A stretch of DNA of 64,000 nt from Tomocerus qinae (Eukaryota > Arthropoda > Collembola > Entomobryomorpha > Tomoceridae). Under the pieces are notes generated by a model, which was given only the letters and a program-made list of their open reading frames with translations, was not told the origin of the DNA and did not search any database. The translations under genes and the position numbers were made by a program. The stretch's first letter is position 1. Each line of letters begins with the position of its first letter. Positions 1 to 64,000 of the stretch are shown in pieces. The stretch spans positions 122,967,875 through 123,031,874 of the forward strand of contig CM034546.1 in the NCBI GenBank assembly GCA_020055645.1, written 5' to 3'.

Positions 1-3000
1 ACACAATAAAGCTTTCTTTCCGTTGACTACCCCGCTGAAAAATGTATGAGTAAATAAATTCCAAGAAATTTATCGAGAGACGAAAACTGTAAGTGTGTGT
101 GTGTGTGGACTCTGTTGTGGTCTCGTCTGGTTTGACTGCTAGATTACATTACACTCCTCTCTCTCCTCTCTTAACCTAAGTGAGCACACTAGAAAATAAA
201 ATAAAGTACTATGGAGGAGCAAAGTAAAAGCAAAGTGAATTGCAATTCTACGCTCTACGTTATAGACAGATATATTCTTAACTAAATATATGTAACCACG
301 TATGTATCTGCTTACACAGAGATACGACAAAGCTACATAAGAATCTTATTATTATGAGACTGTCCTGCCATGTCCCGTGGTTTGACTGTATTTGCCAAGG
401 AAGAGAAAGCGACGGAGAAAGCACAAGAAATACATTAAGTTTCTTTTTTGGAACTTTTAAGAGAAAAAGCTTTATTCACCAACTACTACTCCAAGTATAG
501 CTTATACATACACAGATGGAATCGTACTACAAGAAAGTATTAAGTACTGCAACAGATATCATACTGAAATAGTAATACTTACATAGTAGTAGATACTTCA
601 GTATTCTCCAACATGCCATTCCACACGACACGTATTATACGCAGAGCAATAATATGTAGCACCAAAGAAAAAAAGAGAGATATAATAGAGAAAGTTGGGC
701 GGGTGAAAGTATTCTGTTACTTTACTGCATTACGTAACATTGCATTACATTACATTAAATGCATAGACAGTCACTCACTGAGGACAGGACGACGACACGC
801 GAATTCACAGGGTGCACACAACTCTCTACCGCGACAACTTATCACTCTTATTACAGAATAGAAGCCATTTCCCCTCATTTTAAGGAAACCAAGAGTGCTA
901 CTTTCACCATTACTTACACTAACTACACAAAATTAAGTGTATCATTTAAAATTGTCTAGCTACACTTATTTGTTCTCTATTTGTGAAGAAATAGAAGGTA
1001 CTAAGAATAATACACCCTGTATATGCGAATTGTAAGGTGAGAAAGAAAAACTGAAGAGAGAAAAGGAGAATACCTTAAGAATAGACTTGGTCATGACGGG
1101 AGAGAAAGTTCTAAGGGTGTATGGGATACATAACTTAACTGGTTATAAGCACCCGGATGGATATATAGGTATAAATAGTACTAGTAGAATAGTTATATGT
1201 AGTTTAGGACAGTCGTTTGTAGACTTATTGTTAAAAGAGACAAGAGCAGTGAGTATTTGGTATGTCCCAGAAGGAGTAAAAGACGAAACTATTATTGCAC
1301 GGCTGAGTGAGTGAGAATACTACTGAGTACACTATTATTGTATATACGTTACTCAACTATAAAAACATCACCAACTCGAAAAGAGGGGAATGTGTCTGTA
1401 TTAGTCTGTCTTTTTCCATGTATGTAGTAATGCATTTGAAAGAGAAAGCTACTATACTATAGAACATTCTATTGGGTAGCACAGTTTTGATAACTGAAGT
1501 AAAGAAACAAGTGCGAACTCAAGTAAAACAAAGAAAAGTAATAGCAGGAGTCAAGGAAGCTTCTTATTCTCATCTCAACTCAATTCAGCTGAGCCAGTGT
1601 TCAAGACTCTAGTGACTTGATGTATATATTTTCAGTGTGAACGTGAATAGTGAGCTCAAAATCTCCTGAGAACAGACGAAAGAGAAAGAGAGACCCAACC
1701 ACACGGCATCCCTTACCAACCATCCTATAGAAAACAAGGGTGACCATATAATATTTTATATTTACCTTTGTACAAAAACGCATCTGGATGATATTCATAA
1801 AGTGTTATATAACTAGTGCATCTCACGGGATGTTTATGTTGACCGTAAGGTAGAAAATGAATGGCTTGTAGGCAGATAAAAGATTCATATAAAAAGTTGG
1901 GAATAATATCGGATAAAATATCTGCTAGAATATTACATTTTTGTTTCTGGTCAACTGGACTGTTTTTATTTTCGTGTCGACGTGTCAACTTTCTCTGGAG
2001 AATATATGAATCCATGAGTTGGCCGTGTCAAAGAGTCCAGTCGAGAGCTAGAGAGGAGAGAGACGGCGATACATAAACATCACATCTCACCGCTTGCCTT
2101 ACGTAGCTACTTCCGTATTATATTATCTGGAGATAAACCTTGTAACACGCGTCCACTTCTTTTCCTTGCATTATCTCGTTGTAATTTTCTTGCCAAAAAG
2201 TGCAGAGAATTCCCCTTTGGCTTTAGGCATAGGGCTTATGACTATAATATTCTCCACTCTGTTGACTTGTTCGTGTACATAATAGATTATTTCGAAGAAA
2301 CGGGATTTCCCCTAGCTATAACGCATACAATCCCCGTAGCATTGTGTCTGTTACTTTGTGTATCAATAATAGAAGTATAATAAGCCTGAGTATATAGAGC
2401 ATTGACAGCTTAGTTCGTTAGTCTATTAAGAAAGTTAGGGGAAGGAGAGGGAGGATCTTGAAGAAGAAATCTTGCTGTCCACAGCTCCTTTTGGATATTA
2501 AGGAAGAACGCAGACGGCATGGCTACGACCGAATTGTGTCTTGCTCAATTTCTCACACCCGCTAAATATAGTTTCGACCCTTTCACCAGCGGGTTATTCG
2601 AAGGATGAAGCGGAAGGAAAGGACACACTTGAGACAAGATGAATGAAAAAGAGACGTGGCCACAACAAATCCAAGCCACACGAAAGAAACGTAAGCTTTT
2701 CCTTGATAGCTTTTAGAAATCAGGATTATTACCACTTCATCCCATACCGAACAATCTTAATCCTCGTCATCATTCAATCTGACTGCAAGAAATCTAGGCA
2801 ACAGTTCCCACCATACCCAAATAGAATACTGAACAGTTTTTATCCCCATACTCAACTTAGACTGCTACTAAGACGTATGATATGATGCCACCACAGATAG
2901 CGACATGAATCCATTGTGGAATGTGCCTCCCAATAAAGCCATTCCATGACATAGATATGACAAAAGAGCATTAGTGACAAAATCTTTCAATTCAGCAACT

Positions 3001-6000
3001 CATTTTTAGCTACTTTTATAATCCTCTTATGTAACCTGACTTGCCCTACTCATAATATCTGCTAAAATCTTATCGACACGTGCCAACCTTATTGTTATCA
3101 ATTTCATTCTTTAAGAAAAAGAATATAATTGGCTACAAATAATACAATTTCCGGGTAAATTCAAAACTTATCAAATTAACTTGTCATTTTGCCCAAAAAT
3201 CAATTTCTAATTCCAAGGATTTAGGGATTTTTATGCATGGTTTTGTACAATATGTGGTTATGTCTTTAAGATTTGTTGGTAAATATGTTTTTTCAATGGT
3301 CTTTTGAAAAGAAAGTATAAAAATAGCAATATAATACAGATATAGGAAAATATATTTTCCTTGGCTGTCAGGAGCTAGCGTGCAAGACATATGTGTGCTA
3401 AAATAGTTGTTTCCATTTTTGTGTATAAAGCAGTTTCCATTACGGACCATACATTAAAGGAAGATGCATTGCATCAGAAAAATCATAAGGGATCGTGAAG
3501 AGAGTTGAAAAGTTTTCTTATCTAGGTCCACAGACACAGAAAACAACAATTGTGCTCTGATTTGGTTTTCTTTCACTAATACGACTGTTCTGTTGTGCAT
3601 ATGCATTCCCACTGCTTTGGTTCCGTTGTGGTGGTTATATCATGTCACTCTGAATAAATGGGATATATCTTGTCAAGTCTTTTATTCTTTTTAGAGTGCA
3701 ACGGATCGAGAGCGGAAGGATAGAGAAAGATATATATTATTATGTTTACTATCTACGGGCAAATACAAATACTCGTCTATAGTTATTGTTTGTTGTAAAA
3801 TGTACGGACACTTAAATCTACTAAACATAAATGTATATGGGAGGAAATAATAACATTGTCTATGCTTATATTTGGAACTAACATACATACCCATATGAAA
3901 AAATGAGCAAGCAAGCCAAACCGAACTGTGCATGCAGAACAAACACACAAAATACAATATTTACAGACTCTCTATGGTCAAACCAGAAAGGATAAAAAAT
4001 TCAATAATCTCATATTGTAGGTAATAGGGCCAACATGGCATACAAATTCACCCAACTCCTATTTTATGACATAATGCCAATTTCATCTGGTGACTTGATT
4101 CACTTTACTTTTTGGATTTAAATCACCGCATTTAATTTTTAAACTAGGATTTTCTTTACTGATAAATTATTTAAACAGATATATCTACCATTTTTGCACA
4201 GGAATAATCTAAGTTGGTTAGAATTGTCTGACGGAAACTGCCCTCCATTTCTAACAGACAGCCAGATCAAGGAAACAGCTGACAGCGGCCAAGTTACAAC
4301 AATGCTTATGGAAAAAATCCCTTTTTCTTCCTAACTTTTCCCAATGCTATCTACATAACTTATTTAGAAGGGAAATAATGAAATGTCTGAATTACTTTTT
4401 ATATTATAGTTCTACATTTGCATAAGTAGAATAGATATTCTAAGAAAATACAGACGAAGCAAGATAAGTACTTGTAACAATTCAATATCTTTCCATATCT
4501 GCAGTTCAATTTAATCAATTGAATGACAAATACGGATGAATCAGTGTCACTGTCAGTAGAGATAAAATAGATTGGATGGGTTTAGAAGTTTACGTACCAA
4601 AACAGTTGGTTGGATGAGAAGAAACACTATTGACACTAGGGGATCATAGTATAGTATTTACTAGAATAAGTATAACATGCGAAAAACCCACTTCATTTAA
4701 AGGACAGTTAAGGCTGTACATACTTCTTTAGCACGAACATGGAAAGGGTTGGGAGAAAACACTTCTTTCAAACGACACCCATCATTTACAATTTTCTCAG
4801 AATCTATGAATCCGAGTCGTAAGTGAAAAATTGCGTAAATTGAAAAATAAGAAATTAAATTACACTCTTTTGCTTACAAATTGAAGAAAAATATAGCACA
4901 AATATTATTTTGTGTTATTGATTTTTAAGCGAGCGATAACTTTTAGTGTCTCGTAACACCTGCTTAGTGCCTAACATGATTCAATGACAAATTATACGCC
5001 AATTCCTTCGTAAAATTAAAAATATAATAATGAGTGAGGAATGAATTAAAATTGACGTCTTTGAAGTATTACCAATTGTTCTGCAATCGTGTTTTTATTG
5101 TTTATAAAGTAAAAGGAATAAAAATTCGTATGGGAATTATATTTAATGCATAGAGAACAAAAGTTGTGACATCATTGTCACCATTTGCTCTAGTATTCAT
5201 AGCTTTTCATTTATAGAGTATCCGAAACTTGGAAAAAGAACCCACCTGCAGATATGGAGTGACTTTGCTCAGTCGCCGATTTCCATTTGGTGTTTTGGTA
5301 CCTGCCAAACTCTATCTTCCTGTCGTCTAAACACAATCTATACAATGCAATGAAATACAATACAATCGTATTTTCTGCTCAAGTTGCACAAGTGACTTTT
5401 CGAAAGGATTTTCATGTTTCAGTTCCATTGTTGCTTTTTCTTTCTTTTCCTTTTACACGAAAGTAGGAATCAGTGTCTACGAATAAAGTACACGATACTC
5501 GCCTTTCCTTTCTATGCTTTACTTATTTTGCTTACGCAGTTAGTATATTTCTCAGTTTGCTTTACATTTCTCTTACTACAGAAGTCAAAGATAGAAAGTC
5601 CCAGCCCAAAGGTATATTTGTAACTCTACTGAAGACTCTCTTGCTTAATTCTGCACTTTTGGGCTATTGTTTTGATATTTCCGAAAAATGAATGCCTGTA
5701 ATGTGTCAAATTATCATAAGCGACTCTTTCAAATACAAATTATAGCTTGTAAATCTGATACATTTCATTCTCTGATTGTGAAACATCCATTTTAGATTTT
5801 ATTAGCCTAGACAGCTGACATTTTGTTACAGTTGTTTTTGTTAAGAAAAATTCCTAGTAACTGTCTATCAATTTATTTATCTAACAAATGAGTATAAATG
5901 CTTTGATTGAGCACTATTCCTCCAATGAAATTGGTAGAGAGAGATTTAGTAACAAAATTAGCATACTCATTAGTAGTAATGATTTCAAAATAATTCTTTT

Positions 6001-7719
6001 GATGGAAAACTGAAATCTGAGCAAATAGTAGGATTTCGTGCACCAAAAGAATGTTCATCTGAGTGTAGCAAAATTTTGTAGATTCATGTAGCGTAGGATT
6101 TGTTTGGTATTTTACTTTTGCTACGTAATCTAATCAAATCAGTCAACGGAAAACATAAACAAAACAAACTATCTAGCGACCTACACAAATTATCTTTAGT
6201 GTAGCATGCCCTGACATTGCATGGTCCAATGATCACACAGAAAATCTAGTTATACGTGGTTTATTCAAAGTAGCTGTGGAAAAGGATATAGCTTTCTGTC
6301 TTTATCACTGAAAATTCAGATTGTTTATGGTAAGTATGTATAGTTCAATCAACAAAGTAAATTATATAGTAAAATAGCAATAGGTATGTAGTAGGTGCAT
6401 GCGTATGGCGAATAATAAGTAAAAAATAGGGAGAGTGTTGCGAGATAAAGACAAGAAAAGCCTATTATGTATGTACCTTGATTTTTGTAACTTTTGGTGG
6501 TGTTCTCTTTACTTTGTCATCCCTAGACATAGAGAAAGCAGACAAAGCGCAGTCAGGCTTTTTGCATTGTGAGTGTAGCTTCTTTCAGTTTGTTTCCTTT
6601 CTAGTGAGTTTAAGTCGAGCAGAACGCAAAAGCCGATTTAAGGTTTAAAGTCAACAACTTAAACTGAAAACACACATTGCAATATAAAAGGATGAGAACT
6701 AGTTTAGATTATGGGACGAGGTTGGTTTGGAAATAAAAATATAATGTTATGGCTAGTGGACTGGGTACCATAAATACAAGAAGCTATACTCCATATGTTT
6801 GTAGCTACTACGAAGAATGACCAAGGGAATTAAACTAAGAGATTTCACAATTTTTAACGTTCAGCCATATAGATGGTTTATGTTCCCATTTCTGCTGAGC
6901 CAAGTGCTATTTCGCAACACTCGAGCTTGTTTTTAAAAAAGATTCGCAGTAGGAGTAAGTAAATTCACAATCAGTTAAGTTTACCGAATCTGTAAGACAA
7001 ACAAGTCACGTTTAATGCTTTAGTTATTCAGAAGATTACCAAAGCACATAAGATAATTTCAAAGTTGAAATTGCCTGTTTGATCTTCATCAGTGTACCGT
7101 TGGAAATGGAATAAATGGGAGAATTCATTTCCCTAACATAGCTCTTCTCTTTTAATGAAGTCGAACCACATAACATTTAATTTATTTTCTCTAGAGTGAT
7201 TTCAACTGAAAGGGATGCAAAGCAAAACAGTGAAAGAGATGTAAATGAAAGAGATATTCACGGGACTTTCATTCTCAAGACCTTTAGACCTAATTACAGA
7301 ATAAACCTCCTGTTTCCAACTCCATACACCATTTCCTATTAATAAGGATATCAACATTTTGCTATCACATCCCTTATACCTAATCATAACATGCCTGTAG
7401 GGTTAAATACAGATAAAATTAAATGTTGCTCCCATTTATACTAAGCACCTTTGCTCTTTCAAATACATTGCACTTGCTCTACAATTATCACTCACCCATT
7501 CACTTTCCACTTTGTAATTACTATAAAAAATGTTTAATTAAATTTTACTGCTTCTTATAGTATGTTTAACGACTCAGGGAACTCTGAACAAGGGAAGAAA
7601 AACTAGAGCACAAAGACGATATTGCACCAATTACTTTTTGTTATACAACATACCTTCACATTGTACGCACTAGAACTGACAGTAATATTTGGGGCAAAAG
7701 TACAAAAATCAGTCTAAGA
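1..7719. other. No gene recognised (start of desert)
   Basis: Open frames are at most about 96 codons and none resembles a protein family. The 75-codon frame at 1087-1314 (+) has a balanced composition but begins with TTG and has no recognisable motif. Short GAGA-rich purine runs and AT-rich stretches are scattered; no transposon ends were identified. Confidence 0.6.
93..107. repeat. (GT)n microsatellite
   Basis: An uninterrupted GT run of about 15 bases. Confidence 0.8.
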
Positions 7720-7749
7720 AATATTTTAACCTCGTTTAAAAAAAATTAC

Positions 7750-7887
7750 GGTTGAAGTAAGGCATTGGTTGCATAAATACCTATCAATGTTATTGTTTTA
7801 ATTAGGTTATGACCCTTGAAAGCGGATATGCCCTACGTATTTCATGTCGCGATTTTAAAAATGTGCAACCACTGCCTTACTTCAACC
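7750..7887. mobile_element. hAT-like MITE, GGTTGAAG family, copy 1
   Basis: Terminal inverted repeats are GGTTGAAGTAAGGCA and TGCCTTACTTCAACC, with shared interior TATCAATGTTATTG and CCTTGAAAGCGG. It is 138 bp. Flanks AAAATTAC and AAAAATAT are a decayed version of the 8-bp duplication seen in copy 2. It lies in the first unit of a tandem duplication. Confidence 0.85.
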
Positions 7888-8030
7888 AAAAATATTTTTA
7901 CGTAGTGGATTGTAATACATAAAGATAGAAATCAAGACAGAATTAATTACAAATTGAACGAGGATATCATGTAAAAGTTATTTAGTTAGTTAGTTATGAG
8001 ATGAAATATTTAACCTCATTTAAAAAATAC

Positions 8031-8174
8031 GGTTGAAGTAAGGCAGTTGTTGCACAAATACCTATCAATGTTATTTATTTAATTAGGTTGTGTCCCTTGA
8101 AAGCGGGTCCTAGTATGTCCTGTGTATTTCATGGTACGATTTTTAAAATGTGCAATCACTGCCTTACTTCAACC
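8031..8174. mobile_element. hAT-like MITE, GGTTGAAG family, copy 2
   Basis: 144 bp with the same ends as copy 1, flanked on both sides by AAAAATAC (8023-8030 and 8175-8182). This exact 8-bp target duplication is typical of hAT elements. It lies in the second unit of the tandem duplication. Confidence 0.88.
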
Positions 8175-8284
8175 AAAAATACTCTTGCGTAGGAGATTGT
8201 AATAGATAAAGACAGAAATCAAGACAGAATTAATTACAAATTGAACGAGGATGTTATGTAAGTTATTTAGGTAGTTAGTTACGT

Positions 8285-9182
8285 GAGTTTAGTCATCCTA
8301 TGTCGCCTATGAGTTGCAGAACATTAAAAACTACTCAATCTGAGTGTGTGCTTAGTGTTCCCTTAATCCAGCTTTTAGGCAACAAAAGTTTGACTATAAA
8401 GTAGGTAACTGTTATATTTATCATTTCCCAAGGAAAATGAGGCTTTACACTTTCTCAAGTAACACCTGAAAACTTTAGGCCTTTGGGCCAATGGAATGAA
8501 TACACTGCTTCATTTCGCCTACAGACAGTCACCCTACTTTCGCGTCTACTCTTGTCTCACTAATTAGAAGACATGTACTAATTATCTTATCAAAGGAATT
8601 CTGGAGCCAGCCACATCACAAAGCTAAAGCTACAGAGAGCAAGAACAAATCAGTAAGCCCCTAAGCCAAAACACTCTCAATCACATCTTGGAATGCAGTC
8701 TATACGAGTCTATATAAAGTACCTGTAATACTACATGCAATTCTATGCATGTACAAACTTGATAAAGTTTCTCAAATTCTAGAATAATTTACGAATTCAC
8801 ACTTGCACACTTTTTCAAAGGCTACTATAATAATGCGCAGGTTAAATAGAATCCTATTCCTTATCAATTTATTACATCATTACTCCTTACAGCCGCAAGA
8901 TATGGAAAAGATTTCTCGGAAACCTGGAAAGGGAAATAATTTATAGAAGTAAATGACATAGACATACGTTTGTCATTACTTCTTATTGCTCTATTAATTA
9001 TTTTCTATGAACAGAAAGCTTTTCAAGTACCCAAATGACAATCCGCAGTAAGAAACTACAACTTCAATGCTATATCTGTATTACGTAATCTATATTTAAT
9101 ACCAGATTGACCTTTTTTCTTGGGAAGTTAATAAATATATTAGAATGAGAATCAAACCCATGCTATGTGTATACAATCATTA
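8285..9182. other. No gene or clear repeat seen
   Basis: AT-rich spacer between MITE copies with no open frame long enough to annotate. Confidence 0.6.
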
Positions 9183-9190
9183 CAAATTAG

Positions 9191-9323
9191 GGTTGAAGTA
9201 AGGCAGTCATTGCATTAATATCTATCAATGTTATTGTTTTAATTATATCCCTCGAAAGCGGGTCGTGGTCTGTTTTTTCATGGCTCGTTTTTAAAAATGT
9301 GGAACCACTACCTTACTTCAACC
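9191..9323. mobile_element. hAT-like MITE, GGTTGAAG family, copy 3
   Basis: 133 bp with GGTTGAAGTAAGGCA/CCTTACTTCAACC ends. It is flanked by exact CAAATTAG duplications at 9183-9190 and 9324-9331. The insertion is independent of copies 1 and 2, since the flanks differ completely. Confidence 0.9.
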
Positions 9324-9331
9324 CAAATTAG

Positions 9332-12300
9332 TGTAAAAATACTGATATGATAAGGATGCCTCAACCTCTTAAATATTTTTACTCCTAATACATACCATGA
9401 TTAACTTAAAATATATTATATTACACCCTAAAATAAAAATCCAAGTTTCGCCACTGCTATTTTTCTTTCTGTGCTACATTACAATTTAATGTAAATAACT
9501 CTGTAGACTAAATTAGTCAAACAAATACATGGATACTATTTAATAGTATCATAATACCCAGAAAAATCATAGATACATTATGTTACTCGTATGATTACAA
9601 TAAAGTACCATTTTCTGTCTTTGGGTCCCATATTTAATGTTTTTATCTGTACTAGTAGCAATTTGATTCGAATCAAATTATTTTTGATCAAATAATTGGG
9701 ATTTCCCCACAATTAGTTTCAAGATAGGAAATAATAAGAGGATGAGATGTAATTAGTTACCTTTAATGAAGAAAATGAGGAAGAGTATGCGATGGAAGAT
9801 GGGCATTGTTGCCGGTGGGTAAAGATTTTTCATGGTTGTAGATTGTGATTTACTTGATATTGTCTTAGTAATAGTTTTGGGTGTCCCAGCTAGGGTTGCC
9901 GATTTGGCCGCAGTCTTGGTAGTCGTAGTAAGGAATTTGTGGCTGCGGTTGTCACGGTGGGAGAGTGGCACGTGTTCCTGTCTCATCTCCACTTCAGTTC
10001 ACTGATAGTGCGGATGTTATGTAAAGTTGATCTGCTGAGGGATACGGAGCAGTTGATGTTTTTGATCTGTGAGACGATGGCAGGAACTCCTCTTTCTCCA
10101 CTCAAACAGTTGTCATCCTCATTTTTCTTGTTTAAACCCAAAAAAAATGTTTTTGTCGTTGTAGTTTACAATTTTCATTCGATTTTTATACAATTACTTA
10201 ACAGATTGAATTATCTTGAAATTCTGTATTAAGGAATGCGTTTCACAATTTGCATTTCAACATTGAGATTGGATTTGCATAGGGAATGCATAGTGCAGGG
10301 TATTAACTTTTTAGTAAATCCGTCCTATAAATAGGTACATTTGTAATTTGAGTTTGAGACTAGTGCATTCTGTTCCATGTCAGTGTTCGTGCACTCTTAC
10401 AATGTTCATTTACAAATTTAAGAGTATTAGATTGGCAGAGAGCTAAAACGCACTGGCTTAGCGCAACGAAGCAACTTGAGCTCGTGTCACTGTCATTTCA
10501 CTAATTGAAACTAAATAGACGTCTGGCTAGTTTTACTATAGTCTGTTATATAACACTCTACTAAATAGATGAATATTCGAAAGTCGTAATCGTACAGCTA
10601 CGTTTTTTGCTAAGTCAGAGTTCGACTTAGTCTATGTACTCCTGCGGTATGGTCACTCAGCTGGAAAAAGTTAATCCTTCCCCATTAGTCGTAGTAATTT
10701 AGCTCGGGGAAGGATACTCAATCGAATCTTTTATAGTTATAGCAAAGACTATTATAATATGCAGGAGGGAGAGGAAATTAGATTAGTTTTGGACACAGTC
10801 TCACACTTTCTCTCGCACTGTCCTCTCCGACTCCCAAATCAAATGTCACACGATTTACTATCCTTCTGTCTCTATTCCTTGTCACAATGTCATTTTGATG
10901 TATAATATGTATCTAATATCCCCGTGAATCAAGTTGGCTTCAATGTTGTTCCAACTCAGACTACCCCAACTCTCAACTCAGAAAATTCGGGCGATGTGTC
11001 TTGTACAAATGCCGGCTGGTGACTAAACTCGCTTTCTCTCACTCTGTCCATGCAAGGCCGGGTAAAGAGAGAGAGAGAAGCTTTCGCTTAGTTTTACATG
11101 GAAGCTTGTAGACTTGGTGCATGCTATGTAGACGCTGGTCGTGTAATGGGGGAAAGGAGGAGAAAGAATTTTCAACTTTCTCTCGGTCACATTGAAAGGA
11201 CTAGTACTCAATCCATGCATGCAGAATAGTTCAGTGTCACATGCAATACTCACTGCTATGCATCATCTCTACTATTTATGAAGGATACAGTTCCTTGTCC
11301 TCTATATCTTGTCCCATTTAGTACCAATAATACAAATGAGTGACTACTCCACCAACTCACTTTGGCTACCCAATGTAAGTTATGGCAATTAATTTTATGT
11401 CCCTATTCGCTATGAATCGCAAATACAAAGTACTAATAATGGAACAATGTCTACAATACATTTTCCTAACTATACACATACTATATCCTACATTTATTTA
11501 ATGCATCTTTATTACATTGCCTTTGTTTAATGGAGATAGATACATTTATCATGGAAATTCATTTTTTGCACTTACTATTTGCAATCTTCTACTATAATGC
11601 AATAAAATGGACCCTGGAGAATAATTATTATCTGACCATAGATTCTACTGCAGTAATACTTCAGCGCTTCTATCAGGACTAACTACAACACTTATAATAG
11701 TAACAGGTTTTTTATTTGTTATGCCATGGGTTATGATAAATAAATATTTCAAAGCATTTTTTCCTCCCTGATGTTTGTCCTTGTTTCTTAATTAAAGTCT
11801 ATCATAAATTACTAGAGTCATGGCCATGCATGGTTAACATTCTTTTTAGCCAATTTTGTGGTAGAATATAACTACATTATCGAAAGCATTATACGAGCAC
11901 TATCTTTATAATGACAAAATATTGCATATTCGATTTGATGAACATTTTGTGAAGTACTTGATGTACATGAATCTGAATACACTATCATTATTAATCGAAC
12001 AAATAAAAAAAATAGCGAAAAGGGCCTAAGTTATACGTAAACTCTCTAGAGTTAGAAATTGATCATCCTAAACATTTCTAGTGCTTCATCGTTAATGATG
12101 ATGTTGCTAACTAGAATTTGTAGAAATGTAATGTAGCTAGGAATCCTGTGAACAAAATAATCTTTCTTAGTAATCTAATGAAACAAAATTCCAGCAGCAC
12201 TCTTGACACAGATCACACGCCATAATATTTGAAGCATTGCTATGCGCTCTCCAGATATTCTGCTCTTAATATGTTTACATATTCCTGTGCTACTTTTGTG

Positions 12301-14892
12301 TATGGCAATAGAATGATTCAGTAGGTGCTGTATATATGTGGTAAAACAAGAGAGTATAGTGAAAGATTGTGTAAAGTGAGACTGAGAGTAGGGAGATGTG
12401 GGTAATAGCTGGAGGAGAAAGTGGAGAGAAAGGACGCAACTGAATAACGATAGCTTATCGTTAACAAGGAAGAGTAGGGAGATGAGAGAAGGGAGTCAAT
12501 GGCATTTACCTCGGGCACGTTCCTTCATTTCCAACTCGTTGCTACTCATAGATTCATAGATGCATGCATGCGTTCACAACTTAAACTCATCCCGTCTCCT
12601 CCTGACTCAGTCACTGACTGGAGAGAGATAGATAGAATGACTTAGGTGCACTCTCAGCTCACTGCAGTTTAGAGTCATGAGACAAACATGCACTACTTGT
12701 GCCAAACGACAGCCTCTCAACTCCAGCACTCTACCAACTACTATATCTACAATGTTGTCTCTCACCTTAAATACTCGACTGAAATAACATTTCACATACA
12801 ACATTCATGTCTCTGCTATTCCTTCAAGGTACTTACACTTTCAATCTGTAGTAGACAAGCCATTGCACTTGTATATACGTTATATTATTCAAAAGAGGAA
12901 AATGCAGTTTAACTTTGGTGTGTAATGAGTATAAAAAGATGGTGAATGGATGAGTAGACTATTAAGCGGAGAGAAAGCAAGTGAAAGCTCCAGTGCACGA
13001 ACTGTGTGAAGAAAAGTGTCTGTTGCAATTCATCGTCAGCATAAGACATTCTCGACAATAGGAAGTCAACAGCAGATTTCCAGTTACGTAACACGGTAAC
13101 TGTTTAAAAGATTCAATGATGCAATACCTTCCTTCAATGCATCCAATTCCCTACACCAGTTCACATAAGACCTATCTATAATACTATTAAGTATCTATCT
13201 ACTTATACCAAAAGTACTATAAGTATTAGACATGCCCGCATTAAGTGCAGTAAAGACAAGTAGTGAATTTTAGTCCGGATAGGTATTCAATCTTATCTAC
13301 TTGTGGAAGGAATGTGGTCAGATCTGGTTTCGTCGTAGTTGGTAAGAATACATAACATATTATATAAATATACTATTATTATTTTACTTGGTATTAAGTA
13401 TATATGTATATAGTACTATATAGTATTGTATCTGTCGAGAGTGTGTCGGAAGCATTCTATGCATTTGTGATGAAGTGAGCCGAGTTTCTCTGTCGAATAC
13501 TTTCCCGCATAAATAGCCTAAAGTTCCTTCTCGGAGATTGTCAAGTGTGACCGTGGTTTGGTCTGATCTCGTGTGGTTCGGCTTCCCTTCTCTTCTGACA
13601 AGACAACCTAATGACATTTCCTGGGTGATGAGGAAGTGAGAGCAAATGTGCTCTCTTTGACATCCAGACTTGCCTGCCTGCCTGCCTTCCCTTATTTCTT
13701 TGCCTTGTCGACCGAGAGATTTAAGTGCATCAATTGACAGTTGAAACAGATGGGAAATGCTGCCTCCTTCCCCCAACTGCCTTTCACCCAACTCTATACT
13801 TTTCTCCGTCACACACTTTCTCTCGTTTTACTCTATAACTTTCTCCTACCTAGTATACTTACTTTCGCATGCCGATCATTATGTGTGTAATGTATAGTTA
13901 TATACATATCTGCATTTAGTGGCTCTCCGCAGAAAAGAAACTTCACAAACGTTTATATACTTTTGTCCCTCTGAATTTGCTTTCTCCGTCCTGCCTTGCC
14001 TTTCCTATGTAGCACAACGGATGCTTACTTCATTTTTTGTTCAAATTGCCAGTTGGCCTAAGCGGAAGTCAATGCTTTTCTTCAGGATGCCACCTTTAGG
14101 GTGCAAGCGGCTGTGGCGTCTCGCTTCACTTATCTTTCTCACAATGTGAACCCTTCGCATGATTGGATTTACGGTTATGGATATTGATTGACTTCTGTCA
14201 CTTCAACATCTACCCACCAACATCAGACTACCATATTCACAATATTATTACTGCTATTAACAGTCTTACCCAACTACTGTGCTTGTGCTATTGCTAATAG
14301 TAGTATCTAGGATCATCTGTGATCTATTTGAAAAATCAATAAATTAAAAATGATATGCATTGCAATAGTAAATTCATGAAGTATCAATTTTTGACCCTGT
14401 ACAGCGTATGTAACTTGCAGTGAAAGTGGAATGGTGAAATGGAGAAAATTCTCCTTTGGGAGTTTATTTCAATTCTGCATTGTCCTATCATTAATCATGT
14501 TACCCTGCACCCAAGACATGTGTGAGTTTTCATGCATAAAATTGTAAATACACCTAGTTCTACAAGAAACGCTTCACTGTGCAAATATTCAAGCGATATA
14601 GTATTTGATAATGGTGGAGGGATTCATGGCATTTGTGCATGATGGCAGCGGATTGATTACACGGCAAGATTGACATGGAGTGATGTAACAAACAAAATCT
14701 TGAAGGGTGACTGCAAGTCAACAAAATTGTAGCAGCATATAGGTTGCATGGGTATACACTTTTAGGACATCTTTGAAGCAAAAAATAGATGTAAAATGGA
14801 ATATTATAGAATTATCTTGCGCACAACTAAAGGTCTTAACAATAATGCTCCAAATCGGGGTTCGGGAGTCTTACCCCTGTTGCCCTCAATTT
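9332..14892. other. No gene recognised
   Basis: Contains the 20-bp palindrome at 9660 and many GAGAGA/TCTCTC runs (for example near 11,040-11,100 and 12,360-12,490). A 142-codon reverse frame at 13384-13812 is the longest non-repeat frame in this stretch. Its product is Arg/Gln/Gly-rich without a recognisable domain or splice context, so I do not call it a gene. Confidence 0.55.
9660..9679. other. Perfect 20-bp palindrome
   Basis: AATTTGATTCGAATCAAATT is self-complementary over its full length and is followed 4 bp later by TTTGATCAAA, a second palindrome. Confidence 0.75.
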
Positions 14893-15575
14893 GGACCAAT
14901 TTAACACAACTGAAACCAAACTTGAACAATTTAGACGAATTTAAACTAATTTAGATGAACTTTGAACAATTTAGACGGACTTTGGACAATTTAGGCGGGC
15001 TTTGAACAATTTAGACGAACGTTGAACAATTTAGGCGAACTTTGAACAATTTAGACAAACTTTGAACAATTTAGACGAACGAACTTTAAACAATTTAGAC
15101 AAGCGATCTTTGAACAATTTAGACGAACGAACTTTGAACAATTTAGACAAACGATCTTTGAACAATTTAGACGAACGAACTTTGAACAATTTAGATGAAC
15201 GAACTTTGAACAATTTAGATGAACGAACTTGAACAATTTAGACGAACTTTGAACAATTTAGACGAACGTTGAACAATTTAGGCGAACTTTGAACAATTTA
15301 GACAAACGATCTTTGAACAATTTAGACGAACGAACTTTAAACAATTTAGACGAGTGAACATTAAACAATGTAGACGAACATTAAACAATTTAGACGAACA
15401 TTAAACAATTTAGACGAACATTAAACAATGTAGACGAACATTAAACAATTTAGACGAACATTAAACAATTTAGACGAACTTTAAACAATTTAGACGAATT
15501 TTAAACAATTTAGACGAACTTTAAACAATTTAAACGCACAATGAACAATTTAGACGAACTTAGACAAACCTTATA
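14893..15575. repeat. Minisatellite, about 20-bp unit
   Basis: About 30 tandem copies of GAACAATTTAGACGAACTTT. Variants include a 23-24-bp GAACGAAC form (15,075-15,235) and a TTAAACAATTTAGACGAACA form (15,350-15,530). The varying period keeps some reverse-strand frames open, which I do not regard as coding. Confidence 0.93.
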
Positions 15576-16751
15576 TAGTCGTTCAACTCTTACGAAAATT
15601 TTCCTATTCATGACAATTTGTCATTTATCATTGAAAGATTGCTAATCCTGTAAACAATATAATTTGGTCAAAATGGTTTACTGTAAAAGACAATTTCAAT
15701 TTCGTCTTCAATATGTTTGCATCTGTCATTTTTGCGCTTTGAATCAATCTCTCATAGGCACGTTGAAGTTAACCTAGTCAAAACAGACTATGTCTACCTT
15801 TGATGGATGAGTTTGATTTTTTATGTCAAAGTCTGGCTCTGGCCTGAAGCCGCTTGATTTGATGGCTATTGGAGACATTTGGGATTATTTAAGTAAGCAT
15901 AGGTATTAAGTATGTTTTTTTTCCTTTCCAATAATACATAATGTAGTCATCTTTAAGATTGGTACATGAAATTGCTTCCTTATTATAGACTTTTCATATA
16001 TGTAGACTGAATCTGGGTTCGCTATGTACATGACATATATAAACGCTTAAGGGCCTAGGTTGGTCTTCAATTTAATTCATTTGAGTTGAGTCTGTTGCTT
16101 TTCTTAAGACGATATAAAATATTTGAAGGCTATATCAATTCACAATAGTAGGTAAAAAAAATTGGATTCCCGTAAGAAGAGTAGAAGCAAGTGTCACAGA
16201 TTTAGTTGGAGAAGGATCGGAATCAGACCAAACAAAATTGCAATCAATAATCCAATAGTAGACTGCAGCGAAATAATAGCAACAACAGGACGTCTTTTCT
16301 GTGTCTTTCTTTTGAGCTTTGACTTACGGCTTTGTTCGTATTTTCCGTCTATCCATCAGATCACTTTCTCCAGAAACACAAATCCCATCAGCATCAAGTA
16401 TCAGTCTAGCCTGGTGAAGTAGAAACAATACGAACACAATCTCAGGTTTCCACAGGACTGCTAAACTACCACCAAGAACAAAACATGGAACTGTGCAATG
16501 AACAATACTCTATATGTATCTACATGTACATATACTTCATTAACCAACTTCCTTCCTCCATTTCGACTCTGTCTCATATCAAACAAACGACTTTTTAGAT
16601 AAAGAAATCTCTATTGTGCTCACCCATTGATCTAGACCATATAGCATGAATCTAGGTCAATCTTATTTTGTTTCATTCTGCTCTGGTCATCTTTCTTCCA
16701 TTTATTGGTTATCATGATCAGCCCCTTCTTAGAAAAAGGCAGCCAAAGGTG
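15576..16751. other. No gene recognised
   Basis: Spacer between the 20-bp minisatellite and the CAGGG hAT-like element. An 86-codon frame at 16162-16422 (+) has no recognisable features. Confidence 0.6.
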
Positions 16752-16764
16752 AACAATATCAGGG

Positions 16765-17345
16765 GACAAAAAAGGTAAAAGTACTCCTTTTTCTAAAAAA
16801 AGCAGTCCTTTTTACCTTTTTTACTTTATTTACTTATAAAGTAGAAGTAAATGGGGCACGCTGCTACATCAAAAATAGGTAAAAAGGAAAAAAAGGACTG
16901 CTTTTTAAAAATTTTAATTATCCTACCGTTTTTATAAAAAAGGCATAAAAGGTTAAAGTACTACTTTTTCAAAAAAGCAGCCCTTTTTACCTTTTTTACT
17001 TTATTTACTTAAAGTAGAAGTAAATGGGGCACGTTGTTGCATAAAAAATAGGTAAAAAGGAAAAAAGGACTGCTTTAAACAAATTTTTATCATCCTGCCG
17101 TTTTTATAAGAAAGGCAAAAAAGGTAAAAGTACTACTTTTTCTAAAAAAGCAGTCCTTTTTACCATTTTTACTTTATTTACTTAAAGTAGAAGTAAATGG
17201 GGCACGTTGTTACATAAAAAAATAGGTAAAAAGGAAAAAAGGACTGCTTTAAAAAAATTTTTATTATCCTACCGTTTTTATAAGAAAGGCAAAAAAGGTA
17301 AAAGTACTACTTTTTCTAAAAAAGCAGTCCTTTTTACCTTTTTTA
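16765..17345. repeat. 180-bp tandem repeat inside the hAT-like element
   Basis: The repeating core is AAAGTACTACTTTTTCTAAA, then GCAGTCCTTTTTACC, then AAGTAGAAGTAAATGGGGCA, then AGGACTGCTTT and TATCCTACCGTTTTTATAA. The unit recurs at about 16,760, 16,940, 17,115 and 17,290 (partial). The related single-copy element at 22,569 has one such unit, so the array is a local expansion. Confidence 0.85.
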
Positions 17346-17580
17346 CAAGGACGCATTTAGGGATGGGCTTTACGGGCTGAAGCCCCCCCCCCCAAAATCC
17401 AAGACAAAGGGAATTTTTTTCTCAAAATAGCAAAAAATTTTGCCCTTTTTAGGCTATTTTTGACTCATTTTCTTCAAAAAATGCCAAAAATTTTCGCGCT
17501 AAGCGCGCATATATATACTTAAACTATCTATTGGAAATCTAGCCCCCTCCGAAACTCAGTTCTGCATACGTGCATGCTTT
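17346..17580. mobile_element. Insertion of a dispersed repeat, possibly a degenerate transposon
   Basis: It interrupts the 180-bp unit between TTTTTTAC and the continuation TTTTTTACC. It contains a C11 homopolymer near 17,383, a TTTTTTTCTCAAAATA segment shared with 63,500, and a GCGCTAAGCGCG hairpin. The ends (AAGGACGCATTTAGGG; CTGCATACGTGCATGC) are only weakly complementary. The class is not determined. Confidence 0.6.
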
Positions 17581-17678
17581 TTTACCTTATTTACTTATAA
17601 AGTGGAAGTAAATGGGGCACGCTGCTACATCAAAAAAGGTAAAAGGAAAAAAGGTCATCTTTTGTTCCTGAACAATAC

Positions 17679-18664
17679 ATTTACTCTAATGCACTTCGCA
17701 TCGTATTACGTCTCAGAAACTAATGATATTATTCGACACAAACGAGGTTGGTTTAAACCAACCTATCACAACAACTACAAATAAGCTATTGCTCAAAAAT
17801 CCTTTATTGACATATGGTAGACATACTAATTTAATTATATCCCCATTCTATCTCTACGTAGTAGCTTTTGAGTATGTACAGGTAACTTTTAGTTTTCACC
17901 TATGATTTTTTTATGAGGATATAAGTGCAAATATAATATTGCAAAAGCATCAACTTTTTCTTTGCTAAAGAGGTTGAATTATTCAACTGCACAATTCTCG
18001 TTGGCGTTGCTGGGTTCCAACTCCAATCTCTCCGCTGCAGTATTACATCCAATCAGTTACACTTCTCTTTGGTAGTGCCTCAGGTGACGTAGGTTATTCA
18101 TGAATTTAATGCAGGAAAGGAGTACTTGTCATCTATACTGATCCCACTTGTGTTTCGACATTTTTAATACACATCAGGCAATGTATTTATACTATTATAT
18201 AAGTAGTAGCTAAATTATATAGATAGATAGTACCAATAGGTATCAATATACTGCCTGCACAAGTACAAACAAGTCAAAGCCACATCATATTCTATCAACC
18301 CAGCAGCTCAACTTTCTCCGTCCAAAAACGAAACTCAAGCGAACTTTATGTAGCTCAAAGCTGAACTCAACTCAACTAGTCCTCTCGTCTCCAGAAAAGT
18401 TCTTCCAGCTCATCTCAACTAAGGAAGGGAAGAAAGGCATGTGTTCTAGAAACAAGTGGCTACACTGCTTCTACCCGGACACTCACACAGGACAGGAGTG
18501 AACACTACATGCTCATATTATTACGTTATAATCTATCATAAACTATTATATACGTATATCAAACCAGGACTCACTTCTGGGTACAATACCGTAAATAGCT
18601 AAAGCAGACCTACTACTATTAAGAATTACGAAACCTTTGATACGAACTACTTTTAAAACAAGAC
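17679..18664. other. No gene recognised
   Basis: Spacer between two hAT-like elements. Only short frames and AT-rich sequence are seen. Confidence 0.6.
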
Positions 18665-18672
18665 TTGCGATC

Positions 18673-19686
18673 TAGGGCATCCAAAACAGGTAAATTCGCA
18701 TTACCGCTAACCGGGAAACTCGGTAAAAAAAATTACCGATAATACCGGGAATTTACCGAAAGTGTTTTACCCATTAAAAGCCATAATATACATCAATCTG
18801 TGATTGTATAAATACCTAAAATGAATGGCTGTCTTTAGCAGTCATTCGAGCAAGGGTTTTTCTCAAACGATTTTGCATTAAAAAAACGATTTCTCTTTTT
18901 TGAATAAACAACGATTTTTCATTTTTTTTTCGAGAAAAATGCATGTCTCTTTGGCATTTACGGTCTTATGTGTAGTAAGAGTAGAGAAGCCAAAGTATGG
19001 AAAACTAATGATATGTATTTGTTTAAGGGGAATGGACTTCTCTAAATTTAGATGTAAGGTTATTACTGCTACTCAAAAATATTAAAACCCCAAAAAATTT
19101 TGTGTCATATTTTAACTAATTGATACAATTAGTGAGCAACTTTGTTCAAATTTCAGGATATGCATCTACCTTAAGGGTGTTAAATATGAATGCACACTTA
19201 TACAATTTCAACACATCCTATTTTTTATGTTATTGCCCAAAAATATTTTTATTTTGCAATGCATGCAAATAGACAATAGATTCCCTCCCTGACTTCAATT
19301 TCCCTTTTGCTTCGAAAGTTTTTCTATATTTTCATTTGTTCGTTTCAAAAATGACAAATAATACAAATCTATTGCGTATGTTTGCTGTTGAGACTTATGT
19401 AACGTTATAACCTTGTGTCAGCGAATTGAACTACTGATGAATATGAATTTACTGGCTTTCTAAATGTCAGCGAAGTTAATTACGCTATTAATAAGTGACA
19501 TTGCTTCATTTTAAACTGACAACACTCTGACAACAATAACATGTAAAGGAAATCAGATTTTACTTTTTAAAGAGTGCAATTATAACACAGTAACTCATTA
19601 CCGGTAATAACCGGGGATTTGCCGGTAAATAGTTACCGGTAACACCGGGAATTATCGTTCGGTAAATTATCGTTTTGGATGCCCTA
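18673..19686. mobile_element. hAT-like non-autonomous element, TAGGGCATCC family
   Basis: 1,014 bp with ends TAGGGCATCCAAAAC and the exact complement GTTTTGGATGCCCTA. The flanks are TTGCGATC (18665-18672) and TTGCGATT (19687-19694), 7 of 8 matching. Both subterminal regions are dense in ACCGGTAA/ACCGGGAA motifs, probable transposase sites by analogy with other hATs. The interior is AT-rich with only a 61-codon frame, so it is non-autonomous. Confidence 0.87.
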
Positions 19687-19694
19687 TTGCGATT

Positions 19695-22560
19695 AAATTG
19701 GGCTAAATTGGACTAAGCTAGACTAAAATTGGGCTAAGTTGGACTAATTAGTATTTGAATTCCAAATAATATGAATAAATTCGAAATAATTCGAATGTCG
19801 TTTTAATTTTGTTTCTACGGTGTACACATATTGACGAGATGTCATGGGTTGACAGTGCCTATATGATGTATTATTGCAGCTTAGCTATGTGAATTACTCC
19901 AGTGTATGGATGGAAATGCAAGGAATAGTGTCATTTCCATGGAGTAACAGCAGAAGGGTATAGTGCAGTCATTAGAGCAGAGAGTGTATTATAAGTGAGA
20001 GTATTTAGTTAAAGGACGATGCAGAAGAAGAGTGAGTTGGTAGTAAGTAGAGTGTAGAATAGGCAGAGAGAGAGACAGAGGAAGGGAGAGAGTAGGCCGT
20101 GGGCTCATTTGCATCGGAGACGTTGACATTCTTGCTAATCTCCACGGAGTCATACTTTGGGTTCTCATTTCAGCCTTTTCTCCGTCTGTGCACACACACA
20201 GCCACTCACTCACCACTCTTCTTCTACACATCACAATTTCGAATATCACCCTCCACCAGCCAGACTAACCAAACTCCTTCTGCCCTCCTTTTCTTCCTTA
20301 ATCCCAACTTTGCAATGCATCCGATTTAATTAGCTATTCTGATGTTTGTGCATTTTTCATATGCTCTTTCTTTCTTGTTTCGCCAAACTCCCAAATTAAT
20401 TTCGACTTGCTACGTACAACTCTTGTTTTCACTAGAAACTGTCAGCTCATTTCCCTATCCCAACTTACAAACTCGCTCGATTATTATATGCATTTACTAT
20501 CATCTTCATACTTGATGTAACTCAACCTCAGTCGACTACACTCAAACCAACAACATTGGTATGCAGGTTTAAAGCATACTAATAATACTTATTATTAGCA
20601 CTTCTCTAAAATTGAAGGAAATGTGAACCACTTACTCTGTCTCTAGCACACACCTGTGATTGCTCTCGTTTTATTTATGTATCACTACATAACCCACGAA
20701 TATAAAGGGGTTCAAATCTATTTAAATGTAATGTACCAAATCAGGTCTACCATTGTAACTATTATTACTTTGTATGTGTTTCCTACTCTGGCTAGACACA
20801 ATTCACGTTGTTTTCAATCTCATAATTTGTAAAGTCTCAAAATATCCCAAAAGGTATATAACATACTACAATTTTCATCTAAAAATGTTAGTGTGGTCAT
20901 ATTTGGAATAAAATATTATTTTTAACGACTTTAATTAAAAATGGCTACCAAATTAGCGAGAAATTATTTTGGAGAAAACTTGTTACCTTCCAGGATCCTA
21001 ACAGGCCTGAAAAGGATGAAAATAAATACTTAGAATGCCCCACACTCATGTGTATAGACTAATTCTCTACTAGTACTAGTAATCATACATAGGAAATAGT
21101 GAAATCCTAATGAAAGTAATCCTCTAGATTAAATCTCTCTTCACCTTAAAAGTAATGTAATAATACATGATTATGATTTCATTTGGTTAAATGGGTCAGC
21201 TTTAAGCCATGTTTTTAGAGATGTAAGTATCCTTGGCCCTATTTAAATAGATATTATATAATGATATACCTATATAGAGACTGATATGTATATATTGTAT
21301 CTTGTATCAATCAACAGTTCAATTTGTAAGTACAAATAGTCTGGTAGCTTTGAGGAGAAAGCGTTTAGATTGGTCTGGATAGAATGGATATTTAATTTCT
21401 CTTTTGCATTACTTTATGATGTAAGTAGCTCACAATAAGTTGCTACTCATCTCTAATGTAGACTGGGAAGGATGCAGGGATTTTGGGAAGGCAACCTCGT
21501 CTGTTGTCATTTCATTTTGGTAATTTGTTTGATCAGTACAGTAGAGAGGAAGATATTAAATGAGAGTACGAGTTGAACCTCCGATCTGAGTGTTCTCTAC
21601 TGCAGAAAACCTATTCAGATACTTTTCCATAGTCATTACAATATCTTGCTATCCATTCTCCTCCACACACACTACCTAGACTATACGCAATGTGCAAGGA
21701 TAAACCTACAATAATAATATCTGTAGTGCATAAGGTCGTTTAATACTTTGAAGACTACTAGTCATAAAATCACAAGCACCTTTCCCCAGCCCTCCTTTCA
21801 TCTCTCGGCACTTAATGTAAAACAAAACTTGGTGGTTACGTATCTTCCTTCGTAATGTGGAATGTAATGTGAGTTTATAACGTGGATTTGTGTATCCCAA
21901 ATGCTACTCTCTATAGTCTCTTATATACAGTTAATAATGATATAGTCTAATATCTATCCGTATGGTAATGAAATTCAAAGAAGGGTAGACCTAGGAAGAA
22001 ACATTGCAGACCAAACAAGTCTCTTCTACTACTCTTTGGTTTCGGTGAGACTACTACTTGCACTGCTCTAGATTTCAATGGACGGCCAGCGTGCATGTAC
22101 ATATTATTATACAACATCCTACTGCTGAGTTTCACTGGCTTCCCTTGAATTTCTAACTATCTATTTTGTAGACGTGGGCCATTCACAATTGACGATGTTC
22201 TTTAAATTCCCCATTTTCTAGTGCAAGTTTGAGCATTTCTTTAGTTTTCCTTTGCAGCTGCTCCGACCGCTCCCCTGATGCTCTTTTTATGTGTTGGCTA
22301 AATATCATCTCATCGGAGACACTACCCGCTCCTTCTGACAAATATTACAGCTACTAACTGTAAATCCAATAGAAGATACCTATAATATCATATCCCACAC
22401 ATATTTACATAATATACAAGATTTCATCACAACTTGTCCTTCCTTGTCGTCTTGTCCCTCTAACTTTACATACTCACTCATGCACACCCCACGCTCAACT
22501 CATGCATTATGCTTCATCCAAAACTCAACATATTTACATACAAAGGATGGAATTAAGTTG
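19695..22560. other. No gene recognised
   Basis: Includes a purine-rich GAGAGAGA run near 20,065-20,095. No recognisable protein or transposon ends. Confidence 0.6.
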
Positions 22561-22568
22561 TAAAATAT

Positions 22569-22786
22569 CAGGGAACAAAAAAGGTACCCTATTTTACAAA
22601 AAAGGTACTCTTTTTTACAAAAAAGGTACTCTTTTTTACAAAAAAGGTAAAAAGTACTACTACTTTCTAAAAAAGCAGTCCTTTTTACCTTTTTTACCTT
22701 ATTTACATGTAAAGTGGAAGTAAATGGGGCACGCTGCTACATTAAAAAAGGTAAAAAAGGCAAAAAAGGTCTTTTTTTGTTCCCTG
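22569..22786. mobile_element. hAT-like element, CAGGG family, short copy
   Basis: 218 bp with ends CAGGGAACAAAAAA and TTTTTTTGTTCCCTG, flanked by exact TAAAATAT duplications at 22561-22568 and 22787-22794. The interior matches one unit of the array at 16.8 kb. Its left part has a small TTTACAAAAAAGGTACTC triplication. Confidence 0.9.
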
Positions 22787-22794
22787 TAAAATAT

Positions 22795-25700
22795 TAATAT
22801 TATATGATATCCTATTTTAAATTACATCCCTACGTATTGTACAAGAATAAATCTAGCCTATTTCTCATCAAGAATAACTGATCATGTTTTGCTAGCTTAG
22901 TTAACTAGGAATGGTCTTCTTAGATTCAATGTGTACCTACACGATAATTGGTCACGGACTAAATGCCTCCGGACATGTACAAATTGAACGCTAAATAAAC
23001 CATAGCCTTGAAATATGGAGCACCACATTATTATGGCATCTGTGAAATGGAATGGCGTATGTGGAGACACAGCTCATATTATTTAATCTTTATTCATTTC
23101 ATTTGCTTTCCTCCTATATGCAATCTACTATTAATTACTTTCACTTGCAGGGGAAAGCAAGGCTATAAAATTACTCTCTCTCCTCTTAACATCCTAGAAG
23201 AAGAGTAATGTAATTGAAACTCAGAGTCGACTCACGGAAATGGATCGGAGTCACTAAACGCCGTTTCTGCTTCACAATTCCAACCATCCAATACGTTCTC
23301 CCTCCTTCGTAAACACTCTGCTATTAATCTGTATTATTTTCTGTTGCACTGACCTGACCTCTTCGCAATAAAGGACTCTATCTACACAACTATCAAATTC
23401 CAAATGAGCTTGTCATTAGCAATAAGGTTTATGTTAATGTAATTTCATGGAGAGGGCAATGTTATTCTGACTTGTCAGATTCCACTCCAGTTCTGTGCAC
23501 ACATGTACATTATGTTAACTATGTAAATAAAGGTAGTTAAACCCACATAACCCAAAGTGACTATAAAATGACACTAATACACGTAAAAATTATATTTACC
23601 CATAAGAACTTGTCAAAAGGGTGAAACTAAAATTGATAAGGTTACTTTTCATTTTATACACGATGACTCAAATTTTATACAGCACAGAATTTGACAGTGT
23701 TGCATTTTTTACACTAAAAATTTGTTTTAAAGGGTGCAGCACCTTTTTTCCCTTTCTAAAACAATTGTAAATTGGGAGAAAGGATTTTAGAGCCATACAA
23801 AAGTAAAAGAAGCATAATTAGTATGCAACAAATCTGGAAGAAGGCTGCTGAGTATTTGTCATTCATCATTGCCCTAATTCTTCTAAATATTAATTAAAAC
23901 GTTTTATTGAAAGGGAGTTTTTTCATTTCGAAGGGAAAAACTTTTCAATCTGCAAGGAACGACCTAGCTTGAATATTCAAACGTAAATCAAATGTTTTGT
24001 GCATGTTTCACTGTCATGTCATGAAGAAATAGAAAGGTGTGCTGGAACTGAAGTACAATAACTTGGTACTTTGCTCTTTTTATATTAAATGTGAGATAGT
24101 TAGACGCAGACTACCTTTTATGCGTTAGAAAAGTTTTATTGTTTCAGCCTATGGCTAATTAACATGACAAATAAATCCCGTAGGTCCTATTGCTTGAAAA
24201 TAATTTCATTAAAAATTCTCTTTATCCCTAGGAGGGAGAAAGATACAATGGTAAATGGAGAAGTAATGTAATAAAATGGTAAAAGAGGGAAGAAAGACGT
24301 AAAATGGCAAGTAGGGTCTGATGTGTAAGACGGTTAAATTCAATTCTTAAGCCTTCAATCAGAGAAAATCCTTTCCGCACAAGCTCACGTCCTCCAATCA
24401 ATACCATTCCATACTAATTCGAGAGGAGCTGAAGAAAGGAGTATAACTAAGCCAAGCAAAGCACGAAAATAACAAAAGAAAATCTATTTCGTGCTGACAG
24501 AGCAAAACCAAAGATGAAAACATTGTAGATGTGCAATGCCAAGGCGTCTGAAACAAAACTGCCAAGTCAACTAAATATTAGAACGAGTGACTTCTCCCTC
24601 CCTCCAGAAACAAGAAGCCGGAAAGGTGAAAAATCCAAAGTGAGATTGAAGGCCAAAAGTGAAATAATTTGTTTGCTTTCTCCTCCTCCTCTTCAGCAAC
24701 AACATCCACTTTCTCCTCTAAATATTTGCTACTCCGAAAGCGGGTATTATTAGAATGGATATACCTACTATACCCGTCTTTGTCTTGTTGAATTGAGTGT
24801 CATGTTATGTGTTCGTTGTTGCCATGAACTTGAAAAGCTGAACGGGTCGGACGGAAGTCTTTGACTTCCACAGGAAGTACCTTCACGTTTTTCTTCCTCC
24901 ACACTTGGTGTTCGGGGCCAACCTGGAGCTCAACACCAACTCCTTCCTATATTATATCCCCACTCCGATTCAGCAAACGAGAAAAGACGAATGGCACTTC
25001 TGCAAAAGTTATGCAATAAATAAAGACGGACTCGATGTGCACCCAGTCCCTTCTTAAATTTATGAGCCTGAGATCCATTTAAGGATATTTTATTAGACTT
25101 GTGGCAACGAAAGGGAGCTAAAAAGAACATCCGTCGAGTCATTCCCAGAAATAACCCTTATTGTAAAATCCTTCTAAGAATAACTCTTATTTAGAATGCA
25201 AATGAGAACGGAAAAGGAAAATTAGAACCAATACAAAGATATAAACTGATTAAAGATAGCTCACATTCTTGCAATTCATCAGCATCCATAAATATTCTTC
25301 CAAAAACCCATTTAAACAGTATTAAGTGCCTATGGATGATAGAGATATCCCAAAAAACCATTATTTTGATTGATCAGCTGATTCTATTAATTGGCCTGGG
25401 ACAATTTATAACATGCACCGCATTATTTGTTTTGATTGATCAGCTGTTTTTATTAATTGGACTGGGACAATGTAGAAGAAAACAATTTTCACGATCGGTA
25501 GTAAGTTTATGCATAGCTGATATTATGGTAATGCACTGCTGCAGATGATTCGCTTACTATTATGGTAAATGTAGCATGGAATCGTTGTTAACAGATACAT
25601 TTGTGCTGAGTTTTGGTACGAGTTGCTAGAAAGTGTATGTAGATGTAAAGTGGAATAAAGAAGAAAGACGGAGGACAATAAAATGGGAGAAATCAGAATA

Positions 25701-28700
25701 GAGAACAGTCAATTGGTATAATAATAGTCCACAAAAGATTTGGTTTATGTGATCTAATGCAGAGAGAGGATGAGGATAAATGTTTTCGGAATAGAAATGA
25801 TCTGTTCGGTTCTGTCTACACAAGTACATTCTATTTACTCACGGACTACATACTTAAATCCACTACAGTACTCCGATTTACCAACGACACTCGGACTACT
25901 AAAAGCTATTCCTCACTCACTAGACTACTACTAGTAGTACTTTCATAGTTCCGACATTTGCAGGGACAAGGTTGAAGTGCCGGGTTTTCTTGGAGAGTAA
26001 GGTTCGTCAGGCGTGGTATTGGATTCAGCCTCTGTCCCTCTCTTAGTTATTGTTCAAGAGGCAGGTGTATTTGACAGTTGAACTGCCGATCTCAACTTGG
26101 CAGTTGATTGCAGATCATAATGGCCATTTTTACGATTTCTCCTGATGCAGTATGTAGTCGGGTCTGTACCCAACCAATCAAAATTCCAGTATACTAATGC
26201 ATTGCTCATAGCAGGAGACGAAGAGGAATAAATATATTTTATATATATACTTGAAAAGGTAGACCCTGAGGAGTGAGTCTGGCAGTGCAGTGCCCGGTTG
26301 GAGTGCTTCTCCGTATGGCGTTGGTTTTCAGTTAGTAAAGAGTTCAAGTGTTTTCGGCCAGACAACCCTCGCTTGTGAAATTCAAGCATTGGGTTTAGTT
26401 AAACGAAAGCTGTGTTTGCTCTATTCTCTCTTGAATTGCATCCTTTTTCAAGTCTTGAGTACTACTACTAGATATAGCTAACTCGGGTATGTCGGAGGAG
26501 ATAAGTAGATGTAAGCGTCGTCTACGGATACACGTGGTTAGTTGATCCTGCTGAGTAGTCTCCTCAACTCTTCCATTGGTATGTCTGTATGTTATGTTGA
26601 ATGGCTGCATGAGCATATTAGCAAGAGAACTCATTAAAGTTTCCTCTTTTCTCCACTCACTTTCCTTTCACTTGCTTTCTCCAAAAGGAAAATCGTGCCG
26701 ATGCAAAGCATTCCACACTCCAAACCACCTACCTCCTCCGACTACATCTTCACAATAGCTATAGCCTCAGTCAAAAGCCAACCTAACCAAGAAAGAACCT
26801 TCCTCTCGGAATACAAATGTGTCACAAATGTCCAAAAGAGCTCCAAATACACTTCTCTCTTTTGTTTCTCTCGCTTTCCCCGCTCATTTCTCTGTACGTT
26901 TTATTTTTCGTTCTACTTTCTCTCATACTTAACCTCTACTCTCTAAACATATTCCTTTACTACACTCTCCAACTTGCAATTTCAAGATTAATACTAAATA
27001 ATTCCTTTCTCTCTCTGTAATGGAAGTAAATAGCCACACTCTACTTATGATCTCTATTCACACTTTAATTATGCATCAACTATACTTTCCCATTCTCTAC
27101 GCCCCATACTAATGCATACCTAATAAGTAAATAATAATATCGATTTTTATACCTCTTCTCTGAAATTCCATTCTACGATAAACTAACCAATCATCTCAAA
27201 ATATGTTCACAGGTACCAAAACTTATCTAAAATCTTCTTCTAGATAAAATCCAAAGCTTTGCATGATAAGTCGTATTTGTATCAACCAAATAATAATTTA
27301 CAAACTCTTATACATTGCCAAAGGATAATTTATATCCCGAAAGAAAACAAACAAGATGTCTTGTATTTTGGAGTAGTAATCTCAGTTTTTATACATGGGA
27401 TTTGGCATTGCAAAGAAGAGATTTAGACTAGCAATCAAAACATCTAAAGGAAAAGATTCATGATAGAGTTCTATAATCGAAGGAGTTTGATTGCCTTGGT
27501 TTACTTGAGCTTTTCTGTTGAACAGAGGAAATTTGATGCGATGTGATTTAGGTACTCAAGTTTCTTCTTCTAAGAAAGTATGAATATAACTAGTAGATAT
27601 GGATTTAAACTCGGTTTTGTAAAGGAGGAAAGTGCTACAGCAATAATTCCATGTATTGCAATAAATGAGCCGTGAGTAAAAACTGGAATCCCGTCCTGTA
27701 GTAGTAGTTGGAGGGATGGGAGGGAGATATCTGCTAACTGCACATACGGACATGAGCAAATGTCCGCCCATAACACAGACCATAAGTATAAGTAACAGAA
27801 GACGACGTATGGTACTATGGAAATCAACAACTCAGCGGATATGGAAGGAGATGAAAGAGGAGGAACGTGCACTGCAGAAACTGGCTGGACATGGACAGCC
27901 AAGAAATGATGGCTAGAATAGTAATTCTCTTATATACGTTGTTGCTGTTGCTCCGTAGTAAACAGAGATATAGATGCAATAGAACGATAGGTGGAATTTT
28001 GACGGAGAGAGTAAAACTTGCGGCAGATATTCCTTTCCGCCTGCCTGTCCTCCTGTCTTCTCCTGTCTTTCTATATTTCATTTTTACAGAATCAAGATCT
28101 CTGTCTTCCCTGTCTTCTCCTCTTGATTTTATTTATTTACTTAGCCTTATAGATAAATATATAGCACCCACAATACTGTAGCGCAAGGTGGAATGTCGAC
28201 TTTCTCCATTACCCTGCATTCTATAAAAAACTCTTCCATAGATAAAGAGTCCAGGAAGTTTCCTGTTGATAGAGATGAGAACGTACACACATTAAGCAAA
28301 GAAAAGGAAACCTGGCCAAAGAAAGTACACCAATAATGCTCTATATATACTATATAGTAAAAGAACAGCAGTGCCCTTGCATACTGTAGATTCCTATGTA
28401 CCACTTCTGGAGTGTATATAAGAGTACTACTAGAGATAAGTTGATAGTACACAACAATTTTATAAGTGAGTACAACGAAATATTTTGTTAGATATCATTA
28501 TATATACATATAAAGGTGGCTACACGTACTTTTGGAGAGAGGAGAGGAAGACCACAAGAAATGAATCCCTAGGGATCATTCTTCCCACAAGTGCCTCAAA
28601 AAATTCGATCTTGTTTTCTCTTCCTTTTTGCTTTACGGTCTGTATATGTGCTGTACTCTAGCAAAACCCCAACGTACTCAACTAATACATATATAGCTAT

Positions 28701-31700
28701 TATTATATAAAAGTTTTTATTATACCCTTGCTTATGGTATGTAGCAAGACAGTACCGAAATAACAAAACTCTAGATATGTCGCGTTCTTGGTAGAGAAAA
28801 CTGGAATGTTAGTACAAGTACACAAGTTGTGATAGGAGAAGGCAGGAATAGTATAGTAGTGCATCTGTAGTAGTGAGAGTAGCAGGAATAGGATTTTATA
28901 CAGTGAGTGGAAAGTTAAATTGAGAGTCAGAGAGATGTAATAAGACACGTAGAAAGTAAGAATGTAAGTATACATGGCTAATAGATAGTAAGAGTCGTGG
29001 GTATATTATTATATAGATAGTAGTAGTAGTTTACGTGCACGGTGAGAGCAATCTTCCTCGTATCCCCATCCACGGCCACATCTCTAAGATTTTGAATTAT
29101 GAGCCTTCCCAGACACCAGTCAGAATCAGAGCATTCCTTAGTTCTTAGTGAATTTAGCTTTCGCTATGTATTAGCTAGGATTTGATATAGAGAATGGCAA
29201 AGAGTAGTAAATACGACCACCAACTCTTGTTCTTATTCTCTCTCAAGCATTTCTGTATTCCTCCATGGGCCAATGTGCCAACTTAGCTTCACTTTATGCG
29301 ACTGGACTTCACTTTACTATGTTAACTTGGATTTTCACTTTTACTCTCCGTTCAATCACTTATACTATATATACCTCTACTCTCAACTTTACAACATTTT
29401 TTCTACTACATAATCTCTAATCCTACTATTCTTTCTTATCTATAAAAAATATATCAAAATATAAGAAAAAACATAATTTATGACGATAACGTTACGTTTA
29501 GTGTCCCTTGATAATTTAAGCGGCTTATTTACTCTAATGAGTATGTCCATGTAATTTTAGGTACAAGGAATTAGAAAAAAGTAGTCGGTTGTGATATAAT
29601 GAAAAAAGTAGGATGAGACAGTTTATAATGGAATGTAAAATAATGTAACATTTCAATTTTAGTGGACGCAGAGAGCGCAAAAATGGTTTTACTACTTTAA
29701 GAGTCTTTAAGAGTTCTGTATTTTGTGAAACTGAAGGAGAGTTGCATAATATGTATTTATGTAGCAGATACGGAGAAATAGTGGTGGAGAGATCAGAGAT
29801 CGGCTCGTGGACTAACTCAACTGATTCAGATTTCTTTCTTTTTCGTGCGTCATATTTCGCAATTTGGTTGGACAGAGTTGAACAGTGGACTGTTAAAGAT
29901 AAGTGAGCTCTAAGCATCATAGCGTATCATATCACATCACATTACAGAACGCATCAGAGACTCTATTCTCCCACTCCCTCCGAGAGTCCAGTTCCCAATC
30001 CTAGTCTAAGTATCCTTTAACTTTTCCATCTTTATTGTTCTACACTGCTCAAGGTAACAGGCAAAGGACGTTTCGTTATTCGCTACGTACGGAGTACCTC
30101 CGTTCAATGGACTTTGAAATATACTATGTGGAATGATATATGAAACCACTACAGTATTTTAATATAGCTGAGTACTTCTATACTTGAGTTCTATATAGAC
30201 TGTCCGACTGAAATTGAATTGAACAGGATTGAATTTATGTAGTCGTCCTCGTCCATTCTGACTCCCTATCCGCACAACTTTATTCCCTTCATTTTCATTT
30301 GACTTTGTTTCTCTTTCTATCTTTATACTACGCATAGAGACTAAATATACTATACAGTATTATATAAGTATATAGTATCATCCTTTGTATATATTTTAGG
30401 TTCTACATAATATTTAGATATGCATACGTGGGTTTCGTATACTATATATAGGTGAGCAATTCTAGAAGCTTGAACATTATAGTCCCTTTGACTTTTCTAT
30501 AGAGAAGAGTAGTAGATAGTCTCTACACAAATAATAAGCTTCTGTGGAGACTTTTCCTCTCTCCATAATAACAGTCAACTTTCTTTCTCAGCTGCTGCCA
30601 CATTTTACGTTTCATTACTGTCACTATTATCTAGTGTCCTTGTCCTATGCAGATTCTCTCCTGAATAGTAGCCATAGGAGAAAGGAAGCCAACTTTAATA
30701 TTAACTGTCCCTGGACCCTTTATTCCTATCAAAAGTCGCTTATGACGCTCAGGGATTTCAATTCAGTACTATAATAAATATAGAGGATGGATTCAATGAG
30801 AGTGAAAGCAGCTTTCTCCTGATGTGAATGAGTGAGCACATAGATTCCACCTGCTCATCCTGTTACTGTTCCACTCCCAACGCCAATTCTCCCATTATCC
30901 ACTACTACTCTGTTGTATACTATCTCCGTGTACTTCAATTGCACAGAACTAGTTTGATTCAGTCAAGTCAAAGACAATCGCTAATTATTACTGACAGCCT
31001 CGGCCAGATGCAGACCATCACTATTTTCACACAGAAAAAGCATCCTTATCTTTTAGACTATGGCGTATCCTCAGAGGGGTTCAACTCAACTCCCACTTGG
31101 TAAAGGTGAGACAAAAATCCCAGGAAACCCCAAATAAATACGAACTAGTCCACGGTGTTGGTTGACTGGGTATTTATGTAACATAGGCACCTGTGATTAA
31201 GCTCGTTGTCAATACTCCCAACATAAAAGAATGACCAGACTAAGCACCTCACCTCGCTAAGTAAATACAGTAATATTATTAGGAGCAACATGACAAGTGA
31301 AAGCAAGAAAATAATCAGAATCCTCGTAGACACTTGAACACACTTAACAAAAGCAGACAGAACGCTATTTCTCTCTCTCTCCCCGTTTTATTGTGTTTTG
31401 GTCGACTCTACTGCCTCACTCAACGGATACCTAATTAATTGTTAGCTTGAATTACGGTTATAAATACTGAGTAGTAGTGGTTTCCTCGCTTGTTCGATTA
31501 TACCTATACATGCAGATATACAGGGTGGGGAGAGAGAGAAAGTATCATTCTTACACGCACCTAGAGCCAACCTCAACAAATAAATTCTAAGTTCAATAGA
31601 TAAAGAGAATTTCTTTTGGCTCTCTCTAATCCACTATTTCTATCCAGTTGGCTAAAGACTCTAGGAATAACGAGGTCTCACTCGCCGAATTCTATACATC

Positions 31701-31789
31701 TCATACTACATCTGTGGGTATTTCATGTGCAGTAGGTTCAGCGTCACATTCAGCCAAATCTATTCTACAGACCTAGGATGCTGAATGAA
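22795..31789. other. No gene recognised (longest featureless part of the desert)
   Basis: Nine kilobases with almost no transposon sequence apart from the 42-bp direct repeat at 25.4 kb. Overlapping frames of 100-128 codons (26054-26389, 27570-27902, 29534-29920, all reverse; 27867-28181 forward) show no recognisable domains. Polypurine/polypyrimidine runs and TACTACTA-type simple motifs are frequent. Confidence 0.55.
25364..25471. repeat. 42-bp direct repeat, 66 bp apart
   Basis: TTTTGATTGATCAGCTG...ATTAATTGG.CTGGGACAAT occurs at 25364-25405 and 25430-25471 with about three differences. Each copy holds adjacent TGATCA and CAGCTG palindromes. Confidence 0.8.
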
Positions 31790-32130
31790 AATCAAGGTAA
31801 AATGTGATAATTTTCAAGAAAATCAAGGTAAAATGTGATAATATTCAAGATAATCAAGGTAAAATGTGATAATCTTCAAGGAAATCAAGGTAAAATGTGA
31901 TAATCTTCAGGAAAATCAAGGTAAAATGTGATAATTTTCAAGAAATTCAAGGTAAAATGTGATAATCTTAAGAAAATCAAGGTAAAATGTGATAATCTTC
32001 AAGAAAATCAAGGTAAAATGTGATAATCTTCAAGAAAATCAAGGTAAAATGTGATAATCTCCAAAAAAATCAAGGTAAAATGTGATAATCTTCAGGAAAT
32101 GAAGGTAAAATGTGTTAATCTCCAAGAAAT
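31790..32130. repeat. Minisatellite, about 31-bp unit
   Basis: About 11 tandem copies with core ATCAAGGTAAAATGTGATAA followed by a variable TTTTCAAGAAA-type linker. Copies are 90% or more alike by eye. The last copies decay (GAAGGTAAAATGTGTTAA). Confidence 0.93.
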
Positions 32131-35100
32131 TACTGCAATTTCCCACTTAAAAAAACTGGAGTCCACTTATAACAATAATGTTTTTCTGAAAATTTAAATT
32201 GACAATAATGCTCATCCAAATGCCACGAATAATCGTACAACTCCAAATTAACCTATCCAATTTAATCTATTCAGTTTTAACTCGCCTGAGGAAACAAGCT
32301 TATAGAATCGCATAGTCTGTGTGTACTGAAGACAGTTGGTAGCGTGTGAGGCAGGGAGCCTGTGACATATAGGAGAGCAGGTATTGTCATGTGGTGTATA
32401 TGTTAAGTGTAGAAGTAAAGTAGTGAGTGGACAAGTCTAATCTGGTTGAAGGAACGTAAAAAGACATGAAGGAAGCTTTAATAGCAATCTCCGCAAATTT
32501 GTTGAAGAGGAGCGGAAGGGCGGTCTGAGTGCTACCAAAGAAAGAAGTGGAGGGCCATTAATGTAAGGACGTGTCCACAAGCCTTTTCTTTGTCACCTGC
32601 TAAATGGCCATGGCGAGGCAGACAGTAAAACTCTTCCGGACAAGCGGGCCATTTCCTCATAAGAGCCCGAAGAAGTCTCCCCCCTTTAATTATTGAATTC
32701 CTTTTCATTACTCGCCCACCCACACTTGAGAGCTTTTGGAAGTCACCAGGGCGGATTACGAAGTGAAATGAGTCGAATGCCCAGCTTTGCCCATCCTCCT
32801 CTATTTACTACTCGTTCCTATTTACTCTTTCTCATGCCCTCTCTTCCTTCTTGATGCCAGGCTATCTGTCTCTATCTCCACACTCTACTTTCTACTAATA
32901 GTAGACACAATTGAACTGAACTGCTGACTGAATTGGATTCTTTCCTTACGAGTTGCTGACGTTGTCTCTCATCTAACAAAAGAGAAATCTAGGTCCATAC
33001 ACAAAAAATCCGATTCAACTTGACCAAACCCACCCCATATGTTCCATTTTTATCTTTGACTCTTAACTCTTCCCTCCTCCATTATCTCTATTAGCCTATC
33101 CCTCTCCCTATACACAAATCTCCAATATCTAATACTCGTAATTATTATTATTGATTTATAATATGTTGAGATGACTTTTTATTTGACTTATGCACTAATA
33201 GTACGTGTTTAGGTCTTTATTGGATATAAAGCCATGCAAAATGTAGCGAGAGATGTTAACGATAATTTATTTGTTGAAGGTGGCCTTAAAACTTGGGTTG
33301 TGTATGGCAAGTTCCTTTTTATGTTGTGAGAGTACACGTTTCTAGCAAATTGAATTCACACGGAGCAATGTAAGAGTTTCTTTGAACTTTAACACCAAAA
33401 AAAAGTGTCTAAAGGGGAAAGGATGGAAACCGCAATCAGAGAAAGTCCGCTTTCTGAATCGTTTCCCTTAGTATTCCAAAGTGCTGCGTGTTCAGAATTT
33501 TGCCAGACAGTATTTTCCCACCCTCACTGCCTTGTCCAATACGAATTTATAATAATGTGTGTCCCTTGAAGGTATGCAGACTATGTTGTAGTCAACTGTG
33601 AAGGTACTGCCAACTTGTGTAGCGCTTGGGGCAGTTTAGTTGTAATAATGCATAATAATGTAGCTCATGATAATAGGAGTAACATAAACATAGGAGAAAT
33701 AGATAAGTGTAGGTGCAGAGGAGTAGTAAATATGTAAGTGGTACTATTTGGAGATGTGCACAGAGCGAGGGAGTTAACTAGGACTGAACATAAACTAGAG
33801 AGCAGTACGTCATCCTCCACTTAAACTTAACCTCAAAAAGTTGGCAGAGTGTCTGTAATCTAACGGAACATAATGTAATGCAAGGGAACGTGTAGCGTGA
33901 GTTGGTGTGGTTTAAAGTTTGTCGCATTTATGACAGGACGCGGAAAGTGGAAAGTTTTAGTTTAGCCCTCACTTTGGCCCACGTTAGTTTAGCACTGTAG
34001 ATGTGCCGTAATCCTTCTACTTTTATCTCTCCCTTCATTAAAGCGTAAAAGGCAAAATGTATTTCGTTTTTATTTCTCGGACTCCTTATTTACTACATTC
34101 AGAATGGACTCTGACAAACAGACCAGTTCAAATGCCAAACCGGATGTTTTTTTTCCTATGTCACTAAGTAATGATATCCCTATACTATATATACCAAATG
34201 TAAAACGTGTATTCAATTCAAACCACTCTGCTTTCTCCAACATATGTTCAATAAGTTAAAACTTATTTTATGTATTTAAGTCGTGAGCACTAAAGAGGGA
34301 GATGGCTTTGCTGACTCCGCTCCTCTAGGAGATTGTTACTATCTTACATATGTATATGGCCATCATAATATTTGCACTACAGAGACGCATTTATATATCC
34401 CTAGATACTTAGATTATGTATGCAGCTGAGATGTACTCGAATAGAGTCTGTAATTCAAAGGGTCAGTTCCTGATTTGCGATCTCAAGTGATGACAGAAAT
34501 GATATGTAATAAGCTCTACGGAAATAAACTCTCTAGTTGGAATTTTTATGGGGACAAGCCTAATTTACTCTTTCGATAAGATACAAGTTATTATGACTTA
34601 CTCCACTCACGTACATCCTTTTTCCTCTTTGCTCCCAATACCAAGGATGCATATGGAAACTTCTGTCTGCACTCCTTTCTATATCTCTGCGGATCCAGCA
34701 CTAATACTACAAGAGTTTTTTGCTTCCCTTTTTTTGGCAACTTGACTATGGCTAAATGCACATGTGTGCATTTGAATTGTTGTTTATACAGTGTGATCAA
34801 AAAGTCAATACACAAAAAGTTTATTTTCCCAGTCTCAATGAATTTTTATCAAAAAATAGAGTGAAAATACAGAAAAATTTTGAGTGGCCAGTTTTTAGTT
34901 ACCCTGTAGTATTAAAATAGGTATAGTGAGGTTAGTAGGCGAGTGAGTGAGAGTGGACGTGTGTTTAGGTATCGGTGAGGCTTGTTAGTCTTGTCACTGC
35001 CTAGTGGATTCTCCTTCTACATGTTCCCTGTCTGTGAAATGAAGTCAAATCAAGTATATAGCAACCGTGGAAGGAAGGAGTTCCTGTTAGGTCAGCACGT

Positions 35101-37525
35101 TTCATTTTCACTCCAGCATTTCCTGTGGTTTCCTCTTCTGTCCACTTTAATTCAGTCTCGACCAACTTCAGTTCAGTCCACTTTGTCCTTTTCCCACTAG
35201 ACACGCTCTATTTCCCAAGTGAGAAAATTGACTTTCTAATGAGGCTGCGGGATTTGCTTTGCATTTCTATTGCACATTTCCCTCTCTCCCTCTCTTCTCA
35301 AAATACCATTTTTCTTATTACTATTTCGACCACATGAAAAGGAAAGAGAGAACAATCACCTGCTATATATCCTCCTCGGATCCCATTCTCATTTAAGAAT
35401 ACACACACATCTTTATAGACAGTAGTCCAAAATTAGTATTGACCTATATACAACAACCACGTATAGATACTTTTTAAAACTACACACTATCAAAGAGTTA
35501 TTACATACTTATTCTCATTCCAATCTGTTATCTACAGAAAGTCGAGATGACACGACATTAAACATTTATAATTTCTTTTTCCGTTTAAAATCAGCAATAA
35601 AAGTACGTTCTCGAACGATTTAATTTCAACCTGTAGTCCAGACACAAATAAGTACCTACTATGTTAGTAAAGAGTGTGATATGTTACTACTCAATTCATA
35701 CTCAAGTGCTATAGGTACGTATACTGTTGCTGACTATTATAAATTTTGACCACATTCAAGCTTGACCTCTGTACTAATAGATTATCACATTCTCCCCCAA
35801 AATACTACAAGATTTTGACTTTTATGTCCCTTTTCGAAAAAAATTATAGCACTAACACATAATATTATTACACTGTTCAATAATAGTACGTAGGAAAAAA
35901 GGATATATTTAATGGGTCATTGAAATAATTTAAAAAATCCCTAAAAATAATTTAATGTGTCAATTTTGATTACGTTCTTTAGAATAATTTAAAAAGTCAC
36001 TAAAAATAATTTACAACGTCCCTACAATTGTTAAATTGGTGCATGTACTAATTATTGTGTTAATTTATGCATATGAGTGTGAAAATTATACGTATTACCT
36101 GAATTATTTTACTTGAAGAGCAGATATACACATGGAGTGCATTATTTTGTCATTAATATTCATATAATATATACACAGTGAGTATATATCAGAAAATTAG
36201 AAAAGTTCTAAAACTTTTGTAATTGATTGCTATATAAATGTTTCCTGTGCTTATAATGTGCGGAGTTTGTGTTGCAACCTTGGAACGTGTATGATTAGCT
36301 CTATTTTAAATGCTGCATTATCTCTGTTATGAAGAACTTGCTGCTCACTAAGCAGCCATTGATTATAAGTTAAACATTATGCTATGTAGTTGTATAGTGT
36401 CAGGTCACTACTATCATAAGTGGGTGTTATATATGTAGTGATTTGTCGAAAGATAAATTGTAGTGGATCTGATGGTACACTTGATGATATTCCTGTCGTG
36501 TTGTGAAGTTGAAGGGTCATTGATTAGTGTAGAGGATGGAGAGAGACATATGACAAGAGTAGAATGTTCGAATTTTGTGTCACTCTGTCTGTTCGTGTAT
36601 AATTTAAAATGTATATTGAGAAAGCTTGAGTGTAAATAGTTGAAGTTGCAGTTGTAGGATGCTCAACATGATTAGCAAGAGTTGTGAAGCGTGAGACGGA
36701 GGATGATTTCCTAATAATTAGGTGGATAGATATGTAACTGTAACGAATAAAAGGATATATCTTCCAATTAGTGAAAGTAGACTCGTTGGAATTGCCAAAT
36801 ACTACTGATTTACAGTCTAGTACTACTCTACTACATATTTATATAAGTTGTGTTGGCATACATGTGATAGACGTATGTTTGAATGCAGAGAAGTCAATTG
36901 GAGTTGTATTTATATTCAGCGTAGATGCACAGACATCCTCCCGCACATCAACACAGACACCAAGAACCTTCTTTCTCTCAACTGTCTCTGCATTCACCAC
37001 AGGCAACTTTCTCTTCCGTGTCTCACTATAAACTTCCATCCTGGGACATGTCACTTTGGGCACATTCAAATAGTACCACTTGCCCAGAATTTTTCACAGA
37101 GCTGTCTCCATCCGAATATCAACATCAGAACACTTCATATCACTGTAATTGAGGTGGAGGTCGAAAAAATGTTGCTTTACCCTTCTTCCCTTTACTGCAT
37201 CCCACTCAATACGACTACGACTACTTTTCATATCCATGCTTATAGCTACATCATAGAGAGGAAAAATGTAATATTATTTCTATTTAGTAGTCATATCATA
37301 TTTGTACTTTTATTTTACTAATGCAGACAGATGAACACAGATTCTTGTGTGTCTATAATTTATATTCATCACCTACGCACGCATTATAATATCTATGCCC
37401 GCCAGAAAAAGTTGCACAGTGAGTGTGTGCAAAAATTTTAGATGATACAATAAAGGATTGTGGGATTTTCTAATTTTAATTGCAAAGTAAATTATATTTT
37501 TATTTCGTTTTCTGACAAAGAAATT
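32131..37525. other. No gene recognised
   Basis: The 157-codon frame at 36848-37321 (+) is rich in Cys, His, Ile and Thr and has competing open frames on both strands, as expected of chance. No transposon ends seen. Confidence 0.55.
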
Positions 37526-37864
37526 GGTTGAAGTAAGGCAGTGGTTACCCAAATATCTACAGTCACACTATTTATCTTGGGGCATCGATATGATTTTTGC
37601 GCAAATTTTGTGGTTACTTTTCTGTACAACTTACTGTAGATAGTCTAAAAGCTGATATGTCCTCCTGAATAAAGTACAATGGTTAACTCTTAATTTTGGG
37701 GGAATATGAAATCAATTCCCCAAGATAAATAACCAGACTGTATCAATGTTATTGTTTTACTTACAGGTTAGGTTTAGGTTAGGAACCTCGAAAGCGGGTC
37801 CTGGAATGCCTGTGTATTTTATGGCGCGATTTTTTAGATGTGGAACCACTGCCTTACTTCAACC
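37526..37864. mobile_element. hAT-like MITE, GGTTGAAG family, copy 4 (interrupted)
   Basis: Family ends are intact (GGTTGAAGTAAGGCAGTGG and CCACTGCCTTACTTCAACC). The element is lengthened to 339 bp by a nested 181-bp insertion. Its 8-bp flanks (AAGAAATT, AAACTTAA) no longer match. The interior has an expanded GGTTAGGTTTAGGTTAGG run near 37,767 where other copies have a single ATTAGGTT. Confidence 0.88.
37560..37740. mobile_element. TA-flanked (mariner-like) MITE nested in copy 4
   Basis: 181 bp with ends CAGTC and GACTG and a shared subterminal TTTATCTTGGGG in both arms. TA lies at 37558-37559 and again at 37741-37742. Uninterrupted sister copies read CCTATCAATG at this point, so the empty site is known and the TA duplication is confirmed within this window. 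There is no coding capacity. Confidence 0.85.
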
Positions 37865-40859
37865 AAACTTAAATGCTTACTATATTAAAAATCCAGGAGT
37901 ACAATATTATTATCTCCACGTAAGTAGATTTAAAGGTAATAATATTTAATATGTAATTCCGTTGGTATGCTATGAGCCCACGCATACGCATAGGATGAAA
38001 CGACTGATGTCAATAATGGTATCTGTATCCTTTGTATTCATATTCTGAAAGGAGCTCGAGCTACATGCCATGAAAGAAGGGAAAAGAATGTCACATCACA
38101 AACTGTCAACTTCAATTCAACATAGATTGCTTGAAGAATCTGTAGAAATGTCAACATATTTAATAGAAGGGAGTGACAAAAGAGTAACCAACTGGCATCG
38201 AAGCCAACTGTCTCCTAACGCACTCTGCTCTGTTGATTACATTCATATTGGCTAAGAATGAACAAAGCTTTCTGTCTCCATCGAATCTCCATCGTTCTTC
38301 TGGCAGATAATAGCTTAAATGAAACAAGTTGCAAAAAGAAAGATTCTGTAATGTTTTGCAAGGGACTTTTGCAACTTTTATATTTGTTGTTTATGTTATC
38401 CAGGAAGACAGTCATAAATCTCTAGAAACTTAGTTTTTGTTCTTGGTTGCTGCAAGTCGGAAGACGTCTACAATGAATTATACCGTCACTGTTTATTTAT
38501 GTTGTTGAAATGTTGGACAATTTAGTTGTTTTAGTACCTACTGGTTGATTATTAACAGTTTTTGTAGACTTGGAGGTGAAGACAACTAACTCTTCAGGGT
38601 AAAATTACAATAATAAAAGAATTTTTAGACTTTTGCAATTTTTATGCAGAAATACTCTTTCAACTGTGTACAAACTCTCCACGGATACCTAATGTGATGG
38701 ATAATTTTGATTTTTGGAGAAGTATTGAGAGGAAAATGTGCATTGGTTGTGATAAGAGCGTTTGTAAGCAACAGGGTAGAGTCATAAGTGTGGATATGGA
38801 TTCTTTTATGTCCTGTTACTTTATGTAACATTATTGAAGAAGGAGAGCATCATCTAGCTGAAGCGATGCCTTCCTTTGCAGATTGTACAGTTATATACAT
38901 AAGTATTGTCCCAACGTGAAATTGAAGTCACTAGTACGTAGTTTTTAGAAATGTTAGACGTAGAATAGGATTTTAGATGTTGAGTGTCTGAGAAACATGA
39001 AGATGAGTGAGAGACAGAGGTAGATATGCATGGGAGAAAGCAGGAAGCTCTTAAAGTCAAAGGAAAGCAAGGAAGAAAACACTTGAGTGTGCTACAAGTA
39101 CAAATACATATACAGATTGTGTGTCTGTGTATTACTACATATGCACTCAAGTGAATAGATCCACCAGTCCAGCCCAAAAGCAGATTGAACTTGACTTGAA
39201 CAACTTTCAATCCCTTTCATTTCACCAAGAGAAAGTTGGATACAAGATACAAGTGAGAAAAGACTGCGGATTTTATATAGAAGAACTGCCACTATACTCA
39301 TACAAATCTATATTATTATAGAGAGAAGGAAGAAGGCTGGATAACATAACAATAAATAGAGACTACGTACATGAAGTAAAAACTAGAGAAAGCAAGATAT
39401 AGAAAGAAAATAGAAAGTGATGGTTTGGTTCACCAAGTCAGACTGTGTAGCTTACTAACCAGCAGATCTTGTTCATGAGTTTCCTTCGGTTTTGGTTTGT
39501 GGTCTGGTTTATATTGCATGGCATAACGTACGTTGGACTATTAGCCTGTAGCATCACTTACAGAAATGGTCAAGACATGACCTGGGCAGAGACGTTCCAT
39601 TATTATTTCCGACATGTGACACCTGCTCTGCTTTCCTCTCTCTAAATCCCGCTCAACCACTTTCTCCTTATGGCACACTATAACACGAGACTCAAATGTT
39701 CGTTTAGGATATGAGATATTTTACTATTATTGCTAATGCCACCATTTTTTAGGATCACTTTCTCTCGACGTTACTTTCACTCTTCTATCTATACGTGTCT
39801 CGCACTCTGCGATATTATATTTCGAGTATTGGTACTTTGTCCATTACGCAAGAGAATATGACTTGTATGCAGTCACTTGGCTTGACAGCATTTCCTACAG
39901 CAGCACCATCCTCGTACATATGTATATAGCATAAGTAATAATATTGTATTATATAGATAGATAGACTTATAGTATGCATTCATATTGTATTAGATATACA
40001 AATATGTACATATAGTTACTAGGGAATTGACCAGACAAGACGAGGCTTTCATTGAATTTTGAATCTTTATTTTCCCGAGGCGAGGAAATGACATTTCTGC
40101 ACTGCTTGCCTTTCCACAGGACGACCGAGAGAAAACAGCCAATAGATACAGCATAATGCATTTTAGGAAGCCTTCTTGGCTTACGAAGGAAGGTAGAGTT
40201 TTCCTTCAGTTCACTTGGTTAGACTTGAGTTGACAAGGTAGAAAAGCCGACGGGAGAGCCAATGTAATGTAAAACAGTATTATAATAGAGCATTCCCACG
40301 AGATGAGAAAGAGATGACTAAGGTTGGTTAAGCAAACGCTCAAAGCTATACAAGGATCATCCTATATTCATAATATTATATAACTAATGTGTTTAATATC
40401 TCTCTATATATCCTTATCTATCCCTCCAAGTTATCAAATGCTAAGTACATAGTCCTAACATAACTGTACTCTTCAGTCTCCCTTTTTCTCCCTGTCACCT
40501 TAACCTTATATACATCCACTCTCTCTCTCTCACTCCAGATCCCCTACTTACACACAATTCTCACATTACACTCTAATGTATTCCAATAACTGCGTAAAAA
40601 GTCTTGCAGAACGCACGTTTGTCAAACTACAAATACTTATCCTCACCTTTGCTGATGACATTACAATATTCCTGCTCAATGCTCTTGAATTACTAACAAA
40701 AATCTGAAAAACACATACTTCATCTAGTTGTAATTATTTAATTTAATGTATTGTGGATCTGGATCATCTGCTGAGAGGAGTTTATCTATATGTAAAATAT
40801 ATTTACTCTTTCTGTTTTAATTGTCTTTTCATCGCAGTGTATCATAACTTTCGAAAGAA
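37865..40859. other. No gene recognised
   Basis: The longest frame is 118 codons (38854-39210, reverse) with no recognisable domain. AT-rich, with GAGAGA and TATATA runs. Confidence 0.55.
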
Positions 40860-40863
40860 TTAA

Positions 40864-41248
40864 GGGTGGTTAATAGCTGGATACCTTGAGCATACACTTT
40901 GTGTGTATTAATTAGGATTAGAGTGTAGCCCGTATTTACTTGCCAAAAGTCTTCAAAATTTCCAAAAAATGGGGGAAGGTGATTGTTTGGAACTTGTGGC
41001 TCCGAAATATTAAAAAAATAATACGTTTTGAATTATAGCGTTAGCGGGGATACATGATTTCCCGCCAACGTTATAATTCAAAACTTATTAGAAATTTCAA
41101 ATTTTCCTGAGCCACAAGTCCAAGGTGTTCACCTTCTGCCACTTTTTGGAAATTTTTGAAGATTTTGTTAAATAAATACGGGCTACACTCTTAATCCTAA
41201 GTAATGCACACAAAGTGTATGTTCAAGTTACCCCACTATTAACCACCC
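40864..41248. mobile_element. TTAA-flanked foldback MITE, copy 1
   Basis: 385 bp and palindromic along almost its whole length: GGGTGGTTAATAG at the left, CTATTAACCACCC at the right, and complementary blocks inward to AACGTTATAATTCAAAAC. It is flanked by TTAA at 40860-40863 and 41249-41252, the target used by piggyBac-type elements. There is no coding capacity. Confidence 0.85.
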
Positions 41249-41252
41249 TTAA

Positions 41253-42752
41253 TCTACACCATTTAAATTATCAAGACAAAATCTCTAGAGGTAAATAGAT
41301 CTACTGAGTTTGTATATGGACAAAATTAAACTAAATTTTAACTTCTGTTTATAATACTAGCTCAATCGAAAGCTGACACGTTCTGTAAATACATGTTTCG
41401 TACAAAATTCTTTCGCTGTTGTTTTTTTGCAATAGTTTTATTTTATCTAATCTCTAAAAGGATTAATCTCATTGCTCATATTATTTGATTGGGTATATAA
41501 AATCCAAAAAACTATTTAGTATCTATAAATAGCAATTTAGGTAGCCGTAAAAGTAATTTTGGTAGCAATAATGTTTTACCAACCTCAACTGGAGTACAAA
41601 TTGGGATTGCAATGTATATATGCAATTTGGGGATTGGGTCTATTTGGAGTAATTGGAAGATTGTAACATAACATCATTAGGAGAAAGTCGTTGCTACTGG
41701 GTGGACTAACTGCATGGTTGACGATTCTTAATAGGTGAAGATGACACAACTTTCCCAAGTAACAAACTTCAATTCCAAAACCAATTCAAGTTACGATATA
41801 GGTAAAGGTATAAAGGTTGACAACAAGAAAGGAGTGAATGGATCGTGTAGGAGAAATACAGGAGAAACTACGATGAGACTCTAGAATTGCTCTAGACACC
41901 TTTATTAGAGAATTTCACGCTCTAACTCCCAGCCAACTCCATTAACACTTATTAATGACTTATGCCTTTAGCTTCGATTTACTTGTGCTGATTGTCCATG
42001 TACATATAGATATAGATATATTTGAATACTGAAATACGTGAGGAACTTTCTGAGTTATGTTTCAAAGCACAACAGTCTATAAGGAATATTGTAGACTGTA
42101 GAGATTAGAGAATATGAACGACTTTGGTTGGTAGTGCTTAATGTCTTTGTACTAGCCATGGTTTCGAGTGAGAAATGATAGAAGTGGGACATTTCTCATT
42201 TCCCAGTGGAAAAGTGGGAAACAAAAAGTTCAAGTGGATCGGAAAATGGGAAATAGAAAAGTCAAGTGGGAAATAGACCCTAATTCCGCAAGATGGCGAC
42301 ACTCATTTCCCACTATTTCTCAAATTGGTGGGAAACCCGGTGTCCAACAAAATTTGCTGGGAAGTGGGAATATCCAAAACTATGTGTACTACTACATCAG
42401 ACCGTATTTGATCATCTACACTTAGTGACATCCAATAGAATGTGATCCCATACTTAGCTATGTATTACCCTAAGAACTGATTTAAACTGTAATCCTGCCA
42501 CTTTGCCAATCCATTCTAGTGAGTAGTTCCACTTTCCTTTGACAATCTAGTCTGATCTAGGTATCTGTCTCAACACTCGTTTCAATCCCCCCTTGTCCTA
42601 AGACCCTTTAAGACTAATCCAATTCACTCTGATTTCATTACACAATCCGAATGAATATCGACTGCTGCTTTTCTATAACTAAGCCTGACTTACCTTCTTA
42701 TTTAACAACTTACCTCAAACAAATGGAATGATAATAAGATTCCTATAAATAG
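41253..42752. other. No gene recognised
   Basis: Unique-looking spacer. Around 42,170-42,370 there are several GTGGGAAA-type repeats (GTGGAAAAGTGGGAAAC, CAAGTGGGAAATAG, GGTGGGAAACCC), an irregular local repeat cluster. Confidence 0.5.
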
Positions 42753-42760
42753 TACCAGAT

Positions 42761-43279
42761 TAGGCTGACCATCCGTCCCGTTTTTAACGGAATCGTCCCG
42801 CCTTTAGTAACCTGTTCCGAAAATGTCCCGTTATTTGGAAAAGATTGAGTAGTATCTAATACGAACAAAAAAAGGAAAATTTTGACTGAAAATGACAACA
42901 TGTTTCGCGCTTCGCGCGATTATTTGTAAAGCTTGAAAAGGATATTATTGGCTATTTTCAACAAAAGTTCCTATAATTTTCATGGCTAGTGCAATTATTT
43001 GGGAATTTTTGGCCATTTTTGGGAAAAGAAGCTTAAAATCAACCCTCATCGCGCTATTATGAGTTAATTGTAAACTTTTTTCGGCTTAAAATTGACGCGG
43101 TTCGCGCAATTATTTGATTATATTACTTTTTTCGGCAAAAAGAGCTTAAAATCAACGCGCTTCAGGGAAATATTCCTAACGCATAGACATATGGTACATA
43201 TTGCTCCCATCAAAATCGATTTCAAAATAAAGTACTGTATAGAGTCCCGTTTTCCCTTTGCGAACTTATGGTCAGCCTA
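42761..43279. mobile_element. hAT-like non-autonomous element, TAGGCTGACCAT family
   Basis: 519 bp with ends TAGGCTGACCAT and ATGGTCAGCCTA, flanked by exact TACCAGAT duplications (42753-42760 and 43280-43287). The interior has several GCGCGNTT/TTCGCGCG hairpin-like segments (GCGCTTCGCGCG near 42,907) and CGTCCCG motifs near both ends. No transposase frame is present. Confidence 0.9.
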
Positions 43280-43287
43280 TACCAGAT

Positions 43288-44224
43288 GTAATACTAACAA
43301 TTCTCATCATCACAATAACTCAATCCTTATTTTGCATTATACTTAGTTAAAAGATGACAATCAAATTATGATAGTACCAAAGAAGCTTTTCTATTTGTAT
43401 TTCTTACATAAGTAGAACTGTTAAGTATTCTAATGAATGACTATGCTATTTCTTAGAAATGATGCTATTACTAAACACTACGATTAGTTTTGTTCATCCA
43501 CTAAGACAAAGCGATTCTCGATAACAATAACAGCTTTTATCCGATTATTATCGCAGTTTTATTGCAAGAACAAATAGTACATTGTTAATTGATGATAATT
43601 CAGGTGAGATTAGTTACTCCATTTCAATCTGCTACTTACTTACCAATCTTGAATTTCAAAAACAGGATGGATGGAATTAATAATATTGGTCTCCAAATGC
43701 AGAGTTCTACGAACTATGAATTACTAATAATAGGATTTCTGTTTTAAGTGAAAGCAATCAACTTTTAGTCTACACAGTTATAGATTGCTCCTTTTGATCT
43801 TTTCTGTCGCTTCAAGCGAAACTCGATCCAGTAGCATACTAACTGTTCGTCAACAATCTTTCTTATAACTCCTTTTCTTTCAAAGAAACTTGTTCGTTTC
43901 TACTTCTACTTACTTTCTTTATTTCAAAGATTCTGATGTTTCTCTGCGCAATGCAGCATTATATCACTATCATAGAATATTTTCAAATATATAGTTACAC
44001 ATCTATATAGACAAGATACCAATTCCCAATCGACCCTTTTAACTTTTAAAATGTCGTATTGCTTAAAGTACGTATGATGGAACTTAAGGAACGGTATATT
44101 TTATTTTATTTTTTAAAAATATACTACAATACCTACAATTCCTGAAGAAAACAGATGACAAATATTCTTAAGTTATTAATTCAGAGCTTAATAACTGAAT
44201 ATTTCAATTTTAACCGTTTCACCT
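43288..44224. other. No gene recognised
   Basis: AT-rich spacer between two transposon insertions. Confidence 0.6.
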
Positions 44225-44228
44225 TTAA

Positions 44229-44860
44229 AGGTGGCTTAAAGCGGGGCAACTTGAGCATACACTTTGAGTGTATTACTGTAAATGGAATTTTTATTAGACC
44301 CGTGCAAGACAGAATTTCCATAAGCGAATATTGAAAGGTTTAAAAATCGTGCAAAATTTTATTGATGATATGCCTTGGCAACTGCATAATGTCACTATTG
44401 AATTTATATTTGCTGAATGCAAAATCTAATTCAAAGTTTATCTCACTGCTTAGATACAAATAAAAAACAAATAAAAACGAAATTCGCGTTTCAGATAACC
44501 TACAAAGAATTGGCACGGGTCTAATTTTAATTCCATCTACAATAATTAGGATTACAGTGTAGCCTGTATTTATTTACCAAATTCAAAGTTTCCAAAAAGT
44601 GGCGGAAGGTGAATATATGGAACTTGTGGCTCCGAAATATTAAAAAAATTTATACGTTTTGAATTATAACGTTAGCGGGAAAAAATGATTTGCCGCCAAC
44701 GCTATCATTCAAAACTTATTAGAAATTTCAAATTTTCCTGAGCCACAAGTTTTGTTCCTGGAAATTTTGAAGACTTTTGGTAAATAAATAGGGATACGGA
44801 CTACCCTCTAATCCTAAATACACAAAGTGTTTGTTCAAGTTACCCCGCTATTACCCACCC
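44229..44860. mobile_element. TTAA-flanked foldback MITE, copy 2 (interrupted)
   Basis: The same family as 40,864: matching CTTGAGCATACACTTTG, AACTTGTGGCTCCGAAATAT and GAGCCACAAGT blocks, with TTAA on both sides (44225-44228 and 44861-44864). It is lengthened to 632 bp by a nested TA-flanked element. Confidence 0.85.
44276..44542. mobile_element. TA-flanked MITE nested in foldback copy 2
   Basis: 267 bp with inverted ends TGTAAATGGAATT and AATTCCATCTACA followed inward by TTAGACCCGTGC and its complement. TA is duplicated at 44274-44275 and 44543-44544. The uninterrupted copy at 40.9 kb gives the empty site GTATTAATTAGG, which removal of the insert plus one TA restores exactly. Confidence 0.83.
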
Positions 44861-44864
44861 TTAA

Positions 44865-46481
44865 AGATAGCCAGAATTGAAGAATAATTAAAGAAAAATG
44901 AACTTTTTTTGTAAGAGCTTAAACGAAGGAGAGAAACTATCCTCTTTGTATGCATCTTTATACCAAAATGGAAGAGAAAATCTCCAACAAAACCTCTTCG
45001 AGAGAAAAGAATTTCTGCAATATGGAAGAACAATGCAATGCCCAGAAAATGATTTTGCCTTCTCGAAAATTATGCAAAGTAGCTAATGGACTCTTTCGTC
45101 TGCACAAATACCATCAGTGTGTGCATCCCATTTCTCATCTTCCTTCTGCGTGTTCAAGTTTTATGGTTTATGCATGCTCGCTAATGTCATCTGTCCTTCT
45201 TTTTACATTTTCTTTCTAGCCCGTCTCATCTTACTGTATTTCTAAGCTTAATGATATCCAGTGCAGCGTGTGGTAGGTAGCATGGACATGGCTGTAATAA
45301 AATAATGTTGAAACACGATACTTTTAACTTGTAATCACAGCATGCAGGGACTCAGTGACAGAATTCTCTACTAATAAGTTTCCAGTCTTCGCCATTCTTT
45401 CCGTTTAAATCAACGTTGCTTACAGGGTGAGGATTTAGTATTTTTATATAAAATATTCAACTTTTTGTTCTAATTTCTAGGAGATTTTCCTTACACTTTT
45501 TTGCTTTTCACCACCACATTGATTTCTTTTACCCTACCATTGAAAAAACAGCTGACATATTTTCCATGATAATTTCATATGAACATTTTCCAAACTTTCA
45601 CCACACTAAGGTGACACTATTGAGCAAAATACAGGCGACAAATCATGGCGAAAGTACCAGTGAAAGATGGGTGAAAGTTTTCTATGGAGTTAGCATTGGG
45701 AAGGTGAAAGTACTGTGTCAACTGTTTGGATTGTCGTGTGTACTACTAATGACTGGTATAATCATAGCTACAGGGAGGGTAAAATGTGTTGTTTTAGTCA
45801 TTACAACACCATAAAATTTGAATGAGAGAAGGAAATTGCAAAATGAATGATGGTAAAAGATGCAGGGAATATAATTACTGTTGTATAATTTTAGACTGTC
45901 GTAAATGTATACTTAAAGAAGCCCAGAATGACGAAATAACGTATAAAAAGAAACATACTTTACCCTTTACTGGAATAGTTTCGGGGTTTATGTCACCAAG
46001 TCACCATTAGCGCCTTGATGCAACATTAATATGAGCTTAAGCTTTGGTTCCTTATTATGTTGAACATGTTGTTTCTAATTCTCTTGACCATCGACCATTT
46101 CTCAATGAGATTATTGATTATAATTCACGATCATTCATATATTAACTGCTTTCTCCATCTACTACAGTTTATGGCACATGGACACGAAAAAAGTTTGGGC
46201 ATTTTTTCTTTATCTGCCCAACAAGTCTTCACTCTCTCTCATTCGTGCATCAAAACTCTCATTAATTTCTAATTTCGTTCGAACGGTCCAAGTTTTGGAT
46301 TACACCTTTTCATCATCCCTTCTGCCGTTTTATTGAAATCGGGATCGGGTGACATTGCAATGACACTAGCACTTATATCTCCTCGTTCATATTTTACATG
46401 TACTTTTAGCTGTAGCTTTTATGCATACAATTTCATGCATTATTCCTACACCTGCGACCAGCACTAATACGTGCAATTCAT
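44865..46481. other. No gene recognised
   Basis: Short frames only (up to 89 codons) in several registers without family resemblance. Confidence 0.6.
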
Positions 46482-46509
46482 ATTCATTACCCCATATGGG
46501 GTAATGAAT
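46482..46509. other. Perfect 28-bp palindrome
   Basis: ATTCATTACCCCAT is followed directly by its exact reverse complement, with no spacer. It lies 104 bp before the Foldback-like element. The role is unknown; a dimeric protein-binding site or a remnant of a tiny inverted repeat are both possible. Confidence 0.8.
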
Positions 46510-46613
46510 TACATATTAATCCAGTTTCCAGATCCCCATTCACCGCTTGTCCAGCCACTAAAACATGCGCCACGAGAAATTCCTCACTAAATCCATGTGG
46601 CTTGAGCTATAGA

Positions 46614-47497
46614 GGGTAAATCCAGCTAGCCGAATCCGAAGGTCCAGCTAGCCGAAGCCGAAGGTCCAGCTAGCCGAAGCCGAAGGATAACATCCGAAGC
46701 CGAAGGTCCAGGTAGCCGAAGCCGAAGGTACAGCTAGCCGAATCCGAAGGTCCAGGTAGCCGAAGCCGAAGGTACCAGCTAGCCGAAGCCGAAGAATGTA
46801 CCAGGTAGCCGAAGTTCCGAAGGTCCAGCTAGCCGAAATCAGAAGGTCCAGCTTGCCGAAGCCGAAGTACCAGCTAGCCGACTCGAAGGTCCCGCTACCC
46901 GAAGCCGAAGGGATAAGTGAATCTACCCGAAGCCGAAGGTCCCGCTACCCGAAGCCGAAGGAATAAGTGAATCTACCCGAAGCCGAAGGTCCAGCTACCC
47001 GAAGCCGAAGGTCCCGCTACCCGAAGCCGAAGGTCCCGCTACCCGAAGCCGAAGGTCCCGCTACCCGAAGCCGAAGGTCCAGCTACCCGAAGCCGAAGGT
47101 CCAGCTACCCGAAGCCGAAGGTCCCGCTACCCGAAGCCGAAGGTCCCGCTACCCGAAGTCGAAGGTCCAGCTACCCGAAGCCGAAGGTCCAGCTACCCGA
47201 AGCCGAAGGTCCAGCTACCCGAAGCCGAAGGTCCAGCTACCCGAAGCCGAAGGTCCAGCTACCCGAAGCCGAAGGTTCAGCTACCCGAAGCCGAAGTACC
47301 AGCTACCCGAAGCCGAAGTACCAGCTACCCGAAGCCGACAGAATAGATCTATCTTCCTGAAGCCGAAGCGGAAATACTAGCTACCCGAACCCGAAGGTCC
47401 AGCTAGCCGAAGCCGAAGGTACCAGCTAGCCGAAATCAGAAGGTCAAGCTAGCCGAAGCCGAAGGTACCAGCTAGCCGAAATCAGAAGGTCAAGCTA
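46614..47497 (+). repeat. Left arm: 22-bp tandem array
   Basis: Consensus unit is CCGAAGCCGAAGGTCCCGCTAC. Outer units to about 46880 carry AGCTAGCC and varied spacers (for example an AATGTACC insertion near 46795 and ATAACATCC near 46685). Inner units from about 46,880 to 47,330 are nearly identical CCCGCTACC/CCAGCTACC types, which looks like recent homogenisation. Two copies of a GGATAAGTGAATCTACC variant lie at about 46910-46980. Confidence 0.9.
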
Positions 47498-48026
47498 GTC
47501 AATCTGTGAGCATGTTCCTCCAACCCTGGGTAATAATAGATTTAAAAAGAAGTTTTTTTGCAAATGTCAACGCAGAGTATCCCACAAAAACTTTAAACTC
47601 TAAAGTTGTAGGCAATAATCTCAGATAACTGAAACTTGTGGCCCAATCTGCATTGATTTTAAGAAAACTGACTTTTAAAATTCCACCTTTTAAAAATTTG
47701 AAATTCAAAAAGTGTTATTCAATAATCTGGAACAGTCAATAATTACGTTGTATAATTTCCAATCTAGTTTAGGAGATTTAATGACTGCAAAAATGGTAAC
47801 TTTAAACCCCAATTAAAGGGTGTTATCTAATTTTCAAATATAAATAATGTACAGATTTTCGGTAAAATGTGGAAATTATGTTACTGCAGTTTTTTATGAC
47901 TATTGAAAGGGCGAATCTAACAAAGCCTAGTCGCCTTATTCAGCCGAGCTAAAAATGAATACATAGTAGTTTGGTACGTAATAGATTAAGTACTTGATGC
48001 AGTTTAGTTTTATGTATCCTTTGGGC

Positions 48027-49000
48027 AGCTGGTACTTCGGCTAGCTGGACCTTCGGCTTCGGGTAGCTGGACCTTCGGCTTCGGGTAGCGGGACCTTCGG
48101 CTTCGGGTAGCGGGACCTTCGGCTTCGGGTAGCGGGACCTTCGGCTTCGGGTAGCGGGACCTTCGGCTTCGGGTAGCGGGACCTTCGGCTTCGGGTAGCG
48201 GGACCTTCGGCTTCGGGTAGCGGGACCTTCGGCTTCGGGTAGCGGGACCTTCGGCTTCGGGTAGCGGGACCTTCGGCTTCGGGTAGCGGGACCTTCGGCT
48301 TCGGGTAGCGGGACCTTCGGCTTCGGGTAGCGGGACCTTCGGCTTCGGGTAGCGGGACCTTCGGCTTCGGGTAGCGGGACCTTCGGCTTCGGGTAGCGGG
48401 ACCTTCGGCTTCGGGTAGCGGGACCTTCGGCTTCGGGTAGCTGGACCCTCGGCTTTGGGTGTCATCCTTCGGCTTCGGGTAGCGGGACCTTCGGCTTCGG
48501 GTAGCTGGACCTTCTGCTTTGGGTGTCATCCTTCGGCTTCGGGTAGCGGGACCTTCGGCTTCGGGTAGCTGGACCCTCGGCTTTGGGTGTCATCCTTCGG
48601 CTTCGGGTAGCGGGACCTTCGGCTTCGGGTAGCTGGACCTTCTGCTTTGGGTGTCATCCTTCGGCTTCGGGTAGCGGGACCTTCGGCTTCGGGTAGCTGG
48701 ACCTTCTGATTTCGGGTAGCGGGACCTTCGAGTCGGCTAGCTGGTACTTCGGCTTCGGCTAGCTGGACCTTCTGATTTCGGCTAGCTGGACCTTCGGAGC
48801 TTCGGCTACCTGGTACATTCTTCGGCTTCGGCTAGCTGGTACCTTCGGCTTCGGCTATCTGGACCTTCGGATTCGGCTAGCTGGACCTTCGGCTTCGGCT
48901 ACCTGGACCTTCGGCTTCGGGTGTCATCCTTCGGCTTCGGCTAGCTGGACCTTCGGCTTCGGCTAGCTGGACCTTCGGATTCGGCTAGCTGGATTTACCC
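48027..49000 (-). repeat. Right arm: inverted 22-bp tandem array
   Basis: This is the reverse complement of the left arm unit. About 18 nearly identical units run from 48,060 to 48,440. A higher-order repeat follows (48,440-48,700) with a GGGTGTCATCC segment recurring about every 66 to 100 bp. The outer 270 bp mirrors the variant order of the left arm, including GTACATTC near 48,815 and CTTCTGATTTCGG near 48,770. Confidence 0.9.
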
Positions 49001-49009
49001 AGCTATAGA

Positions 49010-49607
49010 GCTCACTGAACCCAACTGGCTCTAATTTCAATCATTTGAATTACCTATTTACCAATGTTCATCATGTTCCAAGACCTGTCAAATATGTCAA
49101 TGTGTTCCATTAAAGTCACACTTATGTTATGAATGACTCTGACTTCTAACTTCTGGAAAAGTCTGAATGACTAAAGTCAAGTCACAAGTGTTCGTTTTCC
49201 GTGTTGCGTTCTGCTATCTTCTCTGCTGCAATGTATTCTCGTTCTCTGTTCTTCTTAGTAGACGATGGTGTAGTTGTGTATAGATTGACGACTTGACGAG
49301 GACTTAAGGACCGTACCTTTTGTCGAAGTTGAAATTCTTCGTATTTGGTATTGATAGATTTTACAAACAAATAAATTATCTCAGCGAATAGTTGATAGTA
49401 TTCCATTCACGGAATACTTTTGAGTTAAGGCTGAAGGCAAGTCACAAAAGAGGTAATGATTGTTCTTGCCTTCGCTAACAGCTAAAACGGTTTTTTGGAT
49501 TCACATGACCAATTAAACTTAAAATTGATGTTTTGTCTCTTAAATTGAATTTTATAGGTTTAAATCTATAGTGCTGGACAGAAGTATCTTGCAATTTCAA
49601 AATCTGG
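49010..49607. other. Upstream region of the KMT5-like gene
   Basis: Lies between the Foldback-like element and the KMT5-like start codon and must hold its promoter if the first coding exon is also the first exon. No TATA box or other core element could be assigned with confidence. Confidence 0.5.
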
Positions 49608-51265
49608 ATGAAAACCGAACAAAAGCCAGCGATGACTTTAAATCAGATCAACAGAATGTGTGCCCAAGAGTTGGCCGATAATGACGATTTAGCAACTAGA
49701 CTCACCGTGGATCCTTATCTTGAATTTACGACTCATAAAATGGATTTCATGTAAGGAAATTTGCTCATTTGATGTAATTTGTTTTTTCCCTTGGCCCGAG
49801 ATTTTATATTTATATGCTAATTTTAATTTCACAGACCTTCTTCTCAGCTTGCAACTATTGTCAAAAAGTCTTTTCCCAATCCTGGAGAATTGAAAAATAT
49901 TATGCATAAGTTTGCACAAGAGAGCCAAAATAGCTCGGAGACTGTTCTGAATTTGTTTGAGGACAAAGGCATTTTTCGAAAATCGTCTCAAAGTGAAAGC
50001 AACTTAGACTCGGCTAAATTTCAAGTAATCATTTATTTCATTCAAGATTCTACTGAATTGTTGAATGTATACTGGTTATGTTTCTGGCTATTTTTATTTA
50101 TTTTTAAAACGCAATTCTATTTTTTCAAGGTCCGTATGTATTTACGTTTGCTACACCGTACCTCTGGAGTAGAGATTAAACCATGTACACGATATCCTCT
50201 TGATCGGAATCAGGGAGCCAGAATTTGCGCTACCAAAGAATGGTATGTGATCGAAGTCGTAAAAATAATTTTAAATTCAATAAAAATGTTTTTAGCAATA
50301 AGTTTTCACAGACGTATTGATACTATTTTTTATTAGGGAGACGAATGATTATATCTTGTCGCTAAGTGGTTGGCTAAGTCCATTAACTGTAAATGATGAA
50401 AGGAGAATCAGAATAGGATTTAATGATTTTTCTATCATGAATACCTCGAGGCAAAAATTGTCATGTTTATGGCTTGGCCCTGCTGCTTATGTTAACCATG
50501 ATTGTGATCCAAATTGCAAGGTAAGTGCAAAATACTGAAAATACGTTTCCTTCAATGCTGTGAACAACAGCCGATAAGATGTAAGAGAAAGTTTGTAATG
50601 ACGTTCGCTGATGAAGAAAACTGCTACTACGCTAATATTAGGCACTGAAGCACGTATTTCTATCATTTTATAATTTACGTCTCTGAGACAAAATATTTGG
50701 CTAAAAGTTTTTTGACGTGTTAAAAATCAGTTGGCTTTATAATTTAATTTCATGTTCAAATGACTATTAATATATTTTAGGTTGTTTTCCCAAACGGTCC
50801 TAATGGTATGGGAGTAGCCAAAGTTCTTCGTGAAATTAAGGCTGGTGAAGAAATTACCGTTTTTTATGGACCAGGTTTCTTTGGAGAAGGAAATCGGTAT
50901 TGTGAATGTTACACATGTGAAAAGTAATAATACAACAATATTCATCTTAAATATTATAACAAAACATAGGCATGCATTTTTTGTTTATGGAAATACTTCG
51001 GACCCCAAAATATAGTTAACTATTTTGAGGGTCGGCGGACTAGAGTATCTTGCGCAAAAAATGGATGATGAATTATTATACATTTTACATTATATGTCGT
51101 AGTCAAGATCTAAATACATAAAATTTTTGATTGAATAGGAAAGGGGTCGGTAATTTTGCAAATAATCAAACTGACGTCGTTGCAGATGGTGTTACTGGTT
51201 ACGCTTTGAGGAAAACTCGCAAACGTTTGTCGAGAATAGAAAATAAATTGACATCGATTTCTTAG
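49608..51265 (+). CDS. Suv4-20: Suv4-20/KMT5B-type histone H4K20 methyltransferase, compact form
   Basis: Six exons: 49608-49750, 49835-50024, 50130-50242, 50337-50520, 50781-50923, 51139-51265. All introns are GT..AG, and the joined CDS is exactly 900 nt (299 aa plus TAG). The family di- and trimethylates histone H4 Lys20 using S-adenosylmethionine, in heterochromatin and genome maintenance. Visible signatures are the N-terminal [10 protein letters not shown] (21-30) and [11 protein letters not shown] (35-45), ATKEW before the SET core, [17 protein letters not shown] (193-209), GEEI (232-235) and YGPGFFGEG (239-247). Cys205 with C251, C253 and C256 forms the expected post-SET zinc site. The start is the first ATG, just upstream of the conserved N-terminal block. 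The protein stops about 40 residues after the zinc site, at a conserved-looking [11 protein letters not shown] segment, so it lacks the long C-terminal tail of insect and vertebrate homologues. It could be a compact orthologue or a shortened paralogue; the family call itself is secure. Confidence 0.93.
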
Positions 51266-51931
51266 AATTATCATGATTTGTAGTCGCATGAAAGTCGTCT
51301 ATAGTATGAATGAGGAGAGTAAACTAATGAAAAAGTACTATCTATTTGTGTTGTAAAATATAAGTATTGCATGGATTATGGTACTACTTACCAGGTGGTA
51401 ATGAATTTATAATTAAGGCGGGTGTGGTGGTTAGTTTTCGTATTGAATATTTATTTATTGTCCTCACCCCAGAATACTATTTATTTATTTATTTTGTATT
51501 TTAAAAAAGTAAAAGGGAATAGTAATGAATTTTCAACGCTGTTATAATCAATCAACAGTTATACGAAATCCTTTAGAGAATTTTCAAAACTGTTAATTAT
51601 CAATTAACCAAAATGTTGCATGAAACGTTACATTACATTTTTAATAGAGACCACGAACGACCCTTTCTTTCACCCGAGCGTAGTTTGAATCTGACTCGGA
51701 GGATTCAATTAGATCTCAAAGCCCTACTACTACGAGTACGAACGTGATATTACGAACATACTGTCATTATTAGGCTTGACGAGGCTATAAAATAAATTAC
51801 AAAACTAAGATAATTGTCGTAGTATATGCAATAAACATATGTGATAATGATGATAAACATTCATTCCTAATTGTGCTTAACTTTTTTGCTGGGAATAGGC
51901 TTGTGGTTTGTTATTTATTTAATATTATAGG
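51266..51931. other. 3' region of the KMT5-like gene
   Basis: AT-rich. AATAAA hexamers on the + strand near 51,790 and 51,828 are candidate polyadenylation signals before the palindromic element begins. Confidence 0.4.
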
Positions 51932-52924
51932 TATATGTCGTAGACTGGGAGGGAAAGGTGACTGGGAGGGATATAATGTCCCTCTCCGTCTAGACTGGGA
52001 GGGATAGCTCTGTACCGCTAGCGGTACCGAACCATGAGGTTTCCGACTGGGAGGGATAGGTTGTAAAGGATTGATATGAATGATTCTACGTGTATAAGTG
52101 CCACAACTATCGCAGATTTTAGATTACTCTTACATGTTTTATTCACTGTAATCATTATTTTCTATAATATTCATAAATGTTAAGTATATTGCATTCTTTG
52201 TATGTCATAATTAAATTATAATTTATTACTATCGCAGATTTTAGGTTACTCTTACATTTTTTATTTATTGTAATCCTTATTTTCAATAATATTATTAAAT
52301 ATTAATTATAATATTGGACTTTTTGTATCAGTCATAATTAAATCATAATTTATTAAGTCAAGATTGGAATTCAAATGGTTAAGTATGTTACACTGCTATG
52401 CTACGTTTTTTGGCAGTAAAGTAAGTCTAAGAGCGTGTGGAAGTATCACTTTCAGCAAGGTTTACATTTACTATGAAGAGCTATAAGCTGAATTACATAG
52501 AGGTTGCTGTTTTGTGGGAAGTTAGGGAAGTGAGTTTCATTTAAATTTACTTTTTCAATAAGACAAAATGGAATTTCCGTAATAGCAGCGTAATCTACTT
52601 TACCATTTGACTGTCAATCTGGACTTAATAATTTATGATTTAATTATCACTGATACAAAAAGGGCAATATACTGAATATTTATAAATATTATAGAAAATA
52701 ATGATTACAATGAATAAAACATGTAAGAGTAACCTAAAATCTGCGATAGTTGTGGCACTTATACACATAGAATCATTCATATCAATCCTTTACAACCTAT
52801 CCCTCCCAGTCGGAAACCTCATGGTTCGGTACCGCTAGCGGTACAGAGCTATCCCACCCAGTCTAGACGGAGAGGGACATTATATCCCTCCCAGTCACCT
52901 TTCCCTCCCAGTCTACGACATATA
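51932..52924. mobile_element. 1-kb palindromic (foldback) element with GACTGGGAGGGA subterminal repeats
   Basis: The ends are TATATGTCGTAGACTGGG and its reverse complement. The arms stay complementary almost to the centre, with a loop near 52,480-52,560. Each arm carries four GACTGGGAGGGA-type motifs within about 120 bp of its end and a perfect 16-bp palindrome GTACCGCTAGCGGTAC (52012-52027 and 52829-52844). The left arm has an extra internal direct duplication (a CTATCGCAGATTTTAG block at about 52109 and 52227), so the arms differ in length. No convincing target duplication was found and no coding sequence lies inside. It sits between the 3' ends of the KMT5-like and EDRF1-like genes. Confidence 0.82.
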
Positions 52925-54363
52925 TACTAGTTCGAACTTTCAATGCGAGCCTAGTCCAACATATCCATGTATAATGGCCATATTTTGAAAATGTACGTAT
53001 TCCGTTTATTAATATGTATCCATTACTCCTTTGATGTTTAACAGTAGCATAGTCGGAATCTGGCCCAATAGAGACACTTGGACAATGTACTGTTTGAAAA
53101 ATATTAATAAATATAGTAGAATTTAATATAAACTGTCATCTTGTTAGATCTTTCTTGAAGCTGCGCTATAGAATAAAACTGCAGATTTACAATACATAAT
53201 CTGACCTTTTGCTCTGGCGTCAAAGTTAACTAATCATTTATCTTTCACGCAGAGTTACAACTTCTGAAGGGGAAATATCCCTCAATTGGGAAAAATCCCA
53301 ACTTTTAATAATTTCTGATTGATTGAGCTGAATAATTTTGATTTCAAACCTCATTCTGGGAGGGCCTTTAAAACTTTGGCAAATACAAACTAAACATTGA
53401 ATAAATGTGCATCTTTTTGCTCTGAATCATGCTTACGAAAAAGTGCGTGATGACTGATGACATGAGGGATGAATAATAATTAAGTTAATAATGCTTTTTA
53501 AAACAACCAGACTAAACGTTTTTAAAATTTGTCATTTATTTGCCTGAATTACTTCCACATTAAATTAATATTCCCATTCTACTAAAATAGTTTTGGAATC
53601 CCACAATATTTTATTAATATAATCATAATATTCCCACATAGTGTTAGAATGACACAATATTTTATTATAATATTCCCACATAGTTTTAAAATTCCACAAT
53701 ATTTTGTTATAATATTCCCACATAGTTTTAAAATTCCACAATATTTTATTCCTACTAAAATATAATAATACTCCCACTAAAATAGTTTTAGAACTCCACA
53801 TAATATTTCCACTAAAATAGTTTTAGAATTCCACATAATATTTCCACTAAAATAGTCTAAGTCTAAGAATTCCTTTCTAATATATCTCCACTAAAATAAA
53901 TAGTCTAAGAATTCCACTTAATATTCCCACTAAAATAGTCTAAGAATTCCTCATTCTAATAAAATATCCCCACTAAAATGGCAGAATTCCACATGTAATA
54001 ATATTTTCTCTAAAAACTAAGGTTTTAAAGCATTATTACTGAAATTATGTACGGTATATCCACATCTATTGAATGATTTACAAGATTTTTATGTGGCTAT
54101 CTGAATATGAAATATTTAAAGTATCAGTGTGTCCAGTGAAGGAAAAAAATTACAAATCCAGTCTGAGCTAATCACGATGGGTAAGGATGGTTCTGTAACA
54201 GTCTTTTTAGCTTTTCAATTAACATACTAAGTTGGTAGGTAGTAAAAGGAAAACGAAAAGTTGTCTAAAATAAAAAATTCTAGACATTAGCCTATATAAC
54301 AATTAGTATAATTAAGTACAATATCAATAATCAATAACCGAAGAAAATAATCTTAAAATATAA
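52925..54363. other. Spacer and probable 3' region of the EDRF1-like gene
   Basis: Apart from the tandem repeats at 53.6-54.0 kb nothing is recognisable. No exon continuing the EDRF1-like reading frame could be found here. Confidence 0.5.
53575..53970. repeat. AT-rich imperfect tandem repeats, 42-bp then 35-bp units
   Basis: The first part repeats CCACAATATTTTRTTATAAT plus ATTCCCACATAGTTTTAAAATT. The second repeats CCACATAATATTTCCACTAA plus AATAGTTTTAGAATT. They share the TTCCAC...TAGTTTTARAAT core, so one probably derives from the other. The array lies downstream of the EDRF1-like stop. Confidence 0.8.
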
Positions 54364-57300
54364 TTAATCAAGCTTTGTTGTGGATGGAGAATCTGCCAGA
54401 GGAACTTGTTTTTCCCACCGGTAATCAAATATTTTGTAATTAGCATCAGTGTCTCTGGGATCGCTTATATCGGGTCGTTGTAGTCTTAAGTCTTTTCTAA
54501 TCCCCAAATAGGTTTTTAGGAGTCCTATCGATTTATCAATCTGAAAATAGAGCAATATTTATGAATGAACGTAATATAACTTTCTATCCTTCTCCAGTAT
54601 TTCAATTTACTTTGATGTAATTTCAACCAAATCTTATCATTTGCATACAACTCACCTCAATACCGTTTCGGTTCAAAATATCTTCCGCGTGACTCAGCAT
54701 TGACATGCCCACGTCTGTTTTCACAACCTTGTGGAATGTTTCAACATATCTATATAACAGTGAGGCATAGGGAAATCCAAAGGGCGAAGGATCATTTTCT
54801 TCCTCTTCTTGCATTTTTAAATTCAAATCTACCAGCACATGTTCTTTGCCAGGAGCTAATTAATAAAATTAATAATTAAACGTTACTCACCACATTACCG
54901 TTACTAATATATTTAAAACTATAAAATAAACTGCCTCTGTCTGCCGGCACAGGTATACCTTTAAAAAGCCAGTAAGTGTGACTTGATTCCACCACTTTTT
55001 CCTTCAGAAGTTGCAACATATCGATTCCATCCCTAATAACATCGCTCTTTAAAATTCCAGCGCCATTAAGTAGAGTATTCTTCGATAACCATTCCGATCT
55101 TTTAAAAATCATATTTTCATGATGAGCTACGTATGTTTCATCCACTCCAAGAAGCAATTGTTCCAAATAAATATCAGTCAAATCGGATTTAGTTAAATTT
55201 TCATTTCCATTGCTAAATAAAAATAAAAACAAAGCATTCCTAATATAAACTTTTCATAGAAGCTCCTAGAAATTTGGATTTGAATAGATCTAGTCTGGAT
55301 AATATGAGGGGTGGCAGTGGACGCAGGAAAAGGAAACCAAACCAATGGATATAATACAAATTGGAAAATTCCTGATATCAGCCAGATTAGTCTATCAAAA
55401 TATAAGTATAGTATATTAACTTACTGTGTCCGTAAAGTAACCTTAGAATCTTCCTTGGAGAAAATAGGAATCGTACTTCCCAAACCCAGGACAAAATTGT
55501 CAATATTAAACCGAAACCTTCTGAGAAATCCCTCCGTGCCCTCCGCGGGAATAGGAAAAGGGTTTCTTCTGAATTTATTCTACATTAAAATAAATTATCG
55601 GTAAATAAAGTTACATTAAGATCATGTATATTGAATATACGCGAATTATAACTACCTACAGTTCTTTTTCTGCCCGAGCAACTTCCCTTTTTACTACTCC
55701 GTAGTATGGTATCTAATCTACCAGTTAGGTCACAAATCACTCAAATCAGCATAGGGTTTCGATCGCAATTAGGGGAAGGGAGTAAAGGAGGGTTTGTAGC
55801 TGATATTCAAAAATTCAAGTCAACCGGGAGAGAAAATTACATATAAATTTGTACAATATAACAATAGTCATAATTTAGCACGAAGTGCTAAAAAATTATT
55901 CCGCTAGGATATTTCACGTTATTTCCTGCGTCTGCGATAGCAGAAGACTGATCGAAGTAGGTTTGTTACACGGAAGTTACTGAAGTATTCTAATAGTAAG
56001 TACTTTTAGTACTTAAGCACTAAAAATCAAAATATTTATATTATATATTCATGAAATATGTATATATTTGTTTGCAACTTGGTTTAATGCTAACGGCATG
56101 CATTTATCGCGCACAAGGAGGTTTGTCATAAAATCACAACTAGTAAAACATTTATTGCTACAGGTATCCTTTTAACTTCAGAAAAGAATGATAAACCTCG
56201 AACTTGGTTGATGGAAAAATTTTGATTATGAAGATTGCAATATCTTGTTAATTGTGCTTTGCTCAATTTCTGAAACTGGACAACAAAGAGTTTTTTGTTT
56301 GGAGTCCGGATTCAGGGGATTTGCGTTCAGGAAGTTCTTATGTAGAGTTCGACGTATGGTACTTTTAGGTACAGAAAAAATTGCTCTGGCCATATTATAC
56401 CCAAAGGCCACATCAGTAATTATTTTGGATTTGGTAGGATATTAGTTTGTTACAGCATTGGCGTGGGGCATAGACGTTACCAACAGATGTTACCGAGTTG
56501 CCCATGTAGGTTAGGCATATTTACAGACATACATTTCAATATAGGAGCACATCATTTTGAATATATTTATGGAATACTAGTAGCCCCCAGTATATGGGAC
56601 TAAATTTCGAGAGGCATCCAGCGTAATCATGCGTATTGGATATTGGGGCCAAGCACGTACCCAGAAGAGGGTAGAGAGCCCCCATACCATGCTCAGCTCA
56701 GTTTTTGCCATAACTATTTGTTGCGACCCTCCTTACCCCAATTCCTGGATACGTGCCTGAGCACGACCTACCACACATAGTTACATACATATATAGGCAG
56801 GTAAATATATTGCTCTATCTAAAACGGTGGTTATAATATAGAGATTGAAGCAGAAATGAAAAACATAAAAACTGGAAAAACTGTTCAAACCATATCATTT
56901 TCCTCCAAGACAGGAACTGGTTCCACCCGTATTACTTCTTTTAGGCAACTATAAAAGAAGACATGCAGCGCTTCCATACTTCTAATTACTGAATAGCTGT
57001 TTTGATTTTTAACGTTTTCCTATGAAGAAAATTATCATCCATTGTTCAGTTAAAGTTGAAACAGTTATAATTATTAAACAAAATAAGATTAAGTAAATGG
57101 TATACATTTTCAACCCCAATGACTTTTCTGGCGTAGATTTCGAACCATGGCCAAAACCCGTTAGTACATTTCCAATACAAAGATTGTAAGTCAAATTTGT
57201 CGACCAAAACAGTATTTCCGATTCGATGGCAAATAAAACTTTCCTAAAGCAAACCAAAAAGAATTTACGATTAACGACATAATTAAGCTGGGCAGTATAA

Positions 57301-58944
57301 TAAACCTTGTCTTAAGTCTCAACACGTCCAATATACGTGGAAATAGACGTCTCGACGGCTTCCTATAAGCATAAGACATTACCAATATCAAAATACGGGC
57401 CTCTATCTGATATCTTGAAGTTCGGGAAAATAATTTCTCACATAAAGGGGCTGAAGGTATATAAGATAGGAATTTTCAGAAATATACTTTTTTTGAATGC
57501 TCCGCTTGGAGGATATATCGGTTTTTAGAAATTTTCTACTTTTTGACCTGCATTAGTTTTGAGCTACGACCTCTTTTGAAAATTTTCTAAGTCGACGTTT
57601 TAGGACGACGTAACAATAAGATCGTCCAACTCAAATTTGCCCCAAACAAATTAGAAAATTGTAAACAGTTAAATCTGGCGTCAGAAGTTAGAAAGGCATC
57701 ATCATTTTCAAATATGATAACCTTTGCAAATGTAACAAAAGTCATTGTTCACTATATAGCACTCTTTATGTGTGTTTCAAAGTCCGCACTTAATTTAAGT
57801 TCATGGGGCATTTAAGTCCAAATCTATAAACTATTTAAGTAGTTTGCAAGATATCGATGACGATGCAGACGTCCTATAAGTATAAGAATAAGAATACCAC
57901 TACGCTACGACGACGACAACGCAAATATACAGAGAGCCGAATTTCGGAATTCAGAAACAACATAATTTTTGGCGAATTGAAAAAATAGTATTTTGAATTT
58001 TAGAGGACGGGGGAAAGTGCTTCAGCTGGAAAAATATCCTCTATAATTAAAAGTTTATGGATCCGCTCTGTTTACGATGACGATATTAAATAATGCGGCT
58101 ATAATAAGGGGATGTGAGGATGTGGTTAATCTGGTATCACTAAACTTACGTATTGATGAGATTTTTTCATTTGCATAATTCTCTTGATATTTTCAACGTC
58201 ACTAATAAAATCTACATTTCCAACTGAACCTGAAGATAATTCATTGCAAGCCAAAAGGAAACTGAAATTGCACAGAAAACAATGTTAGCAACCTCAAAAA
58301 AATGTATATTATAGCTTCATTTTTGTAAACTGGATGGACTTGACTATATAGACTGAACCTTGTAAAACCTGCTTTTAATCATTAATTCTAAAACATTAAT
58401 GATAAACTCACCTGAGAAAATTAGATTTGATTTTATGGGCGTTATTTCTTGCATTCCACGGAGAAAAATAAGAATAATAGCCCTTCGGACGAGGCTCGGA
58501 AGGAGAAAAATTGGCCATTGGTGGAGGTAACTCACTTTCATTTTTCATTTCAAACGGATGTTTTAGTATGGAGACATCATTGTGAATATTAATTTTAAAA
58601 AGACTTTCGGCACAAGAATTAGCATTGGGAACGGGGATCAGCGCTTGCCCTAGTGCTAGTGCTTGTTTGTTATCTTTGTCCAGATGAGCATCAGGGACAG
58701 CTTCAGTATTATTGCTGTTGTGTATCCACGCTGGACCAAACCCTTGGATCACAGGTCTTTTGAGAATTGTTGGAGTTGTAGTAATAGCAGAAGAACCAGG
58801 AGAATTATTTGGGTAAGGTGTCAAGGGTTTTCTTTCTGTTCCTCCCCGCCATGTCAAAGACACATCTGCCAAACTCGGTTCATCTGGATTAACTTTGGTT
58901 GTTTTCCGTTGGTCTTTCTTCTTCGTCTTTTTGTTTTTGCCCAT
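54364..58944 (-). CDS. EDRF1: EDRF1-like protein (erythroid differentiation-related factor 1 family), N-terminal half only
   Basis: Six exons in transcript order: 58944-58412, 58261-58150, 55579-55425, 55212-54899, 54855-54656, 54540-54364. Phases close exactly to 1,491 nt (496 aa). EDRF1 is a conserved metazoan nuclear protein implicated in transcriptional control; its biochemistry is poorly defined. Recognition rests on NVDFISDVENIKRIM in exon 2 (about 192-206), LGSTIPIF in exon 3, HTYWLFKG at 345-352 and PFGFPYASLLYRYV in exon 5, all in family order. The N-terminus is basic (GKNKKTKKK). The start is the first ATG; the open frame upstream contains only a TTG. The exon 4 donor is GTAATG at 54898; the nearby stronger-looking GTGAGT at 54890 would break the frame. 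Two oddities: the segment expected between exons 2 and 3 is missing, where a 2.57-kb intron contains repeats, and the TPR-like C-terminal half of the usual >1,000-aa protein is absent. It may be a truncated paralogue, a lineage-specific short form, or a gene with exons I missed. Confidence 0.72.
56226..56411 (-). pseudogene. Fragment of a psq/CENP-B-like helix-turn-helix, probably transposase-derived
   Basis: A 61-codon frame with GYNMARAIFSVPKSTIRRTL, which resembles the Psq-type helix-turn-helix (A..F.VPKSTL.R) common at the N-terminus of pogo/Tigger-type transposases. It lies inside intron 2 of the EDRF1-like gene, on the same strand. No DDE domain follows. It is most likely a decayed transposon; an exapted exon is less likely. 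Confidence 0.45.
56652..56759. repeat. Short inverted repeat with GCACGTACCCAG / CCTGGATACGTGC ends
   Basis: Ends GCACGTACCCAG and CTGGATACGTGC are complementary apart from one or two bases and enclose about 85 bp. It lies in intron 2 of the EDRF1-like gene and is probably a small transposon remnant. Confidence 0.4.
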
Positions 58945-59460
58945 TTCTTCGAAAGTGACAAGTTGACGGTCAATCAATGACCAATTGCTGATTGCCAATA
59001 TTGAGTATAGTCACCAAAACGAAGCACTGCTGAGCTGTTGGATGATGAAGGTGAAAGAATTTCTAGCAACGGATGGACACAATTTTGCGTTTGAATCTTC
59101 ACTCTTCACTGACGATCGACGACCTCAAATAAATCAGATAGCGACTTGGTTCGGACGGACGCGGCTGTTTAGTGTAACTGTGTGTGTAGTGTGTGCTGTG
59201 TGTTCTCATTCTCAGGTGCATTTGGCATTTATACATGAAGTACATGAAATAAACGTTTTCACTGATTTACACAAACGCACACGCGCACACCGGCACATCT
59301 TTATGTACTACATTTTTACTCTATGGTTTGAGGCTGGGTTTGGGGTACATAAGTGAAAACATATTCATCGATAACGTGGATAATAGTCCAACCAAGGCAA
59401 GGCTCAATAAAGGAGACATAAAATTTCAGGCCTATCTTATCGTCTGGTGACCAAAAAGAA
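58945..59460. promoter_or_regulatory. Intergenic region between divergent start codons
   Basis: This spacer, with the inverted repeat that follows it, separates the divergent EDRF1-like and unrecognised genes by 783 bp and must contain both promoters if no upstream exons exist. A GT-rich stretch (59,178-59,205) and a CA/CG-rich stretch (59,270-59,292) are visible. No specific factor site is claimed. Confidence 0.4.
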
Positions 59461-59687
59461 ATAGTCGATATCTGTATTACACTGGACATCTAGTGAGTCT
59501 GCAGGTTTTAGTGAATTTGATGTGATTATAAGTGAATTTGACGGCGGGATCCTTCGTACCATGAAGGTATTCATCACTAAATAGTAGTAGTTTGTAAATA
59601 TCTTCATGGTACGAAGGATCCCGCCATCAAATTCACTTAAAATCTGCAGACTCACTAGATGTCCAGTGTAATACAGATATCGACTAT
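59461..59687. repeat. Near-perfect inverted repeat upstream of the unrecognised gene
   Basis: Left arm 59461-59568 and right arm 59600-59687 are complementary with very few mismatches around a short loop. The left arm carries 20 extra bases (59511-59530) that partly duplicate GTGAATTTGA. The right arm ends 39 bp before the start codon at 59727, so a transcript starting upstream would carry a stable hairpin in its 5' leader. It may be a foldback transposon remnant; no target duplication was recognised. Confidence 0.85.
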
Positions 59688-59726
59688 TGTGAGAAACCTT
59701 TATTCCATTTTTGTAAGACTGAAATA

Positions 59727-61203
59727 ATGTTACCGTCGTCGACATCCGAAATAGAAAACAATAATGGTTGGTCTTCACAATTTGGCCAAACTGTGAGTAA
59801 TGTGTCTTACCCAATGATGGATCAGTTGAAATGGAATCACAAAATGGCTACCAGCAAAAACGGAATTTCGGTTGGCCACGGTTCTTCGTTTGGAATAGGC
59901 TGGAATGGACACTTCTCCGGAAGAAATGTTGAAACAGGAACATCGTACTTTGTTTTTGGGCAGGGGTTGTGGGTAAGTCATATTATAATATGTCACAATG
60001 TGTTGTAGTTTGTTGAATGTCCAACGGTATTTTTTGTTTCGAGTTCGGTTAAGGCAAAGGTATTCCTTTTCGGGGTAGGGTTCATAAAACATTACATAAA
60101 ATGCGGACATTTGTGGTTGTGGCTAGTGACTGCTTTGATAAAGTACTGACTACTGACCATTCTCCTAATTCACCATTATGACCATAGTCTCATAGCCCTC
60201 CTCTCAATCTCAACTCAAATCTTTCCAATCCTATACAAACCATTTTGAAAAAAACGAACTTTACATTTATAGTTTTGCAGCACCACACCGACACTTTAAA
60301 GGGCCAGTGTGGTGTGGGTGTGTGTCAAATAATTATCACGATTTTGAATCTCATTTCCCTTTCCCTTGTTATATAAATTGGTATTATATGGTATATATGT
60401 ATTATGTCTCTTTAATATAGGCACCGGATAAAACTAACTGCAAATTGAACTGTGATACATTTCCAATGTGTGGTTGTAAGTCAAACACTTTTTTCATGAA
60501 GCAACAAAAATGTGAGAAAGGTAAGTGGACAACCGTTTATATTTTAATTTTGTTTGACTCTAAAAAATACATTAAAAATAACTCCCTTTTTGAAAACATT
60601 TGTACTCTGCTAAGTGAATGCAATCATGTAATGTAATTAATATTCATGTACCTAATATGAAATTAAAGAGAAAAAATTATAGCAATTAAAATTAATCCTT
60701 AGAATTTCTGAATCATAGGTCGGCAAACTCGGCATGGTCAACTTCACTTTTCAATGGAAACAAAGGCGTCAGTAGTCGTGGTCGCGAAAGAAATGAAGTT
60801 AAAATCTTTACAGAGGAAGCACCAAGAAAGCAGAAATTATCAAGGTGATTGGGAAAACTACTACGGGTGGCCACAACCGCAGCAGTCAAGATTTTCGAAT
60901 CCGTGGCCATGTCCAACAAGCCAATATTATGGGTTAATGGCACCCTATGCCGGTTTTGCTAATAATAAAGAACATACCGCGAAGTTTTTTGATCACAATC
61001 GAAATGAGTTTTCTAATGGATGTGTGCCTCAGTCTCAATCTCAATTGCAAGTATACCACCCGGATAATTGGGAATACAATAGCTGGTCTGGATGGGAGCA
61101 GAGTAATCAATGGAATCGCAATCAGTTTTATTCAGAAAATGAATTTGTTTATAACACAGATACACACATGCAAAATATGATGAAATATTATAATAACCAG
61201 TGA
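59727..61203 (+). CDS. Unrecognised three-exon gene, 276-aa Asn/Gln/Trp/Tyr-rich protein
   Basis: Exons are 59727-59972, 60421-60520 and 60719-61203, with GTAAGT donors on both introns and TATAG/CATAG acceptors. Phases close exactly to 831 nt ending in TGA. I do not recognise the family. Exon 1 (residues 1-82) is rich in Ser, Asn, Gly and Trp. Exon 2 carries five cysteines (89, 93, 99, 101, 113), spaced as if for metal binding or disulphides, though no named motif fits. Exon 3 begins Lys-rich and then becomes strongly Trp/Tyr/Asn/Gln-rich to the C-terminus (WENYYGWPQPQQ, YNSWSGWEQSNQWNRNQFY), as in disordered, prion-like regions. No signal peptide or membrane segment is evident. It is divergent from the EDRF1-like gene (783 bp between start codons) and convergent with Cdc37. 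A second open frame overlaps the start of exon 3 up to about 60845. The coherent splicing makes a real gene likely; function is unknown. Confidence 0.62.
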
Positions 61204-61781
61204 ATAGAAAACCATGTCCAAAGTTCAATCAAAGGTACAGGTAGATGTAATTAGTTTACTGTTTGCATTTCAGTATTTCGATTTACTACATTGTTATTAT
61301 ATTTAACATTTCCAGAGTTGTAAAAATTCATATGTTGATGAAGGCTTAATAATTTTTAATAATAATATAATTATTAGAAGTATTGAGTTTTTTAATATTT
61401 TTCTGGGAAAAGTAAAATGAAACCAGTGATACTTATGAATATTATAAAATTAAATACCGATAATCACATTAACGGAAATGTTCGATAGTATCTAGATATG
61501 ACCTGTGTTGAGTTAAATGTGTTATTTTTAGAAAACAATAATGTGTTTATTAACCATATAACCATATTGATTTTAAAATTGTGTTGCAACTTGACCAGCT
61601 TTAATTGTAATTTAATTAATTTTAAATGTCGGATTTAATAATTATCTCTTATTTCATATTAAAATAGTACGTTAATACTTTAATTTTGTTGTACAGAAAT
61701 ACGGCATAAAAACAATCTATGTTATATCAATTAATACTGTTTTGCTGGTTATTGGCATTTATACGATTGTAACTAATATTT

Positions 61782-63319
61782 TCAAACAGTTTCAGCAGCA
61801 GTTTGATCTGCTTCATTTTCTATTTGCTGACTCTGGCTGTCCAAGTGGATTTCTTTTTCAGGGTCCTCTTGTAAATTATTATTATCATTGTTTTCTTCAG
61901 TAGCAGCAGGTGGTACCCACATACCAGAATCAACACATCGTGCCATGTGATATTCTGCTTCGTCCAAATCCATTTCTTTCAAGGTTTCCTGCAGCAAATC
62001 CATGTCTTTATTTTCAAAACATCGTTTCAAATTCTGCATTGGAAATAAAATCGACGAAATTAAGTGACATATTCAATTGCATATAAATCATGCATACTCT
62101 TAAGATTATTACTTGTGGAAGACTCTCAAAAACTTCAATAGGATCAAGACCTCCAGGGCCAAGGCGTTCTTGTCGCTCTTCTTCTTCAGCCTCGGCCAAC
62201 TTCTCTTGTGCTCGTTTGGTTACACGAGTGCGAAAGTTTTTCAGTTCTTCGTTGAAAGCCGTTGAAAGTTCGGAGTTGCTGTCGGAATTACTGATTTGTG
62301 TGAAGAAACGGTCTACGCAAGCCTTTACAAAACAAACTAATTTCCAAATGATTCACTCATAGTGCTAAAATGATTTAGGAGGCATTACTTACTTTGGGAT
62401 CAACATTCAAAACAGTTGCCATCTCAAAAAGGAATTGCAAGGTCACACATTGGAAGGAAATATGTCGAGCTAGATCATATTTTTCCATCATTGTCATTTC
62501 CAAACATGTCATTGTTAAATAGTTAGCAGTATGCTCAGAAACCAGTTGAGGATGATTCTGTGGCAAAATATTTGTATGAAAAGAAATACTTTAAAATAAG
62601 CAACCGGGGGTTGCATTTTCATCTGCCCTAGAAATTGGAAATCGAAAGCAATAAACATTGCCTTGAAAGGCAAAAAATCCCAATAATATCTTTGGCTCCC
62701 CCGGCCGAATTTTCTGACTGCGAAAATAAGTCAAATTATAGGAAATGTTTACATTGAGGAAATCCTTTGTATCACGATATTTGTTCAAAAGCATAAATTC
62801 CTTGAGAAATGATTCGTTTTCAGCGACGAATGTGCCATATTCATTGGATTTTTCTTCCTCATTTAATTCCTTTTTTGCAGGTTTCGCCTCAGGAGTATTT
62901 ATCATTGATTTGGAAAATCCAGGATGACTAATCGTATCCACATTCAAAGGGGTCAACTACAGAAAATATTTTAATCATTACCATTTTGTATCTTTTACTA
63001 TCGCACTATATATTTGTATTTAAAAAACAAACCCGATCTTTGGTTTTTATTTTCTTTTCAATAACACTGATGACACGTTCATCGGAAATAATTTCCCTTT
63101 CCAAACGGTGGAGTTCTTCTTCTTCAAGTTTGCTATTAGAGTTTTCATAGTCTAATTTCTTTTGTTCGTACAAATACTTCTTTCCTTCAAATTCCGTTTT
63201 AAGTTTCTCAAAATCTTTCTTTTCCTTCAAGTCCTCTGCCATTCGTGCAATTCTGGCTTCGTGTCTCCACTTATTTAGAGACGCCGTGTCTATGTTAGGG
63301 TGGGTATCATCTTCGTCAT
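61782..63319 (-). CDS. Cdc37: Hsp90 co-chaperone Cdc37 (first exon outside the window)
   Basis: Five exons in transcript order: 63319-63033, 62956-62753, 62557-62393, 62322-62113, 62033-61782. All phases agree, giving about 372 residues, close to full length once the missing dozen N-terminal residues are added. Cdc37 recruits client protein kinases to cytosolic Hsp90. Seen in order: the acidic [27 protein letters not shown] start, a charged coiled coil (ERE, KKL, EKK repeats), [14 protein letters not shown], the central Hsp90-binding region ([31 protein letters not shown]) and the hallmark [17 protein letters not shown]. The C-terminus is [13 protein letters not shown] followed by an acidic, Gln-rich tail. 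The exon holding the initiator Met and the SKW motif must lie beyond 63319 and was not found before 64000, so intron 1 is at least 680 bp. The donor of the first exon shown is a weak GTTTGT. The gene converges with the unrecognised gene, leaving 578 bp between stop codons. Confidence 0.95.
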
Positions 63320-63477
63320 CTGAAAGCTATCGATATTTTATGTGAGCATAAATATTATTTTTCGTACATGGAGGTAATTATGTACATATATGTGTATAAT
63401 TTATTTCTTGGAAACTTCCTAGGTCAGAAAATAACAACTATTATTGTATTGTAAGCAATGCTGTATTGAAGAAGTGC

Positions 63478-63595
63478 ATAGGGAACCCGAAATCTAAGAA
63501 AAGGATTTTTTTCTCAAAATACCAAAACCCGCGATTTTATGTGATTTTAAGCCCTTTTTTGACTATTTTCGCCAAAGACTTTATGATGGCCATGT
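63478..63595. repeat. Dispersed repeat fragment shared with 17.4 kb
   Basis: The segment AATCTAAG...TTTTTTTCTCAAAATA...AAGCCCTTTTTTGACTATTTTC parallels 17,390-17,480 in order and sequence. It lies in intron 1 of Cdc37. The shared repeat supports the desert and the gene cluster belonging to the same genome. Confidence 0.55.
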
Positions 63596-64000
63596 CCTCT
63601 CCGAAATCGACTTCTAAATACGTTTCTGATTGTGTAATTAGTATCTTAATATTTGAAGATTTTATGGAAAAATACCTCAATGTGATCCCACTTGCTGTAG
63701 TCTACCATTTCGAGATTTTAACGGACGCAAGAAAGAAATATCAAGTTGCTGTCGTCAACTAGTTTTAAATTCCTCTTTGTAGATTAGATTATACTGATAT
63801 TGGAATAACCAATTCTAAGCTTCATAGAGGAAGATGCAAGGTGCAAATCTCAGCAATATTTTCAAACTTTCTCGATTTTCATAAAATGTTTATATGGTCG
63901 AAACCCTGGATTGTTAATTAGTCGGTAAAATAACATTTATTGACAATTCTTTTTTGTCATTTTAATTTTCTTATTTTAGGGAGCAATATCAAAGTTTTCC

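Follow-up and report, generated by a model that had tools for sequence, protein, structure and literature searches.

Within the 64,000-nucleotide stretch of the Tomocerus qinae genome that we analyzed (the window), an element of 2,387 bp at positions 46614–49000 is a copy of a foldback-type transposon that has been recently mobile. The family to which it belongs consists of non-autonomous DNA transposons, as is evident from its defined ends, its target duplications, its dispersal, an empty site, and the fact that no transposase was found in any of the copies read. Our overall reading, to which we assign a probability of roughly 0.78, is that of a non-autonomous foldback element, probably of the Mutator class, which is moved in trans and in which the ~22-bp units of the arms probably act as sites for the transposase.

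The element terminates in GGGTAAATCC...GGATTTACCC, and re-reading of the sequence bore out the extent, the coordinates, the letters, and the 0.5-kb loop (534 bp) reported in the first-pass annotation, together with the exact 9-bp duplication AGCTATAGA on its two flanks (Table 1). TRF detected a 22-bp array of 38.4 copies at 46621–47497 in the left arm and one of 43.7 copies at 48035–48993 in the right arm, and the autocorrelation at 22 was far above that of shuffles in both arms. The arrays are of the unit type AGCTAGCCGAAGCCGAAGG, and the commonest units in this copy are TCCAGCTACCCGAAGCCGAAGG and TCCCGCTACCCGAAGCCGAAGG. An alignment of the two arms with each other shows identity at 810 of 855 positions (94.7%). 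The complementary ends had been described as identical, which is true of the first bases, whereas farther in they are near-identical, with 98% complementarity over the outermost 290 nt. Likewise, the arms had been said to be made wholly of 22-bp repeats; they consist mostly of such units in opposite orientation, but some spacings are off register. The loop has no open frame of at least 150 aa except one that enters it from the arm repeats, and an Rfam scan of the window returned no match at gathering scores.

Table 1. Parts of the foldback element and its flanking duplications (positions in the window).
Feature	Position	Strand	Basis
Left 9-bp target duplication, AGCTATAGA	46605–46613		Letters read directly
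Left arm, 883 bp, tandem ~22-bp units	46614–47496	+	TRF and arm alignment
Outer ~190 bp of left arm, putative transposase-recognition end	46614–46805	+	Identity to other copies
Loop, 534 bp	47497–48030		Genome matches and open-frame check
Right arm, 970 bp, left-arm units in opposite orientation	48031–49000	-	TRF and arm alignment
Outer ~190 bp of right arm	48809–49000	-	98% identity with the left arm over the outer 200 bp
Right 9-bp target duplication, AGCTATAGA	49001–49009		Letters read directly

The element is one of many in the genome. In the 334-Mb assembly (115 contigs), the exact 20-nt end GGGTAAATCCAGCTAGCCGA was matched 115 times (52 + 63), and 194 times (92 + 102) when up to three mismatches were allowed, while the reversed control gave 0 matches in each case. 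These counts suggest that the family numbers about a hundred copies, including partial ones, and dispose of the possibility that the genome holds no other copy. The outer ~190 bp is 94–99% identical in 39 other top matches (the best-scoring ones), which lie on both strands, and the loop is matched at no fewer than 40 places in the genome (40 of the 77 candidates scored). Forty-four loci were examined: besides the window element, these were 40 copies retrieved from the assembly and three candidates whose ends lie far apart (L059, L060, and L062). Both ends were present in 42 of these loci, and L015 and L048 have one end only.

Exact target duplications flank 36 of the 42 two-ended copies, 22 being 9 bp long and 14 being 10 bp long; other copies with 9-bp duplications, which the first-pass annotation had proposed to look for, are among them. 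The duplications of the remaining six are inexact by one base (L039, L049, L059, and L060), two bases (L050+L061), or four bases (L046). Because L055 and L056 have the same flanking sequence, representing one insertion seen twice, the number of independent exact duplications is 35. When left and right flanks were cross-paired between copies, none of the 1,722 pairings had a duplicate of at least 7 bp, against 36 of 42 for a copy's own flanks; together with the 115 matches of the 20-nt end against none for its reverse, this excludes a chance origin. At the 22 sites with a 9-bp duplication, A or T occupies 60 of the 66 cells at bases 4–6, which amounts to a weak target preference. An empty site, such as the first-pass annotation had proposed to look for, was found as well. 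The repeat into which L039 inserted is dispersed in the genome, and its copies in L059 and L044 are uninterrupted and contain the target TACATCACCA once and no element; these are paralogous copies of the repeat, not the same site in other individuals. The foldback architecture and the mobility of the element are thus both borne out, the family having the traits of the foldback class, namely long inverted arms of tandem repeats, a short and variable middle, and mobility with target duplications.

Two irregular arrangements of family ends were also observed. At L046, an apparent second family end lies in the left flank (1428–1445), 7 bp outside the element. On contig C1, three exact right-hand ends at 62167507, 62176990, and 62186472 are separated by 9,483 and 9,482 bp, probably as a result of tandem segmental duplication of a segment that carries one end.

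The arms of the family change fast. Spacings and lengths were determined in 37 copies, after exclusion of L029, L050, L059, L060, and L062, which are interrupted or unusual. Of 1,435 distances between repeat anchors, 880 measure 22 or 23 bp, and among the 25 commonest spacings at least 329 further cases fall near multiples (21, 42–46, 64–69, 86–89, and 108–109 bp). Spacings of 28, 50, 16, and 14 bp, which are off register with ~22 bp, also occur, and the 28-, 50-, and 16-bp spacings mean that strict helical phasing within the family arms is not clean. Arm lengths range from 244 to 1,317 bp with a median of 733 bp, and whole elements measure 1,497–2,501 bp. Compared with the loop of the window element, those of L014 and L018 show 99.8% and 99.3% identity, yet the arms of these two copies measure 905/684 bp and 951/817 bp, respectively, against 883/970 bp in the window. 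Such differences in arm length between sister copies with near-identical loops would arise because the inner arrays slip or exchange unequally. The single insertion represented by L055 (C2:13500–19100) and L056 (C12:225000–230600) is found on two contigs; the flanks are identical over 1.2 kb on each side save a 2-bp indel, one arm differs by a 64-bp indel, and the pair probably reflects either a second haplotype that was retained or a duplication of recent date.

We also considered concerted evolution, in which the two arms of one copy would be homogenized, and found it not supported. For the outer 200 bp of 37 copies (here without L046, L050, L059, L060, and L062), the mean pairwise identity is 0.89–0.90, and the identity within a copy (0.908) is barely above that between copies (0.887–0.903). 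In the set of 37 copies without L029, L050, L059, L060, and L062, an arm finds its best match in the other arm of its own copy in 3 cases.

The first-pass annotation had proposed to look for a longer relative whose loop encodes a transposase, and none was found. Among 100 of the 115 exact ends, the distance exceeds 3 kb in three pairs, each of which was read. In L059 (9.3 kb), one frame contains an endonuclease/phosphatase-fold domain (PF03372, E 4e-6), and another contains a reverse transcriptase (PF00078, E 1e-30), the core of which recurs at one other place in the genome with 99% identity and, partially, at a third place with 91%. Another reverse transcriptase and an endonuclease were recognized by eye in L060 (5.3 kb). 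The 660-aa frame of L050+L061 (4.1 kb) matches the reverse transcriptase domain PF00078 weakly (E 0.002, below the curated cut-off) and looks Penelope-like. These three copies, all longer than 4 kb, carry three different reverse-transcriptase elements, which we read as nested insertions, and they were rejected as autonomous copies. When MULE proteins of this genome were compared with the family copies, the hits at E ≤1 were three, one within L042 (E 0.21) and two in sequence flanking L053. None of the 137 places from the MULE searches falls within a listed copy; the closest one lies 4,176 bp from an element and outside it.

We also looked at the MULEs of the same genome. PF10551 (MULE) matches occur at 59 places, 13 of which were read (L031–L038 and L063–L067). 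In nine of the 13, an arm with a period of 21–23 bp adjoins the transposase domain, on both sides in seven (L032, L035, L037, L063, L064, L065, and L066) and on one side in L031 and L034. Because L034/L037 and L035/L063 are same-family pairs, the nine loci represent seven lineages. The arrays are clear in six of the nine (L031, L032, L034, L035, L037, and L063), with units such as AATGACAAAGGTGAACTGTTCC in L035, GGAGATAATATCAAACGTCATT in L037, and CATTGTAATTATCGAGATCAC in L031. Those of L064, L065, and L066 are degenerate, and their period was recognized from autocorrelation and motif spacing rather than from clean repeats; by eye, motifs such as GTCAATG or GTCCCTG recur every ~22 bp in L064 and L065. 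The other four loci have no periodic arms within reach: L036, a FLYWCH-MULE, has neither arms nor a GGGTAAATC end at up to one mismatch even after extension by 1.3 kb in both directions, L067, a MULE-like gene with introns, has no arms in 3 kb, and L033 and L038 have none around the gene, with an unrelated inverted repeat downstream in L038. The MULE transposases fall into two clades whose members do not match each other at E 0.001; one clade has a SWIM finger, which is found downstream in L064 and L066.

Target duplications were also sought at the two-armed MULEs. A first search gave exact 9-bp duplications in three of the seven (L032, L037, and L065) and one of 8 bp in L035. After L064 had been read by eye, the search was widened, which added a 9-bp duplication in L064 (four of seven) and gave none in L063 or L066. 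In random zones of the same size, an exact 9-mer was found in 22 of 3,000 trials, a few being skipped as too close. The outermost bases of the MULEs are asymmetric (for instance, GGAATATATTTAA and GGATGCTATTTAA), a feature shared with Tm1, whereas the window family has GGGTAAATCC at both ends.

The periods of the arms were compared by taking the highest autocorrelation within periods 8–40, with 382 tiles of the window as the background. The top period was 21–23 bp in all 15 MULE arms and in both arms of the window element, and 15 of these 17 arms had z >3. Among the background tiles, 34 of 382 had a top period of 21–23 bp and 2 of 382 also had z >3. The weak arms are the left arm of L064 (p 0.045) and the right arm of L066 (p 0.025), and the result for L031 is circular since its arm was delimited by its own tandem repeat. 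The 15 MULE arms are not independent trials, because they derive from seven lineages and the arms of one element are inverted copies. Moreover, the unit sequences of the MULEs and of the window family look unrelated, so the shared arm design may be convergent.

Taken together, the observations suggest how the family might move and grow. It would transpose by cut-and-paste, with a Mutator-class transposase encoded elsewhere in the genome recognizing the outer ~190 bp and using the ~22-bp units as extra sites; this enzyme would excise the element and reinsert it at a staggered cut of 9–10 bp, and slippage or unequal exchange would make the inner arrays longer or shorter. The MULEs of the same genome, with short inverted arrays of 21–23 bp period beside a transposase gene, are the most likely model of the autonomous form. 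That the units serve as transposase sites we infer from the arms of these MULEs and from published views: in excerpts of the cited papers, the tandem repeats of Galileo are regarded as additional transposase sites (cited in PMC4079207), and cooperative sites are proposed for long MULE ends (PMC13359780). Of the earlier designation as a possible FB/Mutator-type family, the foldback part is confirmed, and the Mutator part is inferred from the 9–10 bp duplications, the G-rich ends, and the MULE arm design. The 9- or 10-bp duplications in 36 of 42 copies are within the 8–11 bp given for the Mutator superfamily in the excerpt of PMC6446971, and the GGG ends agree with the G/C in the first three end bases that is described for most arthropod MULEs in the excerpt of PMC13359780.

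One tentative answer to why long inverted arms made of short tandem repeats arise in some Mutator-class elements, which we consider possible though doubtful, is that in this genome the spacing of the arm repeats is kept at two helical turns (21–23 bp) despite the divergence of units and transposases, the repeats being phased iterons, so that the transposases would align on one face of the DNA. The window family would then be the extreme and non-autonomous case, selected for more sites until the arm is all minisatellite. In one genome, MULE arms of about 3–11 units (by TRF copy number) occur alongside a non-autonomous family whose arms have dozens at near-equal spacing, which makes the idea of repeats as sites directly testable. 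With perhaps a hundred copies in the genome, the long inverted arrays are also likely to be places where rearrangements occur and double-stranded RNA arises.

The source of the transposase could be sought in another group. PF20700 (Mutator-like) domains are present at 121 places in the genome, several with long open frames of up to 1,025 aa, and the place closest to the window family lies 2,314 bp beyond one of its exact ends. Transposases of this type, possibly Rehavkus-like, might move the family in place of the PF10551 MULEs; the link to Rehavkus is a guess. For Rehavkus, 9-bp duplications and a minisatellite before the 3' TIR are described in the excerpt of PMC6446971. We regard this source as rather unlikely. 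The neighboring family end faces away from the transposase, which places the PF20700 gene at L070 outside the family copy, and about 0.13 pairs of a PF20700 place and an end so close are expected by chance, as estimated from match counts. Furthermore, a 500-bp stretch ~0.5 kb downstream of the L070 domain contains a YqaJ-type nuclease frame and lacks 22-bp units. The L070 locus itself (C1:78828423–78830479) consists of the PF20700 domain followed, in another phase, by the YqaJ-type exonuclease frame (PF09588, E 2.5e-12).

A foldback element of a superfamily other than Mutator is improbable. The P superfamily does include a foldback structure, that of Galileo. Target duplications of Galileo and the P superfamily are 7 bp long, against the 9–10 bp in 36 of 42 copies of the window family. 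An assembly artefact or a palindromic minisatellite duplication without any transposon has a negligible chance of being correct: although tandem arrays are error-prone in assembly and some units vary, the architecture recurs at dozens of loci on C1–C5, C7, C10, and C12, with exact duplications that differ from locus to locus, and an empty site exists, so the join between two separate arrays that the first-pass annotation had envisaged is excluded.

Foldback elements with repeat-built arms are already known, among them FB, Tm1, Muta1, and Tetris, and the following comparisons draw on excerpts of the cited papers. Like FB of Drosophila melanogaster, the window element has long inverted arms of tandem repeats in opposite orientation and of variable length, a short middle, and a 9-bp duplication (PMC7642927). 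This likeness is one of architecture. In FB, conserved ends of 467–479 bp flank blocks of 27–31 bp repeats (PMC7642927), whereas the array in the window starts 7 bp from the tip. Tm1, a Mutator/Foldback group of root-knot nematodes, shares the composite inverted arms of tandem units, the duplications (8–10 bp), and a mostly non-autonomous nature (PMC3169594). Its unit is most often 14 bp, with 1–9 units per arm and asymmetric 7-bp outer motifs (PMC3169594); in contrast, the window family has a 22-bp unit, arms of 244–1,317 bp, and the same end on both sides.

Among insects, subterminal tandem repeats are a trait of Muta1 and other MULEs of Aedes aegypti, where they occur in 10 of 12 long-TIR families; there are many non-autonomous derivatives whose repeat numbers vary, and the repeats are 9–15 bp (PMC5225508) compared with 21–23 bp in Tomocerus qinae. 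Tetris of Drosophila virilis is likewise a non-autonomous foldback element with tandem-repeat arms, 8–10 bp duplications, and a partner transposase that was not found, but its ~220-bp repeats sit inside a long outer domain, unlike those of the window family (PMC4079207). Rehavkus and the aphid Phantom are Mutator-related, with 8–10 bp duplications and a minisatellite, which is described on one side (before the 3' TIR and after the transposase ORF) rather than in both arms (PMC6446971); the excerpt of PMC4298943 mentions Rehavkus and leaves its ends undescribed. None of the excerpts on FB/Mutator-type foldback elements describes a 21–23 bp rule for arm repeats. Neither the window family nor the shared period is described in the literature examined, and the family may already stand in Repbase.

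The window contains other repeats. A second inverted-repeat element at 51932–52924 has 272-nt arms that are 96% complementary and separated by 449 nt; the motif GACTGGGAGGGA is repeated near its tips, and no exact flanking duplication of at least 8 bp was found. Further tandem arrays lie at 14887–15561 (20 bp), 31787–32129 (31 bp), and 16767–17346 (174 bp), and part of the last resembles the flank of the MULE locus L032.
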